Shown one piece after another: positions 1 through 64,000 of a stretch of DNA of 64,000 bases; positions within the stretch are counted from its first letter, which is position 1; the number at the start of each line of letters is the position of its first letter. This stretch comes from Eubacterium sp. (GTDB lineage Bacteria > Bacillota > Clostridia > Lachnospirales > Lachnospiraceae), in NCBI GenBank assembly GCA_017433295.1, contig JAFRHL010000054.1:46332-110331 (forward strand). Reading direction: 5' to 3'. The position numbers and the translations under genes are program-made. The notes under the pieces are model-generated. The model worked only from the letters and a program-made list of their open reading frames with translations. It was not told where the DNA came from and ran no database searches.

Positions 1-936
1 GTGAGTATGAGTGTCTCGTCATTGACGGTGCTTCTGGCTGTCATCATGGCAGTGTTTCTGCTTTTGATGATCGTCGTCCTGATCATCGTGCTGAGGCTGA
101 CAGATACCATTAAGAAGGTTGATTTTTCAAAACTGAGGCAGGAAGAGGAGAATGTTTACGAGGAGGAGATCCGGAACATAGCCAACGAAGGGCATGAGCA
201 GGGAGCGATACTGGCGGATGAAGCCGAAATGATCTCCAATATCTTTGAATTCGGGGATATGGATGTCAAGGACGTGATGCAGTTCCGCCAGAAGATCGTA
301 GGCATAGAGAGCCATACTTCCCTGGAGGATGCCATCCGGTTTATGGTCAGCCAGCATTATTCCAGGTATCCGGTCTATGAGGAAGATCTGGATCATATTG
401 TGGGTCTTCTACACCTGAGGGATGCGGTAAAGTGCTATCTGGAGACTCCCGACAGGACCATTCTGGATATTATCCGCAAACCCTTTTATGTACATGAGGC
501 CATGGATATCAATGAGCTCTTGTCCAGGATGAAAGCAAATAAGAGCCATCTGGCCATCGTCCTTGACGAGTTCGGTCAGACCGCCGGTCTGGTGGCCATG
601 GAGGATATCCTGGAGACCATAGTGGGAGATATCCTTGATGAGTATGATGTGGAGGAAAAAGAGATCGTCCGCCTGTCGGATGATGTTTACATAGCCTCCG
701 GCATGATCCGGCTGGATGATCTGGAGGATGTTCTTGGCATCACATTTGATACGGAAGAGTTTGAGATCCTGAATGGCTTTCTGATCAATGAGATCGGCCA
801 CCAGCCCGAAACCGGGGAGCATGTTGAAGTACATTTTAAGGGTTATCGGTTCACTACTTCGGAACAGGCAAATAAGGTCCTGCGCCAGATAAGGATCGAG
901 AAGGAGGAGCCGGAGCCTGCCCTTGACGAAAAATAG
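1..936 (+). CDS. CBS-pair / CorC-HlyC domain membrane protein (5' end uncertain)
   Basis: This is a member of the HlyC/CorC (UPF0053, CNNM-related) family, whose members are linked to divalent cation export or regulation at the membrane. One hydrophobic segment lies at about residues 8-32, followed by two CBS domains (about 85-140 and 150-205) and a C-terminal CorC/HlyC domain (about 225-300) containing the typical LNGFLINEIGHQPETGE-like stretch. The usual four-helix DUF21/CNNM transmembrane domain is absent, so this is either a short single-pass version or the 3' part of a longer gene. The frame opens with GTG at base 1 and no upstream sequence is available, so the true start cannot be fixed. 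The family call is secure; the transport role is only inferred. Confidence 0.85.
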   Translation: MSMSVSSLTVLLAVIMAVFLLLMIVVLIIVLRLTDTIKKVDFSKLRQEEENVYEEEIRNIANEGHEQGAILADEAEMISNIFEFGDMDVKDVMQFRQKIVGIESHTSLEDAIRFMVSQHYSRYPVYEEDLDHIVGLLHLRDAVKCYLETPDRTILDIIRKPFYVHEAMDINELLSRMKANKSHLAIVLDEFGQTAGLVAMEDILETIVGDILDEYDVEEKEIVRLSDDVYIASGMIRLDDLEDVLGITFDTEEFEILNGFLINEIGHQPETGEHVEVHFKGYRFTTSEQANKVLRQIRIEKEEPEPALDEK

Positions 937-991
937 AATCAATGCTACTATGATGACTTGAGAATAATAATTAGAAAAGAGAGGAATACAT

Positions 992-1726
992 ATGTCCGGA
1001 CATTCCAAATTTGCCAATATCAAGCATAAAAAAGAGAAAAACGATGCAGCCAGGGGTAAGATATTTACTGTGATCGGAAGAGAGATTGCGGTAGCTGTGA
1101 AGGAGGGCGGTCCTGATCCTGCCAATAACAGCAAGCTTCGTGATGTGATTGCCAAGGCCAAGTCCAACAATATGCCCAATGACACCATCGAGCGGGGAAT
1201 CAAAAAGGCTGCGGGAGATGCTGAGTCTGTTAATTACGTACAGAATACCTATGAAGGCTATGGACCCAGCGGTATCGCCATTATCGTGGAGACTCTCACC
1301 GATAATAAGAACCGTACCGCTGCCAATGTCAGAGCAGCTTTTTCCAAGGGAAAGGGCAATATCGGAACCACAGGCTGTGTATCCTTCATGTTCCAGAAGA
1401 AGGGACAGATCATCGTGTCCAGGGAAGAATATGAGACAGATCCCGATGACTTTATGATGCTGGCCCTGGATGCGGGAGCGGAAGACTTTGTGGAGGAAGA
1501 GGACAGCTTTGAGATCCTGACGGATCCCGACAGCTTCGGAGAAGTCAGGGAAGCCCTGGAAAAAGAAGGGGTGCCCATGGCATCTGCAGAAGTGACCATG
1601 ATTCCCGACACTTACGTCAGCCTTACAGATCCTGAAGACATTAAGAACTTAAAGAGGACTCTGGATATGCTGGAAGAAGATGACGATGTCCAGGCGGTCT
1701 ACCATAACTGGGAAGAAGAGGACTGA
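992..1726 (+). CDS. yebC: YebC/PmpR family protein (TACO1-like)
   Basis: A 244-residue YebC/TACO1 family protein, the normal family length. The N terminus [14 protein letters not shown] and the following RGKIFT are the family signature, and the later stretch [19 protein letters not shown] is also typical. Family members have been described as transcription regulators and, more recently, as factors that help ribosomes translate difficult stretches such as polyproline; the sequence does not decide between these roles. The start has an AGAGAGG-type ribosome binding site about 7 bases upstream. A hairpin followed by a T-run lies shortly downstream, so the gene is probably the last of its transcript. 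Confidence 0.93.
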
Positions 1727-1765
1727 CATTTCCGGTCCCCTTCCCTTACAGGGGAAGTCTCCGGT

Positions 1766-1794
1766 GAAAAGGAAGCCTTTTCCCTTGCTTTTTT
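1766..1794 (+). terminator. Rho-independent terminator after yebC
   Basis: A perfect 7-base stem (GAAAAGG / CCTTTTC) with a 3-base loop is followed by CCTTGCTTTTTT. The T-run overlaps the -35 box of the next promoter, so the two units are packed back to back. Confidence 0.65.
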
Positions 1795-1813
1795 CCGGTG
1801 GATATACTATAAT
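1785..1813 (+). promoter_or_regulatory. Sigma-A-like promoter for the amino acid ABC transporter
   Basis: TTGCTT (1785-1790), a 17-base spacer and TATAAT (1808-1813). Transcription would start near 1820, giving a leader of about 75 bases that contains a small GCGGCA/TGCCGC hairpin before the ribosome binding site. Confidence 0.7.
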
Positions 1814-1891
1814 ACTTTAGTGCGACAGTTTGCTAAACAGAGAATGCGGCATCCTGCCGCCGGAGTAAACGTATTTATGAAAAGGAGAATG

Positions 1892-2764
1892 ATGATGAAG
1901 AAGTTTTTTGCAACATTACTTGCAGCTATTATGTGTGCCGGTCTGCTGACAGGCTGCGGCGGTTCAGGGGACAAGGCTGCGGAAGGGACAACAGCAGCCG
2001 CATCCGGTGATTCCGACTGGGCTTACATCCAGGATAAGGGCGAGATGACAATCGGTATGACCCTTTTCGCTCCCATGAATTACTACGATGACAACAATGA
2101 ATTTGTCGGCTTTGACACAGAGCTTGCCAATGCAGTGTCAGATAAGATCGGCATTAAGGTAAAGTTTGAAGAGATTAACTGGGATGCCAAGGAGGTTGAG
2201 CTTAACTCCAAGAATATTGACTGTATCTGGAACGGTATGTGCATTACCGAGGAAAGAAAGCAGAATATGAGTATTACTAATCCCTACCTGATGAATACAC
2301 AGGCTATGGTTATGAAGGCTGACCGGGAAGCAGAGATCATGAAAGATGTATCCGGCCTGACCATTACTGCCGAAGCCGGATCCACCGGTGAGGGCAAGAT
2401 CGACGGAAGTATCGAAGATGATGATACCGTTAAGGTTTCAGCCCATGAGTATTTTGCCAACTCCAATTATGTAGCTGTTGATTCCATGGCAAAGGCCCTG
2501 ATGGAAGTTAAGTCCGGAACTGCCGACGTTGCGGTTGTTGACAGTGTGTGCGCCCTGGCAATGGTTCGTCCTGATTCTGATTATTCTGATATGGTTGTTA
2601 ATATGGACAATCAGTTTGGTGACCAGGAATACGGAATCGCATTCCGTAAGGGAAGTGACGCCACAGAGGTTGTTAACAAGGCCATCGCGGACCTTTATGA
2701 GGAAGGCGTGGTAGAAGAGATCGCAGCTAAGTATGGTCTTACCGATGCCCTGATCAAGAAGTAA
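1892..2764 (+). CDS. Polar amino acid ABC transporter substrate-binding lipoprotein
   Basis: A family 3 solute-binding protein (SBP_bac_3), the extracellular receptor of an amino acid importer. The signal peptide ends in the lipobox LLTGC, with the lipidated cysteine at about residue 22 from this start, followed by an Ala/Gly/Ser-rich linker. The ligand-binding fold includes GFDTELANAVSDKIG, IDCIWNGMCITEERKQN and DVAVVDS. An open frame extends back to 1820, but AGGAG at 1882-1886 fits a start at 1892 or 1895, and these starts give a normal lipoprotein signal. The permease and ATPase genes follow. The substrate is probably glutamine, cystine or another polar amino acid; the sequence does not say which. 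Confidence 0.92.
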   Translation: MMKKFFATLLAAIMCAGLLTGCGGSGDKAAEGTTAAASGDSDWAYIQDKGEMTIGMTLFAPMNYYDDNNEFVGFDTELANAVSDKIGIKVKFEEINWDAKEVELNSKNIDCIWNGMCITEERKQNMSITNPYLMNTQAMVMKADREAEIMKDVSGLTITAEAGSTGEGKIDGSIEDDDTVKVSAHEYFANSNYVAVDSMAKALMEVKSGTADVAVVDSVCALAMVRPDSDYSDMVVNMDNQFGDQEYGIAFRKGSDATEVVNKAIADLYEEGVVEEIAAKYGLTDALIKK

Positions 2765-2798
2765 TTTTCACCGAATAATATTTAGAAACATATTCATC

Positions 2799-2851
2799 AG
2801 AATCCGGTTTTCCTTTACTGCTTTTCGTTAAGGAAGCCCGGATTCTTTTAT
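2799..2851 (+). terminator. Intra-operon hairpin between binding protein and permease
   Basis: Long inverted arms (2799-2815 and 2830-2846) starting AGAATCCGG and ending CCGGATTCT are followed by TTTTA. It lies between the binding-protein gene and its permease, where partial termination would give more receptor than membrane component, as is common in such operons. Confidence 0.7.
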
Positions 2852-2894
2852 CAGATGGGAGAAAGATTTTCCATCAGAGAGAGAGGAACATATT

Positions 2895-3539
2895 ATGATG
2901 GGTCCCAGCCCCCTCGAATCATTATCAACTGGTTTTATTCTAAATGTACAGCTCTTTGTCATCACTCTGGTACTGGCTCTGCCTCTGGGACTGGTGGTTA
3001 CATTTTTCTCCATGTCCAGGTTCAGGCCGGTCAAATATATTACAAGGATATACATATGGATCATCCGTGGTACGCCGCTCATGCTGCAGCTTTTTGTGAT
3101 CTTGTATGCTCCGGGTCTGCTTTTTGAAATTCCCATGTCATCGAGATTTACCGCTGCGGTGATAGCCTTTGTGATCAATTATTCCGCCTATTTTTCCGAG
3201 ATCTACAGGGCTGGAATCGAGAGTATTTCCAAAGGACAATATGAGGCCGGCCAGGTGCTTGGTATGACCAGGTCCCAGATCTTTTTTAAAGTAATCCTTC
3301 TTCAGGTGATCAAACGGATTGTTCCTCCCATGGGCAATGAAGTAATCACCCTGGCCAAGGATACAGCCCTGGCAAGAGTAATCGGTGTTGCCGAGATTAT
3401 TATGAGCGCGGAGCGCTTTACCAAACAGGGTCTCATCTGGCCTCTGTTTTCCACAGGCCTCTTCTTCCTGGTGTTTAACGGAATCCTCACCCTGCTGCTG
3501 GGCCGGGTTGAGAAGAAGATGGATTATTTTAAGGTGTAA
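2895..3539 (+). CDS. Polar amino acid ABC transporter permease (HisM/GlnP type)
   Basis: A 214-residue membrane permease of the His/Glu/Gln/Arg/opine family, with about five membrane-spanning helices. The cytoplasmic EAA loop [20 protein letters not shown], which docks on the ATPase, is intact. The N-terminal [17 protein letters not shown] and the [14 protein letters not shown] stretch are typical of the family. The ATG at 2895 follows GAGAGAGGAAC. The stop is 13 bases before the ATPase start, and the ATPase ribosome binding site lies in this gap, so the two are co-transcribed. Only one permease gene is present, so the transporter probably uses a homodimer. Confidence 0.93.
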
Positions 3540-3552
3540 GGAGGATGAGATC

Positions 3553-4338
3553 ATGGCTGTTTTGGAAGTAAAAAACCTGAAGAAAAATTTCGGAAGTCTG
3601 GAAGTATTAAAGGGAATTGATTTTTCTCTGGAAAAGGGAGAAGCCCTCTCCATGATCGGTGCCTCCGGCAGCGGAAAGACCACACTGCTGCGGTGTCTGA
3701 ATTTCCTGGAGAAACCTACCGGGGGCCAGATTCTTGTAAAAGGACAGACGATCTATGATTCTGCCGATACAAGATCTGCTTCGGAGGCAGAGATACGAAA
3801 GAACCGTCTGCATTTTGGCATGGTATTCCAGTCCTTTAACCTGTTTCCTCAATATACGGCCCTTAGAAACTGTACTCTGGCTAAAGAGCTGGCAGCAAAG
3901 GAACGCACAGGGTTTAAAGAGAATAAAAAGAAGATACAGGAAGAGATCAATGAGGAGGGAATAGCCATACTTAACAGTGTGGGGCTGGGAGACAAGATAG
4001 ATTATTATCCCCACCAGCTATCCGGAGGACAGCAGCAGAGGGTGGCCATTGCCAGGGCCCTGATGCTTCAGCCGGATATCCTCTGCTTCGACGAGCCCAC
4101 CTCGGCCCTGGACCCGGAGCTTACCGGCGAGGTCCTTAAGGTGATCCGGAGTCTTGCGGACAAGCATACTACCATGGTTATAGTCACCCATGAGATGCAG
4201 TTCGCAAAGGATGTTTCTGATAAGGTATTATTTATGGATCAGGGGAAGGTAGTGGAATACGGTACACCGGCCCAGGTATTCGAGAATCCGAGGGAAGAAA
4301 GGACAAAGCAGTTCCTTTTAAGATATTTTGAAAACTAA
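3553..4338 (+). CDS. Polar amino acid ABC transporter ATP-binding protein
   Basis: The 261-residue ATPase of the importer. Walker A GASGSGKT lies at residues 36-43; the signature [15 protein letters not shown], the Walker [12 protein letters not shown] and a switch histidine (IVTHEM) follow. A longer open frame begins at 3508, but ATG at 3553 is preceded by GGAGGATGA and gives the normal family N terminus [14 protein letters not shown]. An insertion rich in Lys and Glu (about residues 105-140, including [17 protein letters not shown]) is longer than in the shortest family members but is common in clostridial homologues. Confidence 0.94.
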
Positions 4339-4352
4339 TAAAGGTATTATTC

Positions 4353-5426
4353 ATGGATAATTATACAGTGTATGTGCCCTCTTATACGGTAGGGGAGACA
4401 GCTTATCAAAAAATACCGGAGTACGCTTGTCTTTACGGTACAAAAGCAGTGGTCATCGGAGGCAGGAAGGCCATGGCTGCCGCAAAGGAAAGGATCCTTT
4501 CGGCGGTAAAAGAGTCAGTTCTTGAGGTAACGGATTTTATCTGCTATGGCACAGAGTGCAGCTTTGAGGCTGCCGCCAGGCTGGAAGAACTGCCCGCCGT
4601 CAGACAGGCTGATATGATATTCGCAGTGGGAGGAGGCAAGGCCATAGATACCTGCAAGCTGGTGAGCCTTGATCTTTCTAAGCCTTATTTCGCTTTCCCC
4701 ACCATTGCTTCCAACTGTGCCGCGGCTTCCTCCTTATCGATTGTATACCATGAGGATGGTTCCTTCTGTGATTTTGTACATTTTCTGAATTCCGCCCGGC
4801 ATGTTTTTATCGATACCCGGATTATCGCCGAGGCGCCCCGCCGGTATCTGTGGGCCGGGATAGGAGATACCTGCGCCAAGTATTATGAAGTGGACATTTC
4901 TGCCAGGGGAGAGGAACTGGAGCATCATCTGGCCCTGGGGGTCCATATGAGCAGGATGTGTATGGAGACCCTGGTCCGTCATGGTAAACAGGCCCTTGCT
5001 GATAATACAGCCGGCAGGCCTTCTTATGATCTGGCCCAGGCGGCTCTGGCCATAATAATCACCACCGGCTGGGTGTCCATGCTGGTGGCCAGGAACCATA
5101 CCATGGATTATAACGGCGGTATGGCCCATGCCTTCTTTTATGGGCTGTGCAGCCTTCCCGGCTTTGATGAAGACCATCTGCATGGTGTGGTGGTGAGCTT
5201 CGGTATTCTGGTCCTGCTGATGATGGACGGCAGGGAGGACGAATGCAGAAGGCTTCAGGAGTTCAACCGGCAGGTGGGCCTTCCCGTGACCCTTTCTGAT
5301 ATCGGCGTGACCCTTGAACAGGTTGCCGCCTGCGCCTCCATCATGACTAAAGATGAGGATCTTATTCACTATCCCTACCGGGTGTCGGAGGAGATGATCC
5401 TTGAAGCGGTAGAAAAGCTTATTTAG
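4353..5426 (+). CDS. Iron-containing alcohol dehydrogenase family protein (GldA/YbdH-like)
   Basis: A 357-residue group III metal-dependent dehydrogenase. The dinucleotide-binding motif GGGKAID is at residues 93-99. Likely metal ligands are Asp172 (in GDTCAKYYE), His259 (MAHAFFYG) and His275 (DEDHLHGV), all in the expected order. Overall it resembles glycerol dehydrogenase and the E. coli hydroxycarboxylate dehydrogenase YbdH/HcxA more than the ethanol or butanol dehydrogenases. It starts 15 bases after the ABC ATPase stop, so it may be co-transcribed with the transporter and act on a metabolite of the imported compound. The substrate is not known. Confidence 0.85.
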   Translation: MDNYTVYVPSYTVGETAYQKIPEYACLYGTKAVVIGGRKAMAAAKERILSAVKESVLEVTDFICYGTECSFEAAARLEELPAVRQADMIFAVGGGKAIDTCKLVSLDLSKPYFAFPTIASNCAAASSLSIVYHEDGSFCDFVHFLNSARHVFIDTRIIAEAPRRYLWAGIGDTCAKYYEVDISARGEELEHHLALGVHMSRMCMETLVRHGKQALADNTAGRPSYDLAQAALAIIITTGWVSMLVARNHTMDYNGGMAHAFFYGLCSLPGFDEDHLHGVVVSFGILVLLMMDGREDECRRLQEFNRQVGLPVTLSDIGVTLEQVAACASIMTKDEDLIHYPYRVSEEMILEAVEKLI

Positions 5427-5533
5427 GATACTTGCCGGGGCAATCCTGATGGGTTTTAAACTGTCACATTTTCGACACATATAGGATATATAATCATACA
5501 TTACATATAATAAATACCAAAGGAGGTGTTTTT

Positions 5534-6250
5534 ATGGGTTATGGATATGGATACGGATACGGCATGATGTATTTTGACTGGACCTATATTCTGGTGATTA
5601 TCGGCATAGTCATTACTATGATTGCCTCTTCTAAAGTAAAAACGACTTACGCAAAGTTTCAGAAGGTAAGGAGCCATTCCGGGATTACGGCAGCGCAGGC
5701 TGCGGAAAGGATCCTGCACGGAGCCGGCATCTACGATGTTTCCATCCAGCATATAGCAGGGAATCTTACTGATAATTATGATCCCAGAAGCAGAGTGCTC
5801 CATCTGTCTGATTCCACTTATCAGTCCACCTCCGTGGCAGCCATCGGTGTTGCCGCCCATGAGTGCGGCCATGCCATTCAGCATGCCAATGGATACGCCC
5901 CGTTAAGAGTAAGGGGGGCTATCGTTCCGGTGGTGAATTTCGGGTCGGTCCTTTCCTGGCCGATCATTCTTATTGGTGTTTTTCTGAGCTTTAACCAGAC
6001 TCTGATCAATGTGGGGATCATCCTTTTTTCCCTGACCGTACTCTTTCATCTGATCACCCTGCCGGTGGAGTTTGATGCTTCAGCCAGGGCCTTAAGGATC
6101 CTCGGGGACTCCCATCTCCTCTATGATGATGAAGTGGCAGGGGCTAAAAAGGTATTAACCGCGGCAGCCATGACATATGTGGCGGCAGCGGCGGCATCCC
6201 TGCTTCAGCTTTTGAGGCTTCTGCTCCTCTTTGGCCGGAGAAGAAACTGA
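5534..6250 (+). CDS. Neutral zinc metallopeptidase, membrane-bound (YugP-like)
   Basis: A 238-residue member of the zinc metallopeptidase_2 (YugP) family. The zinc motif HECGH is at residues 109-113, one helix anchors the N terminus (about 16-32) and two or three more lie in the C-terminal half. The first ten residues are a Gly-Tyr alternation (GYGYGYGYG), an unusual low-complexity start. AGGAGG lies 8-13 bases before the ATG. The last base of its stop codon is shared with the ATG of the next gene (ATGATGAA context), which suggests translational coupling to rlmH. Its substrate is unknown. Confidence 0.88.
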   Translation: MGYGYGYGYGMMYFDWTYILVIIGIVITMIASSKVKTTYAKFQKVRSHSGITAAQAAERILHGAGIYDVSIQHIAGNLTDNYDPRSRVLHLSDSTYQSTSVAAIGVAAHECGHAIQHANGYAPLRVRGAIVPVVNFGSVLSWPIILIGVFLSFNQTLINVGIILFSLTVLFHLITLPVEFDASARALRILGDSHLLYDDEVAGAKKVLTAAAMTYVAAAAASLLQLLRLLLLFGRRRN

Positions 6251-6708
6251 TGAAAGATATCAAGATCATCTGTGTGGGAAAGATCAAAGAAGCCTATCTG
6301 GCTGACGGGATCGGAGCCCAGCTGGCTGCCATCCGGAAGAAGTATCCGGCAGTGGTTATTGAATGCAGAGATGAGCCGACCCCTGATGCCGCATCCGGTG
6401 CGGAAGAAAGAATGATCAAAGAGAAAGAGGGAGAGCGTATCCTGGCCCGCATCCGGGAAGAGGACTATGTGGCGGCTCTATGTATTGACGGAAAGCATTA
6501 TGACACAAGCTCATGGTTTGCCCATATGGATCATATCAGGGACCGGATATCCGGATCCCTGATCTTTGTGATAGGGGGATCTTTAGGTCTGTCGGAGTCC
6601 GTCATCAGACTGGCCGATGAGAAACTCAGCTTTTCCTCCATGACTTTTCCCCACCAGCTTATGCGGCTTATCCTCATGGAGCAGCTTGCCGGCTGGGCCG
6701 GACATTAG
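6250..6708 (+). CDS. RlmH-family SPOUT methyltransferase, C-terminally truncated (copy 1)
   Basis: This is an RlmH homologue; RlmH methylates N3 of pseudouridine 1915 in helix 69 of 23S rRNA. The cofactor-binding part of the knot is well kept: FVIGGSLGL (residues 106-114) and LSFSSMTFPHQLMRLILMEQ (126-145). It ends abruptly with LAGWAGH in place of the family's YRAFKIxxGEPYHK tail, which contributes to the active site in known RlmH dimers. The early EYxKRL motif is also missing (GIGAQLAAIRKKY instead). The other reading frames after EQ do not restore the tail, so this is not a simple frameshift. A second RlmH-like gene at 10059-10499 keeps exactly the parts lost here. It converges on the flippase gene with 15 bases between stops. 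Confidence 0.85.
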   Translation: MKDIKIICVGKIKEAYLADGIGAQLAAIRKKYPAVVIECRDEPTPDAASGAEERMIKEKEGERILARIREEDYVAALCIDGKHYDTSSWFAHMDHIRDRISGSLIFVIGGSLGLSESVIRLADEKLSFSSMTFPHQLMRLILMEQLAGWAGH

Positions 6709-6723
6709 ATCTGCTCTTTTTCA

Positions 6724-8265
6724 TCAGGCTTTAACGGAAATGAAAAGGATGGCCAGGGCAAATACCAGGCTGTAACCCAGACCGCTGATGCCCATATTGA
6801 GCAGGGGAGGCCATGAGGTCGCCTGGCTCAGATACCTGCAGGCATACTGTGACAGCCAGCCTGCTGACAGAGACAGGGCCGTGGGAAACAAGAGTGTCTT
6901 TTCTACGGAGAAGTCAAAGAAGGTGATCTGCAGCAGGGAAAAGAGATCCAGCAGCAGCTGCAGGATAAACCCGGCGATCATACCATAGAGGTAGCCTTTA
7001 ATGCCGGCGGAAGGAATAAACAGGAAGATACAGGCGATCCTTACCGTCACACAGAGAAGGCTGTGATACATGGTTTTTCTGGTATAACCAAAGCCGTTAA
7101 GCATACTCATAATGGTTGACGCAGCATACATGAATGGGCATATGGCTGCGAAGGTATAGATGTACTGGCCCGCTGTCCGGCTGTGAAATATGACTTCTCC
7201 CAGCATATTTCCGTAAAATAAAAAGACAAAGGAACTGAAGATCCCCAGGACAATACAATAGTGAAGACTTTTTGAGATGGTATATCTGATCTGTACCATC
7301 TTTTTTTGTTTATAGGAGGCCGAGATGGCCGGAAGCAGCATAACAGACAGAGAATTCGTTATGGTCGCCGGGAAGAAAAGAAAAGGAAAAGCCATTCCCG
7401 TCAGTGTCCCGTAGCTTTCCAGAGCCAGGTCCTGGCTGCCGTAAAAGCCTGTCAGTACCAGAGGGATCAATACAGCTTCCAGGCTGCTGACCAGGGTCAG
7501 GGAAAAATGATTGATGGTCAGGGGAATACTGAAGGTAAAAAACTCATTTAACATAGTTTTTGCGGGAATGATGTTTTCCTTCTTTTCAATAATTCGGCCC
7601 CTTCCGGAGAAGCTTCTTCTTCTGATTTTATTTCTTCCTGCGGTAAATAAACAGGCCAGGATACTGTAAATACAGGACAGGCCTTCTCCGATGACCATCC
7701 CCCAGATGGCCAGGGAAGCATCAGCATGCCGGGTGAATAATGTGACAGATAAGAAACAGATTCCTCCGACCCGGGAGATTTGCTCGATGAGCTGGCTGGC
7801 AGCAGCCACTGAAGACTTTCCGGAACCCAGATAGTATCCGTGGATGCAGGACTTTAAAGCCGCAAAGGGTAGTGCCAGGGAGGAAATCTGCAAAGCCTTT
7901 GCACAGGAAGCATTTTTTAGCAGATATCTGCAAATGAATCCCGAGCTGACATAAAGCAGAAGGGCCAGAAACAGAGAAAAAGAAACCATGATGATGCTGA
8001 CATAGCGCAGGAGTTTTATAGCATTTTTTTCCTGTTTGCAGGATAAATAACGGGAAGTCATATTGGAAACCCCGGTCTCGGATCCGTGGCAGATCAGGGT
8101 AAAGCAAAGGGCATATATAGGGAAAATGAGAGAATAAATTCCCAGTTCTCTGGCACCAATCAGGTCTGCCAGGAATATTCTGTTATAGAAGCCCAGTATT
8201 CTGGAAAGAAATCCGGATATGGTAAGAAGAAGAGTGCCGGTCAGTATTGTCTTTTTGTAGGACAT
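6724..8265 (-). CDS. SpoVB/MurJ-like polysaccharide flippase (MOP superfamily)
   Basis: A 513-residue integral membrane protein with about 12-14 hydrophobic helices, of the oligosaccharide flippase group that includes SpoVB and Wzx. The opening GTLLLTISGFLSRILGFYNRIFLADLIGARELGIYSL is typical of SpoVB-like proteins, and FPIYAL follows. It would move lipid-linked saccharides across the membrane for wall or spore cortex synthesis. An AAAGGA ribosome binding site precedes its start on the - strand. It is transcribed away from the cysteine desulfurase gene. A second flippase of the same superfamily is at 52252-53988. The exact substrate is unknown. Confidence 0.85.
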   Translation of the reverse strand: MSYKKTILTGTLLLTISGFLSRILGFYNRIFLADLIGARELGIYSLIFPIYALCFTLICHGSETGVSNMTSRYLSCKQEKNAIKLLRYVSIIMVSFSLFLALLLYVSSGFICRYLLKNASCAKALQISSLALPFAALKSCIHGYYLGSGKSSVAAASQLIEQISRVGGICFLSVTLFTRHADASLAIWGMVIGEGLSCIYSILACLFTAGRNKIRRRSFSGRGRIIEKKENIIPAKTMLNEFFTFSIPLTINHFSLTLVSSLEAVLIPLVLTGFYGSQDLALESYGTLTGMAFPFLFFPATITNSLSVMLLPAISASYKQKKMVQIRYTISKSLHYCIVLGIFSSFVFLFYGNMLGEVIFHSRTAGQYIYTFAAICPFMYAASTIMSMLNGFGYTRKTMYHSLLCVTVRIACIFLFIPSAGIKGYLYGMIAGFILQLLLDLFSLLQITFFDFSVEKTLLFPTALSLSAGWLSQYACRYLSQATSWPPLLNMGISGLGYSLVFALAILFISVKA

Positions 8266-8276
8266 AATATGTTCCT

Positions 8277-8305
8277 TTGTCCGGGAGTTCTTTATAGAAT
8301 ATGAT
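8277..8305 (+). promoter_or_regulatory. Probable promoter for the cysteine desulfurase gene
   Basis: TTGTCC (8277-8282), a 17-base spacer and TATGAT (8300-8305) lie in the short divergent region between the flippase and the desulfurase. Confidence 0.5.
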
Positions 8306-8348
8306 AAAAACGGGAAAAATAGAATCTGCGAGAACAGGAGTTTTGATT

Positions 8349-9593
8349 ATGGCAGTCATTTATCTTGATCATGCTGCGACCACGCCGGTCCTTCCTGAGG
8401 TTTTAGAAGCCATGGAACCCTATTATAAGGAAAAATACGGGAATCCCTCCAGCTCCTACGGGACGGGAACAAAGAGGAAGGAGGAGATCGAAGAAGTCAG
8501 GAAAGTGATCGCGGACAGCATCAATGCATCACCCCATGAAATATATTTTACCTCCGGAGGGACAGAATCAGATAACTGGGTCTTAAAAGGGATCCGGAAC
8601 AGGTATATTAATAAAAACATAGGCTATGTGACAAGCAGTATAGAACATCATGCAATCCTCCATTGTTGCGACAGCCTGAAGCAGGAAAATGTTCTCACCA
8701 CCCAGCTGCAGGTGGATGAACAGGGGATTGTCTGTACAGACCAGATCGAAAATAACCTGACAGATGACACTGTGCTGGTCTCCCTGATGTATGCAAACAA
8801 TGAAACAGGAGCTATCCAACCGGTAAAAAAAGCATGTTATTTATGTAAAGAACATAATATTTTGTTCCACACAGATGCTGTTCAGGCCTATGGTCATATT
8901 CCCCTTGATGTGAAAGAAGACGGTGTGGACTTTTTAAGTGCCAGCGCTCATAAATTCGGAGGCCCAAAGGGGGTCGGATTTCTTTATATCAGGGAGGGGA
9001 CCGATCTTCCCGCCATGATAGATGGCGGCGGTCAGGAATATGGCAAAAGAGCCGGGACGGAAAATGTGGCGGGCATCGTAGGTATGGGGGTGGCCGCCGG
9101 ACTTGCCGTAAAGAGAATGGAGGAAGACTACAAAAAGATAAAAAGACTCAGGGATTATCTGGAAAGGAAGCTGCTCCATGAGATCCCCTTATCAAGAATC
9201 AACGGACCGTTCGGAATGAGCAGGAGCAGGAGCTTTGAACCGGGAAGAGATGATATTGATATATCCACTGAAAAAAGACTTCCCGGTCATCTGAATATCA
9301 GCTTCCAGTTTATTCACGGGCCGGAGCTGGCAGCCCTGCTTGATCAGGAAGGAATCTGTGTATCCACGGGATCGGCCTGCAGCTCGGGATCAGGAAACAT
9401 TTCTCATGTACTGGAAGCCATGCAGGTTCCTTGGGAACTGGCAGGAGGAACCATTCGTATCACCATCGGAAGAGAAAATACCCCGGAAGAAATGGACCGT
9501 ACTGCAGCCGTTGTCAGAAAATCTGTAGAGTATCTCAGAAAAAAATCTATATCATATGAGGACTTTTATCTTGCATATTCAGACAGACTGTAG
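8349..9593 (+). CDS. Cysteine desulfurase (NifS/IscS family)
   Basis: A PLP enzyme that removes sulfur from cysteine for Fe-S cluster or thionucleoside synthesis. The N terminus MAVIYLDHAATTP, the PLP lysine in SASAHKFGGPKG (Lys202) and the catalytic cysteine in STGSACSSGS (Cys344) are all present. An open frame extends back to 8301, but ACAGGAG before 8349 and the family N terminus support this start. Compared with the usual ENGHPEKRLPGN-type loop there is an insertion of roughly 17 residues rich in Ser, Arg and Asp before EKRLPGHLNISF (about 290-307). No iscU, thiI or mnmA gene is adjacent, so the sulfur acceptor cannot be read from context. Confidence 0.92.
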   Translation: MAVIYLDHAATTPVLPEVLEAMEPYYKEKYGNPSSSYGTGTKRKEEIEEVRKVIADSINASPHEIYFTSGGTESDNWVLKGIRNRYINKNIGYVTSSIEHHAILHCCDSLKQENVLTTQLQVDEQGIVCTDQIENNLTDDTVLVSLMYANNETGAIQPVKKACYLCKEHNILFHTDAVQAYGHIPLDVKEDGVDFLSASAHKFGGPKGVGFLYIREGTDLPAMIDGGGQEYGKRAGTENVAGIVGMGVAAGLAVKRMEEDYKKIKRLRDYLERKLLHEIPLSRINGPFGMSRSRSFEPGRDDIDISTEKRLPGHLNISFQFIHGPELAALLDQEGICVSTGSACSSGSGNISHVLEAMQVPWELAGGTIRITIGRENTPEEMDRTAAVVRKSVEYLRKKSISYEDFYLAYSDRL

Positions 9594-9599
9594 TATAAT
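9571..9599 (+). promoter_or_regulatory. Promoter of tRNA-Arg
   Basis: TTGCAT (9571-9576), a 17-base spacer and a consensus TATAAT (9594-9599). The -35 box lies inside the end of the desulfurase gene. The start of transcription would fall near 9606. Confidence 0.75.
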
Positions 9600-9605
9600 A
9601 TCCGT

Positions 9606-9626
9606 CGTGAAAGTCAGACTTTCACG
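9606..9626 (+). other. Perfect hairpin in the tRNA-Arg leader
   Basis: CGTGAAAGT and ACTTTCACG form a perfect 9-base stem with a CAG loop. It begins where transcription from the promoter above should start and ends one base before the mature tRNA, so it would be the 5' leader removed by RNase P. It could also act as a weak terminator for the upstream gene, but no T-run follows. Confidence 0.6.
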
Positions 9627-9627
9627 T

Positions 9628-9701
9628 GGTCCAGTAGCTCAGTTGGATAGAGCAACGGTTTCCGGAGCCGTGTGTCGGGGGTTCGAATCCCTTCTGGATC
9701 A
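9628..9701 (+). tRNA. tRNA-Arg (anticodon CCG)
   Basis: A full cloverleaf can be folded. The acceptor stem is GGTCCAG / CTGGATC (9628-9634 / 9694-9700) with discriminator A9701. The D arm is GCTC...GAGC. The anticodon stem ACGGT / GCCGT encloses the loop TTCCGGA, so the anticodon at 9662-9664 is CCG, reading CGG. The T arm is GGGGG-TTCGAAT-CCCTT with two G-U pairs. CCA is not encoded. Confidence 0.95.
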
Positions 9702-9708
9702 TATGATG

Positions 9709-9748
9709 CAGGGAGCACAGGAAAGCAGAACGCTGTGCTCCCTGTTTC
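9709..9748 (+). terminator. Terminator after tRNA-Arg
   Basis: CAGGGAGCACAG (9709-9720) pairs perfectly with CTGTGCTCCCTG (9733-9744) and is followed by TTTCTATATATA. Confidence 0.8.
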
Positions 9749-9770
9749 TATATATATAGGATATGTAAAT

Positions 9771-9817
9771 ACCGGCCTGCCGGAGTCGGGTAGTCCGGAA
9801 ACCGGCAGGCAGCCGGT
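9771..9817 (+). promoter_or_regulatory. Inverted repeat in the leader of the DUF1858 gene
   Basis: ACCGGCCTGCCGG and CCGGCAGG-CAGCCGGT form an imperfect GC-rich hairpin about 40 bases before the next gene. No T-run follows, so it is more likely a leader structure or operator than a terminator. Confidence 0.35.
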
Positions 9818-9858
9818 ATGGCTGCCGCATATTATACTGAGTCTGTAAGGAGGATATT

Positions 9859-10062
9859 ATGAGACGAAGACTGACAAAAGACACTACGATTGGTGATTTA
9901 CTGCTGATGGACCCTGAAATCGGAGCTGTGCTTTCCAGTATCGGTATGCACTGCATCGGCTGTCCCTCAGCCCGGGGTGAGACCCTGGAACAGGCCGCCG
10001 AGGTTCACGGACTGGACGTGGACGACCTGATTGAAGACCTGAAGGGCTTCATGGGGGCATGA
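9859..10062 (+). CDS. DUF1858 domain protein
   Basis: A 67-residue protein that consists of a single DUF1858 domain. It has TIGDLLLMDPEIGAVLSSIGMHCIGCPSA-type features: the CxxC pair (HCIGC) followed by GETLEQAAEVHGLDVDDL. Such proteins are frequent in anaerobes and resemble the N-terminal helical part of hybrid-cluster and ScdA-like proteins; their function is not established. GGAGG lies a few bases before the ATG. The stop overlaps the start of the RlmH-like gene by four bases (ATGA), so the two are probably translated together. Confidence 0.88.
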   Translation: MRRRLTKDTTIGDLLLMDPEIGAVLSSIGMHCIGCPSARGETLEQAAEVHGLDVDDLIEDLKGFMGA

Positions 10063-10499
10063 GATACGAAGTTTATATCTATAACAAGGCCAGGCCCCTG
10101 GCCTATTTAAAAGATGCCGCAGATGAATACACTAAACGGCTTTCCCGCTATTGTAAGACCGGCTATCATTATATAAAAAAGGAAAAGATCTGGGAGAAGA
10201 CCTGGAACCAGGCCTCTGACAGAATCCTGATCCTGCCCGGAAAAGGATCCGTATCATCCGAGGCCTTCAGCCGGAAGCTGGAAAGCCTGGAGATGGAGGG
10301 AAAAGGAAGTGTCTCTTTTTTCATCCCGGACCCCGTCCATCTGCGGGAGTGGTGTACTTGTCAGACGACAGGGGATTATCAGGGAGATATCATCAACCTC
10401 TCTGATTTTACCATGAGTTCCTCCCTGACCGGAGTCGTTCTTCTGGAACAGATCTATCGGGGATACCGCATTATGCATCATCATCCCTATCATAAATAG
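10059..10499 (+). CDS. Divergent RlmH paralogue with lost SAM loop (copy 2)
   Basis: A 146-residue protein whose ends match RlmH but whose centre does not. EYTKRLSRY (residues 23-31) is the N-terminal RlmH motif, and LLEQIYRGYRIMHHHPYHK (128-146) is the family C-terminal tail. In contrast, the VIGGxxG cofactor loop is replaced by FFIPDPVHLREW (88-98), and MTFPHQ is changed to FTMSSSLTG. It is therefore unlikely to bind S-adenosylmethionine alone. Copy 1 at 6250-6708 keeps the cofactor loop but lacks the EYxKRL and PYHK parts. I infer that the two may form a heterodimer. It overlaps the DUF1858 gene by four bases. Confidence 0.8.
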   Translation: MRYEVYIYNKARPLAYLKDAADEYTKRLSRYCKTGYHYIKKEKIWEKTWNQASDRILILPGKGSVSSEAFSRKLESLEMEGKGSVSFFIPDPVHLREWCTCQTTGDYQGDIINLSDFTMSSSLTGVVLLEQIYRGYRIMHHHPYHK

Positions 10500-10502
10500 G
10501 AG

Positions 10503-10577
10503 GGACCTGTAGTTCTCTCCGGGTATACGCAATGGGGGAAGGACCTATAGTTCTCTCCGGGTATACGCATTGGGGAA
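10503..10577 (+). repeat. Two tandem ~38-base repeats
   Basis: Unit 1 (10503-10540) and unit 2 (10541-10577) both read GGACCTRTAGTTCTCTCCGG and continue with GTATACGCAWTGGGG-type sequence, with only a few differences. They start immediately after the RlmH-like stop codon. Confidence 0.85.
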
Positions 10578-10724
10578 GGGGATATCTCTGCAAGTTCCGT
10601 TCCTCCTCGGAAATAGAAGTTATGTGGCGGTTGTTGTTTTATGATTTCCTGCGGTGCAAAGTCACTTTCAGAGATATCCCCTTCCCCCAATGCTGTTTAC
10701 CGGCTGGAGAACGGAAAAGAGGTC
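10541..10724. repeat. Long imperfect palindrome
   Basis: The left core at 10567-10590 (GCATTGGGGAAGG then GGATATCTCTG) is the reverse complement of 10669-10693 except for one extra C. The flanks 10541-10566 and 10694-10724 are also complementary but more diverged (GGACC at one end, GGTCC at the other). The element could fold into a large hairpin in RNA or be a miniature inverted-repeat element. A short open frame across it (10532-10792) has no recognisable protein and is not called. Confidence 0.75.
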
Positions 10725-10790
10725 CGATTTATTGTTTAATTACTGAACAGGGGGGAGATATGGTATACGAGATTCAAAAATTCCGACTGT

Positions 10791-10978
10791 GAGCAGATAA
10801 ATATTAAATTACTCGTTCCTATCTGCTTTGTTCTGGATACAGGACCGATAAAGAGCAGATAGAACAGTAAATTATCTATTCTTATCTGCCTGGTTCAGGC
10901 TGCAGGGCTCATAAAGAGCAGATAAAACAGCGAATTATCCGTTCCTATCTGTCCGGAACTGGTCATCGTACTAATCCC
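10791..10978 (+). repeat. Three tandem ~63-base hairpin units
   Basis: Units at 10791-10852, 10853-10915 and about 10916-10978 each begin GAGCAGATA, continue with an AT-rich stretch (ATTAAATTACT, AGTAAATTATC, AGCGAATTATC), then TTCYTATCTG, then a less similar 3' part. In each unit GCAGATA can pair with TATCTGC or TATCTG, so each could form its own hairpin. The differences are spread through the units rather than in a spacer, so this is not a CRISPR array. It may be a structured RNA or a bacterial interspersed repeat cluster. Confidence 0.75.
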
Positions 10979-11060
10979 GGATGTATATAATCTGACTGGT
11001 TCCATATTTTTGCGACCAACAAGCACAAAGCCGGGAGAGGTTATGCTTCTACAACCGATA

Positions 11061-11140
11061 AACAGCAGTGGAGGAGGAACGGAACTTGCAGACCTATACC
11101 CTCCCCCACTGCGTCAAACCTGGTGAGAACTATGGGCCTC
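11061..11140 (-). repeat. Inverted copy of the 10541-10608 sequence
   Basis: 11071-11092 (GAGGAGGAACGG then AACTTGCAGA) is the exact reverse complement of 10587-10608. The similarity continues in a diverged form through CCCTCCCCCACTGCG and GAGAACTATGGGCCTCC, which match the reverse complement of the 10541-10586 part. The region 10541-11140 is thus bounded by inverted copies, like the ends of a small mobile element, but no transposase is present. Confidence 0.75.
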
Positions 11141-11188
11141 CGCCTGGCGTCTGTATGTAAAGAACAAACCTGCCCATAAAACACAGAT

Positions 11189-11221
11189 ACCCGGAATCCG
11201 CCGCAAGACAGGATTCCGGGT
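11189..11221. terminator. Terminator hairpin downstream of gdhA
   Basis: ACCCGGAATCC (11189-11199) and GGATTCCGGGT (11211-11221) form a perfect 11-base stem with an 11-base loop. T-rich sequence follows on the + strand and a short T-run on the - strand. Its position past the gdhA stop suggests it ends gdhA transcripts. Confidence 0.65.
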
Positions 11222-11303
11222 ATTTATATATCATTTTAAGGAAGAGTACTAAGTATGTGGCGGGCCATGGGTATGGCCGAGCCATTCGGGGCCAGGGACA
11301 GTA

Positions 11304-12677
<1,374 letters not shown>

Positions 12678-12736
12678 TCACAGTCACGGGAAAATGGTGG
12701 TGTCTGTGAATAATATTACTTTAATCAACGAGGAAC

Positions 12737-12765
12737 ATTATACAATATCTTTTTGCTATAATCAA
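12737..12765 (-). promoter_or_regulatory. gdhA promoter
   Basis: On the - strand, TTGATT (12765-12760), a 17-base spacer and TATAAT (12742-12737) lie about 100 bases upstream of the gdhA start. Confidence 0.7.
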
Positions 12766-13045
12766 TAATTAATTTCGAAAATATTACATTTTTTTATCGG
12801 AAAAATTCATTCTTGGCATTAAAACATGATAAAATCCTTAAATAACAGAGCAAAAATGATATTTTCATTCGTCAAACCTTCATTTCCGCAAGGTTAACAT
12901 CACGGCAATTTTTAATCAGCTGATTTCGTCTCGGCGATTTCCCCCAAAGCCGGCGGAAGCTTGAACTGCCTTGTCTCTTCATTTTTTCCATGGCCAGTCA
13001 GAAAGGAGATATTTCTCGCTTGTAACGAGGATCCTGCCTACGGGA
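12766..13045. other. Gene-free stretch between hisK-like gene and gdhA promoter
   Basis: Together with the promoter and leader of gdhA this makes a gap of about 400 bases. It is AT-rich near 12770-12880 and holds the short palindrome ATCAGCTGAT, but I see no convincing gene, riboswitch or strong terminator. Confidence 0.5.
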
Positions 13046-13861
13046 TCAAAAGAGGATTTCAAAGGGCTGCTGTTTTCTGTATATTTCATAGCGGTCAAAG
13101 CCTGCTTGCCGCAGGTAATCGGGGAGAATATGGAAATCATAGGCCATGTGCTCCGGCTGGTGGGCGTCACTGCCGATGGTGAGCCTCCTGCCTCCCAGGT
13201 CGTGATAGCGTTTCAGGATCTCCATGTGGGGATTGGGCCAGGCAAGACCGGCCTTCAGTCCGGAGGTGTTGACTTCAAGAGCCTTGTCTTTCTTAATAAG
13301 ATGGAGGAGGATGGCATCAAGGATATCCCCATAATCCTCATAATGGAATTCGGGAACAGGCTTCTTTATATAACGGGCCGCGTAATCCAGATGCCCTGCA
13401 GTCTGGTAATGATCAAAAGCCAGCAGGTTTTCATAAAGGGTCTCAAAATAATGAAAAAGTCCCTTTTCCGGTCCCAGACTGTCAAAATATTCAGGATAGT
13501 AGGGATCCAGACGGTCCACCAGGTGGCAGGAGCTGATGATAAAATCGTAGCGGCCCCCCTGTGATTCATAGAAATCATTTAAAAAATCAGAAAGATGGGG
13601 CTGGATCCCCAGCTCTATGCCATGAAGGATCTCGATCCGGTCACCGTATAACGTCTTCATCCGGAGATACTCATCATAGTAGGAGTCAAAATCCAGAGAA
13701 AAATCCAATCCCGCAGGGATCTCCGGGAAATCCGGATCGTAGTGTTCCGTAAAACAGATGGTCTTAAGACCCCGGCGGATCCCTTCGCGCACCATGGATT
13801 CCATGGGAGTCCGGGAGTCGGAAGAAAACGATGTATGCAGATGGGTATCAGTCAAAATCAT
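13046..13861 (-). CDS. PHP-domain histidinol-phosphatase-like phosphoesterase
   Basis: A 271-residue PHP-family protein of the HisK/HisJ histidinol-phosphatase type. The four PHP motifs can be seen: DTHLHTSFSSD, CFTEHYD, HGIELGIQPH with SSCHLVD, and TIGSDAHQPEHM. The length fits monofunctional histidinol-phosphatase (about 265-275 residues). No other his gene is nearby, so histidine synthesis is the likely but not proven role; PHP phosphoesterases also act on other phosphates. GAAAGGAC precedes the start on the - strand. Confidence 0.82.
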   Translation of the reverse strand: MILTDTHLHTSFSSDSRTPMESMVREGIRRGLKTICFTEHYDPDFPEIPAGLDFSLDFDSYYDEYLRMKTLYGDRIEILHGIELGIQPHLSDFLNDFYESQGGRYDFIISSCHLVDRLDPYYPEYFDSLGPEKGLFHYFETLYENLLAFDHYQTAGHLDYAARYIKKPVPEFHYEDYGDILDAILLHLIKKDKALEVNTSGLKAGLAWPNPHMEILKRYHDLGGRRLTIGSDAHQPEHMAYDFHILPDYLRQAGFDRYEIYRKQQPFEILF

Positions 13862-13955
13862 CTTAAAAAGTCCTTTCTCGGTAAATCTTTACTAACTATT
13901 TTCATTATAACATAATTTTTCATCTTACAAAATTTGAAATATTACAAAATACTAC

Positions 13956-13984
13956 TTGAAATCTGCGGAATTTTTATGTAAAAT
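13956..13984 (+). promoter_or_regulatory. Promoter of the glycolytic operon
   Basis: TTGAAA (13956-13961), 17 bases and TAAAAT (13979-13984), with AT-rich sequence upstream that could act as an UP element. It lies about 80 bases before gap. Confidence 0.75.
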
Positions 13985-13993
13985 GAAATAGTT

Positions 13994-14020
13994 AAATATT
14001 GGCTGTCGACGCCGATATTT
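13994..14020 (+). promoter_or_regulatory. Inverted repeat at the gap transcription start
   Basis: AAATATTGGC and GCCGATATTT flank TGTCGAC, placed right at the expected start of transcription. It could be a 5' stabilising hairpin or the operator of a glycolytic repressor; no CggR gene is in the window. Confidence 0.45.
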
Positions 14021-14064
14021 TTAAACCTTTAATCTATCATTTTATAACTTAGGAGGAATTTGAA

Positions 14065-15081
14065 ATGGCAGTAAAAGTTGCAATCAACGGTTTTGGTCGT
14101 ATTGGTCGTCTTGCTTTCAGACAGATGTTCGGTGCTGAAGGTTACGAAGTAGTAGCCATCAATGACCTGACAAGCCCCGAGATGCTTGCTCACTTATTAA
14201 AGTATGATTCTTCTCAGGGAACATACGCACTTGCCAGCACTGTTTCCGCAGGCGAAGATTCCATTACTGTTGATGGAAAAGAGATCAAGATCTACGCATT
14301 CCCGGATGCCAATAACTGCCCATGGGGAGAAATTGGTGTGGACGTAGTATTAGAGTGCTCCGGTTTCTATACCAGCAAGGCTAAAGCTCAGGCTCATATC
14401 AATGCCGGAGCTAAGAAGGTTGTTATTTCCGCTCCTGCAGGAAATGATCTTCCTACTGTTGTTTACAACACAAACCATGATATCCTGAAGGCTGAGGACA
14501 CCATCATCTCCGCAGCTTCCTGTACTACAAACTGTCTTGCTCCTATGGCAGACGCTCTGAACAAGTACGCTCCTATCCAGGCAGGTATCATGTGCACAAT
14601 CCATGCTTACACAGGCGACCAGATGACTCTTGACGGACCGCAGAGAAAGGGCGACAAGAGACGTTCCCGTGCAGCAGCTGTTAACATCGTTCCTAACAGC
14701 ACAGGCGCTGCCAAGGCAATCGGTCTGGTTATCCCCGAACTGAACGGCAAGCTCATCGGCGCTGCTCAGCGTGTTCCTACTCCTACAGGATCCACCACTA
14801 TCTTAACAGCAGTTGTTAAGGGCGCAGACGTTACAGTTGATGGCATCAATGCAGCTATGAAGGCAGCAGCTAATGAGTCCTTCGGATACAATGAAGACGA
14901 GATCGTTTCTTCTGATATCGTAGGCATGAGATTCGGTTCCTTATTCGATGCTACCCAGACAATGGTTAACAAAGTAGCTGATGACTTATTTGAGGTTCAG
15001 GTTGTTTCATGGTATGACAATGAGAACAGCTACACATCTCAGATGGTTCGTACTATCAAGTACTTTGCTGAGTTAGCTTAA
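14065..15081 (+). CDS. gap: Glyceraldehyde-3-phosphate dehydrogenase, type I
   Basis: A 338-residue GAPDH that oxidises glyceraldehyde 3-phosphate to 1,3-bisphosphoglycerate. The NAD-binding start [14 protein letters not shown], the active-site Cys153 in [12 protein letters not shown] and the WYDNENSY motif near the C terminus are intact. Asp33 after VVAIN suggests NAD rather than NADP preference. It uses a visibly narrower codon set than its neighbours (for example many GCA, GTT, AAG), as expected for a very highly expressed gene. AGGAGGAA precedes the ATG. It is the first gene of a run gap-pgk-tpiA-gpmI. Confidence 0.98.
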
Positions 15082-15117
15082 TTTGTGAGGATATTATAAT
15101 CATAAGATCCAAACTTG

Positions 15118-15151
15118 GGTCCGGTCTTTTGGACCGGACCTGTTTTTGTTT
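15118..15151 (+). terminator. Partial terminator between gap and pgk
   Basis: GGTCCGGTC (15118-15126) and GACCGGACC (15132-15140) form a perfect 9-base stem followed by TGTTTTTGTTT. It sits in the 87-base gap between gap and pgk, where partial termination would give more gap than pgk message. Confidence 0.8.
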
Positions 15152-15168
15152 AAAAAGGAGTATTTACT

Positions 15169-16377
15169 ATGTCTTTAAATAAAAAGTCCGTAGACGACAT
15201 TAACGTAAAAGGCCTCAGAGTTCTTTGCAGATGTGATTTCAATGTTCCTTTGAAAGATGGAAAGATTACAGATGAGAACCGTCTGGTGGCAGCCCTTCCT
15301 ACCATCAAGAAGCTTATTGCCGACGGAGGAAAGGTTATTCTTTGTTCCCATCTTGGAAAGCCCAAGGGAGAGCCCAAGCCTGAGATGTCTCTGGCACCGG
15401 TAGCTGTCCGTCTTTCCGAGCTTCTCGGCCAGGAAGTAAAGTTCGCTGCTGATGACGAGGTTGTAGGACCCAACGCAAGAGCAGCTGTAGAAGCAATGAA
15501 GGACGGTGAGGTTGTATTATTACAGAATACACGTTACCGCAAAGAAGAGACCAAGAACGGCGAAGCCCTTTCCAAAGACCTGGCTTCCCTGGCTGATGTG
15601 TTTGTCAATGACGCCTTCGGTACAGCTCACAGGGCACATTGCTCCAACGTTGGAATCACTGAGTATGTGGACACAGCGGTAGTCGGATATCTGATGCAGA
15701 AGGAGATTGATTTCCTGGGCAATGCCGTTGAGAATCCTGTTCGTCCGTTCGTTGCCATCCTTGGCGGTGCGAAGGTAGCTGACAAGCTGAATGTTATCTC
15801 CAATCTTCTGGAGAAATGCGACACCCTGATCATCGGCGGCGGTATGGCTTACACCTTCCTTAAGGCAAAAGGTTATGAGATCGGTAAGTCCCTCCTGGAT
15901 GAGACCAAGATCGATTACTGCAAAGAAATGATCGCCAAAGCCGAGTCCCTGGGCAAGAAGCTGCTTCTCCCGGTTGACACTGTGATCACTTCCGAGTTCC
16001 CGAACCCCATCGATGCTGTCATCGATACAGAAATCGTTGCCGCTGATGCCATTCCGGCCGATAAGATGGGAATGGATATCGGTCCCAAGACCATCGAGCT
16101 TTATTCCGACGCGGTTAAGACCGCCAAGACAGTTGTATGGAACGGACCGATGGGCGTGTTTGAGAACCCCATCCTTGCCGCAGGTACAAAGGCAGTTGCA
16201 GCTGCTCTTGCTGAGACAGACGCAACCACCATCATCGGCGGCGGAGACTCCGCAGCAGCTGTCAACCAGCTTGGTTATGGCGAGAAGATGAGCCATATTT
16301 CCACAGGTGGCGGCGCTTCCCTTGAATTCCTTGAGGGCAAGGAGCTTCCCGGTGTTGCAGCAGCAAACGATAAATAA
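15169..16377 (+). CDS. pgk: Phosphoglycerate kinase
   Basis: A 402-residue kinase making ATP and 3-phosphoglycerate from 1,3-bisphosphoglycerate. Typical stretches are [59 protein letters not shown] and the C-terminal [13 protein letters not shown] with [14 protein letters not shown]. The length is normal. AAAAAGGAG lies before the ATG. It follows gap after a hairpin and is followed by tpiA 44 bases later. Confidence 0.98.
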
Positions 16378-16421
16378 TGTAGCATTTCAAGATAAATTAT
16401 TCAGAAAAGAGGAATAGGATT

Positions 16422-17168
16422 ATGCGTAGAAAGATAGTTGCCGGTAACTGGAAGATGAATAAGACACCGAGTGAAGCAGTAGAACTGGTTAATATGTTAA
16501 AACCGCTGGTAGCAAGCGACGATGTTGATGTAGTTTTCTGCGTACCCGCCATCGACATTATTCCTGCCGTTGAAGCTGCTAAGGGCTCCAATATCAGTAT
16601 CGGTGCAGAGAATATGTACTTTGAGGAGAGCGGTGCTTACACAGGCGAGATCTCCCCGGCCATGCTGACAGACGCAGGGGTTAAGTATGTAGTTATCGGC
16701 CACTCCGAGAGAAGAGAGTACTTTGCAGAAACAGACGCCACCGTTAATAAAAAAGTATTAAAGGCATTAGAGCATGGCATTACTCCCATCATGTGCTGTG
16801 GAGAGTCCCTGGAACAGAGAGAACAGGGTGTGACCATGGACTTCGTTCGTCAGCAGGTTAAGATCGGCCTTCAGGGTGTTACAGCTGACCAGGCCAAGAC
16901 CGTTGTAATCGCCTATGAACCCATCTGGGCTATCGGAACAGGCAAGACCGCTACAACTGAGCAGGCTCAGGAAGTTTGCGGAGAGATCCGTAAATGTATC
17001 GCAGAGGTTTATGATGATGCTACAGCAGCAGCTATCCGCATTCAGTACGGTGGAAGTGTAAACGGCAAAACAGCTCCTGACCTGTTTGCCCAGCCTGATA
17101 TCGACGGCGGCCTTGTGGGTGGAGCCAGCTTAAAAGAAGACTTCGGCAACATTGTTAATTATAAGTAA
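16422..17168 (+). CDS. tpiA: Triosephosphate isomerase
   Basis: A 248-residue triosephosphate isomerase. The catalytic residues lie in GNWKMNK (Lys), VIGHSERRE (His) and [14 protein letters not shown] (Glu), and the phosphate-binding YGGSVNG and GLVGGASL are intact. AGAGGAA precedes the ATG. It interconverts the two triose phosphates upstream of gap. Confidence 0.98.
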
Positions 17169-17185
17169 CTATTATAGTAAGAATA

Positions 17186-17225
17186 AAGGACCGGCAGGGC
17201 GATTCTTATGTCGGTCCTTGTTTGC
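17186..17225 (+). terminator. Hairpin between tpiA and gpmI
   Basis: AAGGACCG (17186-17193) pairs with CGGTCCTT (17212-17219), followed by GTTTGCTTTT. It may lower transcription of gpmI relative to tpiA. Confidence 0.65.
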
Positions 17226-17262
17226 TTTTACCTGCTGGAAATGATAAATAGGAGATTACACT

Positions 17263-18807
17263 ATGAGTAGGAAACCAACAGTGCTGATGATCTTAGACGG
17301 ATTCGGACTGAATGATAATCCCGAGGGCAATGCCATTGCCCAGGCTGATACCCCTGTTATTGACGGGCTGATGAAGACCTGTCCCTTTGTTCCGGGTAAT
17401 GCCAGCGGAATGGCTGTAGGCCTTCCTGAAGGACAGATGGGTAATTCCGAAGTAGGCCACCTGAACATGGGTGCCGGCCGTATTGTATATCAGGAGCTTA
17501 CCAGGGTTACAAAGTCCATTCAGGACGGAGATTTTTTCCAGATTCCCGAGCTTCTGACAGCAATGGAGAACTGTAAGAAGAATAATGCGACTCTTCATAT
17601 GTACGGACTTCTTTCCGATGGCGGAGTACATAGCCATAATACCCATCTTTACGGACTTCTTGAGATGGCAAAAAAACAGGGACTGACAGATGTGGTGGTT
17701 CACTGTTTCCTGGATGGCCGTGATACACCTCCGGCTTCCGGAAAGGATTATATCGCTCAGCTGATGGCCAAGATGGAAGAGATCGGCGTGGGCTCTATAG
17801 CCACAATAGAAGGCCGCTATTATGCCATGGACAGGGATACCAACTGGGATCGTGTGGAAAAAGCATATGCGGCAATGGTTTATGGTGAAGGTGTAAAGGG
17901 AACAGATCCCATCAAGGTTATGGAAGAATCCTATGCAGCCGGTGTGACTGATGAGTTTGTCATTCCGACAGTTATAGAGAAGGACGGCAAGCCCGTCGGA
18001 CAGATCAAACCTGGAGATTCTGTAATATTCTACAACTTCCGTCCGGACCGGGCCAGAGAGATCACCCGTTCCATCTGTGATCCGGACTTTACAGGCTTTG
18101 AGAGGAAAAACGGTTTCTTCCCGCTGACTTATGTATGCTTTACAGATTATGACCCCACAATTCCCAATAAGCTCATTGCTTTCCATAAAGAAGAAGTTAC
18201 CAATACCTTCGGTGAATTTCTTGCGGCAAACGGCTTAAAACAGCTCAGGACTGCCGAGACCGAGAAGTATGCCCATGTTACCTTCTTCTTCAATGGCGGC
18301 GTGGAAGTGCCCAACGAAGGAGAGGACAGGCTTCTGGTCAAGTCTCCGGCTGTTGCCACTTATGATCTGCAGCCTGAGATGAGCGCTCCCGAGGTATGTG
18401 AGAATCTGGTTAATGCCATCAAATCCGACAAATACGATGTAATTGTCATCAATTTTGCCAATCCGGATATGGTAGGCCATACAGGAGTTTTGGAAGCCGC
18501 TGTTAAGGCTGTTGAGGCTGTGGATGCATGTGTAGGAAAAGCTGTGGATGCAGTAAAGGAAGTCGGCGGACAGATGTTCCTCTGCGCAGACCACGGTAAC
18601 TGTGAGAAGATGATAGATTATGAGACAGGGGCACCCTACACCGCCCACACCACCAACCCGGTACCTTTTATTCTTATTAATTATGATGATAATTATACTT
18701 TAAGAGAAGGCGGATGCCTCGCGGATATCGCCCCCACTCTGATCGAGATGATGGGTCTTAAGCAGCCTGAGGAAATGACCGGTAAATCCCTTCTTATAAG
18801 AAAATAG
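17263..18807 (+). CDS. gpmI: 2,3-bisphosphoglycerate-independent phosphoglycerate mutase
   Basis: A 514-residue Mn-dependent mutase of the alkaline phosphatase superfamily, converting 3- to 2-phosphoglycerate. The N-terminal metal motif LMILDGFG, the phosphorylated serine in QMGNSEVGHLNMGAGR, HCFLDGRDTPP, and the C-terminal DMVGHTG and CADHGNCEKM are intact. It is the fourth gene of the glycolytic run; enolase and pyruvate kinase are not in the window. Confidence 0.97.
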   Translation: MSRKPTVLMILDGFGLNDNPEGNAIAQADTPVIDGLMKTCPFVPGNASGMAVGLPEGQMGNSEVGHLNMGAGRIVYQELTRVTKSIQDGDFFQIPELLTAMENCKKNNATLHMYGLLSDGGVHSHNTHLYGLLEMAKKQGLTDVVVHCFLDGRDTPPASGKDYIAQLMAKMEEIGVGSIATIEGRYYAMDRDTNWDRVEKAYAAMVYGEGVKGTDPIKVMEESYAAGVTDEFVIPTVIEKDGKPVGQIKPGDSVIFYNFRPDRAREITRSICDPDFTGFERKNGFFPLTYVCFTDYDPTIPNKLIAFHKEEVTNTFGEFLAANGLKQLRTAETEKYAHVTFFFNGGVEVPNEGEDRLLVKSPAVATYDLQPEMSAPEVCENLVNAIKSDKYDVIVINFANPDMVGHTGVLEAAVKAVEAVDACVGKAVDAVKEVGGQMFLCADHGNCEKMIDYETGAPYTAHTTNPVPFILINYDDNYTLREGGCLADIAPTLIEMMGLKQPEEMTGKSLLIRK

Positions 18808-18823
18808 ACCCGGAAAACCAAGT

Positions 18824-18858
18824 TGGGAGTTCCGAAAGGGACTCCCATTTGCTTTGTG
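18824..18858 (+). terminator. Terminator after gpmI
   Basis: TGGGAGT (18824-18830) and ACTCCCA (18841-18847) flank a 10-base loop and are followed by TTTGCTTTG. Confidence 0.65.
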
Positions 18859-18901
18859 CGCAGTATGACGGATAAGAACGACGTCACGAAGGAGATATAG
18901 A

Positions 18902-19771
18902 ATGAAACTGGGCAGAAATGACAAATGCTGGTGTGGCAGCGGCAAAAAATACAAAGCCTGTCATATGTCCTTTGATAACAGGATAAAAGATTACAGGAAC
19001 CGGGGATATGAGGTTCCGGATCATCAGATGATCAAAAGGCCGGAACAGATTGCCAGAATCCGGGAAGCCGGAAAAAAGAACACCATGGTTCTTGATTATA
19101 TAAGTCCCTTTGTAAAAGAGGGAGTGACAACAGAAGAACTGGATCGCCGCATAGAGGAGTATACCAGGGAGATCGGATGTATTCCTGCCTGCCTGGGATA
19201 CCAGGGCTATCCGAAAAGTGTCTGCATCTCGGTGGATCATGTGGTCTGCCATGGCATACCATCACCGGATCAGGTGCTGAAGTCCGGTGATATTGTTAAT
19301 GTCGACTGCACTACCATTTATAACGGTTATTACGGAGACGCTTCCCGTATGTTCTGTATTGGGGAGGTTTCCCCTGAAAAGAGAAAACTGGTGCAAGTGA
19401 CCAAAGAGTGCCTTGACCTGGCTCTGGCAGCAACAAGGCCCTGGGGCACCATGGGTGATATGGGCTACGCCTGCAATAAGCATGCTGTGGAGAATGGATA
19501 TACCATAGTCCGGGAGATCGGGGGGCATGGCTGCGGCGTCCGTTTCCATGAGGATCCCTGGGTGAATCATATCGGAACACCGGACACAGGTCTTTTATTT
19601 GTACCGGGAATGACCCTCACCATAGAACCTATGGTCAATATGGGAAGACCGGATGTTTTCCAGGATGAAGAAGACGGATGGACTATATATACTGAAGATG
19701 GACTGCCTTCTGCACAATGGGAATACACCATTTTAATTACGGAGGATGGAACAGAAATACTATCCCGGTAA
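18902..19771 (+). CDS. map: Methionine aminopeptidase with N-terminal SEC-C zinc motif
   Basis: A type I methionine aminopeptidase removing the initiator methionine of new proteins. Residues 1-21 form a SEC-C zinc motif (NDKCWCGSGKKYKACH) like that of SecA, which may help bind the ribosome. The peptidase domain follows with metal ligands in NVDCTTIYNGYYGDASRMF (Asp, Asp), GGHGCGVRFHEDPW (His), and TIEPMV and AQWEYTILIT (Glu, Glu). The length of 289 residues matches the SEC-C subtype. AAGGAG lies before the ATG. The exonuclease gene follows 33 bases later. Confidence 0.95.
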   Translation: MKLGRNDKCWCGSGKKYKACHMSFDNRIKDYRNRGYEVPDHQMIKRPEQIARIREAGKKNTMVLDYISPFVKEGVTTEELDRRIEEYTREIGCIPACLGYQGYPKSVCISVDHVVCHGIPSPDQVLKSGDIVNVDCTTIYNGYYGDASRMFCIGEVSPEKRKLVQVTKECLDLALAATRPWGTMGDMGYACNKHAVENGYTIVREIGGHGCGVRFHEDPWVNHIGTPDTGLLFVPGMTLTIEPMVNMGRPDVFQDEEDGWTIYTEDGLPSAQWEYTILITEDGTEILSR

Positions 19772-19804
19772 CAACAGCCGGGTCCCAAATGAGAGGAATG
19801 GAAT

Positions 19805-20716
19805 ATGGAAGCAGCCCATAATAAAAAGAACAGGTCTTCCAGGGGCAGAAAACTCCCTGACGGAAGGCATCACGGCGGAGGGGACAGAGACCGCTATTAC
19901 GCTTTTTTTGACGCAGAGTATACCTGCTTTATGGATTCGGACAGAGGCTTTGACAGACGGCACAGCAGTGAGGTCATCTCTGTGGGGCTTGTTATAGCGG
20001 ACAGGCATCTGAATGTTGCCGCGACCTTTTACACCCCGGTACGCCCAAAATACAACCCCAGGCTTACCGGTTACTGTAAATCCCTGACGGGTCTTAAGCA
20101 GAAGGAGATTGATGAAGCCCCTGACTATGATACGGCATTTCATAAAATGTCCGAACTTTTCAAAGATTATCCCGTGAAGGAAATATTCGTCTGGGGTAAT
20201 GACCACAGGACCCTGGAGGAGGATGCCAGGCGGAATCACCATGTGGTACCGAAAAGGACCCGCAGATTTATCAGCCAGGTGACGGATCTGACAAAAAGAC
20301 TTACGGTCAGAGCCTTTGGAGTACCCATAACGGTAAGCCTTGCCGATATGAAGTACATCTGTGATATGGACCATGTGACAGCCCATAATGCCTTTGAGGA
20401 TGCCATGGATCTGTACCATGTAACCAGGTGCTGCGTTCAGGAGACCTTTAATAAAGAAAAAGCGGATATACTGTTTGCTTATATTCATGACCGCAATACC
20501 TATCACCAGTTCAGGAGATTCAAATATCCTGACAAAAGGATCGATGTTATTTCCGACAAACAACTGAAAAAGATAAGCCGGGAATACATCGAAGTACTGA
20601 AAAGCATCTATGGCCGGGAGGGGCAGAAGCAGGCTCCGGAATTACTGGCTCTCTGTGATGATATCAGGAGTCTGGCAGCCATGGGAAGCGAGGACTGTCC
20701 GAAGCTGCCGGAATAA
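19805..20716 (+). CDS. DEDDh-type 3'-5' exonuclease family protein
   Basis: A 303-residue protein with the DEDDh exonuclease fold of the RNase T/ERI-1/PolIII-epsilon group. The four acidic residues and histidine are recognisable: Asp36 and Glu38 in FFDAEYT, Asp133 in VWGNDHRTL, and His194 with Asp199 in HNAFEDA. The first 30 residues are basic and low in complexity, and the C-terminal 90 residues are not recognised. It could act on RNA or DNA; the closest type cannot be set without a search. It is followed by a strong terminator and is probably co-transcribed with map. Confidence 0.78.
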   Translation: MEAAHNKKNRSSRGRKLPDGRHHGGGDRDRYYAFFDAEYTCFMDSDRGFDRRHSSEVISVGLVIADRHLNVAATFYTPVRPKYNPRLTGYCKSLTGLKQKEIDEAPDYDTAFHKMSELFKDYPVKEIFVWGNDHRTLEEDARRNHHVVPKRTRRFISQVTDLTKRLTVRAFGVPITVSLADMKYICDMDHVTAHNAFEDAMDLYHVTRCCVQETFNKEKADILFAYIHDRNTYHQFRRFKYPDKRIDVISDKQLKKISREYIEVLKSIYGREGQKQAPELLALCDDIRSLAAMGSEDCPKLPE

Positions 20717-20724
20717 TAAAAAAA

Positions 20725-20788
20725 CAGAAAAGGGCTCATAATGTTATCTGCCGCGGGGGAAGATGACATTATGAGCCCTTTTCTGTTA
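20725..20788. terminator. Strong bidirectional-type terminator hairpin
   Basis: Perfect 20-base arms (20725-20744 and 20766-20785, beginning CAGAAAAGGGCTC) with a 21-base loop. A-runs lie before and T-rich sequence after, so it could terminate in both directions; the next gene is on the same strand. Confidence 0.85.
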
Positions 20789-20886
20789 TAAACAAACTAA
20801 ACCGTTTCAATAACAATAAATCACATTTACAAACGAAATAGCTATCGTGATAATAAGATTAGCTTAATATTCAAGGAGGAATTACT

Positions 20887-22887
20887 ATGGGAATGCAATT
20901 AGACAAAATGGCATATGTTGCCCCTGTTCTTGCGGTTTGTGCATTGATTTTTGCTTTTTACCTGGTTTCAAAGGTTTCAAAGCAAAGCGGAGGCACAGAC
21001 CGAATGAAAGAGATCGCGGCATTTATTCATGAAGGGGCCAAGGCCTTTCTCATGGCCGAGTATAAGATACTGGTAATTTTTGTTGCGGTATTGTTTGTAC
21101 TCATCGGCGTGGGAATCGGAAGCTGGATCACGGCAGTCAGCTTTCTGGTGGGCGCCCTGTTTTCAACAATAGCCGGCTATATAGGTATGGATGTTGCCAC
21201 AAAGGCCAACGTCCGTACAGCAGCTGCCGCCAAAGACAGCGGGATGAATAAAGCTTTATCCATTGCCTTTTCCGGTGGTGCCGTTATGGGTATGTGCGTA
21301 GTCGGATTCGGACTTTTGGGAGCCAGTGTGATCTATCTTATTACAGGCAGTCCGGATGTACTTTCCGGATTTTCACTGGGAGCATCATCCATCGCCCTTT
21401 TTGCCCGTGTGGGCGGCGGTATTTACACAAAGGCCGCTGACGTGGGAGCTGACCTGGTAGGTAAGGTTGAGGCCGGTATCCCGGAGGATGACCCCCGTAA
21501 CCCGGCTGTTATCGCCGATAATGTGGGTGATAATGTGGGTGATGTGGCAGGAATGGGCGCTGACCTTTTCGAGTCCTATGTGGGTTCACTGGTTTCCGCC
21601 ATTACACTTGGCGTAGTTGCTTTTAAGGGAGCCGGAGCGATTTTTCCACTGCTCATTGCGGCCCTTGGTATCTTTTCCAGTATTATAGGTTCATTTTTTG
21701 TTAAGGGTGACGAGAACTCCAGCCCCCATAAAGCTCTGAAATACGGCAGCTATTCTGCCAGTATCCTTGTTGTGATCGGAGTTCTTGTATTTTCAAAGAT
21801 GTTTTTCGGTTCCTTCAATCAGGCCATTGCCATCATATTCGGTCTGGCGGTGGGTCTCCTGATCGGTATCATCACAGAGATCTACACCTCCGGCGACTAC
21901 CGATTTGTCCAGAAGATCGCCACCCAGTCGGAGACCGGCCCTGCCACAACGGTTATCAGCGGTATTGCCGTGGGTATGCAGTCCACTGCCATTCCTATCC
22001 TGCTGATTGCGATCGGTATTATCGGGGCATACAAGTTTGCAGGCCTTTACGGTATCGCTCTTGCGGCAGTGGGAATGCTTTCCACCACAGGTATCACGGT
22101 GGCGGTCGATGCCTATGGCCCCATCGCCGATAATGCCGGCGGTATCGCGGAGATGTCACACCTGAAACCTGAAGTACGTAAGATCACGGATAAGCTGGAT
22201 GCGGTCGGTAACACAACCGCAGCCATGGGGAAAGGCTTTGCCATCGGTTCTGCAGCCCTTACGGCCCTGGCTCTGTTCGTTTCTTATGCCCAGGCAGTCG
22301 GATTGTTCGAAAATGGGATCAACCTTCTGGATTATAAAGTTATTGTAGGTTTGTTTATAGGAGGCATGCTTCCTTTCCTGTTCTCAGCTCTTACCATGGA
22401 CTCCGTTTCCAAGGCTGCTTACAAGATGATCGAGGAAGTCCGCAGACAGTTCCGGACCATACCGGGTATCCTTGAGGGAACCGGAAAGCCCGATTATACA
22501 TCCTGCGTTGCAATTTCTACCCAGGCTGCCTTGAAAGAAATGATGGTTCCGGGTATAATGGCAGTGGTTGCCCCGCTGGCAGTGGGACTTCTTCTCGGGC
22601 CTTCTGCTCTGGGAGGACTGCTGGCCGGATCTCTGGTTACAGGAGTTATGCTGGCTATCTTTATGAGTAACGCCGGCGGAGCATGGGATAATGCCAAAAA
22701 GTATATTGAAGATGGTAATCACGGCGGAAAAGGAAGTGAAGCACATCATGCAGCGGTTGTTGGAGATACGGTAGGAGATCCCTTTAAGGATACATCCGGC
22801 CCTTCCATCAATATCCTGATCAAGCTGATGACAGTTGTCGCTCTCGTATTTGCGCCATTATTCCTGAAGTTCGGCGGATTGATCTGA
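20887..22887 (+). CDS. hppA: K+-dependent membrane pyrophosphatase, probably Na+-pumping
   Basis: A 666-residue ion-pumping pyrophosphatase with about 16 membrane helices. Pyrophosphate and Mg2+ ligands lie in [28 protein letters not shown], in [17 protein letters not shown] and in the C-terminal [21 protein letters not shown] carries Ala, not Lys, at the site that marks K+-dependent enzymes. The gate Glu sits in DLFESY, three residues after Asp, as in the Na+-pumping Thermotoga enzyme, rather than seven residues later as in plant H+-pumps. I therefore infer Na+ transport, possibly with H+. AAGGAGGAA precedes the ATG. Confidence 0.95.
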
Positions 22888-22924
22888 TGACGCGGGCATG
22901 CATTTATTTTAGGAGGAGTAGATT

Positions 22925-23866
22925 ATGAGTGAGAATTTTGCTACAGATTTTGATGTGATCGTTGATCGGGCCATGGCGCTGGACAAACCGATCCGGGTCG
23001 TCATTGCCGGTGCGGATGTTGAGAATATTCTTCTGGGAGCTTTTGACGCCCAGGCATCAGGCTTCGTTTATCCGATCCTTGTGGGTAATCAGAAGAAGAT
23101 CTGGGATATGCTGGACCGCCTCGGTTTAAAAGACAGGGAATTTGATCTCCAGGCTGTGTCTTCTGATATTAATGTCGTTCAGTTTGCCATCGATATGATC
23201 CTGGCCGGGGAAGCAGACGTCCTGATGAGAGGTAATACCCAGACCAGGGACTTCCTTATGCCTGTACTGAATAAGAGCAATCATCTTCTGGACGGGGAGG
23301 GGCTGATGACCCACGTCGTTATGTTGAAGATCCCGGACTGTGAGAAGATTACCGCTATTTCCGATGTTACCATCCTTGTACGTCCGTCCATCGAGCAGCG
23401 CAAGGAGATCATCAAGAACATGGTCCGCGCACTGAAGCTTATCAATGTTGAACATCCCAATATCGCCCTGCTTTCCCTGGTGGAGAAGCCCAGCTTCCAT
23501 ATGAAGGATACGGTGGAGGCCCAGACCCTTGTTCTCCATCAGAACGAGGAGCCATTTGCCGACTGCAATCTGGTGGGCCCCATACCCTGGGATCTGATCG
23601 TAAGCAAGGAAGCCGCCAGACTGAAGAAATATGATTGTGAGTACTGCGGTGAGTTCGACGGGATTGTTGCCCCGGACCTGATGAGCGGCAATCTGATGAT
23701 CAAGGTGCTGGAGATGAATGCCAGAGCCAACAGCTTCGGTGTTATCGTGGGAGCCAAGATTCCTATTGCCATCACTTCAAGAAGTGATTCCAAGGAACAG
23801 GCATACCTTTCCCTGGCCGCCTGCGCGGTTATGTCCACCATGCCCAAGTATAAGGACTGGAAATAA
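22925..23866 (+). CDS. Phosphate acetyl/butyryltransferase family protein
   Basis: A 313-residue PTA/PTB-family acyltransferase, exchanging CoA and phosphate on acyl groups. VLMRGNTQTRDFLMPVL matches the family's GKxxTxxFL-type motif and LLDGEGLMTHVVM is the HVSx region; RPSIEQRKEIIKNMV and GPIPWDLIVSKEAARLK follow. Length and motifs fit phosphate butyryltransferase better than a large phosphotransacetylase. No butyrate or acetate kinase gene is next to it, which is unusual for ptb. It starts 37 bases after hppA, with AGGAGG, so the two are probably co-transcribed. Its acyl specificity is unknown. Confidence 0.82.
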   Translation: MSENFATDFDVIVDRAMALDKPIRVVIAGADVENILLGAFDAQASGFVYPILVGNQKKIWDMLDRLGLKDREFDLQAVSSDINVVQFAIDMILAGEADVLMRGNTQTRDFLMPVLNKSNHLLDGEGLMTHVVMLKIPDCEKITAISDVTILVRPSIEQRKEIIKNMVRALKLINVEHPNIALLSLVEKPSFHMKDTVEAQTLVLHQNEEPFADCNLVGPIPWDLIVSKEAARLKKYDCEYCGEFDGIVAPDLMSGNLMIKVLEMNARANSFGVIVGAKIPIAITSRSDSKEQAYLSLAACAVMSTMPKYKDWK

Positions 23867-23910
23867 ATAAGGATCAGATAAATCATATATTGACAGAAAT
23901 ATCATTTGGG

Positions 23911-24005
23911 ATCCCCCCTTTTGTAGTTGACAAATGGATTTCGGCTCTGTTACCATTAATCATGAGAGAAACCGGAATCAGACAGCAATTACGAAAAGGG
24001 GGGAT
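23911..24005 (+). promoter_or_regulatory. Long-range inverted repeat covering the GTPase ribosome binding site
   Basis: ATCCCCCCTTTTGT (23911-23924) is complementary over 12 perfect bases to AAAAGGGGGGAT (23994-24005), the purine-rich ribosome binding site region of the next gene. The left arm lies upstream of the local promoter, so only transcripts reading through from the acyltransferase gene would carry both arms and mask the site. Confidence 0.55.
23927..23956 (+). promoter_or_regulatory. Probable promoter of the EutP-like GTPase gene
   Basis: A consensus TTGACA (23927-23932) is followed after 18 bases by TACCAT (23951-23956). The -10 match is modest. Confidence 0.5.
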
Positions 24006-24010
24006 AAAGT

Positions 24011-24538
24011 ATGCGTAAAATTATGTTCATCGGACGAAGTGAATCAGGGAAGACGACTTTATCTCAGGCCATGAAGGGGAATACCATCACCTACCATAAG
24101 ACCCAGTATGTGAACCATTATGATGTGATCATTGACACTCCGGGGGAGTATCTCCAGACGAAGAATCTGATTTCGGCTCTGGCAGTATTTACAGCAGAAG
24201 CCGATGTGATCGGACTTCTGATGGATTCCACGGAACCCTTTTCCCTTTATTCCCCGAATCTGACTCCGGTATGTAACAGAGAAGTGGTGGGAGTTGTCAC
24301 CAAGATCGACCACTGGGCGGCCCAGCCCGAACAGGCAGCTGCCTGGCTGAGACTGGCAGGCTGCCGGAAGATCTTCTATACCAGCGCTTATACCGGTGAG
24401 GGTATTGCGGATATTATTTCCTACCTGAAGGAGGAGAGGGATGTCCTCCCCTGGGAAGAGGTCAAGGCCCAGTATGATGAGCTGGGATTTGGGGAAGGTG
24501 AAAATGAGAAGGACTCCCACAGATTTCATAATATATAA
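24011..24538 (+). CDS. EutP/PduV-type small GTPase
   Basis: A 175-residue P-loop GTPase of the EutP/PduV group. G1 is GRSESGKTT (residues 8-16), G3 is DTPGEY, G4 is TKID and G5 is SAYTGEG. The family is best known from ethanolamine and propanediol microcompartment operons, where its role is unclear; here no shell protein, ammonia-lyase or diol dehydratase gene is near. Its neighbours are a phosphate acyltransferase, a membrane pyrophosphatase and a 59-residue protein. A role in acyl-phosphate metabolism is possible but is speculation. Confidence 0.82.
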   Translation: MRKIMFIGRSESGKTTLSQAMKGNTITYHKTQYVNHYDVIIDTPGEYLQTKNLISALAVFTAEADVIGLLMDSTEPFSLYSPNLTPVCNREVVGVVTKIDHWAAQPEQAAAWLRLAGCRKIFYTSAYTGEGIADIISYLKEERDVLPWEEVKAQYDELGFGEGENEKDSHRFHNI

Positions 24539-24624
24539 CTGGAAATATTGAAAAAACTGTTGTATACTACAAATAATAGGCGGTTGACCGGTCAGGGTTT
24601 ACTAAAATTACAGGAGGTATCCAG

Positions 24625-24804
24625 ATGAGAGGCTATGAAGCTGCTAAGATCCTTAAGGATCAGGGGATTACGATTGAAGATGTAAAAGAGGAGATTGCTT
24701 ACAGGAAAGAGACCAACGCTCTCAGCAATCAGCCCAAGAATGAAGCATTCATGAACATGACCCTGAATGAAGTATTAAGAATCAGTGAAATGTGGGATGT
24801 ATGA
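24625..24804 (+). CDS. Small conserved-looking 59-residue protein, unknown
   Basis: A short frame with a strong ribosome binding site (CAGGAGGTATCCAG before ATG). The protein begins MRGYEAAKILKDQGITIED and is charged and soluble, with predicted helices and no cysteine, signal peptide or membrane segment. The pattern of a helix, a turn (GITIED) and more helix, ending in MTLNEVLRISEMWDV, looks like a real small protein rather than chance. It lies between the GTPase and a terminator. I do not recognise the family. Confidence 0.7.
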   Translation: MRGYEAAKILKDQGITIEDVKEEIAYRKETNALSNQPKNEAFMNMTLNEVLRISEMWDV

Positions 24805-24828
24805 TTAATTTCAGTTCTATAAGTAAGA

Positions 24829-24864
24829 CAGGCTGTCGTGTACCCGTGGCAGCCTGATTTTAAG
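24829..24864 (+). terminator. Terminator after the 59-residue protein gene
   Basis: CAGGCTG (24829-24835) and CAGCCTG (24850-24856) form a stem, followed by ATTTTAAGTTT. Confidence 0.65.
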
Positions 24865-24872
24865 TTTAATCT

Positions 24873-24915
24873 CCGGCACAGAATTCTTGCGATGGTCGTG
24901 AGTTAAATGTGCCGG
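24873..24915 (+). promoter_or_regulatory. Leader inverted repeat before the DUF975 gene
   Basis: CCGGCACA (24873-24880) and TGTGCCGG (24908-24915) are perfect arms around a 27-base loop that has a partial inner stem. No T-run follows. Role unknown. Confidence 0.4.
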
Positions 24916-24952
24916 GAACGCCGGGACATTCTAGAGTGGAAAGGAAGAAAAA

Positions 24953-25654
24953 ATGAAGTTATCTGCATCGGATCTTAAGGCAATCGCCAGAGAGTCTCTG
25001 AAAGGCCACTGGCTCTCTGCCATCATTGTCTGTCTTGTGGCCTCGTTTTTCGGGGCATTCTGTATGTCATTATTTGCATGGGGCCGGTTTGCCCTGATGA
25101 TGGCTGCCGCCATCACATTTCTGGAGTATCTGCAGGACTATGGGGAGATCATCCTCCTTTCTGCCTGCTGTATTGCTCTCTTTAAGTTTTTTATGGGCGA
25201 AACTGTAAGGCTGGGATATATCAGGTTTAATCTTTCCCTGCTCGACCGGGGAGATGTGAAGATGCGTTATATTTTCAGCTGCTTTAAGCTTTTCTGGAAG
25301 GCGTTTTTTTTGCGGGTGGGACTGGCATTCATGGAATTTTGTTTTTCCATTTTATTTATTATTCCCGGCATCTATATTTATCTTGCCTATGCAATGGCGC
25401 CCTACGTGCTGGAGGAACGTCCCGGATTTCCTGTCATAGAAGCCATGCGGGCTTCCAGGAAGATGATGCATGGGAATAAGCTCAGATTCCTTGGTATGAA
25501 GATAAGCTTCATCGGTTGGGATCTTCTGTGTCTTATTACCCTGGGACTGGCAGCACTCTATGTCATTCCTTTGAAGAATACGACAGAAGCTGTTTTTTAT
25601 AATGAGATCTCCGGCAGGGCAGATGTATATTATGCCAGAGACAGACTCTCCTAA
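24953..25654 (+). CDS. DUF975 family membrane protein
   Basis: A 233-residue integral membrane protein of the DUF975 family, common in Firmicutes. The N terminus MKLSASDLKAIARESLKGHW, the later GYIRFNLSLLDRGD and the EAMRASRKMMHGNKLRFL motif are the family features. About five or six hydrophobic helices can be seen. Function is not established. AAAGGAAG precedes the ATG. Confidence 0.85.
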   Translation: MKLSASDLKAIARESLKGHWLSAIIVCLVASFFGAFCMSLFAWGRFALMMAAAITFLEYLQDYGEIILLSACCIALFKFFMGETVRLGYIRFNLSLLDRGDVKMRYIFSCFKLFWKAFFLRVGLAFMEFCFSILFIIPGIYIYLAYAMAPYVLEERPGFPVIEAMRASRKMMHGNKLRFLGMKISFIGWDLLCLITLGLAALYVIPLKNTTEAVFYNEISGRADVYYARDRLS

Positions 25655-25668
25655 GACAATATTTTATC

Positions 25669-25697
25669 TTGAATGTGAGGTATTATTTTGCTAAAAT
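25669..25697 (+). promoter_or_regulatory. Promoter of the 236-residue unknown gene
   Basis: TTGAAT (25669-25674), 17 bases and TAAAAT (25692-25697), about 80 bases before the gene. Confidence 0.6.
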
Positions 25698-25774
25698 GAG
25701 TTTTGGCTGCTGCACTTTAACATAGGAGAACAGCCGGCTTTTATAAAGAGTATTTTCGGGAGGACACTTAAGTC

Positions 25775-26485
25775 ATGGAGATTTTGGGAAAGACCCTGTC
25801 AGAGAAGACAGAGGCAGTCTATAAAAGGTTTGAAAAAGAGCTGATTTATCCTGTAACTTTTTTAAAACAGGATCCGGGCAATGACGAAGATGTCAGCCGT
25901 CCGGTGGCTATGGATACAGGAAAGAAACAGTTTATTATAAAGATTGATAATGATCTGGAAGATTCTCTTTTTGAGAATGCCCTGATCAGGGATATGATCT
26001 ACTGTCAGCAGATGAGCAGTCAGGCACCGGTCCTCACCGCGGTCAGCGATAAAGACATCGATGCCTACCAGGTTGCCATGATGATCAGTTCCGTTATTAT
26101 GGATATCGATGTGGAAAACAAGCTGCAGGAGTACGGCATGCATCTGGATGATATTGATACCATGCGGCTTGCCGACCTGTTTTCCTTCCTCAAATCAGGC
26201 ATGTCTGATTTTAACAGGCCTCTTTATCACATTTTCACCGGCCTTCAGATCACTCTTCTTATGTTTACTTCTTCTAATAAGAAGAATATTGAAGATATCG
26301 TGAATACATTTTATCTTTCAGATCCGGAAGGAATGGATATTATTGACAAGTTTATCAGTATTATTGAGAGGTACGGGGTTGCAGATAACCGTTCCATGAT
26401 GCGTTGTATGAGAAAGATCGGTCTTGCCTGCAATATGAAGGGACGCCTTAATATTGAGTACGAAGGTAAGGTTTCCGCTCTCTGA
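25775..26485 (+). CDS. Hypothetical soluble protein, 236 residues
   Basis: I do not recognise this protein. It is acidic, has no signal peptide or clear membrane segment and no metal-binding or nucleotide-binding motif. The middle part (SSVIMDIDVENKLQEYGM and the LADLFSFLKSGMSDF stretch) looks mostly helical. It has its own promoter and terminator, and a GGGAGGACA site precedes the ATG, so it is probably a single-gene unit. Codon use is like that of its neighbours. Confidence 0.75.
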   Translation: MEILGKTLSEKTEAVYKRFEKELIYPVTFLKQDPGNDEDVSRPVAMDTGKKQFIIKIDNDLEDSLFENALIRDMIYCQQMSSQAPVLTAVSDKDIDAYQVAMMISSVIMDIDVENKLQEYGMHLDDIDTMRLADLFSFLKSGMSDFNRPLYHIFTGLQITLLMFTSSNKKNIEDIVNTFYLSDPEGMDIIDKFISIIERYGVADNRSMMRCMRKIGLACNMKGRLNIEYEGKVSAL

Positions 26486-26502
26486 TTTATGACAGATAAC
26501 AG

Positions 26503-26536
26503 CAGGCAGCTTGATCAGGTTGCCTGTTTTCTTTTG
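26503..26536 (+). terminator. Terminator before metH
   Basis: CAGGCAGCTT (26503-26512) pairs with AGGTTGCCTG (26517-26526), with two G-U pairs and a 4-base loop, followed by TTTTCTTTT. This short gap holds no S-box or other methionine riboswitch that I can see. Confidence 0.7.
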
Positions 26537-26572
26537 GATAATTTATGGAGAAGGTAATAAAGAGGTAGCAAT

Positions 26573-29053
26573 ATGACAATAAATGAATTATATCAATCTC
26601 TTGAAAAAGGTCCTCTGATCCTGGATGGAGCAACGGGATCCAACCTGCAAAAAGCGGGGATGCCGCCGGGGGTCTGCCCGGAATTATGGATATTAGAGCA
26701 TGAAGAGGTGCTGATGGACCTTCAGAGGCGCTTTATTAAAGCCGGAACGGATATATTATATGCTCCGACTTTTTCAGGCAACAGGATCAAACTTGCCGAA
26801 TACGGGCTGGAGGACAGGGCAGGAGAAATCAACCGGAGGCTGGCTTCCATAAGCCTGAAAGCTGCCCGGGAAGCAGCGGCGGCCGGGAAAAAAGTTTTTG
26901 TTGCCGGGGATCTTACCATGACAGGAGTTCCCCTGGAGCCTGTGGGCCCCATGAAGCTGGATGACCTGATAGAGGTCTACAAAGAACAGGCCGCATATCT
27001 CCTGGATGCAGGCGTTGACCTTTTTGTGGTGGAAACCATGATGAGCCTGGCAGAAACCAGGGCCGCGGTAATCGCTGTGAAAGAGCTGTGTGATCTTCCC
27101 GTCATCGCCTCCATGACATTTCAGGAGGACGGCAGGACCCTCTACGGGACGGATCCGGCAACAGCCGTGGTAGTTCTCCAGAGCCTGGGGGCCCATGTGG
27201 TGGGGGTAAATTGCTCCACAGGTCCTGAGGAGATGCTCCACACTTTGAAAATAATGAAAGAATACGCCCGGGTCCCGCTCCTGGTAAAACCCAATGCGGG
27301 CCTGCCGGTTCTTATGGAGGGGAAAACCGTCTATCCCATGGAAGCGCAGGAATTTGCTTCCTTCGGGCCCCGTTTCGTGGAGGCGGGTGCGGCTTTCCTG
27401 GGCGGCTGCTGTGGTACTACACCGGAGCATATCCGTCTTCTGGCCAGGGAAACAAAAGGAATGAAGGTTGTAAAGCCTTACAGCAGACACATCCGGGTGC
27501 TGGCGTCGGAAAGAAGGATCCAGGAGCTGGATCCCGACGGACCGTTTCTTGTGATCGGTGAACGGATCAATCCTACAGGCAAGAAGAAGCTGCAGGCCGA
27601 ACTACGGGCCGGGAAGCTTGATCTGGTAGAAGAGATGGCTCTCTCTCAGGAAGAGATGGGTGCGCATATTCTTGACATAAATATGGGTATCAGCGGAATA
27701 GATGAAAAAGAGATGATGCTTAATGCCATACAGAGGATCACCATGGTGACAGACCTTCCCCTGTGTATTGATACCAGTTATGTGGAGGTTATGGAGTCAG
27801 CCCTCAGGGCATATCCCGGAAGAGCTCTCATCAATTCCGTTTCCATGGAAAAGGAAAAAGTGAAGGGGCTGCTGCCCCTGGTAAAAAAATATGGGGCTAT
27901 GTTTATCCTTCTGCCATTATCCGATGAAGGACTCCCGGGTTCTCCTGAGGAAAAGCTCTCCCATATTCATGGTGTTTTGAAAAAGGCCGGAGAGCTGGGA
28001 ATCGAAAAAGACAGCATCATTGTGGATGGGCTGGTGACGACGGTGGGAGCCAACCGGAAGGCTGCCCTTGAGACCCTTGATACCATCCGTTACTGCCGGG
28101 AGGAGCTTTCCCTGTGTACAGCCATCGGTTTGTCCAACATCTCCTTTGGCCTGCCGGAACGCTCTTATGTGAATGCGGCCTTTGCGGCCATGGCAGTAAA
28201 GAGCGGCCTTACCATGGCCATTGCCAATCCATCTGACCGGCTGCTGATGGCAATGCTGTATGCCTCGGATATGCTTATGGATAAAGAGGGAGCCGATGTC
28301 ACTTACATCGACAACATCCGTAAAACAGGACCGGTTTCCATATCCGGCCGGGACAGGTCAGATAAGAAAGGATCTGAAATCAGTTCTCCGGATCCTGCAG
28401 AAGCCTCCGGACGGTCTGCCCGAAAAGAAGCCCTTTATGAGGCGGTCCTGAAAGGAAACCGCAGGGTAATCATTGACAGGGTAAAAGATACTTTAAAGGA
28501 AGGATTCCAGCCCGGAGAACTGCTGGATCACGTCCTGATCCCTGCCATAAATGAGGTCGGCAGACTTTTTGATGACCAGATCTACTTTTTGCCTCAGCTG
28601 ATCTCCAGCGCCAATGCCATGAAGGAGGCCATCGATTATCTGGAGCCCATGCTGAAAGAGGAGGGAGGGCAGGAGGACCTGCCTGTCATTGTGATCGCCA
28701 CGGTGGAAGGAGATATCCATGATATCGGGAAAAATCTGGTGGCCCTGATGCTGAAAAACTATGGCTACCAGGTATATGACCTGGGGAAGAATGTACCTGC
28801 AGAAGAGATCATTCATGCCTCCCTTCAGCATGATGCGGCGGTAATAGTCCTGTCTGCCCTGATGACCACCACCATGATGAAGATGAAGGAGACCATTACC
28901 CTGCGCAATGAACAGAACCTGGCGGCAAAAGTGATCATAGGAGGCGCAGTCACCACCCCGGACTTTGCAGATGAGATCGGGGCGGACGGTTGGTCAAAGG
29001 ATGCAGCAGATGCTGTCAGACTGGTTCAGAACCTTCTGGACCAGGATACATAA
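26573..29053 (+). CDS. metH: Cobalamin-dependent methionine synthase without reactivation domain
   Basis: An 826-residue three-part methionine synthase. The homocysteine methyltransferase module occupies about residues 1-290, with zinc cysteines in VNCSTG and GGCCGTTPEH. The pterin (methyltetrahydrofolate) module covers about 310-580, with VIGERINPTGKKKL and LDINMG. The cobalamin module covers about 620-825, with the axial His in EGDIHDIGKNL near residue 715 and the LSALMTTTM stretch. The C-terminal S-adenosylmethionine/flavodoxin reactivation domain of the E. coli enzyme is missing, as in many anaerobes, so a separate activation protein is needed. A Ser/Arg/Lys-rich linker lies at about 585-620. 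Confidence 0.92.
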   Translation: MTINELYQSLEKGPLILDGATGSNLQKAGMPPGVCPELWILEHEEVLMDLQRRFIKAGTDILYAPTFSGNRIKLAEYGLEDRAGEINRRLASISLKAAREAAAAGKKVFVAGDLTMTGVPLEPVGPMKLDDLIEVYKEQAAYLLDAGVDLFVVETMMSLAETRAAVIAVKELCDLPVIASMTFQEDGRTLYGTDPATAVVVLQSLGAHVVGVNCSTGPEEMLHTLKIMKEYARVPLLVKPNAGLPVLMEGKTVYPMEAQEFASFGPRFVEAGAAFLGGCCGTTPEHIRLLARETKGMKVVKPYSRHIRVLASERRIQELDPDGPFLVIGERINPTGKKKLQAELRAGKLDLVEEMALSQEEMGAHILDINMGISGIDEKEMMLNAIQRITMVTDLPLCIDTSYVEVMESALRAYPGRALINSVSMEKEKVKGLLPLVKKYGAMFILLPLSDEGLPGSPEEKLSHIHGVLKKAGELGIEKDSIIVDGLVTTVGANRKAALETLDTIRYCREELSLCTAIGLSNISFGLPERSYVNAAFAAMAVKSGLTMAIANPSDRLLMAMLYASDMLMDKEGADVTYIDNIRKTGPVSISGRDRSDKKGSEISSPDPAEASGRSARKEALYEAVLKGNRRVIIDRVKDTLKEGFQPGELLDHVLIPAINEVGRLFDDQIYFLPQLISSANAMKEAIDYLEPMLKEEGGQEDLPVIVIATVEGDIHDIGKNLVALMLKNYGYQVYDLGKNVPAEEIIHASLQHDAAVIVLSALMTTTMMKMKETITLRNEQNLAAKVIIGGAVTTPDFADEIGADGWSKDAADAVRLVQNLLDQDT

Positions 29054-29101
29054 GAGGAAGGTAAATGATCCCGCTGTTTTGCGGGGCAGGAGGTGACTTT
29101 C

Positions 29102-30031
29102 ATGAAAATTGATGTGATCATACCGACCTATAAACCGGATGAGAAGCTGGACAGGAATCTCAGGATGTTAAGCAGGCAGACGGTGGTGCCTGACAGGATC
29201 CTTCTGGTAAACACCGAGAAAAAGTACTTCCACAGCAATGAATTTGACAAACTTCCCCAGGGAGAGATCATTCACATTAAAAAATGTGATTTTGACCATG
29301 GAGGAACAAGGAACCTGGCGGCTTCAAAATGTGACGGGGACCTTATCGTGCTGCTGACACAGGATGCGGTCCCGGCGGATATCCATCTGCTGGAGAACCT
29401 GATAAAGCCCTTCGCGGATGAAGAAGTGTGCGCTGCTTACGGCAGACAGATGGCCGATTACAAGGATAATCCGGTGGAAGCCTATACCAGACGGTTTAAT
29501 TACCCTCGTGAAAGCAGGATCAAAACAGCAAAGGACCTTCCGGAGCTTGGAATAAAGACATTTTTCTGTTCCAATGTCTGTGCTGCCTACAGGAAATCTG
29601 TCTATGATGAACTGGGGGGGTTCCCTCTGCATACCATTTTCAATGAGGATATGATCTTTGCTTCCCGCCTGATAGAGGCGGGGAAAAAGATCGCCTATGT
29701 GGCTGACGCGAAGGTATGGCACTGGCATAACTATACGGCCTGGCAGCAGCTTACCCGCAATTTTGACCTGGCGGTTTCCCAGGTGGATTACGGCGGACTT
29801 TTCTTAAAAGTAAAGTCGGAATCCGAGGGAATAAAAATGGTAAAACAAACCCTTAAATATTTTATAAGAAAAGGAAAATGGACTTATATACCTCATATAT
29901 TACTGCAGAACGGCGCGAAATATATCGGGTATAAACTGGGGAGAAACTATAAGAAGCTTCCCCGCTTCCTGATTGTTAACATTTCTTTAAATCCTTCTTA
30001 CTGGAATAATGCAAAATTTGACGAAATGTAA
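29102..30031 (+). CDS. Family 2 glycosyltransferase (rhamnosyltransferase-like)
   Basis: A 309-residue GT-A glycosyltransferase with KIDVIIPTYKPDEKL at the start, acidic metal-binding region LLTQDAVPAD, and FNEDMIFASRLIEAGKKIAY containing the catalytic acidic ED. The arrangement resembles rhamnosyltransferases that build wall-linked polysaccharides. A GTG at 29093 also opens the frame, but AGGAGGTGA sits correctly for ATG 29102. The next gene encodes an LCP protein that attaches such polymers to peptidoglycan, which fits an envelope role. Confidence 0.85.
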   Translation: MKIDVIIPTYKPDEKLDRNLRMLSRQTVVPDRILLVNTEKKYFHSNEFDKLPQGEIIHIKKCDFDHGGTRNLAASKCDGDLIVLLTQDAVPADIHLLENLIKPFADEEVCAAYGRQMADYKDNPVEAYTRRFNYPRESRIKTAKDLPELGIKTFFCSNVCAAYRKSVYDELGGFPLHTIFNEDMIFASRLIEAGKKIAYVADAKVWHWHNYTAWQQLTRNFDLAVSQVDYGGLFLKVKSESEGIKMVKQTLKYFIRKGKWTYIPHILLQNGAKYIGYKLGRNYKKLPRFLIVNISLNPSYWNNAKFDEM

Positions 30032-30116
30032 TAATTTTTGTCTTGAAATAATTGTTAAATTAGTATAGTGTATTAAGTTAGGAGCGACAACGAATTTTAT
30101 CAGGAGGATAGATACT

Positions 30117-31220
30117 TTGAGTGACGATAACAAGAGTGCCAAGAGTAAGAGCAAAAGGAGAAAAGGACGTAAAAGGAGATTGCTGGCTCAGTTTTGCATG
30201 TGTATTTTGCTGGTAGCCCTGTTTGTATGTTCTGCCGCAGGCGGTGCGGCAGCCGCCTATTACAGGGCAGCCACCGGAACTATTCAGACCGATACGGTTA
30301 CAGCCCTGCGTAATGCCGATGTGGTGGAAGCGGACCTTGTGTATGACCAGGACGTGGTTAATATTCTGCTGATCGGCGCCGACAAGCGTTCTGATGAGAC
30401 AGAGTCAGGCCGGTCTGATACCACCATGATCGCCACGGTGGACTTAAAGAACGGCAAGCTGAAGCTGACTTCCCTTATGAGAGATATGTATATAGATATT
30501 CCGGGATACGGTATGCATAAGTTTAACGCCGCTTATTCCTATGGAGGTGTCCAGCTTGAGTATGAGACCATTGCCCAGAATTTCGGAATAAGGCTTGACG
30601 GCTATGTCGAGGTGGACATGGCAGCATTCCGTGAGGTGGTAGACCTTATAGGCGGTGTCCCCATGGATCTTACTGAGGCGGAAGCATATTTTATGCAGAC
30701 AGCCTATGTGAATTCCAAGCACGGGGAGAAAAACGTAACGGCAGGTGCCAATGTACTGACCCCCTATCAGGCTCTGGCCTACTGCCGCATCAGGCAGGAT
30801 GTGACAGGAGAGTTCGGACGGACAGACCGCCAGAGAAAGGTACTCATTTCCGTATTTAATGAGCTGAAGAGCCAGGATATCATGACCATTACCAATATAT
30901 GTATGAAGGCTCTTAAGTATGTCACAACAGACCTGACGGAAGCGCAGATCCGAAGTCTTATGACATCTGTCATCACCATGGGTACTACAGAGATCGAACA
31001 GCTTCGTATTCCCTATGAAGGTACTTATGTGGAGGACAGATTAAGCGGGAACGGTTCATGGGTTATGCAGGTGGATTATGATAAGAACCGTCAGGCCATG
31101 CAGTATTTTATTTTCGGTACCGGGGAAGATCCTCAGATCACCGATCAGTATGGTGTCGGAAATGACAGATTCATCGAAGGATATTACCCTGAGAAGACAG
31201 AGGGTATATCCACATACTGA
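30117..31220 (+). CDS. LytR-CpsA-Psr (LCP) family cell wall glycopolymer ligase
   Basis: A 367-residue membrane-anchored LCP protein. Residues 1-25 are a strongly basic cytoplasmic tail, one helix spans about 27-48, and the LCP domain follows with DVVNILLIGADKR, RSDTTMIATVD, MRDMYIDIPGYGMHKFNAAYSYGG and the FGRTDRQRKVL motif, including the Asp and Arg residues that bind pyrophosphate of lipid-linked glycans. The start is TTG at 30117, supported by CAGGAGG nine bases upstream. These enzymes move teichoic acid or capsule chains from a lipid carrier onto peptidoglycan. Confidence 0.92.
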   Translation: MSDDNKSAKSKSKRRKGRKRRLLAQFCMCILLVALFVCSAAGGAAAAYYRAATGTIQTDTVTALRNADVVEADLVYDQDVVNILLIGADKRSDETESGRSDTTMIATVDLKNGKLKLTSLMRDMYIDIPGYGMHKFNAAYSYGGVQLEYETIAQNFGIRLDGYVEVDMAAFREVVDLIGGVPMDLTEAEAYFMQTAYVNSKHGEKNVTAGANVLTPYQALAYCRIRQDVTGEFGRTDRQRKVLISVFNELKSQDIMTITNICMKALKYVTTDLTEAQIRSLMTSVITMGTTEIEQLRIPYEGTYVEDRLSGNGSWVMQVDYDKNRQAMQYFIFGTGEDPQITDQYGVGNDRFIEGYYPEKTEGISTY

Positions 31221-31261
31221 TACTCATCTGCCGACAGAGCAATAAGAGCATAGATAATGCA

Positions 31262-31281
31262 GGTCCGGCAGCCGCCGGACC
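31262..31281 (+). promoter_or_regulatory. Hairpin between LCP gene and ilvN
   Basis: GGTCCGGC and GCCGGACC form a perfect 8-base stem with an AGCC loop. Only TTAATTC follows, so it is a weak terminator or a leader structure of ilvN. No leader peptide with branched-chain codons and no T-box was recognised. Confidence 0.5.
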
Positions 31282-31349
31282 TTAATTCATGGCGATTATA
31301 GGGTTCCTCACATCGGAATCTGTTCGCCAATATATAGAAGGAGAGAATA

Positions 31350-31838
31350 ATGAAGCAGATCGTACTATCATTGCTTGTAGACAATAATCCGGGTGTTCTG
31401 GCCAGGGTGGCCTCCCTGTTCAGCCGCCGGGGATATAATATCGATACCATCACCGCCGGATCCACACATAATTCCAGATATACCAGGATCACTGTGACAG
31501 TCAGCGGAGATGACCGCATCCTGGAGCAGATCCGCAACCAGATCGCCAAGCTGGAGGATGTCCGCCGGATCATAGAACTGGAGGACAGACAGTCTGTATG
31601 CCGGGAACTGGTTCTGGTTAAGGTTCTGGCTGATAAGAAGGATAAACAGGATATCATTGCCATCGCCGATGTATTCCGGGCCAAGATCGTGGATGTGGGT
31701 GTTAACTCCATGATCATTGAGCTGACCGGCAACCAGAACAAGCTGGATGCTTTCCTGAATCTGATGGATGATTATGAGATCCTTGAGCTGGTGCGCACAG
31801 GTCTTACCGGTCTGGAGAGGGGAATGGATACCCTGTAA
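31350..31838 (+). CDS. ilvN: Acetolactate synthase small (regulatory) subunit
   Basis: A 162-residue ACT-domain protein that activates acetolactate synthase and gives valine feedback. The ACT signature LLVDNNPGVLARVASLFSRRGYNID opens the protein, and the C-terminal half has TGNQNKLDAFLNLM and the ELVRTGLTGLERG ending. The large catalytic subunit gene (ilvB), usually adjacent, is not in the window. ilvC follows about 100 bases downstream with a possible promoter of its own. AGAAGGAGAG precedes the ATG. Confidence 0.95.
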   Translation: MKQIVLSLLVDNNPGVLARVASLFSRRGYNIDTITAGSTHNSRYTRITVTVSGDDRILEQIRNQIAKLEDVRRIIELEDRQSVCRELVLVKVLADKKDKQDIIAIADVFRAKIVDVGVNSMIIELTGNQNKLDAFLNLMDDYEILELVRTGLTGLERGMDTL

Positions 31839-31850
31839 TGCAAAGAATGC

Positions 31851-31879
31851 TTGATTTCTTCATGAAAATGGAGTATCAT
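31851..31879 (+). promoter_or_regulatory. Probable ilvC promoter
   Basis: TTGATT (31851-31856), 17 bases and TATCAT (31874-31879) between ilvN and ilvC. Confidence 0.55.
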
Positions 31880-31897
31880 AGCTTTTAGCTTGTGTAA

Positions 31898-32959
<1,062 letters not shown>

Positions 32960-32983
32960 TCTTAAGCTGAAAATAATTCTTTT

Positions 32984-33026
32984 AAAAGAACCGTACTCCC
33001 TGCCGGAGGAACGGTTCTTTTAATTT
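32984..33026 (+). terminator. Terminator after ilvC
   Basis: AAAAGAACCGT (32984-32994) and ACGGTTCTTTT (33011-33021) form a perfect 11-base stem with a 16-base loop, ending in TTTTAATTT. Confidence 0.85.
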
Positions 33027-33028
33027 CC

Positions 33029-33058
33029 TTGACTACCTTGTGTGCCGGGTGATACAAT
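33029..33058 (+). promoter_or_regulatory. Promoter of the M16C protease-era-recO unit
   Basis: TTGACT (33029-33034), 18 bases and TACAAT (33053-33058), directly after the ilvC terminator and 33 bases before the protease ATG. Confidence 0.7.
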
Positions 33059-33090
33059 CATCTGAGAATTAATTAGCAGGAGGATCATAA

Positions 33091-36024
33091 ATGTTTAATA
33101 TAGATGCATTAAAACAGTATAAGCTGATATTCCATAAACACATTGAAGAGCTGAAAGCCGAGGGATATCTGCTGATGCATTTAAAATCAGGCGCCAGGGT
33201 GCTGGTCATAGATAATGATGATACCAACAAGGTCTTCAGTATCGCCTTCCGTACTCCTCCCGAAGATGATACGGGTGTGGCCCATATTCTGGAGCATTCC
33301 GTACTGTGTGGTTCGGAGAAGTTTCCTTCCAAGGATCCCTTTGTGGAGCTGGCAAAGGGTTCTCTGAACACCTTCCTTAATGCCATGACCTATTCGGACA
33401 AGACTGTCTATCCTATTGCCAGCTGCAACGATAAGGATTACCATAACCTGATGCATGTATATCTGGATGCGGTTTTTTATCCCAATATTTACAAGAAGGA
33501 TGAGATACTCCGTCAGGAGGGGTGGCATTATGAGATAGAGGACAAGGACGACGAGCTGAAGTTCAACGGAGTTGTTTATAATGAAATGAAAGGGGTCTTT
33601 TCTTCTGCAGACGAGGTTCTGGCCAGAAGGATCCAGGCATCTCTTTTGAAGGACACCCCCTATGCCTATGAGTCCGGCGGAGATCCGGACGCCATTCCCG
33701 GACTGACCAGGGAGAAGTTCCTGTCATTCCATACCAGGTACTATCATCCTTCCAACAGTTATATTTATCTCTATGGCAATGTGGACTTTGAAAAGGAACT
33801 GAACTTTATTGATCAGGAATACCTGAGCAGGTTTGAGTCAGAAAAGATCGATTCCGGGATCCCTCTGCAGCAGCCTTATGAGGCTCCGGTGTCCGTGAAG
33901 GATACCTATTCAGTGACTACGGAGGAAGAAGCAAAGGATGGTATATATTTAAGCTATAATGTGGTCTGCGGCCAGAGCAATGACCCTGAGCTGATGCAGG
34001 CCATGCAGATTCTTGATTATGTCCTTCTTTCCATGCCCGGAGCTCCCATCAAGAAGGCCCTGATTGACGCAGGTCTGGGCAGTGAGGTGGAGAGCGGCTT
34101 CGACCCGGGGATCAGGCAGCCTGTTTACTCGATAATCGTAAAAAATGCAGCCGAGGGGAAAGAGGAGACCTTTATCAACCTGCTGGAAACCGCTTTTAAA
34201 AAGCAGGTTTCAGAAGGAATCAATAAAAAAGCCATCTATTCCGCCATCAACAGTTTTGAGTTCAGGTACAGGGAGGCAAGCTTCGGGAGATATCCCAAGG
34301 GACTTATATACGGATTGAATTATTTAAATACCTGGCTTTATGATGACGGCCAGGCTCTGACCCTGTCCGATTCCCTCGCACCCCTGGCATCCCTTAAAGC
34401 AAAGGTGGAGACAGGCTATTTTGAGGGACTGATTGAAGAGCTGCTGATTAGTAATAATCATAAGAGCTTTGTAAACCTGTATCCGGAGCAGGGTAAGAAC
34501 GACCGCCAGGAGGAGACCCTTCGCACCCAGCTGAAAAAGGTTAAGGACTCCCTGAACAAAAAGCAGCTGTATTTTCTGACCGAGGAGACCAGGAAGCTGA
34601 AAGAATTCCAGGAAACACCCTCCTCCCAGGAGGACCTTCTTAAGATCCCCATGCTTTCCATTTCTGATATTTCCCGGAAAGCGCTGCCTTTTAAAAATAA
34701 AGAAACTGAAATCGGAGGAGTGACCTCCGTGATCCATGAGTATGATTCCAACGGCATCCTTTATATGGACTTCTGCTTTGATGCCACGGAGCTGCCGGTG
34801 GAACTGATCCCCTATGCCAGCCTTCTTGTGGAACTGTTCCGCTTTGTCGATACGGCAGAGCATAGCTACAATGAGCTGGCCACTGAGATCAATCTTAAGA
34901 TAGGAGGTATCAGTTTTTCTACAGGAATCTATCCTCTTTTATGGAAGAAGGATGGCTATCGTCCCTACTTCAGTGTGCGGATGAAATGTCTTAAAGACCA
35001 GGTTTCCGACGGTATGGAATTATTTAAGGAAATCCTTTTCTCCACCCGTCTGGACGATACTAAACGGGTAAAAGAGATTCTTTCCGAAATGCGTTCCAAA
35101 ATGGATACACGGATTCCCGCTTCCGGTCATCTTTATGCTGCCAACAGGGTCGTTTCCTACTCGGATCCCATGATGCGGTATAAGGATATAGCGGAAGGGA
35201 TCGATTATTATAACTTTATAAAGGACCTGGACGATCATTTTGAAGAAAGAAAAGGCCAGCTGGCCTGCCAGCTGATCAGGGCAGCCCAGTGTATATTCCG
35301 CCGGGAAAACCTGGTGCTGGGCCTGACCGGACTATTCGATTTTAATGCCCTGCTGGAGGAGGAGCTTGTATCCTTCGCAGGAATGCTGTATAACACACCC
35401 TGTGTCAAATCTGTTCCGGTAATCGTTCCGGAAAAACTAAACGAAGGCTTTAAAACTGCCAGCCAGGTGCAATATGTGGCAGCCGGGGGACGTTTCGAGA
35501 CAGAGGATTGTCCCTACACCGGAGCTCTCAGAGTACTTAGGACTATTCTTTCCTATGATTATCTCTGGGTCAATGTCCGGGTTACCGGAGGAGCCTACGG
35601 CTGTATGTGCGGTTTTTCCAGGAATGGTTACGGATACTTTACTTCCTACAGAGATCCCAAACTGGCCGAGACCTTCGGCGTATACAGACAGGTATCTGAT
35701 TATGTCAGGGAGTTTGATGTGTCTGACCGGGACATGACAAAGTATATCATCGGCACCATCAGTGCCATGGATCAGCCCCTTGAGCCGGTTGCTCTGGGAG
35801 ACCGTTCCTTTGCCGCCTACCAGTGCGGCGTGACCCTGGATATGGTCAGCAGGGAAAGGGAACAGGTCCTTAATGCTGATCAGGAGACTATCCGGGGACT
35901 GGCTCCTTATATCGATAACATGATGTCGGCCGGAGCCCTTTGCGCCATCGGAAATGACAGTAAGATCAGGGAAGCAGAAGACCTCTTTACCAATGTGAGA
36001 AGTCTTCTGGCTAATGAGGCATAA
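33091..36024 (+). CDS. M16C insulinase-family zinc metallopeptidase (PreP/Cym1-like)
   Basis: A 977-residue clam-shell peptidase of the M16C group, related to the mitochondrial presequence protease. The inverted zinc motif HILEH is at residues 65-69 and the downstream ELAKGSLNTFLNAMTYSDKT region carries the third ligand further on. The second half is the inactive partner domain, with CNxxGG-like GAYGCMCGFSRNGYGYFTSYRDP. No signal peptide is seen, so it probably degrades peptides in the cytoplasm. GCAGGAGG precedes the ATG. Its stop is three bases before era. Confidence 0.93.
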   Translation: MFNIDALKQYKLIFHKHIEELKAEGYLLMHLKSGARVLVIDNDDTNKVFSIAFRTPPEDDTGVAHILEHSVLCGSEKFPSKDPFVELAKGSLNTFLNAMTYSDKTVYPIASCNDKDYHNLMHVYLDAVFYPNIYKKDEILRQEGWHYEIEDKDDELKFNGVVYNEMKGVFSSADEVLARRIQASLLKDTPYAYESGGDPDAIPGLTREKFLSFHTRYYHPSNSYIYLYGNVDFEKELNFIDQEYLSRFESEKIDSGIPLQQPYEAPVSVKDTYSVTTEEEAKDGIYLSYNVVCGQSNDPELMQAMQILDYVLLSMPGAPIKKALIDAGLGSEVESGFDPGIRQPVYSIIVKNAAEGKEETFINLLETAFKKQVSEGINKKAIYSAINSFEFRYREASFGRYPKGLIYGLNYLNTWLYDDGQALTLSDSLAPLASLKAKVETGYFEGLIEELLISNNHKSFVNLYPEQGKNDRQEETLRTQLKKVKDSLNKKQLYFLTEETRKLKEFQETPSSQEDLLKIPMLSISDISRKALPFKNKETEIGGVTSVIHEYDSNGILYMDFCFDATELPVELIPYASLLVELFRFVDTAEHSYNELATEINLKIGGISFSTGIYPLLWKKDGYRPYFSVRMKCLKDQVSDGMELFKEILFSTRLDDTKRVKEILSEMRSKMDTRIPASGHLYAANRVVSYSDPMMRYKDIAEGIDYYNFIKDLDDHFEERKGQLACQLIRAAQCIFRRENLVLGLTGLFDFNALLEEELVSFAGMLYNTPCVKSVPVIVPEKLNEGFKTASQVQYVAAGGRFETEDCPYTGALRVLRTILSYDYLWVNVRVTGGAYGCMCGFSRNGYGYFTSYRDPKLAETFGVYRQVSDYVREFDVSDRDMTKYIIGTISAMDQPLEPVALGDRSFAAYQCGVTLDMVSREREQVLNADQETIRGLAPYIDNMMSAGALCAIGNDSKIREAEDLFTNVRSLLANEA

Positions 36025-36027
36025 AAT

Positions 36028-36933
36028 ATGGATAAAAATTTTAAATCAGGCTTTGTTACAATTATCGGAAGGCCTAATGTGGGAAAATCCACCTTGATGA
36101 ACCATCTCATAGGCCAGAAGATAGCCATCACCTCCAACAAGGCCCAGACCACCAGGAACCGGATCCAGACGGTATATACAGGCAGGGAGGGCCAGCTGGT
36201 CTTTCTGGACACACCCGGGATCAACAAAGCCAGAAACAAGCTGGGGGACTATATGCTGATGGCAGCAGAGCGCACCTTGAATGAGGTGGATCTCATCCTC
36301 TGGCTGGTGGAGCCCACCACCTATATCGGTGCGGGAGAGCAGTATATTATAGAGAAGCTTCAGAGTGTTAAGACTCCTGTTTTTCTGGTAATCAACAAGA
36401 TCGACCAGGCCACAGAGGAAGAGATCGTTCATGCCATTCTGGCCTATAAGGATAAGGCGGATTTTGCAGAGATCATACCGGTGAGCGCCTTAAAGGGGAA
36501 AAACACGGAGGATCTGATATCCACCATTTTCCGGTATATGCCCCGGGGGCCCATGTATTATGATGAGGATACCATCACGGACCAGCCGGAACGGCAGATC
36601 GTGGCGGAGCTTATCCGGGAAAAGGCCCTGCGCAATCTCAGCCAGGAGATCCCCCATGGCATAGCGGTGATGATCGACCGGATGAAAACCAGAAAAAAGG
36701 GGAATATGATCGATATCGAAGCTACCATTGTATGTGAGAGAGATTCCCACAAGGGGATCATTATCGGAAAACAGGGAGCCATGCTTAAGGAGATCGGAAG
36801 CCAAGCCCGCCGGGAGATAGAGAATCTTCTGGACACCAAAGTGAATCTGAAGCTTTGGGTCAAGGTCAAGAAGGACTGGCGTGACAGCGATATGCTCCTT
36901 AAGAATTACGGTTTTGATAAACGGGAATTATAA
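36028..36933 (+). CDS. era: GTPase Era
   Basis: A 301-residue ribosome assembly GTPase that binds the 3' end of 16S rRNA. G1 is GRPNVGKS (12-19), the switch region KAQTTRNRIQ, G3 DTPG, G4 NKID, and the KH domain includes VCERDSHKGIIIGKQGAMLKEIG. The stop is two bases before recO, an arrangement conserved in Firmicutes. The upstream spacing to the protease gene is three bases, so its ribosome binding site lies inside that gene (AATGAGGC is a weak match), suggesting coupled translation. Confidence 0.97.
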   Translation: MDKNFKSGFVTIIGRPNVGKSTLMNHLIGQKIAITSNKAQTTRNRIQTVYTGREGQLVFLDTPGINKARNKLGDYMLMAAERTLNEVDLILWLVEPTTYIGAGEQYIIEKLQSVKTPVFLVINKIDQATEEEIVHAILAYKDKADFAEIIPVSALKGKNTEDLISTIFRYMPRGPMYYDEDTITDQPERQIVAELIREKALRNLSQEIPHGIAVMIDRMKTRKKGNMIDIEATIVCERDSHKGIIIGKQGAMLKEIGSQARREIENLLDTKVNLKLWVKVKKDWRDSDMLLKNYGFDKREL

Positions 36934-36935
36934 GC

Positions 36936-37688
36936 ATGAAAGATCAGGTTAGGGTGACCGGCATAATACTGTCGGTCTTTCCTATTGGAGAAAATGACCG
37001 CAGACTGACTATCCTCACAAAAGAAAGAGGAAAAATACAGGTATTTGCCAGAGGCTGCCGCAAGCCCAACCACGCCCTGTTCGGCGTTACCCAGCCACTG
37101 ATCTTCTGTGAATTTATGATCACCGAGGGAAGAAATGCATATTATCTGAATTCCGCAGAAGGAAGAGACTATTTCCCGGCGGTCAAATCGGACCTGGCAA
37201 TGATCTGCCATGGCAGCTACTTTGCGGAAATGGCTGAATACTATACCGTAGAAGGCATGGATGAGAGGAATATCCTGAATCTTCTTTTTGTGACTTTTAA
37301 AGCCATGGAAAAAAAGAAGGTCCCCCTGCCGCTGATCCGGCGGATCTATGAATATCGTATTCTCCGGTATTACGGCACCGGCCTGGAGGTATTTCGCTGC
37401 CTGTCCTGCGGAAAAGAAGAGCAATTCACCGGGCTTTCTATTGAAAAGGGCGGAGTCTTTTGTAAAAGCTGCCTGGATGGGATGAAGGACAGGCATTTTT
37501 CTGAAACGAAGCTGACTCCTGCAGTACTTTATGCACTCCGGTTTGTTTCCTCGGCCCCGCTGAATAAGCTGTATTCTTTTTGCCTGGCGGAGGATACTTT
37601 TGCGGAGTTTTCCTGGATCGTGAAGCATTTTTTGAGGATACACGCAAACCATCACTTTAAATCGGCGGAGATGCTCGAGATGTTTTAG
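36936..37688 (+). CDS. recO: DNA repair protein RecO
   Basis: A 250-residue recombination mediator that helps load RecA with RecF and RecR. The N-terminal OB fold contains VTGIILSVFPIGENDRRLTILTKERG and GCRKPNH; the C-terminal part has a four-cysteine zinc site (CLSCGK and FCKSC). The length is normal. It overlaps no gene and follows era by two bases. Confidence 0.94.
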   Translation: MKDQVRVTGIILSVFPIGENDRRLTILTKERGKIQVFARGCRKPNHALFGVTQPLIFCEFMITEGRNAYYLNSAEGRDYFPAVKSDLAMICHGSYFAEMAEYYTVEGMDERNILNLLFVTFKAMEKKKVPLPLIRRIYEYRILRYYGTGLEVFRCLSCGKEEQFTGLSIEKGGVFCKSCLDGMKDRHFSETKLTPAVLYALRFVSSAPLNKLYSFCLAEDTFAEFSWIVKHFLRIHANHHFKSAEMLEMF

Positions 37689-37743
37689 GAGAGCTTTGAC
37701 AATGGCTGTCAGAATCGCCCGGGCCCCCTTTTTCAAAAAAAAC

Positions 37744-37772
37744 TTGAAATGTACCCTTCAACCATGTAGAAT
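37744..37772 (+). promoter_or_regulatory. glyS promoter
   Basis: TTGAAA (37744-37749), 17 bases and TAGAAT (37767-37772). The remaining leader is under 40 bases, too short for a T-box. Confidence 0.7.
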
Positions 37773-37809
37773 ATAAAACGCAAATAATTTAGATCATGAG
37801 GTAAACATT

Positions 37810-39198
37810 ATGGAAAAAACGATGGATAAGATAATTGCTCTGGCTAAGGCAAGAGGATTTGTATATCAGGGCTCCGAGATTTATGGCGGCCTTGCCAATA
37901 CCTGGGATTACGGTAATCTGGGTGTGGAGCTTAAGAATAATGTAAAGCGTGCCTGGTGGAAGAAGTTTATTCAGGAAAGCCCATATAATGTGGGTGTGGA
38001 CTGCGCGATCCTGATGAATCCCCAGACCTGGGTGGCTTCCGGACATCTGGGCAGCTTCTCAGATCCCCTGATGGATTGTAAGGAGTGTAAGGAAAGATTC
38101 CGCGCGGACAAGCTGATCGAAGATTTTGCCGCTGAGAATGGTCTTACTCTGGAAGGATCTATTGACGGCTGGTCCCAGGAGAAGATGAAAGCGTTTATTG
38201 ACGAACATCAGGTTCCCTGCCCCGGCTGCGGCAAGCACAACTTTACAGATATCCGTCAGTTTAACCTGATGTTTAAGACCTTCCAGGGTGTTACCGAGGA
38301 CGCGAAGAGTACGGTGTACCTTCGTCCCGAAACGGCCCAGGGTATTTTTGTAAACTTTAAGAATGTCCAGAGGACCTCCCGCAAGAAGATACCCTTTGGT
38401 ATCGGACAGATCGGAAAGTCCTTCCGTAACGAGATCACCCCCGGTAATTTTACCTTCCGTACCAGAGAGTTCGAGCAGATGGAGCTGGAGTTCTTCTGCA
38501 AACCGGATACGGACCTTGAGTGGTTTGCCTACTGGAAAGATTATTGTGTAGACTGGTTAAAGACTCTGGGGTTCAGGGAGGATGAAATGCGCATCCGTGA
38601 TCATGAGAAGGAGGAGCTTTCCCATTACTCCAAGGCAACCTCCGATATCGAGTTCCTCTTCCCCTTCGGCTGGGGAGAACTCTGGGGCATTGCCGACCGG
38701 ACAGATTTTGATCTGACCCAGCATCAGGAAGTATCCAAGGTGGATATGTCCTATTTTGATGATGAGGAGAAGAGAAAGTATATCCCCTATGTCATTGAAC
38801 CCTCACTGGGCGCGGACCGGGTAACCCTCGCCTTCCTGTGTTCCGCCTACGACGAGGAGGAGATCAAGGAAGGGGATGTGAGAACCGTCCTTCATTTCCA
38901 TCCGGCTCTGGCACCCGTTAAGATCGGTGTCCTTCCGCTTTCCAAGAAACTGAATGAAGGTGCGGAGAAGATCTATCAGGATCTTTGCAGGACATGGAAC
39001 TGCGAGTATGATGACCGGGGCAACATCGGCAAGAGATACCGCCGTCAGGATGAGATCGGAACACCTTTCTGCGTCACCTATGATTTTGATTCACTGGAAG
39101 ATGGCGCCGTTACCGTACGTGACCGGGATACCATGGAGCAGGAGAGAGTGAAGATCGAAGATCTCAGATCTTATTTTGAGAATAAATTAGCATATTAG
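37810..39198 (+). CDS. glyS: Glycyl-tRNA synthetase, dimeric type
   Basis: A 462-residue class II synthetase of the single-chain alpha2 type found in Gram-positives and eukaryotes. [20 protein letters not shown], the zinc-like cysteines in CKECKERF and [23 protein letters not shown] (motif 2 region), [21 protein letters not shown], and the C-terminal anticodon-binding domain with [10 protein letters not shown] are present. Motif 3 is EPSLGADRV. It is a single-gene unit by context. Confidence 0.97.
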
Positions 39199-39345
39199 AC
39201 ATAAAAGCGGCACTTGTTCCGGCGGAGAGTCAGGCCCTGTCTTAATGATGGGCTTATCCGGGGAATGGATGCCGGTGAGGAGGCGTGCGCAAAACTGATT
39301 CCATGTTGGATTATGAGTCAGGACCTGCGCGCGCCTTTTACCATG

Positions 39346-39363
39346 ATACCGGACCACCGGTAT
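39346..39363 (+). promoter_or_regulatory. Small hairpin in the glnN leader
   Basis: ATACCGG and CCGGTAT form a perfect stem with an ACCA loop, about 15 bases before the glnN ribosome binding region. The 194-base gap before glnN holds no glutamine riboswitch that I can identify. Confidence 0.4.
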
Positions 39364-39392
39364 GAACACTCTTTGACAGAAAGGTAATTCTA

Positions 39393-41510
39393 ATGAAGAC
39401 TGATATAAGAGCTATTTTTGGTGAAAATGTATTTAATGATTCTGTTATGAAGCAGCGCCTGCCAAAGTCCGCCTATAAAGAGATGAAAGCGGCCATTGAA
39501 GCCGGGGCGGACCTGGATCCTGAAGTGGCGGATATTGTAGCCCACGAGATGAAGGAGTGGGCCCTGGAGAAAGGCGCCACCCACTTTACCCACTGGTTTC
39601 AGCCCCTGACCGGTATTACGGCGGAGAAGCATGATGCATTTATTGACCCGCAAAAAGACGGCTCCACCCTGCTTCGCTTTTCAGGAAAAGAGCTGATCCG
39701 GGGAGAGGCGGACGCTTCCTCCTTCCCCTCGGGAGGTCTCAGGGCCACCTTCGAGGCCAGGGGGTATACAGCCTGGGATTGCACCTCCCCGGCTTTCATC
39801 AAAGAAACCCCCCATTCGACCATCCTTTGTATTCCCACGGCTTTCTGCTCCTATAAAGGAGAGGCCATGGATAAAAAGACTCCTTTGCTGCGGTCCATGC
39901 AGGCCCTTGATAAACAGGCCATGCGGATCATCCGGCTCTTCGGCAATACCACAGCAAAACATGTAACGGTTTCTGTGGGAGCAGAACAGGAGTATTTCCT
40001 GGTGGATAAGGATCTTTTCTTAAAGAGAAAGGATCTGATCTTCACCGGCAGGACCCTCTTTGGAGCCATGCCCCCCAAGGGCCAGGAGATGGATGACCAT
40101 TATTTCGGCGCCATACCGGACCGGATCCTCGCTTTTATGGATCATTTCAATAAAGAATTGTGGAAGCTGGGCATCGCCGCCAAAACGCAGCACAATGAGG
40201 TCGCTCCTGCCCAGCATGAGATCGCGCCCATCTATGACCAGAATAATATAGCCACAGACCACAATCAGCTGGTCATGGAAACCGCCCAGCGGGTGGCGGA
40301 GGAGCACGGACTGAAGTGTCTTCTCAATGAAAAGCCCTTTGCCGGCATTAACGGGTCCGGCAAGCATAACAACTGGTCCATCTGTACCGATGAAGGAAAG
40401 AACCTGCTGGATCCGGGAAAGACTCCCCACCAGAATATGCAGTTCCTTCTTTTTATCGCTGCTTTAATGCGGGCTGTGGATGAGTATGCGGACCTCCTCC
40501 GGGTGTCTGCCTCCACGCCGGGCAATGACCACCGGCTGGGAGCCAATGAGGCTCCTCCGGCTATTATCTCCATGTTTTTAGGGGAGCAGCTGGATGATCT
40601 CATTGCCCAGATGGAAGAGGATGGTACGGCTACCAGATCCATCAAGGGAGAAGAATACGTTTCCGGAGTGCAGTCTCTGCCCCATTTCCGGAAAGATGCC
40701 ACAGACCGTAACAGGACTTCACCCTTTGCTTTCACAGGCAACAAGTTTGAATTCCGTATGGTGGGGTCTACCCAGTCAGTAGCCGATCCCAATATCGTAC
40801 TCAACACCATTGTGGCCGAAGTGCTTTCGGATATGGCGGACCGGCTGGAAGCGGCAATGGCAGACCAGGAGTTCGGACTGGTATGCCATAAGCTGATCAA
40901 GGATACCATAAAGGCCCATCAGCGCATAATTTTCGGGGGAGACGGTTATTCTGAGGACTGGATCAAAGAAGCGGAAAGAAGAGGACTGCCCAATATCAAA
41001 TGTATGGTGGATGCCATCCCTGCCCTGACCAGTGCCAAATCTGTGAAACTCTTTGAGAAACATTCGGTATTTACAGAGGCTGAGCTTATATCCAGGGCCG
41101 AGATCATGTATGAAAACTATTCCAAGACTATTCATATAGAAGCCCTTGCCATGATCGACATGGCAAAGAAACAGATCGTTCCCGCCACCATAAAATACCA
41201 GACCAGCCTGGCTGATTCCATCAATACCATCCACATGACAGGAAGCGGAATCGATACTTCCGTTCAGGAATCCCTGATGAAAGCCATCTCAGAGAACCTG
41301 AAGACCATGTATGATGCCCTGAGGAAGCTGGAGAAAAAGACCGCTGCCGCGGAAACCATGGAGGAAGGGCAGGTTCAGGCCTGTTATTATCATGATGTGG
41401 TATGTGAAGCCATGGATGCCCTCCGGGCGCCGGCCGACAGGCTTGAGATGCTGGTGGCCAAGGAGGACTGGCCGATCCCCAGCTACGGGGACCTGATCTT
41501 TGAGGTATAG
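39393..41510 (+). CDS. glnN: Glutamine synthetase type III
   Basis: A 705-residue GSIII, twice the size of the GSI subunit only by extra domains. Characteristic stretches are [44 protein letters not shown] (metal-binding Glu), [25 protein letters not shown] and [19 protein letters not shown]. It makes glutamine from glutamate, ammonium and ATP and pairs with gdhA in the same window. The C-terminal 120 residues are helical. The start follows GAAAGGTAATTCT. Confidence 0.97.
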
Positions 41511-41553
41511 ATCTCCGGCCGCTGTTTTTCATGAACCATTTTTTGTAAAAACA

Positions 41554-41582
41554 TTTACAAACAGGTCAATCCTTTATATAAT
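41554..41582 (+). promoter_or_regulatory. Promoter of the folate-envelope operon
   Basis: TTTACA (41554-41559), 17 bases and a consensus TATAAT (41577-41582), 36 bases before folP. Confidence 0.75.
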
Positions 41583-41618
41583 GGATATGTTAAATAATAT
41601 GGATTATAGAGGAAGTAT

Positions 41619-42446
41619 ATGATCATCGGAGACCGCGATTTTGATTTTGAACATAAAAGCTATATCATGGGTATCCTGAATGTCACACCGGATTCCTTTT
41701 CGGACGGAGGCCGCTACCGGCAGCCGGTTGCTGCCTTAAAGCAGGCGGAAGAAATGGTATACCAGGGAGCCTCTATCATCGATGTGGGAGGCGAGTCCAC
41801 CCGGCCGGGATACAGGGAGATCTCCTGGGAGGAAGAGACCGAGCGGGTCATTCCTGTGATCAGGGCCATAAAGAAGAAGCTTGCGGTTCCGGTCTCCCTT
41901 GATACCTGGAAGTATCAGGTGGCCGCGGAAGGAATCGCGGCCGGAGCAGACATGATCAATGATATATGGGGTCTCAGGAAGGATGCCGGAGAGATGGCGG
42001 GGCTCATCGCCGAAAGCGGCCTTCCCTGCTGCCTCATGCATAACCGTTTTAAGGCTGATTACTCCGATGCCGCGGATTTTTTGAGCGGCTTTATCACAGA
42101 CGTGGATGAAATACTGCGCATTGCAGGAGAAGCCGGTATAAAGGAAGACCGGATCATACTGGATCCCGGAATCGGATTCGGGAAGAACTATGAACACAAT
42201 CTGAAGATCCTGAAGCATCTTGATTTAATGAAAAGATGGAAGCTGCCCATTCTTCTGGGAGTTTCCAGAAAGTCAGTGATAGGGAGAGCACTTGACCTGC
42301 CGGTTCATGAGAGAGAGGAAGGGACAATGGCTCTCACCGTAACGGGCCGGCTTTTTGGAGCATCCATTTTCCGGGTGCATGATGTAAAGAGTAATTCCAG
42401 GGCCCTCAGGATGACAGATGCAGTATTGAATATTGACGGAGAATAA
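41619..42446 (+). CDS. folP: Dihydropteroate synthase
   Basis: A 275-residue TIM-barrel enzyme joining 4-aminobenzoate to the pterin pyrophosphate. IMGILNVTPDSFSDGG, DVGGESTRPGY, NDIWGL, DPGIGFGK and LGVSRKSVIG are the conserved loops and bind pterin and sulfonamide. Its stop is three bases before folBK. AGAGGAAG precedes the ATG. Confidence 0.97.
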   Translation: MIIGDRDFDFEHKSYIMGILNVTPDSFSDGGRYRQPVAALKQAEEMVYQGASIIDVGGESTRPGYREISWEEETERVIPVIRAIKKKLAVPVSLDTWKYQVAAEGIAAGADMINDIWGLRKDAGEMAGLIAESGLPCCLMHNRFKADYSDAADFLSGFITDVDEILRIAGEAGIKEDRIILDPGIGFGKNYEHNLKILKHLDLMKRWKLPILLGVSRKSVIGRALDLPVHEREEGTMALTVTGRLFGASIFRVHDVKSNSRALRMTDAVLNIDGE

Positions 42447-42449
42447 ACT

Positions 42450-43274
42450 ATGGACAGGATAAGGATCAGGAATCTTGAAATATTCGGTTACCATGGTGTA
42501 TATGAAGAAGAGAATGTTCTCGGACAGAAATTTCTCATAGATGCAGATATCTTTCTTGATACCAGAAAGGCGGGACTATCTGACAAGCTTAAGGACTCGG
42601 TGAGTTACGGCGACATCATCCGGATTTTTAAGGAAGAGATGAACAGCCAGAGCGACAAACTCTTAGAAAGGGTGGCCGAGAGGCTTGCCCGGTCCATCCT
42701 CCTGCGGTTCGAGATGATAGATTCGGTCGAGATCACTGTAAAGAAGCCCTGGGCACCGGTTATGATCCACATGGATTACGCTGCGGTTACCATCCGGCGG
42801 GGCTGGCACAGGGTTTTTGTGGGAGTCGGTTCCAATATGGGAAACCGGCAGGGCTGGCTTGATCTGGCCAGGGAACGTATCCTGTCCGGGGAAGAGATCA
42901 GGCATTTCAGGCAGGCCTCCATTTTTGAGACGGAACCCTACGGCTATACGGACCAGGATCCATTTTTGAATACCGTATATCAGTTTGAGACATTATTAAG
43001 CCCCGGTGAGCTGCTGGATCACCTTCATGAGATTGAAAATGAGGCAGGAAGAACCAGACAGATACACTGGGGACCCAGAACACTGGACCTTGACATACTG
43101 CTTTATGACAAGCTTGTTACGGAAGAAGAGGATCTGGTGATCCCTCACCCGGAAATGACAAAACGGCTCTTTGTCCTGGAACCCTTATGCGAGCTTTTCC
43201 CCTACGGTCTGCATCCCCTGACCGGGGAACGTTTCTGTGACATTATGGATAATTTAAAACACTATGAAAGATAA
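42450..43274 (+). CDS. folBK: Bifunctional dihydroneopterin aldolase / HPPK
   Basis: A 274-residue fusion of the two enzymes before FolP. Residues 1-118 are FolB (NLEIFGYHGVYEEENVLGQKF; the catalytic Lys in TVKKPWAP). Residues about 120-274 are FolK, starting FVGVGSNMGNRQGWL and containing the ATP- and Mg-binding RTLDLDILLYD, followed by IPHPEMTKRLFVLEPL. Such fusions are common in clostridia. The end overlaps the LTA-synthase-like gene by 11 bases. Confidence 0.96.
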   Translation: MDRIRIRNLEIFGYHGVYEEENVLGQKFLIDADIFLDTRKAGLSDKLKDSVSYGDIIRIFKEEMNSQSDKLLERVAERLARSILLRFEMIDSVEITVKKPWAPVMIHMDYAAVTIRRGWHRVFVGVGSNMGNRQGWLDLARERILSGEEIRHFRQASIFETEPYGYTDQDPFLNTVYQFETLLSPGELLDHLHEIENEAGRTRQIHWGPRTLDLDILLYDKLVTEEEDLVIPHPEMTKRLFVLEPLCELFPYGLHPLTGERFCDIMDNLKHYER

Positions 43275-45759
43275 GAATCAAAATACAATAGAAGCAAAGC
43301 CTGTAAAAAAGATATCACCCCTGATTGCAGTACTGAAAGCAGGAGCCGTAGTGCTGCTGCTTTTCCTTATGTGCTATTTATGCCTTCATTTTAAGGAATA
43401 TCAGAAGAACGCTTCAAATCAGGTAAATAAATACCGGATAGACCAGGTCTGTCTCATGTCGGACCGGAATGTGGTGGCCCAGAGATTTCAGGCCAAACAT
43501 ACCCATTTAAAAACCGTAAAGCTGTATTTCAGTAACGACTATGGCGGAGAGGCAGCAGGCAGGCTTGACCTGGTGATCCTTGACGGCCGCACCGGTCAGA
43601 GCGTGGTAAGGGTAAGCAAAAAGATCAGTGAGCTTGCCAATAATGAATACACATATTTTGACACAGATATCCAATTGGACCAGTACCAGGAATACGTCAT
43701 CCGTATCCATACGGTGGGGGCCGAATCCGGAAAGGAGCCCATTGTTTATCAATGGGGCACCAGAGAAAAGGGTTTCAGAGGCAAAATGACTCTGAACGGT
43801 ATGAAGCAGAGAAAGTATCTGGTGGCAAAGTTCTACTATCCGGTGACGATCTATTACCAGTGGGCAGGCATTGCCTGCTGTATCGGCCTGATCATCCTTA
43901 TGGTTCTGTTTCCTATCCCTCTTTCAGAAAAGAGGAAAGAAATTCTGGGCTATGTCATGTTTGCGGCCGTTCCTCTTTTCACATTCTGGATCGTTGAACG
44001 GTTTACGGACAACATTGCCTGGAAGATCAGACCCCGGGAAGCAGTCTTTAATATATTGCTTTATTATATGTTTTTTGGGCTGCTCTGGGCAGTATTCTGG
44101 TCAAAAAGGTTTTCGGTGGCTCTTGGTATGGCTGTCTGGTATGCGATCGGCCTGGGCAATTATTATGTATTGAGCTTCAAAGGAGCTCCCGTAGTGCCAT
44201 CCGACTTCCGTTCCGCCGCCACCGCTGCCAGTGTAGCCGGAAACTATACATATACTATCCAGCCGGTCTTTGTGTGGAATGCCCTTTATATGCTGATTTT
44301 TCTGGCAGTCTTCATGCGGTGCGCCCCCAAAAACCGGACAGGGATAAAGGGCAGAGCCCTGACCGTTCTTATCATCGCCCTGATTTCGGTATTTCTGGGG
44401 AGTCTGGTGGTGGAGGAACGAACCTTAAGGAGTGTCGGGATAAAAAACAATGTGTGGGACCAGAAGAAGGGATATGCGAAAAATGGATTGTTTTTCGGCT
44501 TTGTCCTTAATATGAACTCCCTGGTACAGCAGAAGCCCTCCGAGTATTCAGAAGGAGCGGCAAAAGCCATCGCCGCAAAATACGAAGAGCAGTTTGCCAA
44601 TGCCGAAAAGAAGAAAAAGGGCCGGCTTCAGCCGAAAAAAGGAAAGAAACCCAATATTATTGCCATCATGGATGAAGCCTTTTCCGATCTTTCCGTGGTG
44701 GGAGATTTCTCCACCAGCCAGGACTATATGCCCTACGTGCACAGCCTGAAGAAAAACACCATAAAGGGGAACCTTTATATGTCCATCTTCGGATCCGGGA
44801 CCTGTAATTCCGAGTTTGAGTTCCTCACCGGAAACAGCATGGCCTTCCTGCACAACGGTATCATAGCCTACACCCAGGTGGTAAAGGACCGGCTCCCCAA
44901 TATGACCTGGAACCTTAAGAGCCAGGGCTATACAGGGAACCTGGCCCTGCATCCCTATCTTGCCTCGGGATGGAACAGGATCGACATCTATGAAAAAGAA
45001 GGCTTTGAACATTTTTACAGCCAGGATGACTTTACAAATCCTCTGATGTACCGGAAATATATTTCAGATCAGTCGGATTTCGAAAAGATAGAAGAACTGT
45101 ATGAAAACAGGGAGGATAAGAAAAACCCCTTCTATCTCTTCAATGTTACCATGCAGAACCACGGGGGCTTTGATAAAGTCTATGACAATTTCACCAATGA
45201 TGTCCTGATCACGGATATCCACAAAAGCGAGCAGGCAGAGCAGTATCTTTCTCTGGTAAAGAAAACAGACGAGGCCTTCAAAGGGCTGACGGAATACTTC
45301 TCCCGGGTAAAGGAGCCCACCATTATTGTCATGTTCGGAGACCACCAGCCATCCGTTGAGAGCAGTTTTTATGAGGGGCTGTACACGTCGTCCGGTGGTA
45401 AACTCAGCCTGGAAGACAGACTGAAGAAATACCAGGTCCCCTTTATCATCTGGGCCAATTATAATATCAAAGAAACAACCATAGACAAAATGAGCGCCAA
45501 TTATCTGGGCGCCTATGTAATGCAGGAGGCAGGCCTCACGCTGTCACCTTATCAGCAGTTTCTTATGAGACTCTATGAGGACCTTCCGGTGCTGAGTGCC
45601 ATGGGGACCATTGACAGGGATAATAATTACTACGATTCTCCCGGTGATTCCCCATACAGAGAACTGGTGAATGAATACGAGATACTACAGTATAATAACC
45701 TCATAGATACAAAACATATGGTAGAAAGCTTTTTCTATCTGGATCAGCAGACGCAATGA
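43264..45759 (+). CDS. LTA synthase-like membrane phosphoglycerol transferase / sulfatase
   Basis: An 831-residue envelope enzyme. One helix at about residues 24-44 is followed by about 150 residues predicted to lie outside, then four or five further helices (about 198-390) and a large C-terminal alkaline-phosphatase-fold domain. The putative catalytic Thr is in GSGTCNSEFEF (near 512), metal ligands include DEAFSD and the FGDHQPS motif (near 692). It resembles LtaS and other phosphoglycerol transferases, but the extra outer domain between the first and second helix is unlike classical LtaS. It could build lipoteichoic acid or decorate another polymer. Confidence 0.86.
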   Translation: MKDKNQNTIEAKPVKKISPLIAVLKAGAVVLLLFLMCYLCLHFKEYQKNASNQVNKYRIDQVCLMSDRNVVAQRFQAKHTHLKTVKLYFSNDYGGEAAGRLDLVILDGRTGQSVVRVSKKISELANNEYTYFDTDIQLDQYQEYVIRIHTVGAESGKEPIVYQWGTREKGFRGKMTLNGMKQRKYLVAKFYYPVTIYYQWAGIACCIGLIILMVLFPIPLSEKRKEILGYVMFAAVPLFTFWIVERFTDNIAWKIRPREAVFNILLYYMFFGLLWAVFWSKRFSVALGMAVWYAIGLGNYYVLSFKGAPVVPSDFRSAATAASVAGNYTYTIQPVFVWNALYMLIFLAVFMRCAPKNRTGIKGRALTVLIIALISVFLGSLVVEERTLRSVGIKNNVWDQKKGYAKNGLFFGFVLNMNSLVQQKPSEYSEGAAKAIAAKYEEQFANAEKKKKGRLQPKKGKKPNIIAIMDEAFSDLSVVGDFSTSQDYMPYVHSLKKNTIKGNLYMSIFGSGTCNSEFEFLTGNSMAFLHNGIIAYTQVVKDRLPNMTWNLKSQGYTGNLALHPYLASGWNRIDIYEKEGFEHFYSQDDFTNPLMYRKYISDQSDFEKIEELYENREDKKNPFYLFNVTMQNHGGFDKVYDNFTNDVLITDIHKSEQAEQYLSLVKKTDEAFKGLTEYFSRVKEPTIIVMFGDHQPSVESSFYEGLYTSSGGKLSLEDRLKKYQVPFIIWANYNIKETTIDKMSANYLGAYVMQEAGLTLSPYQQFLMRLYEDLPVLSAMGTIDRDNNYYDSPGDSPYRELVNEYEILQYNNLIDTKHMVESFFYLDQQTQ

Positions 45760-45809
45760 GCGGAGTGATTCCGGGTTAATAGAAAGCTGCAGTAATCCAG
45801 GAGGATCCA

Positions 45810-47342
45810 ATGAGATATATCACCTACGCAGCCATCGTTATCGGGTCAAAGAATATCATTATGCGGGTTTATAACATATCTTCCGGACAGATCCGCAGGA
45901 TCGACAGCATCAGACATGAGTATGAACTCGGAAAGGAAGCCTATACCAAAAAGCAGATCACCTTTGAGCAGATCGAAGAAATATGCACAGTCCTTCTGGA
46001 TTTTAAGAACAGGCTTACGGAATACGGGGCAGACAAGTATACCTGTTATGGAACCAGTGTGATCCGCAGGGCCTCCAACCAGTATGCTGTACTCAACCAC
46101 ATAAAGATCCGTACCGGCATGGACGTCATTATGCTCAGTAATTCCGAAATACGTTTTCTCATGTATAAGGGAATACAGCTTTCTGATCTGGATTTTGATA
46201 CCGTTATCCAGAAAAACACCGCCATCCTGGATATGGGATCCGGCAGCGTGCAGGTTTCGCTCTTTGACAAGAAGGCTCTTTACATGACCCAGAATCTGGA
46301 CATCGGCACCGCCAAGGTCAGGGAGCTTCTGGAGACAGTCGAAAATAATACGCTGAATTATTATTCTGTTCTGGAAGAATATATAGAATATGAAATCGAT
46401 TCTTTCCGGAGCAGCTTTCTTAAGGACAAGCAGATAAAAAATGTGATTACCATCGGTGCCGATATCGCACATTTTCGTAAGATTGTGCCTGAACTGGCTC
46501 TGGGGACATTGATCCATTATGACCAGATCAATTATATCTACAAAAAGATAAGAAGAGCATCCTATCAGGACCTGTCCCTGCAGTATGGCCTTACCGGGGA
46601 GGAAGCCAGGACCATGGTACCCTCCCTGATCATATATAAGCTTTTTCTGGAGGAGTCGAGAGCGGATACTGTTTATATCTGTGATACAAACCTTTGTGAC
46701 GGAAGTGTAGTGGACTATGCTCAGAAGAAGAAAAAAATTGAGATAGGACACGACTTTTATCAGGATATTATCGCTTCTGCCAGATATATCGGCAAGCGTT
46801 ACCGTTATAATAAAGCCCACGCAGAATATGTCCGGACCCTCTGCCTTGAGATATTCGACCACTCTGCCAAATTTCACGGTCTTTCCGCAAGAGACCGGCT
46901 GGTTCTTGAGATCGCGGCTATTTTGCATGACATAGGAAAATATGTAAATATGAATGACCCCGGGAGGAATGGCTATCAGCTGATCCTTTCCACGGAGATC
47001 ATGGGGCTTTCCCGCCGTGAAAGGGAAGAACTGGCCAATATCGTCCTGTATAATACCGTGGACATACCCGATTCCGATGAGAACAACAGCGCCTTCTGGC
47101 AGGAGGAATACCTCCGCATCGCAAAGCTTTCTTCTATCCTGAGGCTTGCCAATGCCCTGGACCGGAGCCATAAACAAAAGTACCAGAATATTTCTATGGC
47201 AAGGAAGGGGAAGGACCTTGTGATCACTGTGGAATCCCGGATGGACATTACCCTGGAGATAAATCTATTTGAGAAAAAGGCCAGAGGTTTCAGAGAGATC
47301 CTGGGGATCCGTCCCATTTTAAAACAAAAGAATGTATTATAA
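45810..47342 (+). CDS. Ppx/GppA-family phosphatase with HD domain
   Basis: A 510-residue protein with an N-terminal Ppx/GppA actin-fold (TYAAIVIGSKNIIMRVYNI; YGTSVIRRASN; AILDMGSGSVQVSLF) and a C-terminal HD domain (His-Asp in LHDIGKYVNM near residue 373, following IFDHSAKFHGL). It would hydrolyse polyphosphate or pppGpp. The usual ExxR and DxGGGSxE features are changed (ATSVIR-like to GTSVIR, DMGSGSVQ), so its activity is uncertain. The ppk gene follows after 20 bases, which supports a polyphosphate role. CAGGAGG precedes the ATG. Confidence 0.85.
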   Translation: MRYITYAAIVIGSKNIIMRVYNISSGQIRRIDSIRHEYELGKEAYTKKQITFEQIEEICTVLLDFKNRLTEYGADKYTCYGTSVIRRASNQYAVLNHIKIRTGMDVIMLSNSEIRFLMYKGIQLSDLDFDTVIQKNTAILDMGSGSVQVSLFDKKALYMTQNLDIGTAKVRELLETVENNTLNYYSVLEEYIEYEIDSFRSSFLKDKQIKNVITIGADIAHFRKIVPELALGTLIHYDQINYIYKKIRRASYQDLSLQYGLTGEEARTMVPSLIIYKLFLEESRADTVYICDTNLCDGSVVDYAQKKKKIEIGHDFYQDIIASARYIGKRYRYNKAHAEYVRTLCLEIFDHSAKFHGLSARDRLVLEIAAILHDIGKYVNMNDPGRNGYQLILSTEIMGLSRREREELANIVLYNTVDIPDSDENNSAFWQEEYLRIAKLSSILRLANALDRSHKQKYQNISMARKGKDLVITVESRMDITLEINLFEKKARGFREILGIRPILKQKNVL

Positions 47343-47362
47343 TACCTGCAGCAGGAGGTGAA

Positions 47363-49507
47363 ATGATGCCGGATAAAGTATTTGATCAGCCAGAACATTT
47401 CAGGAACAGGGAACTGAGCTGGGTGGAATTTGACCAGAGAGTGCTTGATGAAGCCCGGGATAAAGACATCCCCTTATTTGAAAGAATCAAGTTCTTAAGT
47501 ATATCATCTTCTAACCTGGATGAATTTTTTATGGTGCGTATTGCATCCTTAAAGGATCAGGTAAACGCAGGCTATCAGAAGGCGGATATTTCCGGCATGA
47601 CAGCCCGGGACCAGCTCAACGCCCTGAGCAGCAGGATTCACAAGCTGGTTGACAAACAATATTCCACATATAACCGGTCACTGGCTCCAAAACTGAAAGA
47701 GGCAGGTCTGGATATTATCAACTATTCTATGTTGACGGATGAGGAAGAAGATTACCTGGAGGAATATTTCCACAGGAATGTCTACCCCGTCCTCACGCCC
47801 ATGGCCATTGATTCATCAAGGCCCTTCCCCCTGATACGCAATAAAAGTCTCAACATTGCAGCCCTCCTTGACCATAAAGCCGGAAAAGGAAAAGAGAAAA
47901 AGATCAGTTACGACATTGCGACGGTCCAGGTCCCTTCTGTGCTTCCGAGAGTGATTTCCCTGCCCCGGGAAAAAGGCACCGGCAGGAGGGTCATACTTCT
48001 GGAAAGTCTTATAGAACATTTCCTGGGCAGCCTTTTTTTAAACCACGAGATCATATGCTCCGCCTCCTACCGGATCATGAGAAATGCGGATCTCCCCATT
48101 GATGAGGATGAAGCGGAAGATCTGTTAAAAGAGATAGAAAAGCAGCTTAAGAAAAGACAATGGGGTGAAGTGATCAAGTTTGAGTATGAAGACAAAATGG
48201 ATAAGAGGCTGGTCAAATATTTAAAGAAACAGTTTCAGGTCCATTCATCTGATATGTATCCCATAAACGGACCTCTGGATCTGACCTTCCTCATGAAATG
48301 CTACAGTATTCCGGGTTTTGAGTCCTGTAAAGAAAAACCCCATATCCCCCGGCCCAATCCCTCCCTCCTTGCGGACCGGGATATCTTTGCCCAGATCCGG
48401 AAGGGGGATGTGCTTTTGCATCATCCCTATGAATCCTTTGATCCCGTGGTGGCATTTATCAAACAGGCGGCTGTGGATGAAAATGTCCTCGCCATCAAAC
48501 AGACTCTTTACCGGGTAAGCGGTAATTCTCCCATCATAGCCGCCCTGGCCCTGGCTGCCGAAAACGGCAAGCAGGTCACGGTCCTGGTGGAGCTGAAAGC
48601 CCGTTTTGATGAGGAAAATAACATCAACTGGGCCAGAACTCTTGAACAGGCCGGCTGCCATGTGATCTACGGGCTCGTGGGGCTTAAAACCCACTGTAAG
48701 ATTGCCCTGGTGGTCAGGAGGGAGACGGACGGTATCCGCCGCTATGTTCATCTGGGCACCGGAAACTATAATGACTCCACGGCAAAGCTTTACACGGATA
48801 CCGGCATGTTTACCTGCCGGGACATATACGGAGAAGATGCCACAGCGGTATTTAATATGCTGAGCGGTTATTCTGAACCCGCCAGATGGAACCGGCTTAT
48901 CGTCGCTCCCTTCTGGATGAAGAAACGGTTTATTCAGCTGATCGAAAGAGAAGCAGAATTTGCCAGAGAAGGAAAAGAAGCCAGGATCGTGGCAAAATGC
49001 AATTCCCTTTGTGACAAGGATATTATCCTGGCCCTTTATGAAGCATCTGCGGCAGGAGTAAAGATCAATCTTATTATAAGAGGCATCTGCTGCCTGATTC
49101 CCGGAATCCCCGGGGTCAGCGACAACATTACTGTCCGTTCCCTGGTCGGGACCTTTCTGGAGCATGCCCGCATTTTCAGATTCTTTAATGATGGTGATGA
49201 AGAGATCTATATGGGCAGTGCCGACTGGATGCCCAGGAATCTTGAACGCCGGGTGGAGATCGTATTTCCCATAGAGGATGAAAAGCTTAAGGAAAAGGCC
49301 AGGTATATTCTGGATATTCAGCTGGCAGATACATTAAAGGCCCGGTGCCTGAATCCTGACGGTACCTACTCCAGGGTCGACAGAAGAGGAAAAGAAGCCA
49401 TAGAAGCCCAGAAGATCTTGTGTGAAAATGCCATAAAGGCCTGCCCGAAAGAACAGGGAGAGCCGGTCCGGAGATTCATACCCGGAAAGGCGCCGGAGGA
49501 AAAATGA
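47363..49507 (+). CDS. ppk: Polyphosphate kinase 1
   Basis: A 714-residue Ppk1 that makes polyphosphate from ATP. The N domain begins RELSWVEFDQRVLDEA; the phosphorylated His is in YVHLGTGNYND (near residue 462) and the second catalytic His in FLEHARIFRF (near 600). The C-terminal stretch DWMPRNLERRVEI is typical. GCAGGAGGTGAA precedes the ATG pair at 47363/47366. Its stop overlaps the start of the GH3 lipoprotein by four bases. Confidence 0.97.
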   Translation: MMPDKVFDQPEHFRNRELSWVEFDQRVLDEARDKDIPLFERIKFLSISSSNLDEFFMVRIASLKDQVNAGYQKADISGMTARDQLNALSSRIHKLVDKQYSTYNRSLAPKLKEAGLDIINYSMLTDEEEDYLEEYFHRNVYPVLTPMAIDSSRPFPLIRNKSLNIAALLDHKAGKGKEKKISYDIATVQVPSVLPRVISLPREKGTGRRVILLESLIEHFLGSLFLNHEIICSASYRIMRNADLPIDEDEAEDLLKEIEKQLKKRQWGEVIKFEYEDKMDKRLVKYLKKQFQVHSSDMYPINGPLDLTFLMKCYSIPGFESCKEKPHIPRPNPSLLADRDIFAQIRKGDVLLHHPYESFDPVVAFIKQAAVDENVLAIKQTLYRVSGNSPIIAALALAAENGKQVTVLVELKARFDEENNINWARTLEQAGCHVIYGLVGLKTHCKIALVVRRETDGIRRYVHLGTGNYNDSTAKLYTDTGMFTCRDIYGEDATAVFNMLSGYSEPARWNRLIVAPFWMKKRFIQLIEREAEFAREGKEARIVAKCNSLCDKDIILALYEASAAGVKINLIIRGICCLIPGIPGVSDNITVRSLVGTFLEHARIFRFFNDGDEEIYMGSADWMPRNLERRVEIVFPIEDEKLKEKARYILDIQLADTLKARCLNPDGTYSRVDRRGKEAIEAQKILCENAIKACPKEQGEPVRRFIPGKAPEEK

Positions 49508-50745
49508 TGAAAAAGGAATTATATTCTATAAAACTCATAAGTATTCTTATGGTCATCCTTTTATTGACGGTCCAGACCGGCTGCGGGAGAGCCAGCCGGA
49601 AAAAAGAGAAAGAGATTTCTCCGGAAACGGCAAGCACCCGGTTTTCTGAAGAAACCGGTGAGATTGACGATGTTATGATGGAGCATCTTTTAGAAAAGGT
49701 CATGAAAAAGCTCACCCTGGAACAGAAGATCGGCCAGATGTTCATAGTCTGCACTGATTCGCTGGATTTTAACGCCGAGACGGCCATGACGGATAAAGCA
49801 GCAGAGACCCTGAAAAAATACCAGCCGGGAGGAGTGATTTTTTTCTCCTTTAATCTGGTGGACAGGGAACAGACAAAAACCTTTATCGACAGTCTCCAGT
49901 CCTGTTCCCGGGTCCCCCTCTTTACGGCTGTGGACGAGGAGGGAGGAAAGGTGGCGAGAATTGCCAATGCCGAAGGAATGAACACAACAGTATTCCCCCC
50001 CATGGCTGAGATCGGCCGGACAGAGGATCCCGGGGAGGCACGCAAAGTGGGAGAAACCATAGGCAGCGAGATCAGTGAACTGGGTTTTAATCTGGACTTT
50101 GCGCCGGTGGCAGATATTTCCACCAATGATTTAAACACAGAAATAGGTACCAGAAGCTTTGGAGATGATCCCAAGCTGGTGGCAAAAATGGTATCAGAAG
50201 TTGTTAAGGGCCTGCAGGAAAAAGGGGTCTGTGCCACTCTGAAGCATTTTCCCGGCCAGGGAGACAGCGGAGAGGACACCCACAGGGGTTATGTAAATCT
50301 GGATACCTCCATAGACAGGCTCAGAGATATGGAATTTGTCCCCTTTAAGGCAGGAATAAAAGCCGGAGCTGATTTTGTCATGGTATCCCATGTGGCGGTC
50401 AGCAATATCACCCAGAATGAAGTACCGGCATCCCTGTCCTCCCTGATGGTTTCCGATATCCTCCGGGGAGAACTGCAGTTTGAAAATGTGATCATCACTG
50501 ATGCCATGAATATGAAGGTCATAACAAAGTTTTACGACCCTGCCCAGGCAGCCGTTATGGCGGTACAGGCAGGAAATGATATGATCCTGATGCCGGATGA
50601 CTTTAAGCTGGCCTATGAGGGTATCCAGGAAGCTCTGGCAGACGGAGATCTGACTAAAAAGGATATTAATGATGCAGCGGAACGAATTCTTCGGACCAAG
50701 ATACGAAGAGGCATCATACCTCTGGATTCAGACCTGTTAAAATAA
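49504..50745 (+). CDS. Glycoside hydrolase family 3 lipoprotein (NagZ-like)
   Basis: A 413-residue exported beta-N-acetylglucosaminidase-type enzyme that may trim peptidoglycan fragments. A signal helix and TVQTGC end the export signal, with Cys27 probably lipidated, although Gln at -3 is an unusual lipobox residue. The GH3 domain has EQKIGQMF, DEEGGKVARI, the loop KHFPGQGDSGEDTHRG and the nucleophile Asp in IITDAMNMKVI. In NagZ the loop is KHFPGHGDTxxDSH; here the first His is Gln, while the Asp-Thr-His dyad remains. ATGA overlap with ppk implies coupled translation. Confidence 0.9.
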   Translation: MMKKELYSIKLISILMVILLLTVQTGCGRASRKKEKEISPETASTRFSEETGEIDDVMMEHLLEKVMKKLTLEQKIGQMFIVCTDSLDFNAETAMTDKAAETLKKYQPGGVIFFSFNLVDREQTKTFIDSLQSCSRVPLFTAVDEEGGKVARIANAEGMNTTVFPPMAEIGRTEDPGEARKVGETIGSEISELGFNLDFAPVADISTNDLNTEIGTRSFGDDPKLVAKMVSEVVKGLQEKGVCATLKHFPGQGDSGEDTHRGYVNLDTSIDRLRDMEFVPFKAGIKAGADFVMVSHVAVSNITQNEVPASLSSLMVSDILRGELQFENVIITDAMNMKVITKFYDPAQAAVMAVQAGNDMILMPDDFKLAYEGIQEALADGDLTKKDINDAAERILRTKIRRGIIPLDSDLLK

Positions 50746-50762
50746 TGCAGGCAACTTACGGC

Positions 50763-50791
50763 TTGTCTATTCCGGAATTTTATGGTATCAT
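50763..50791 (+). promoter_or_regulatory. purB promoter
   Basis: TTGTCT (50763-50768), 17 bases and TATCAT (50786-50791). No purine riboswitch was recognised in the 35-base leader. Confidence 0.65.
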
Positions 50792-50825
50792 GCGTCTGTT
50801 ATAAACTACAGGAGGTATACAGAGA

Positions 50826-52259
50826 ATGTACGATAAATATCAGAGCCCTCTTTCTGAGCGTTATGCCAGCAGGGAAATGCAGTATATTTTTTCACCGGAT
50901 AAAAAGTTTAAGACATGGAGAAGATTATGGATCGCTCTGGCAGAGACAGAGTATGAACTGGGACTCTCCAGTATCACAAAAGAGCAGATCGATGAACTGA
51001 AGCTGCATGCCGAAGACATTAATTTCGATGTGGCAAAGGCCCGTGAAAAGGAAGTCCGTCATGATGTCATGAGCCATGTTTATGCCTACGGCCAGCAGTG
51101 CCCGGGGGCCAGGGGCATCATCCACCTGGGGGCCACCTCCTGTTATGTGGGAGATAATACGGATATCATCATTATGGCAGAGGCCTTGCGGCTTGTCCGC
51201 AAAAAGCTTCTCAATGTGATCAGCGAGCTGTCCGCCTTTGCCATGAAGTATAAAGACCTGCCCACTCTGGCCTATACACATTTTCAGCCCGCTCAGCCCA
51301 CCACCGTGGGCAAAAGGGCTACTCTGTGGATCAATGAGCTTATGATAGACCTGGAAGATCTGGATTATGTGATCAGTTCCCTGAAGCTTCTGGGCTCCAA
51401 AGGGACCACCGGGACCCAGGCCAGCTTTCTTGAGCTCTTTAACGGAGACCATGATACCATCAGAAAAATTGACGAAAAGATCGCGGAAAAAATGGGCTTT
51501 TCTTCCTGTTATCCTGTATCAGGCCAGACCTACTCACGAAAGGTGGACAGCCGGGTGATCAATGTCCTTTCCGGCATCGCCCAGTCTGCCCATAAGTTTT
51601 CCAATGATATCAGGCTCCTTCAGCATTTAAAGGAAATTGAAGAACCTTTTGAAAAGAACCAGATCGGTTCCTCCGCCATGGCATATAAGAGAAATCCCAT
51701 GCGCAGTGAGCGGATAGCTTCCCTTGCCAACTATGTTATGTCTGACATGATGAATCCTGCCCTGGTGGCATCCACCCAGTGGTTCGAGAGGACTCTCGAT
51801 GATTCCGCCAACAAACGGCTCTCCGTGCCGGAGGCATTTCTGGCTGTTGACGGCATTCTGGATCTGTATCTTAATGTGGTGGACGGACTGGTCGTCTACC
51901 CCAGGGTCATCGAAGCCCATCTTATGCGGGAACTTCCCTTTATGGCCACGGAGAATATTATGATGGACGCCGTAAAAGCCGGAGGAGACCGGCAGGAGCT
52001 GCATGAGCGTATCCGTCAGCACTCCATGGCGGCTGGAAAGGTCGTGAAAGAAGAGGGCAGGGACAACGACCTGCTTGCCCGCATTGCTGCCGATCCTGCC
52101 TTCGGCATGACCATGGATCAGCTTCTTGATATTATGAAACCGGAGAATTTTACCGGCAGAGCTCCCCAGCAGACAGAAGAGTATATCAGGGACTTTGTTC
52201 GTCCGGTTCTTGAGCGTAACCGGGAGCTTCTTGGATTGAAGGCGGAGATTAATGTTTAA
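50826..52259 (+). CDS. purB: Adenylosuccinate lyase
   Basis: A 477-residue lyase of the fumarase superfamily, acting twice in purine synthesis. SPLSERYASREM opens the protein, HDVMSHVYAYG and GATSCYVGDNTDI follow, and the signature GSSAMAYKRNPMRSERI contains the catalytic Ser. ACAGGAGG precedes the ATG. It overlaps the flippase gene by eight bases and purA lies just beyond, so the last steps of AMP synthesis are clustered. Confidence 0.97.
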   Translation: MYDKYQSPLSERYASREMQYIFSPDKKFKTWRRLWIALAETEYELGLSSITKEQIDELKLHAEDINFDVAKAREKEVRHDVMSHVYAYGQQCPGARGIIHLGATSCYVGDNTDIIIMAEALRLVRKKLLNVISELSAFAMKYKDLPTLAYTHFQPAQPTTVGKRATLWINELMIDLEDLDYVISSLKLLGSKGTTGTQASFLELFNGDHDTIRKIDEKIAEKMGFSSCYPVSGQTYSRKVDSRVINVLSGIAQSAHKFSNDIRLLQHLKEIEEPFEKNQIGSSAMAYKRNPMRSERIASLANYVMSDMMNPALVASTQWFERTLDDSANKRLSVPEAFLAVDGILDLYLNVVDGLVVYPRVIEAHLMRELPFMATENIMMDAVKAGGDRQELHERIRQHSMAAGKVVKEEGRDNDLLARIAADPAFGMTMDQLLDIMKPENFTGRAPQQTEEYIRDFVRPVLERNRELLGLKAEINV

Positions 52260-53988
52260 AGAGAATAATACAAAAGATGATCCAAATAGCCGGCACAGAA
52301 GAAGTGACCGGCTGATGAAGGGCAGCGAGCCTTCCGTCAGCTCAGATGTGATCGGGCAGGCTTCCATCTTAATGGTGGCCGGTATCGTGGTAAGGATCAT
52401 AGGGGTTTTATACCGCAGTCCTCTTACCAGTATCATTGGTGTTGAGGGCAACGGCTATTACGGAATCGCCTATAATATCTACCAGATGATCCTCCTGGTT
52501 GCATCGTACAGTATTCCCATGGCGGTTTCCAAGGTCATTTCAGGGAAGCTGGCATTAAAACAGTACAGGGACGCCCACAGAGTTTTCATCTGCGCCCTGC
52601 TTTATGTACTGGTCATAGGGGGCATTGCCTGCCTGTTTACATTTTTCGGCGCATCCATCCTGATCCCGGCCAGCCAGGCCAGGGCGGTCCCGGTGCTTCG
52701 CATACTTGCCCCGACCATATTCTTTTCCGGCTTTCTGGGAGTTTTCAGGGGATATTTCCAGGCCCATGGGACCATGGTCCAGACCTCCGTATCCCAGATC
52801 ATAGAGCAGGTGGCCAATGCTGTATTCAGCGTTGGCATGGCCCTGATCTTCATTCACCTGTTCGCGGGAGGGGACCCTCACCGGATCCCGGTATTCGGTG
52901 CCATGGGAAGTGCCTTCGGTACCGGCGCCGGCGTTATTGCCGGCCTCCTGTTTATGCTGGTGATATATAAGGGCAACCGTAAATATTTTAAAAAGCATAT
53001 GGCAAATGATGTCTCAGGTGTGGAAAGCTCCTACAGGGACATCCTTAAGGTGATCATTTTCATGGTCACACCGGTCATATTATCTACTTTTGTTTATAAT
53101 ATCAGTGCTACCCTTGACCAGACCCTCTTCTGCGATATCATGGATTTTAAGGGAATGAGGTCCAGGACGGCGGCGGAGCTTTACGGTATTTTTTCGGGAG
53201 AGTACATGGTTCTGATCAATGTACCCGTGGCTCTGGCCAACTCCATGTCCACAGCCATGATTCCTTCCGTATCCTCCTCCTACACACTTCATGATATGGA
53301 CCGGTGTAACGGACATGTCCGGCAGGCCATACATTTTACCATGATGATCAGTATCCCTGCCGCCGCAGGGCTTTGTGCCATGGCGAGGCCTGTCATGGAG
53401 GTTTTATTCCCCCAGAAAGCTACGATAGATCTGGCAGTGGCCCTGCTCAGATTCGGCTGTATCAGTGTAGTTTTTTATTGCCTGTCCACAGTCTCCAACG
53501 GCATCCTGCAGGGAATCGGCAAGGTGAACATCCCCCTGCGGAATGCGGCCATTGCCCTTGTACTTCATCTGATGGTCCTCACCCCTCTGCTGTATTTCAC
53601 CAATATGCAGCTTTTTGGTATGGTTATTGCCACCATGTCATATTCTTTTATGATGTGTATATTTAACAGCGTCAGTGTGAGAAAATATCTGGGCTATAAC
53701 CAGGAGATCCGGAAGACATTTGTTATCCCGGCCATATCCGCAGTACTTATGGGAGTATCCGGATATGTTTTCTACCAGGGGATCTATATGATACTGAGCC
53801 TTTTCGCATTTTCCATATTGCCGATCCGTCTGGTTGTTCTCGGGGCCATGATGGTTTCCATCCTGTTTTCCTGTGCCGTATATTTCTATGCGGAGCTTAA
53901 GCTTAAGGGAGTGACCAGGGAAGATCTGCTGGGATTCCCCAAAGGAAGAAGTCTGGTACGGCTGTCGGAAAAAATGGGTTTACTGTAA
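52252..53988 (+). CDS. SpoVB/MurJ-like lipid II or polysaccharide flippase
   Basis: A 578-residue membrane protein with about 14 helices. A charged cytoplasmic N-terminal tail of about 35 residues precedes QASILMVAGIVVRIIGVLYRSPL, followed by GNGYYGIAYNIYQMILLVASYSIPMAVSKVIS, which is close to the SpoVB/MurJ-type polysaccharide transporter pattern. It probably flips lipid II or a related carrier for wall or spore cortex growth. It begins inside the end of purB, so it is co-translated with it, and is placed between purB and purA. Confidence 0.88.
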   Translation: MFKENNTKDDPNSRHRRSDRLMKGSEPSVSSDVIGQASILMVAGIVVRIIGVLYRSPLTSIIGVEGNGYYGIAYNIYQMILLVASYSIPMAVSKVISGKLALKQYRDAHRVFICALLYVLVIGGIACLFTFFGASILIPASQARAVPVLRILAPTIFFSGFLGVFRGYFQAHGTMVQTSVSQIIEQVANAVFSVGMALIFIHLFAGGDPHRIPVFGAMGSAFGTGAGVIAGLLFMLVIYKGNRKYFKKHMANDVSGVESSYRDILKVIIFMVTPVILSTFVYNISATLDQTLFCDIMDFKGMRSRTAAELYGIFSGEYMVLINVPVALANSMSTAMIPSVSSSYTLHDMDRCNGHVRQAIHFTMMISIPAAAGLCAMARPVMEVLFPQKATIDLAVALLRFGCISVVFYCLSTVSNGILQGIGKVNIPLRNAAIALVLHLMVLTPLLYFTNMQLFGMVIATMSYSFMMCIFNSVSVRKYLGYNQEIRKTFVIPAISAVLMGVSGYVFYQGIYMILSLFAFSILPIRLVVLGAMMVSILFSCAVYFYAELKLKGVTREDLLGFPKGRSLVRLSEKMGLL

Positions 53989-54060
53989 TTTTTTGATATT
54001 TCTCCGCCTTATAGAAGATGGAGTATGATTTTTACCGTTGATGAAAGGAGTGAACGCTCT

Positions 54061-55347
54061 ATGGTAACAGCAATTGTAGGCGCAAACTGGGGTGATGAAG
54101 GGAAGGGCAAGATCACGGATATGCTTGCCATGGATTCTGATGTAATAGTCCGCTTTCAGGGCGGAGCCAATGCAGGGCATACCATTATTAACAATTATGG
54201 TAAATTTGCTCTTCATTCTCTTCCGTCAGGGGTATTTTATGACCATACTACAAGTGTTATCGGTAACGGCGTGGCTCTGAATATTCCCGTCCTTTTTCAT
54301 GAACTTTCAGAAATCGTGGAAAAAGGCGTACCCAGACCAAAGGTCCTTGTCTCCGAGCGGGCCCAGATCGTCATGCCCTACCATATTTTATTTGACCAGT
54401 ATGAGGAGGAGAGACTGGGAGGAAAGTCCTTTGGATCTACAAAATCAGGCATTGCTCCTTTTTATTCGGATAAGTTTGCCAAGACAGGCTTCCAGGTCAG
54501 TGAACTCTTTATGCCGGAGGATGCCCTTTACGAGAAAATAGAGAGGGTCATTATCCAGAAGAACGTGCTTCTTGAACATCTCTATCACAAACCCCTGATT
54601 GATCCGAAGGAGATCTTCGGGACCCTTATGGAATATAAAAAGATGGTGGAGCCTTATGTCTGTGACGTTTCTTCCTATCTTGACCGGGCAATACATGAAG
54701 GAAAGAATATCCTGCTGGAGGGCCAGCTGGGAACCCTGAAGGATCCTGACCACGGTATTTATCCCATGGTGACTTCCTCCTCCACCCTGGCTTCCTACGG
54801 AGCCATCGGTGCCGGAATCCCACCCTATGCCATCGAAAAGGTGGTAACCGTGGTAAAAGCCTACAGCAGCGCAGTGGGCGCCGGAGCCTTTGTCAGTGAG
54901 ATCTTCGGAGAGGAGGCCAACGAATTAAGGGTCCGGGGAGGAGACGGCGGTGAGTTCGGAGCCACCACCGGACGTCCCAGACGGATGGGATGGTTTGACT
55001 GTGTGGCATCAAAATACGGCTGCCGGCTCCAGGGAACTACGGATGTGGCCTTTACCGTGGTGGATGTGCTGGGTTATTTAAAGGAGATACCCGTATGTAC
55101 CGGTTATGAAGTTGACGGAAAGATCACCACAGATTTTCCGGTGCCATGGAAGCTTGAGAAGGCAAAACCCGTCCTTGAAATACTTCCGGGCTGGGAATGT
55201 GATATTTCAGGAATAAAGACCTATGAAGACCTGCCCCGAAACTGCCGGGGATATATCGAATTTATTGAAGAGAAGATCGGCTATCCCATTACCATGGTAT
55301 CCAACGGACCGGGAAGAGAAGATATTATATATAGAAAAATTAAATAA
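54061..55347 (+). CDS. purA: Adenylosuccinate synthase
   Basis: A 428-residue GTP-dependent enzyme that starts AMP synthesis from IMP. VGANWGDEGKGKITD, GGANAGHTI, KSFGSTKSGIAPFYSDK and the C-terminal GPGREDII are recognisable. A longer frame begins at 54025, but AAAGGAGTG placed before ATG 54061 and the family N terminus decide the start. The IMP-binding motif GATTGRPRRMGWFD is intact. The Asn in SNGPGRE and length are normal. Confidence 0.96.
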   Translation: MVTAIVGANWGDEGKGKITDMLAMDSDVIVRFQGGANAGHTIINNYGKFALHSLPSGVFYDHTTSVIGNGVALNIPVLFHELSEIVEKGVPRPKVLVSERAQIVMPYHILFDQYEEERLGGKSFGSTKSGIAPFYSDKFAKTGFQVSELFMPEDALYEKIERVIIQKNVLLEHLYHKPLIDPKEIFGTLMEYKKMVEPYVCDVSSYLDRAIHEGKNILLEGQLGTLKDPDHGIYPMVTSSSTLASYGAIGAGIPPYAIEKVVTVVKAYSSAVGAGAFVSEIFGEEANELRVRGGDGGEFGATTGRPRRMGWFDCVASKYGCRLQGTTDVAFTVVDVLGYLKEIPVCTGYEVDGKITTDFPVPWKLEKAKPVLEILPGWECDISGIKTYEDLPRNCRGYIEFIEEKIGYPITMVSNGPGREDIIYRKIK

Positions 55348-55411
55348 TTAACATGAAATCTGGTCTCAGCTGCCAGAGAGAAATAAAGACTGATTTAGAA
55401 AGAGGTAATAT

Positions 55412-56434
55412 ATGAAAATCCTTTCTATAGCCATACCAAGCTATAATTCCCAGGACTATATGCGACATTGTATTGAAAGCCTGCTGCCCGGAGGAGAGGA
55501 TGTAGAGATTTTAATCGTTGATGACGGGTCCAAAGACGGCACCGGACAGATTGCAGATGAATATGAAGCTGCTTATCCCGGAATTGTCAGAGCCCTGCAC
55601 CAGGAAAACGGAGGACATGGGGAGGCGGTAAATACCGGGCTTTCCCATGCCAGCGGCTATTATTTTAAGGTGGTGGACAGTGATGACTGGGTAAATCCGG
55701 AAGCTTATGAGAAGATTCTTGCCTTCCTGAAACAGACCCTCAATGATGAAGATCCCCTTGATATGCTTATCTCCAATTATGTTTATGAAAAGCAGGGAGC
55801 CATCCACAAAAAAGTGATCCATTATCACTCCATTCTTCCTGAAAACTGTTTTTTCGGGTGGGAAGATATTGGCCACTTCGGCCCAAGCCAGAATATCCTG
55901 ATGCACTCCGTAATTTACCGGCGGGAGCTGCTGACCGGCTGTGGATTCAGGCTGCCCGGGCATACCTTTTATGTTGACAATCTTTTTGTCTTCACCCCCC
56001 TTCCTTATGTAAAGAGGATGTATTATCTGGATGTGGATTTTTACAGGTATTTTATCGGCAGGGAAGACCAGTCTGTAAACGAGAAGGTGATGATGTCAAG
56101 GATTGACCAGCAGATCCGGGTCAATAAACTGATGATAGATACCTATGCTGCCCACGAAGGTGCTTTTTCTTCTCCGAAGCTGGAAGAATACATGCTCCAT
56201 TATCTGTCAACCATTACCCTGGTAACTTCTGTACTGCTGATAAAGATGAAAACAGATGAGGCGGAGGTAATGAGGGCGGATGTCTGGAAATACCTTGAAG
56301 AGAATGCCCCCCAGGCTTACCGGCAGATGAAGCATTCGACTCTGGGACACCTTTCCAGCTCCAGAAATAAGCTGTCGGAGAAGATAACCAGAGGAGGCTA
56401 TAAGATTGCCCAGAAGTGGATCGGATTCAATTAA
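55412..56434 (+). CDS. Family 2 glycosyltransferase
   Basis: A 340-residue GT-A glycosyltransferase. SIAIPSYNSQDYMRHCIESLL, the nucleotide-binding LIVDDGSKDGTG and the metal-binding VVDSDDWVNPEAY are present, while the C-terminal half is specific to this subfamily. AGAAAGAGG precedes the ATG. The NusG-II gene begins inside its 3' end. Acceptor and sugar are unknown. Confidence 0.88.
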   Translation: MKILSIAIPSYNSQDYMRHCIESLLPGGEDVEILIVDDGSKDGTGQIADEYEAAYPGIVRALHQENGGHGEAVNTGLSHASGYYFKVVDSDDWVNPEAYEKILAFLKQTLNDEDPLDMLISNYVYEKQGAIHKKVIHYHSILPENCFFGWEDIGHFGPSQNILMHSVIYRRELLTGCGFRLPGHTFYVDNLFVFTPLPYVKRMYYLDVDFYRYFIGREDQSVNEKVMMSRIDQQIRVNKLMIDTYAAHEGAFSSPKLEEYMLHYLSTITLVTSVLLIKMKTDEAEVMRADVWKYLEENAPQAYRQMKHSTLGHLSSSRNKLSEKITRGGYKIAQKWIGFN

Positions 56435-56840
56435 ATTTTTCAGGCGCAGCGATCTTTTTCTGATCCTCGTCTTTCTTCTGGTGGCTGCCTTTGCTTTTGG
56501 ATTTATGATGATCCGGAAAAAAGAAGGCAGGACTGTCAGGGTCACTGTAGATGGCAGACTTTTCGGCCTTTACGCCCTGGACAGGGACCGGGAGGTCAGG
56601 ATCTGTCCCGGAGAGGATGAAAAACAATCTTCAGAATCTCCTTCCTGGGAAAACATTCTGGTGATAAAGGATGGTCAGGCGCAGATGATAAAAGCCGACT
56701 GTCCGGACCTGATCTGCGTAAAGCATAAACCGGTCAGCCATGTGGGAGAGAGTATTGTCTGCCTTCCCCATAAGGTCCTTGTGGAAGTAACAGGGGAGGA
56801 AGAAAAAGGGGATAAAAAGTTCGATGTGATCGTGGAATAG
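56406..56840 (+). CDS. NusG domain II membrane-anchored protein
   Basis: A 144-residue protein with one N-terminal helix (about 18-36) and an outer NusG_II domain that includes VRVTVDGRLFGLYALDRDREV, a central GQAQMIKADCPDLICVKH and the ending VCLPHKVLVEVTG. Such proteins occur next to rnf or thiamine-related genes in clostridia; their role is unknown. The two cysteines in DCPDLIC are a conserved feature. The start is TTG at 56406, with GAGGAGG eight bases upstream, overlapping the glycosyltransferase by 29 bases. Rnf begins 175 bases downstream after a terminator. Confidence 0.82.
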   Translation: MPRSGSDSIKFFRRSDLFLILVFLLVAAFAFGFMMIRKKEGRTVRVTVDGRLFGLYALDRDREVRICPGEDEKQSSESPSWENILVIKDGQAQMIKADCPDLICVKHKPVSHVGESIVCLPHKVLVEVTGEEEKGDKKFDVIVE

Positions 56841-56888
56841 TGGTGAAACCGGGTCATGTATTCTTATTGCTTATAAATCTGCCAGAAA

Positions 56889-56945
56889 AAAACGGAAATT
56901 TATTCTTGTTATTTGTTTAACAAGTCTTGATTTCCGTTTTATTTT
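56889..56945 (+). terminator. Terminator before the rnf operon
   Basis: AAAACGGAAAT (56889-56899) and ATTTCCGTTTT (56930-56940) are perfect arms; inside them CTTGTTA and TAACAAG form a second stem. TATTTTAATT follows. The right arm overlaps the rnf promoter. Confidence 0.8.
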
Positions 56946-56954
56946 AATTATAAT
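56927..56954 (+). promoter_or_regulatory. rnf operon promoter
   Basis: TTGATT (56927-56932), 16 bases and TATAAT (56949-56954). A second TATAAT about 30 bases later lacks a -35 box at the right distance. Confidence 0.6.
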
Positions 56955-57015
56955 AGAGATTGGCTTGGTTTCTGATTATAATAGCAGCGAAAGAATAAAG
57001 AAAGAAGGTATTAAA

Positions 57016-58329
57016 ATGGGATTACTCACATTTAAAGGCGGCCTTCACCCTTATGACGGGAAGGAGTTAAGTAAGGATAAGTCCATACTTGAGTATTTAC
57101 CCCAGGGTGAGCTGGTCTATCCTTTAAGTCAGCACATCGGGGCACCCGCTGTTCCCTGTGTGAAAAAAGGTGACAGAGTCCTGGCGGGCCAGAAGATAGC
57201 GGAGGCCGGCGGATTTGTTTCCGCCAATATCCACAGTTCTGTGTCCGGCAAGGTTAAAAAGATCGAACCCCGTCTTACCGTATCCGGTGCCAGGGTTAAC
57301 AGTATCGTGATAGAAAATGACGGTGAATATGAGACTGCAGAGTTTACACCGGTCACCTCCCGTGAAAAACAGGATATCATCGGCGCAGTGAAGGAGGCCG
57401 GAATCGTCGGACTGGGCGGAGCAGGATTCCCCACCCATGTCAAGCTGTCTCCAAAGGAACCGGAGAAGATAGATACAATTATTATCAATGCAGCTGAATG
57501 CGAGCCCTACATAACGGCAGACTACCGCTGTATGATGGAGATTCCGGACCAGCTGATCTCCGGTCTCAACCTGATCTTGTCGCTCTTTCCCGCGGCAAAG
57601 GGAGTGATCGGTATCGAAGATAATAAGCCTGAAGCCATAGAGAAGCTGACAAAGCTGTGTGAAAAGGAAGAAAGGATCGAAGTTGCCCCCCTTAAGACCA
57701 AGTACCCCCAGGGGGCTGAGCGTTCTCTGATCTACGCGGTTACGGGAAGATCCATCAACTCATCCATGCTTCCCGCAGACGCCGGCTGCATCGTGGATAA
57801 TGTAGCTACAGCCATTGCCATCCATGAAGCGGTCATTCTCGGCAAGCCTCTTTATGAAAGAGTTGTTACAGTAACCGGAGATGCCATTGCCAGTCCGGGC
57901 AACTATAAGGTAAAAGCCGGAACCAACGCGGCTGAGCTTGCAGCCGCTGCCGGGGGATTTAAGACAGAGCCTGAAAAGGTCATCTCAGGAGGCCCCATGA
58001 TGGGTATGGCTTTATCCACTCTGGATGTTCCCTGCGGAAAGACTTTTTCCTCCCTGCTGTGCTTCAGCAAGGATGAGGTGGCAGAATATGAACCCGGTCC
58101 CTGCATCCGCTGCGGCCGCTGTATCAGCGTATGTCCTGCCGGACTGATGCCCACCAGATTATCCGAGGTGGCAGACCATGGCAATTTCGCATTGTTCGAC
58201 GCCCTGAACGGATGTGAGTGCGTTGAATGCGGATGCTGCTCCTATATCTGCCCCGCCAAAAGAAGACTTACCCAGTCCATGAAGACAGGACGCCGTGAGG
58301 CCCTGGCTTTAAGAAGGAAGAAGAAATAA
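57016..58329 (+). CDS. rnfC: Rnf complex subunit C (NADH-binding)
   Basis: A 437-residue subunit that binds NADH and FMN and carries two [4Fe-4S] clusters in the ferredoxin:NAD+ oxidoreductase. The N terminus FKGGLHPYDGKELSKD, the NADH/FMN site GLGGAGFPTHVKL and the CIRCGRCISVCP and CVECGCCSYICP clusters are all visible. A longer frame opens at 56965, but ATG 57016 has an AAGAAGG site and the family N terminus. It opens the rnfCDGEAB operon. Confidence 0.95.
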   Translation: MGLLTFKGGLHPYDGKELSKDKSILEYLPQGELVYPLSQHIGAPAVPCVKKGDRVLAGQKIAEAGGFVSANIHSSVSGKVKKIEPRLTVSGARVNSIVIENDGEYETAEFTPVTSREKQDIIGAVKEAGIVGLGGAGFPTHVKLSPKEPEKIDTIIINAAECEPYITADYRCMMEIPDQLISGLNLILSLFPAAKGVIGIEDNKPEAIEKLTKLCEKEERIEVAPLKTKYPQGAERSLIYAVTGRSINSSMLPADAGCIVDNVATAIAIHEAVILGKPLYERVVTVTGDAIASPGNYKVKAGTNAAELAAAAGGFKTEPEKVISGGPMMGMALSTLDVPCGKTFSSLLCFSKDEVAEYEPGPCIRCGRCISVCPAGLMPTRLSEVADHGNFALFDALNGCECVECGCCSYICPAKRRLTQSMKTGRREALALRRKKK

Positions 58330-58347
58330 CATAAGGAGAGGTTAATT

Positions 58348-59307
58348 ATGAACGAACAATTATATCATGTATCAGCCAATCCTCATGTGAGGGATAAGGC
58401 TTCAACCAGGAGTATCATGCAGGATGTGATCATTGCCCTGCTGCCCGCCACAGTATTCGGTTTCTGGAATTTCGGCGGAAGGGCCATAGTCAATACCATC
58501 ATCTGTATCCTGACCTGCGTGGTCAGCGAATATGCCTGGCAGCATTTTATGCATAAGAAAGTAACCATTAAGGATATGAGCGCAGCCCTGACCGGCCTGC
58601 TTCTGGCCATGAACCTTCCTCCGGAGGTTCCCTTCTGGATCCCCTTTATCGGCGGAGTGTTCGCCATAATCGTGGTTAAGCAGGTGTTTGGAGGACTTGG
58701 ACAGAACTTTATGAACCCGGCCCTGGGTGCCAGATGTTTTCTGCTGATTTCTTTTGCCGGTATTATGACTAATTTTACCAGCAACGGCCCGGGAACTGTT
58801 TTTGACGCAACCACTTCAGCCACCCCCCTGGCTGCCTTAAAGGCCGGTGAGACGGTAAACCTTACGGCCATGTTTTTAGGTACAACAGCCGGAACAGTGG
58901 GAGAGACCTCCGCTTTGCTGCTGATCATCGGCGGTCTCTATCTCATGATAAAAAGGATCATCAGCTGGAGGATCCCGGTATGCTATATAGGAACTCTTGG
59001 TATTTTTGTCCTTCTCTTCGGAGGACATGGATTTGATATGACTTATTTATGCCAGCAGCTCTGCGGCGGCGGACTGATGCTTGGAGCCTTCTTCATGGCA
59101 ACAGATTACGTGACTTCTCCCATCACCCCCCGGGGACAGATCGTCTTTGGTGTCCTGCTGGGTATCCTGACAGGTATTTTCCGTCTCTTCGGCGGATCTG
59201 CGGAAGGTGTTTCCTACGCCATTATCTTCTGTAATCTTTTAGTACCGTTAATTGAAAGGTTTACAGTGCCTGTCGCATTCGGGAAAGGGGGTAAGAAGGA
59301 TGAATGA
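58348..59307 (+). CDS. rnfD: Rnf complex subunit D
   Basis: A 319-residue membrane subunit with about eight helices. The likely covalent FMN threonine is in DATTSATPLAALK. VSANPHVRDKASTRSIMQDV at the start and NFMNPALGARCFLL are the family features. AAGGAGAGG precedes the ATG. It overlaps rnfG by eight bases. Confidence 0.95.
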   Translation: MNEQLYHVSANPHVRDKASTRSIMQDVIIALLPATVFGFWNFGGRAIVNTIICILTCVVSEYAWQHFMHKKVTIKDMSAALTGLLLAMNLPPEVPFWIPFIGGVFAIIVVKQVFGGLGQNFMNPALGARCFLLISFAGIMTNFTSNGPGTVFDATTSATPLAALKAGETVNLTAMFLGTTAGTVGETSALLLIIGGLYLMIKRIISWRIPVCYIGTLGIFVLLFGGHGFDMTYLCQQLCGGGLMLGAFFMATDYVTSPITPRGQIVFGVLLGILTGIFRLFGGSAEGVSYAIIFCNLLVPLIERFTVPVAFGKGGKKDE

Positions 59308-59935
59308 TTTGCTGAAAGACGGATTAAAGCTGGTGATAATTACACTGGTTGCCGGCATAGCCCTGGGAGCCATTTACGGTATTACCAAAAAGCCCATAAT
59401 CGACCAGGAAGCCAAAAAGCAGCAGGAAGCCTACCAGGCAGTCTTTCCTGATGCCGCCAGCTTTGAAGATGTTGAAGGTTTTTCTGAGGATGCTGCTGCA
59501 AAGGTCATTTCCGCTTACGAAAACCCTGTGGAGGGACATGAAAGCGACGCCATAACCCAGGCGGTACAGGCCCTTGATGCATCAGGCAATATCCTTGGTT
59601 ATATATTTAATATTTCCACCAACAAAGGCTATGGCGGTGAGATCCAGCTCACTGTGGGTATCCAGGCAGACGGAACGGTCAACGGCTACTCCGTGCTCTC
59701 CATCGGTGAAACCGCCGGACTGGGTATGCACGCCAATGATACCGGTGAGGGATCCTGGGGGACCCAGTTCCAGGGTAAAAAGGCAGAGGCTTTCCAGGTC
59801 GTAAAGGACGGTTCGGGAGCATCAGATGATTCAAAGATCGACGCGATCTCCGGAGCCACCATCACCAGTAAAGCAGTGACAGGTGCCATGAACAGCTGTC
59901 TGGCTTATTTCCAGTCAATAGAAGGAGGGAATTAA
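59300..59935 (+). CDS. rnfG: Rnf complex subunit G (covalent FMN)
   Basis: A 211-residue subunit with one N-terminal helix and an outer FMN-binding domain. The FMN-attachment motif SGATITSKAVTGA is intact, with the Thr in SGAT carrying the flavin. GYGGEIQLTVGI and GETAGLGMHA are typical. A longer frame opens at 59252, but AAGAAGG before 59300 and the family N terminus support this start. Confidence 0.95.
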   Translation: MNDLLKDGLKLVIITLVAGIALGAIYGITKKPIIDQEAKKQQEAYQAVFPDAASFEDVEGFSEDAAAKVISAYENPVEGHESDAITQAVQALDASGNILGYIFNISTNKGYGGEIQLTVGIQADGTVNGYSVLSIGETAGLGMHANDTGEGSWGTQFQGKKAEAFQVVKDGSGASDDSKIDAISGATITSKAVTGAMNSCLAYFQSIEGGN

Positions 59936-59936
59936 A

Positions 59937-60614
59937 ATGAAAAAGAATACTCCTGCAGAGAGATTGGTAAACGGTATTTTCCTTGAAAACCCCACACTGG
60001 TCCTGACCCTTGGTATGTGCCCTACTCTGGCTGTAACCACCTCGGCCATAAACGGCCTTGGCATGGGACTGACCACCACGGCTGTTCTGATGTTTTCCAA
60101 TATGATCATTTCCCTGCTCCGTGATTTTATACCGGACAGGGTTCGAATACCGTCATATATTGTGGTCATCGCATCTCTGGTAACAATAGTCCAGTTTGTA
60201 TTGCAGGCCTACGTGCCTGCCCTGAATGATGCCCTGGGTGTTTATATCCCGTTAATTGTTGTTAACTGTATCATTCTCGGCCGCGCGGAGTCATATGCTG
60301 GCAAAAACGGCCCCATCAGCTCCTTCTTTGACGGCCTTGGCATGGGACTGGGATTTACATTATCCCTGACGATACTGGGTGCCCTGCGTGAGCTTCTCGG
60401 TGCCGGCACTTTCTTTAACTTAAAGCTCCTTCCGGAGGGAATCTACACGCCCATTACCATATTTATCCTGGCTCCGGGCGCCTTCCTGGTTCTTTCCTGC
60501 ATGGTAGCCATACAGAATAAGATCAAGAATCATACACCCGGTGAGAAGGCCGGAGAGAAGACAGAGGATGCAGAGGAAGAAATTCCTGTTGTCCGGGAAG
60601 GAGGAGAAGCATGA
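59937..60614 (+). CDS. rnfE: Rnf complex subunit E
   Basis: A 225-residue membrane subunit with about six helices. ERLVNGIFLENPTLVLTLGMCPTLAVT carries the conserved Cys near the start that, together with RnfA, holds an intramembrane iron-sulfur cluster in studied complexes; VNCIILGRAE is the second. A GGAGGG site in the end of rnfG precedes the ATG. Its tail is longer and acidic (EDAEEEIPV). It overlaps rnfA by four bases (ATGA). Confidence 0.95.
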   Translation: MKKNTPAERLVNGIFLENPTLVLTLGMCPTLAVTTSAINGLGMGLTTTAVLMFSNMIISLLRDFIPDRVRIPSYIVVIASLVTIVQFVLQAYVPALNDALGVYIPLIVVNCIILGRAESYAGKNGPISSFFDGLGMGLGFTLSLTILGALRELLGAGTFFNLKLLPEGIYTPITIFILAPGAFLVLSCMVAIQNKIKNHTPGEKAGEKTEDAEEEIPVVREGGEA

Positions 60615-61186
60615 AAACATTAATTTTGCTGATCATCAGTTCTGCCATTGTTAATAACGTCGTGCTAAGCCAGTTCCTTGGACTTTGTCCTTTCCTCGGC
60701 GTATCAAGGAAGGTCGATACCGCTCTCGGCATGGGCGCTGCCGTAATCTTTGTCATTACCATCGCGTCATTTGTAACTGCCTGTATTTACAGGTTCGTCC
60801 TGGTGACCTTCGGGCTGGAATACCTTCAGACTATCGTCTTTATCCTGGTTATCGCGGGTCTTGTGCAGTTTGTGGAGATGTTTTTAAAGAAGTCCATGCC
60901 GGCTCTTTATGAATCCCTCGGAGTCTACCTGCCCCTGATCACTACCAACTGTGCGGTACTGGGTGTGGCCCTGAATGCTGTTCAGTATGATTACGGCATT
61001 ATCCAGACAGTTGTTTACGGACTGGGAACGGCAGTCGGCTTTACCGTTGCCATCGTTATCCTGGCCGGGCTGCGCGAAAAGATGGAGTATAACGATATTT
61101 CACCATCCTGGCAGGGAATGCCCCTGGTCCTGGTGACCGCAGGTCTGATGTCCATTGCCTTCTTTGGATTTTCAGGTATTATTTGA
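60611..61186 (+). CDS. rnfA: Rnf complex subunit A
   Basis: A 191-residue membrane subunit with about six helices. NNVVLSQFLGLCPFLGVS holds the first conserved Cys and LITTNCAVLGVAL the second, mirroring RnfE. GGAGGAG lies just before the ATG in the end of rnfE. Confidence 0.96.
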   Translation: MKTLILLIISSAIVNNVVLSQFLGLCPFLGVSRKVDTALGMGAAVIFVITIASFVTACIYRFVLVTFGLEYLQTIVFILVIAGLVQFVEMFLKKSMPALYESLGVYLPLITTNCAVLGVALNAVQYDYGIIQTVVYGLGTAVGFTVAIVILAGLREKMEYNDISPSWQGMPLVLVTAGLMSIAFFGFSGII

Positions 61187-61201
61187 CAGGAGGGAAGATA
61201 G

Positions 61202-62002
61202 ATGAATGGAATAATTCTTGCGGCAGTCGTCGTGGGAGGTACCGGTCTTATGATCGCTGTTCTCCTTTGCGTTGCTTCTGAAAAGTTTAAGGTTCCTGTG
61301 GATGAAAAGGAAATTGCGGTAAGAGAGTGTCTGCCGGGCAACAACTGCGGCGGATGCGGTTATGCCGGATGTGACGGCCTGGCCAAAGCGATCGTGGCGG
61401 GAGAAGCCCCGGTGGGTGCCTGTCCGGTAGGCGGAGCCCCGGTGGCTGAGCAGATTGCTTCCATCATGGGAGTGGAGGCCGGTTCCTCAGAGAAGCAGGT
61501 GGCATTTGTGAAATGCGCCGGCACCTGTGATAAGGCAAAAAATAAATATATCTACTCGGGCAACGAGGACTGCATTTCTGCTGTCAGTGTCCCCGGAGGC
61601 GGACCCAAGGCCTGCGAATACGGATGTATGGGCTTTGGAAGCTGCGTAAAGGTCTGCGATTTCGACGCCATCCATGTGGTTGACGGTATAGCAGTGGTCG
61701 ACCCGGAAAAATGTGTGGCCTGCGGTAAATGCATTGCCACCTGCCCCAGGTCGCTGATCGAGCTGATCCCCTATACCACTTCAAAGGAAGGGGTAAAGGT
61801 TCACTGCAGCTCAAGGGGCTTCGGTAAGCCCGTCAAAGAAGTCTGCTCCGTGGGATGTATCGGCTGTAAGATGTGTACCAGAGTCTGTGAGTCCGGTGCC
61901 ATCACGGTGGAGAACAATATTGCCCATATAGACTACAGCAAGTGTACAAACTGTGGAGCCTGTGCGGAGAAATGCCCGTCAAAGATTATTTATACGGTAT
62001 AA
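61202..62002 (+). CDS. rnfB: Rnf complex subunit B (ferredoxin-binding)
   Basis: A 266-residue subunit anchored by an N-terminal helix (about 4-24). CLPGNNCGGCGYAGCDGLA is the Fis-type [4Fe-4S] motif, followed by a cysteine-rich section and two ferredoxin-like pairs (CVACGKCIATCPR; CIGCKMCTRVCE; CTNCGACAEKCPS). It receives electrons from reduced ferredoxin. GAGGGAAG precedes the ATG and a strong terminator follows. Confidence 0.95.
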   Translation: MNGIILAAVVVGGTGLMIAVLLCVASEKFKVPVDEKEIAVRECLPGNNCGGCGYAGCDGLAKAIVAGEAPVGACPVGGAPVAEQIASIMGVEAGSSEKQVAFVKCAGTCDKAKNKYIYSGNEDCISAVSVPGGGPKACEYGCMGFGSCVKVCDFDAIHVVDGIAVVDPEKCVACGKCIATCPRSLIELIPYTTSKEGVKVHCSSRGFGKPVKEVCSVGCIGCKMCTRVCESGAITVENNIAHIDYSKCTNCGACAEKCPSKIIYTV

Positions 62003-62024
62003 TTTAGATAGATTATTCCACAAT

Positions 62025-62082
62025 AAAGCGGAAGAAATGTAATATCATCAACTGACATATTTTCTTCCGCTTTTCTTTTTTC
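62025..62082 (+). terminator. Terminator of the rnf operon
   Basis: AAAGCGGAAGAAA (62025-62037) and TTTCTTCCGCTTT (62061-62073) are perfect 13-base arms, followed by TCTTTTTTC. Confidence 0.9.
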
Positions 62083-62128
62083 ACCGTTTTCTATGTTTTT
62101 CATATCCTGTAATAAAAAGGAGCGAATC

Positions 62129-62392
62129 ATGAATATGAGTATTCGATTCTGGGACCTGTCCAACATGGAAGTGATCAACATAAGGAACGGAAAAAGGCTG
62201 GGCCACATCGGAGACCTGGGCATTAATCTGGAAAAAGGCTGTATCACCGATCTTTATATACCCTCCGGGAGTAAATACTGGGGCTGCATCGGTAAAAAAG
62301 GAGAGTATGCAGTTCCTTTCTGCTGCGTGGAAAAGTTTGGATCAGATGTGATACTGGTGGATATTGATGAGAAGAAATGTTATATAAAATAA
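62129..62392 (+). CDS. YlmC/YmxH family PRC-barrel protein
   Basis: An 87-residue protein of the YlmC/YmxH group, which is widespread in spore-formers and contains a PRC-barrel fold. SIRFWDLSNMEVINIRNGKRLGHIGDLGINLEKGCI and the WGCIGKKGEY stretch match. A frame opens at 62093, but AAAAGGAGCG places the start at 62129. The function is not established. nrdR follows after 15 bases. Confidence 0.86.
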   Translation: MNMSIRFWDLSNMEVINIRNGKRLGHIGDLGINLEKGCITDLYIPSGSKYWGCIGKKGEYAVPFCCVEKFGSDVILVDIDEKKCYIK

Positions 62393-62407
62393 ATCGGAGG
62401 AAAACCA

Positions 62408-62878
62408 ATGAAATGTCCTTTTTGCGGGATGGATAATACCCGGGTAATAGACTCAAGACCGGCTGATGACAATACTTCCATCCGCCGGAGAAGACAGTGC
62501 GATGAATGCGGAAAACGCTTTACGACCTACGAAAAGGTGGAGATCATCCCCCTTACCGTTATAAAAAAAGACCGCTCCCGTGAAGCCTACAACAGAAACA
62601 AAATCATGGCAGGTATCATGCGTGCCTGTCATAAGAGGCCTGTTTCAGTGGAACAGCTGGAAGAGGTGATGAATCAGATTGAAAATGATATCTATAACAT
62701 TGCCTATAAAGAAGTGGAAAGCAGCGTGATAGGCGAGATCGTAATGGAACGCTTAAAAAAGCTGGAACAAGTCGCCTATGTCAGGTTTGCCTCTGTTTAT
62801 CGGGAATTTAAGGATGTCAACACCTTTATGAGCGAGTTAAAGAAAATGCTTGACAATAATAATGAAGCTGAACAATGA
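62408..62878 (+). CDS. nrdR: Transcriptional repressor NrdR
   Basis: A 156-residue ATP/dATP-sensing zinc protein repressing ribonucleotide reductase genes. The zinc ribbon CPFCGM with [13 protein letters not shown] and the nucleotide-sensing ATP-cone ([24 protein letters not shown]) are intact. TCGGAGG precedes the ATG. No nrd gene is in the window. Confidence 0.97.
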
Positions 62879-62899
62879 ACCGGAAGAGGAAATAAACAC

Positions 62900-63841
62900 A
62901 TGAGAAAAATATTATTGCTGATCACCCTGACATTCATTTTTATTATGACTGCTTCACAAAAGGTCTGCGCAGAGGATTACAGCGACTATTCCAATAAAGC
63001 GGTCGCCTTCGGACTGAGTCTTCGGACAGACCATAAAAAACCGGATTGTGAAAAGCCTTCCGGTGTAAAGCTTTCTGACTATGATACATATTATTGCGAT
63101 GAAAAAGCTTATGAAAACGGTGAAAAAGTCATTTACCTGACCTTTGACGCCGGTTATGAAAACGGAAATACAGCCAGTATACTGGATGCCCTGAAAGATG
63201 CCGATGTGAAAGCTATTTTCTTTGTTACAACTCCTTATATCAAAGAAAACCCCGACCTGGTCAAACGTATGAAGGAGGAAGGACACCTGGTGGGAAATCA
63301 TACGACCACACATCCTTCCCTGCCGGACTGCTCCGTTTCAAAGATCAAAAAGGAAATGAGCGAATGCGCAGCCACCATGGAGAAGCTGACCGGCTATACC
63401 CCGGACCCCTTCATGAGACCCCCCATGGGTCATTACAGTGAAAGGGTAATGAAAGTCATGCAGGATCTGGGTTACAACACCATGCTCTGGAGCCTGGCCA
63501 TCTATGATTACGAGGAGAATGACCAGCCGGGCGCGGATTATGTGGTAGAAAAATTCAAAAAGCATCATTTCTGCGGCATGATGCCCCTGCTCCATGTCAT
63601 ATCTTCCTCCGACGCGGAAGCACTGCCGGAGATCATCTCTTCCATGGAAGAAGAGGGATACAGGTTCGGCCTTGTTTCGGAATTCATCTCCGGAGCAGAT
63701 GAAGAAGAAAGCAGTACAGAAGAGCAACCGGAAAAAGAAGAAGAGGTAAAAAAACTTACGCTGCATATGGAAAAATTGAAAACTGCTGTTGAAAGCGCAA
63801 TGAACGGCGCGGTGACAGAATTGCTCAAAGGGGGCGTCTGA
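62900..63841 (+). CDS. PdaA-like polysaccharide (peptidoglycan) deacetylase
   Basis: A 313-residue secreted deacetylase. A signal peptide ends near VCA (residue 24). The NodB-type motifs are TFDAGYENGNT, HTTTHPSL (metal-binding His pair) and RPPMGHYSERV. The AGYENG sequence in place of DDG matches PdaA, which makes muramic delta-lactam in spore cortex. The C-terminal 60 residues are acidic and then basic and are not in classical PdaA. The first part of this gene is repeated exactly at the right edge of the window. Confidence 0.9.
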   Translation: MRKILLLITLTFIFIMTASQKVCAEDYSDYSNKAVAFGLSLRTDHKKPDCEKPSGVKLSDYDTYYCDEKAYENGEKVIYLTFDAGYENGNTASILDALKDADVKAIFFVTTPYIKENPDLVKRMKEEGHLVGNHTTTHPSLPDCSVSKIKKEMSECAATMEKLTGYTPDPFMRPPMGHYSERVMKVMQDLGYNTMLWSLAIYDYEENDQPGADYVVEKFKKHHFCGMMPLLHVISSSDAEALPEIISSMEEEGYRFGLVSEFISGADEEESSTEEQPEKEEEVKKLTLHMEKLKTAVESAMNGAVTELLKGGV

Positions 63842-63859
63842 TGACGACCTCCTTTTTTT
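63827..63859 (+). terminator. Terminator overlapping the end of the deacetylase gene
   Basis: AAAGGGGGCGTC and GACGACCTCCTTT can pair, with one bulged or mismatched base, around a TGAT loop that includes the stop codon. CTTTTTTTG follows. Confidence 0.65.
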
Positions 63860-63885
63860 GTAAAACAGACGCCGTGATGGAGGCC

Positions 63886-63928
63886 GGTATCTCCCCAGGT
63901 TCCGTCCCTCCTCGGAAATCAGAAGAAG
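63886..63928 (+). repeat. Dispersed repeat also present at 10.58 kb
   Basis: The stretch around TTCCGTCCCTCCTCGGAAAT and the following AGAAG closely matches 10583-10620 in the same orientation and 11071-11092 in reverse. It ends about 14 bases before the duplicated deacetylase sequence. Confidence 0.65.
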
Positions 63929-63941
63929 GTAGCAAATAATT

Positions 63942-64000
63942 ATTTTTATTATGACTGCTTCACAAAAGGTCTGCGCAGAGGATTACAGCGACTATTCCAA
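63942..64000 (+). pseudogene. Exact partial copy of the deacetylase gene start, cut by the window edge
   Basis: These 59 bases are identical to 62936-62994, the part of the deacetylase gene coding residues 13-32 (IFIMTASQKVCAEDY onward). Upstream of 63942 the sequences differ, so the copy lacks the first 12 codons and most of the signal peptide. It may be a full downstream paralogue with another start, a truncated copy, or an assembly error. The window ends before this can be decided. Confidence 0.6.

Follow-up and report, generated by a model that had tools for sequence, protein, structure and literature searches.

The window analysed here, a stretch of 64,000 nucleotides from a Eubacterium sp., an Anaerobutyricum hallii relative from the gut, carries two genes related to the ribosomal methyltransferase RlmH, and raises the question of whether two paralogues, each lacking a different part of an enzyme, can together make up one. 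An earlier note had read the pair as an obligate heterodimer with a single active site. In E. coli RlmH, S-adenosylmethionine (SAM) is bound on one monomer and the tail comes from the other (PMC5430550), and the losses described for the two genes agree with these two monomer roles. The translations, together with matches to the Pfam family SPOUT_MTase (PF02590), confirmed both open reading frames and their complementary losses. Copy 1, or subunit A (6250–6708; all features are on the forward strand), encodes a tail-less RlmH of 152 aa, the putative SAM-binding half. Its translation contains the cofactor loop VIGGSLGL (6568–6591) and MTFPHQ, has AQLAAI at the position of EYxKRL and ends in EQLAGWAGH. 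Copy 2, or subunit B (10059–10499), encodes a putative tail-donor paralogue of 146 aa that lacks the SAM loop. It keeps EYTKRL, with the RNA-side residues 25 and 26 (10125–10142), has IPDPVHLREW in place of the cofactor loop (10323–10352), and retains the end of the catalytic helix and the PYHK tail as EQIYRGYRIMHHHPYHK (10446–10496). Directly upstream of A, and sharing its first base, lies a Zn_peptidase_2 gene (5534–6250; PF04298, 314 bits), which also adjoins A in further genera of the family that have the split (L106, L110 and L115) and is one gene away from A in L203. The start of B overlaps by 4 bases with the gene for a DUF1858 redox-disulfide protein (9859–10062; PF08984, 77.8 bits; TIGR03980, 89.9 bits).

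Neither subunit combines loop and tail in one chain, as a single-chain RlmH does. The loop glycines equivalent to B. subtilis residues 108 and 112 are present in 67 of 67 A proteins and the tail His158 in 2 of 67, whereas B keeps the tail, a class-defining feature, and has R142 in 64 of 64 proteins, Gly at 112 in none of 64 and His at 134 in none of 64. Copy 1 matches PF02590 with 129 bits over model positions 3–141 of 154, and copy 2 with 72.6 bits over positions 1–154; both pass the curated cut-off of 27. Their scores are too low for the NCBIfam RlmH equivalog models (NF000985, 155.5 and 69.1 bits versus a cut-off of 172; TIGR00246, 109.5 and 50.4 versus 149.7), so annotation may miss or mislabel them. 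Single-chain structure prediction models A as a complete RlmH fold and B also as an RlmH fold, and in most of the aligned B proteins the interface positions 122, 125 and 127 remain hydrophobic. The sequence of B changes fast around the former SAM loop, with insertions.

We considered whether copy 1 is the product of a frameshift or assembly error and rejected this, as all 21 copies from the genus stop at almost the same position. Reading the 75 bases that follow the stop in every frame revealed no remnant of a lost tail, either in copy 1 or in 23 relatives, of which 20 belong to the genus and 3 to other families. PF02590 matches running over the stop of A had looked like a decayed tail, a reading that the three-frame inspection did not uphold.

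To place the pair in a wider context we searched for PF02590 across genomes. The draft genome that holds the window (2.9 Mb, 56 contigs, 91% complete) gave copies 1 and 2 as the only matches, so that the absence of a third RlmH claimed for the window extends to the whole draft genome. A full-length RlmH elsewhere, which the earlier note held would count against the pairing, was likewise found in none of 24 genomes from the genus to which Anaerobutyricum hallii belongs. The expectation that the two genes always occur together held in 19 of these 24; the exceptions, two with A only, one with B only and two with neither, are all drafts of 70–96% completeness. Neither of these checks overturned the earlier reading. 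A and B were found together in 17 of 392 genomes of the order sample, none of the 17 having a third match, and in 10 of 391 of the class sample (our own genome is counted in both). The split recurs in many other Clostridia and in many families, and in two lineages the genes overlap, by 4 nt (L286) and 23 nt (L272). Against strict pairing, however, A occurs without B in 6 genomes (70–92% complete) and B without A in 5 (78–98% complete). L279 and L280 lack a separate B, and their only RlmH copy has an altered tail. In Bacilli, B also accompanies an RlmH of almost full length, whose tail is intact in one case (L243), and the term obligate can therefore apply at most to the Clostridial state and not to the family as a whole. 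On the tree made in this analysis B forms one clade, and the tails of A have been altered several times. A tree-based test of independent pairs was not significant; of 6 usable pairs on starred branches approximately 2 agreed, none opposed and 4 showed no difference.

We evaluated the division of residues in an alignment of 67 A and 64 B proteins, with a genus subset of 21 copies of A and 19 of B. In this subset G108, G112 and H134 (B. subtilis numbering) occur in 21, 21 and 21 of the copy 1 proteins and in 2, 0 and 0 of the copy 2 proteins, and R26, Y146 and H158 in 0, 0 and 0 of the former and 19, 19 and 19 of the latter. Because loop and tail served to define the classes, their own columns are circular as evidence, but columns outside the definition divide likewise: R26 (20/67 A versus 64/64 B), Y146 (16/67 versus 63/64), R142 (30/67 versus 64/64), H129 (67/67 versus 0/64) and Arg at B. 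subtilis position 138 (63/67 versus 0/64). K25, with 30 of 67 in A, is invariant in B alongside R26 and R142, and the two SAM-loop glycines and H129 are invariant in A. Two columns run against this division: K42, which in E. coli belongs to the A side, is present in only 29 of 67 A proteins and in none of the 21 of the genus, and the tail-side E138 is still found in 53 of 67. Judged from these alignments, the genus-wide complementary losses are not due to chance, and the residues are shared out between A and B in the way expected from the two monomers of the E. coli structure (PMC5430550). Both genes are under purifying selection, with dN/dS values of 0.07–0.15 for A in 8 pairs and 0.05–0.27 for B in the 7 of these 8 that were computable, several dS values being near saturation. 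A protein lacking both halves was seen once among 254, as a broken piece.

These data allow us to propose that A and B are very probably two subunits of one split RlmH and pair as a heterodimer whose single active site is composite. The analysis shows that the residue losses are complementary, that the genes co-occur and are under purifying selection, and that each part has a predicted RlmH fold, and the first interpretation, a heterodimer with one active site, is supported by comparison of the sequences. We infer that A and B heterodimerise and that their target is still pseudouridine 1915 of 23S rRNA. A would bind SAM in its knotted pocket, and B would dock on A as the partner monomer, supplying the RNA-side Lys and Arg of EYxKRL, the E138–R142 helix and the Y152–H153–K154 tail. 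The resulting composite site would methylate pseudouridine 1915. In E. coli RlmH the substitutions E138A/Q, Y152F, H153F and R154A each leave the enzyme dead, and the second SAM site has a KD of ~1 mM (reported for OrfX) as against 5.6 µM for the first (PMC5430550).

The best-surviving alternative, which we nonetheless consider unlikely, is that A alone is the methyltransferase, a tail-less homodimer in which other residues replace the tail, and that B has another function such as ribosome or RNA binding. The retention of E138 in most A proteins, the complete predicted fold of A and the 6 draft genomes with A and no B would fit this. It is difficult to reconcile with the essential role of Y152, H153, R154 and E138 in E. 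coli (PMC5430550), with the loss from A of R26 in most proteins, R142 in 37 of 67 and E138 in 14 of 67, all of which B keeps, and with the overlapping A–B gene pairs of two lineages. Less probable still is a pair that no longer methylates, acting as a heterodimer that binds 70S without catalysis, or as assembly factors. Although the fast change of B around its former SAM loop is in keeping with such a role, loss of methylation would be expected to free both the SAM pocket of A and R26 and R142 of B, and these are invariant (positions 108, 112 and H129 in 67 of 67 A proteins). That these are two decaying duplicates, each without part of the enzyme by coincidence, is scarcely credible given dN/dS of 0.05–0.27 across both genes, their joint retention in 19 of 24 genus genomes and in many families, and the broken piece as sole protein without both halves.

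If A and B make up a split RlmH, where might a separate tail donor have come from? In some Bacilli the rlmH 3' end has received an island, with B either adjacent to it or at its distal end, and the host tail is altered. At all four Paenibacillus loci where B faces A, a large serine recombinase adjoins the rlmH 3' end and B faces it from 11.5–14.7 kb away; the recombinase was identified by its Pfam domains in L300 and by phmmer in the other three. In three of the four the codons for the lost PYHK end sit beyond B, and the host tail reads PYRL or PYRF. Evansella, too, has the rlmH end copied on the far side of its island, with no recombinase match there. At five loci with an extra rlmH-end copy and no linked B, the host tail remains PYHK. 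B appears, from gene order and tail sequence, to be a tail donor also carried by islands in some Paenibacillus.

A search of 129 loci with the Paenibacillus recombinase matched 4, all from Paenibacillus; the other 125, many of them short and the Clostridial loci among them, gave none, and the 64 kb window had no match to this sole integrase query. An 85-aa match in L310 is antisense to rlmH, is explained by the query end overlapping rlmH, and was not counted. We also asked whether all Bacillaceae with two PF02590 matches carry B, which was not borne out. At least two matches occur in 13 of 151 genomes, two of which (G742 and G743) were already known to carry B. For nine of the other eleven, the 17 kb downstream of rlmH contain no full B, and the second match was located in two of these nine, as an rlmH 3' fragment (L307 and L315); in the remaining two of the eleven (G1235 and G1239) the second match is full-length. 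A tblastn search with Paenibacillus B returned 41 plasmid and 25 phage records, all below 60% identity. Carriage of B on such elements was not borne out among the 15 matches listed per set, nearly all of which span ~159 codons, as ordinary RlmH does. The viral scan found no B on viral contigs.

Somewhat short of an even chance, in our estimate, is a model where B is a trans-rescue subunit spread by islands that hit the rlmH tail. An island would integrate into the catalytic-tail codons of a ribosomal methyltransferase, changing the tail, and would bring the stripped-down paralogue B, whose own tail would make good the loss from the other side of the dimer interface. From then on a working enzyme would depend on the island gene, tying the cell to the island in an addiction-like manner. 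This arrangement may have become permanent, as a two-gene RlmH, in Anaerobutyricum and many other Clostridia.

If the split is real, nature would have pulled apart the two roles that meet in a composite SPOUT active site, so that the contribution of each monomer, and the reason for the dimer having a single strong SAM site, could be tested directly. It would also suggest how a homodimer can turn into an obligate heterodimer, with extant species perhaps still showing the intermediate stages, and how an island inserted in the rlmH end can be tolerated.

The closest known system is RlmH itself (YbeA, OrfX; COG1576, PF02590), which resembles A and B in fold and residues and whose active site is composite across the dimer (PMC5430550). 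It is, however, a homodimer from one gene with both roles in each chain, whereas A and B would divide these roles between two genes. Yeast Upa1–Upa2 are likewise two SPOUT paralogues presumed to act on the ribosome as a heterodimer, but they belong to another SPOUT family, the heterodimer is assumed, and the available portion of the account describes no division of SAM pocket and tail (PMC8994135). SCCmec, the enterococcal cassette chromosome and Paenibacillus islands, as far as the accessible text goes, share the large serine recombinase and insertion at the last rlmH codons, and have the rlmH-end repeats and composite islands seen at the Paenibacillus B loci; unlike those loci, no tail-donor paralogue is mentioned in those parts of the sources (PMC6222049, PMC10061031). 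In the trypanosome AdoMetDC–prozyme system, according to the section available, an enzyme and its catalytically dead paralogue form an active heterodimer, as proposed here for A and B (PMC6221367). There the dead paralogue is named an activator, whereas A and B seem to hold different halves of the active site.

Two RlmH-family reading frames lie on the forward strand of the window, 3.4 kb apart, and each lacks a part that a standard RlmH carries in its single chain. Copy 1 (6250-6708, 152 aa; hereafter A) matches PF02590 at 129 bits over model positions 3-141, and copy 2 (10059-10499, 146 aa; hereafter B) at 72.6 bits over positions 1-154; neither reaches the NCBIfam RlmH equivalog cut-offs. 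Their motifs are as the earlier note described them: A has VIGGSLGL and MTFPHQ but not EYxKRL, and B has EYTKRL and EQIYRGYRIMHHHPYHK, with IPDPVHLREW occupying the cofactor-loop position. The A protein ends in EQLAGWAGH. When the entire draft genome (2.9 Mb, 91% complete) was searched with PF02590, only A and B were returned; the note had stated that the window has no third RlmH. Between the two genes are a membrane protein that appears flippase-like by reading of its sequence, a cysteine desulfurase, a tRNA-Arg (CCG; 9627-9702) just upstream of B, and a DUF1858 gene (9859-10062) that overlaps the start of B by 4 bases. Among the relatives' loci searched, L039 is the sole carrier of this DUF1858 gene.

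The earlier note read the losses as mutually exclusive, as expected of an obligate heterodimer with one active site. In a study of the E. coli homodimer (Koh et al. 2017, PMC5430550), SAM is bound on one monomer (its monomer A) with K11, K42 and R43, and R25, R26, R142, R154 and the tail come from the other (its monomer B); the variants E138A/Q, Y152F, H153F and R154A are inactive. The same study gives a KD of 5.6 µM for the first SAM site, with the second empty below 500 µM, and cites about 1 mM for the second site of OrfX. We counted the corresponding residues, in B. subtilis numbering, in 46 standard, 67 A and 64 B rows, whose A and B classes were set by loop and tail columns that exclude the six positions R26, Y146, R147, H134, R138 and G9. 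R26 is retained in 46/46 standard, 20/67 A (0/21 in the window's genus) and 64/64 B rows, Y146 in 46/46, 16/67 and 63/64, and R147 (equivalent to R142) in 46/46, 30/67 and 64/64. H134 (equivalent to H129) is retained in 46/46 standard, 67/67 A and 0/64 B rows, R138 in 42/46, 63/67 and 0/64, and G9 in 46/46, 67/67 and 14/64. The K42/R43 stretch is missing from 62 of the 64 B proteins; K42 is found in 29/67 A proteins overall and in 0/21 of the genus, and E138 is still present in 53/67. Interface positions 122, 125 and 127 are hydrophobic in most B rows. By and large, A retains the half that binds SAM, and B retains the RNA and tail half. The simplest explanation is that the two proteins are the subunits of a single enzyme.

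The window's genus takes in Anaerobutyricum hallii, and Anaerobutyricum species head the named records closest to a profile of the genus B proteins. Joint occurrence holds for most of its 24 genomes, the window's own included, and not for all: 19 have both genes (B being divided between two contigs in one), two have A only, one B only and two neither. The five exceptions are all drafts of 70-96% completeness, and in the B-only genome (G006) the contig ends 698 bases away from B, and the missing A may sit in a gap. By PF02590 search, none of the 24 has a standard RlmH; a single full-length RlmH is found in 13/13 other genera of the family in the same sample. Within the genus, the E/D/Q-Q of helix 5 is directly followed by the stop in all 21 A proteins, and YHK is the C-terminus of all 19 uncut B proteins.

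The pair is also found in other lineages. At least two PF02590 matches occur in 23 of 392 genomes of an order sample and in 24 of 391 of a class sample, both counts including the window's own genome, and these are A+B pairs in 17/23 and 10/24, respectively; the remaining six of the order sample are explained by fragments, by splits between contigs or by two full-length copies. Seven further genera of the family have the pair, one already within the 17. A set of 254 distinct proteins, each 105 aa or longer, comprises 117 with both loop and tail, 72 with the loop only, 64 with the tail only and one, a broken piece, with neither. A and B are frequently adjacent across lineages, either convergent, with their tails no more than about 160 bases apart (G039, G153, G235, G483, G525, G539, G595, G601, G1078, L192 and L203) or on the same strand, where the overlap is 4 bases in L286 and 23 bases in L272. 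A without detected B (G019, G023, G541, G641, G648, G655) and B without detected A (G006, G484, G511, G549, G910) occur in drafts only. Separately, L279 and L280 (G1114, G1030) each hold one highly divergent RlmH with a tail ending in YDK or YNK, and no separate B was found there, a change of the tail by a different route.

A tree was built from 177 proteins: 67 A (5 of the 72 loop-only proteins, broken or cut at contig ends, were left out), 64 B, 45 of the 117 standard rows and B. subtilis. B forms one side of a single branch (SH-aLRT 99) in this unrooted tree of about 150 columns, few data with which mutual attraction of the fast-evolving B rows is possible. A is not one group; 54/67 fall together (SH-aLRT 93), with the remainder scattered among standard RlmH. 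Labels change 8 times, at least 4 of them forced, and 14 times, at least 3 forced, when columns from E138 onward are removed. B is one clade, whereas the A tail seems to have undergone loss or alteration on several occasions; B may therefore be the older specialist. Hand scoring of the A and standard rows gave 59 with B found and the tail broken, 1 with B found and the tail intact, 45 with no B found and the tail intact, and 8 with no B found and the tail broken, in a sample that is non-random because many loci were chosen for two-match genomes and that takes B. subtilis as B-less. An independent-pairs test of B presence against tail state was not significant.

The genus B profile also found B in eight Bacilli records, in genomes that have a nearly full-length RlmH as well. 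The host tail is changed in seven: PYRL, PYRL, PYRF and PYRR in four Paenibacillus, GYRTKL in Evansella, and AYHTKP in Cytobacillus gottheilii and Bacillus mediterraneensis. In the eighth, recorded as Bacillus sp. FJAT-26390 (L243), the host tail is intact and B is on a separate contig. In each of these Paenibacillus, the rlmH end is overlapped on the opposite strand by a large serine recombinase, and B faces rlmH at 11.5-14.7 kb. One recombinase was scanned and has Resolvase, Recombinase and Zn ribbon domains; its counterparts in the remaining three were recognised by their similarity to it. The intervening genes, where scanned, include those for an Eco57I-like methylase, a ResIII-like protein and an AAA ATPase accompanied by a subtilase. 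In the rlmH island of Paenibacillus barcinonensis (L301, 4137-13098), an Eco57I-like methylase lies with two scanned neighbours that have no Pfam match, possibly a defence system.

GEPYHK-stop codons in the rlmH orientation lie past B in three of the four Paenibacillus and, as one copy, in Evansella; none was found past B in P. sanguinis, Cytobacillus or B. mediterraneensis. Paenibacillus terrae (L142, 1055-7804, minus strand) has four such repeats past B, which suggests stacked (composite) islands. In control searches with the same pattern, 16 ordinary Lachnospiraceae loci gave no match beyond their 16 rlmH ends, and the rlmH end was likewise the sole match in five Bacillaceae loci (L308, L309, L311, L312, L314). 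Extra rlmH-end codons downstream of an intact rlmH, with no linked B, were seen in L307, L310, L313, L315 and L318 (four Bacillaceae-sample genomes and that of Bacillus sp. FJAT-26390); L307 and L315 additionally carry an rlmH 3' fragment. The host tail is PYHK in all five loci with an extra end and no B within 17 kb (G1203, G1205, G1254, G1263, G744). Tails are changed in 7/7 B-linked loci versus 0/5 extra-end loci without linked B, a comparison between non-independent species in which G744 has a B elsewhere and G1254 and G1263 possibly do.

In one Clostridial genome (G826) the A tail ends directly after EP, close to the same place, with B 13.6 kb off on the same strand; a search with the Paenibacillus recombinase matched neither the window nor any of the Clostridial loci. 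The unrooted tree is compatible with B starting on islands or being acquired by them. Among the open-access passages searched, none described an RlmH paralogue that donates a tail or an RlmH that works as a heterodimer. SCC-like islands are known to insert at the end of rlmH, including in a Paenibacillus (PMC6222049, PMC10061031).
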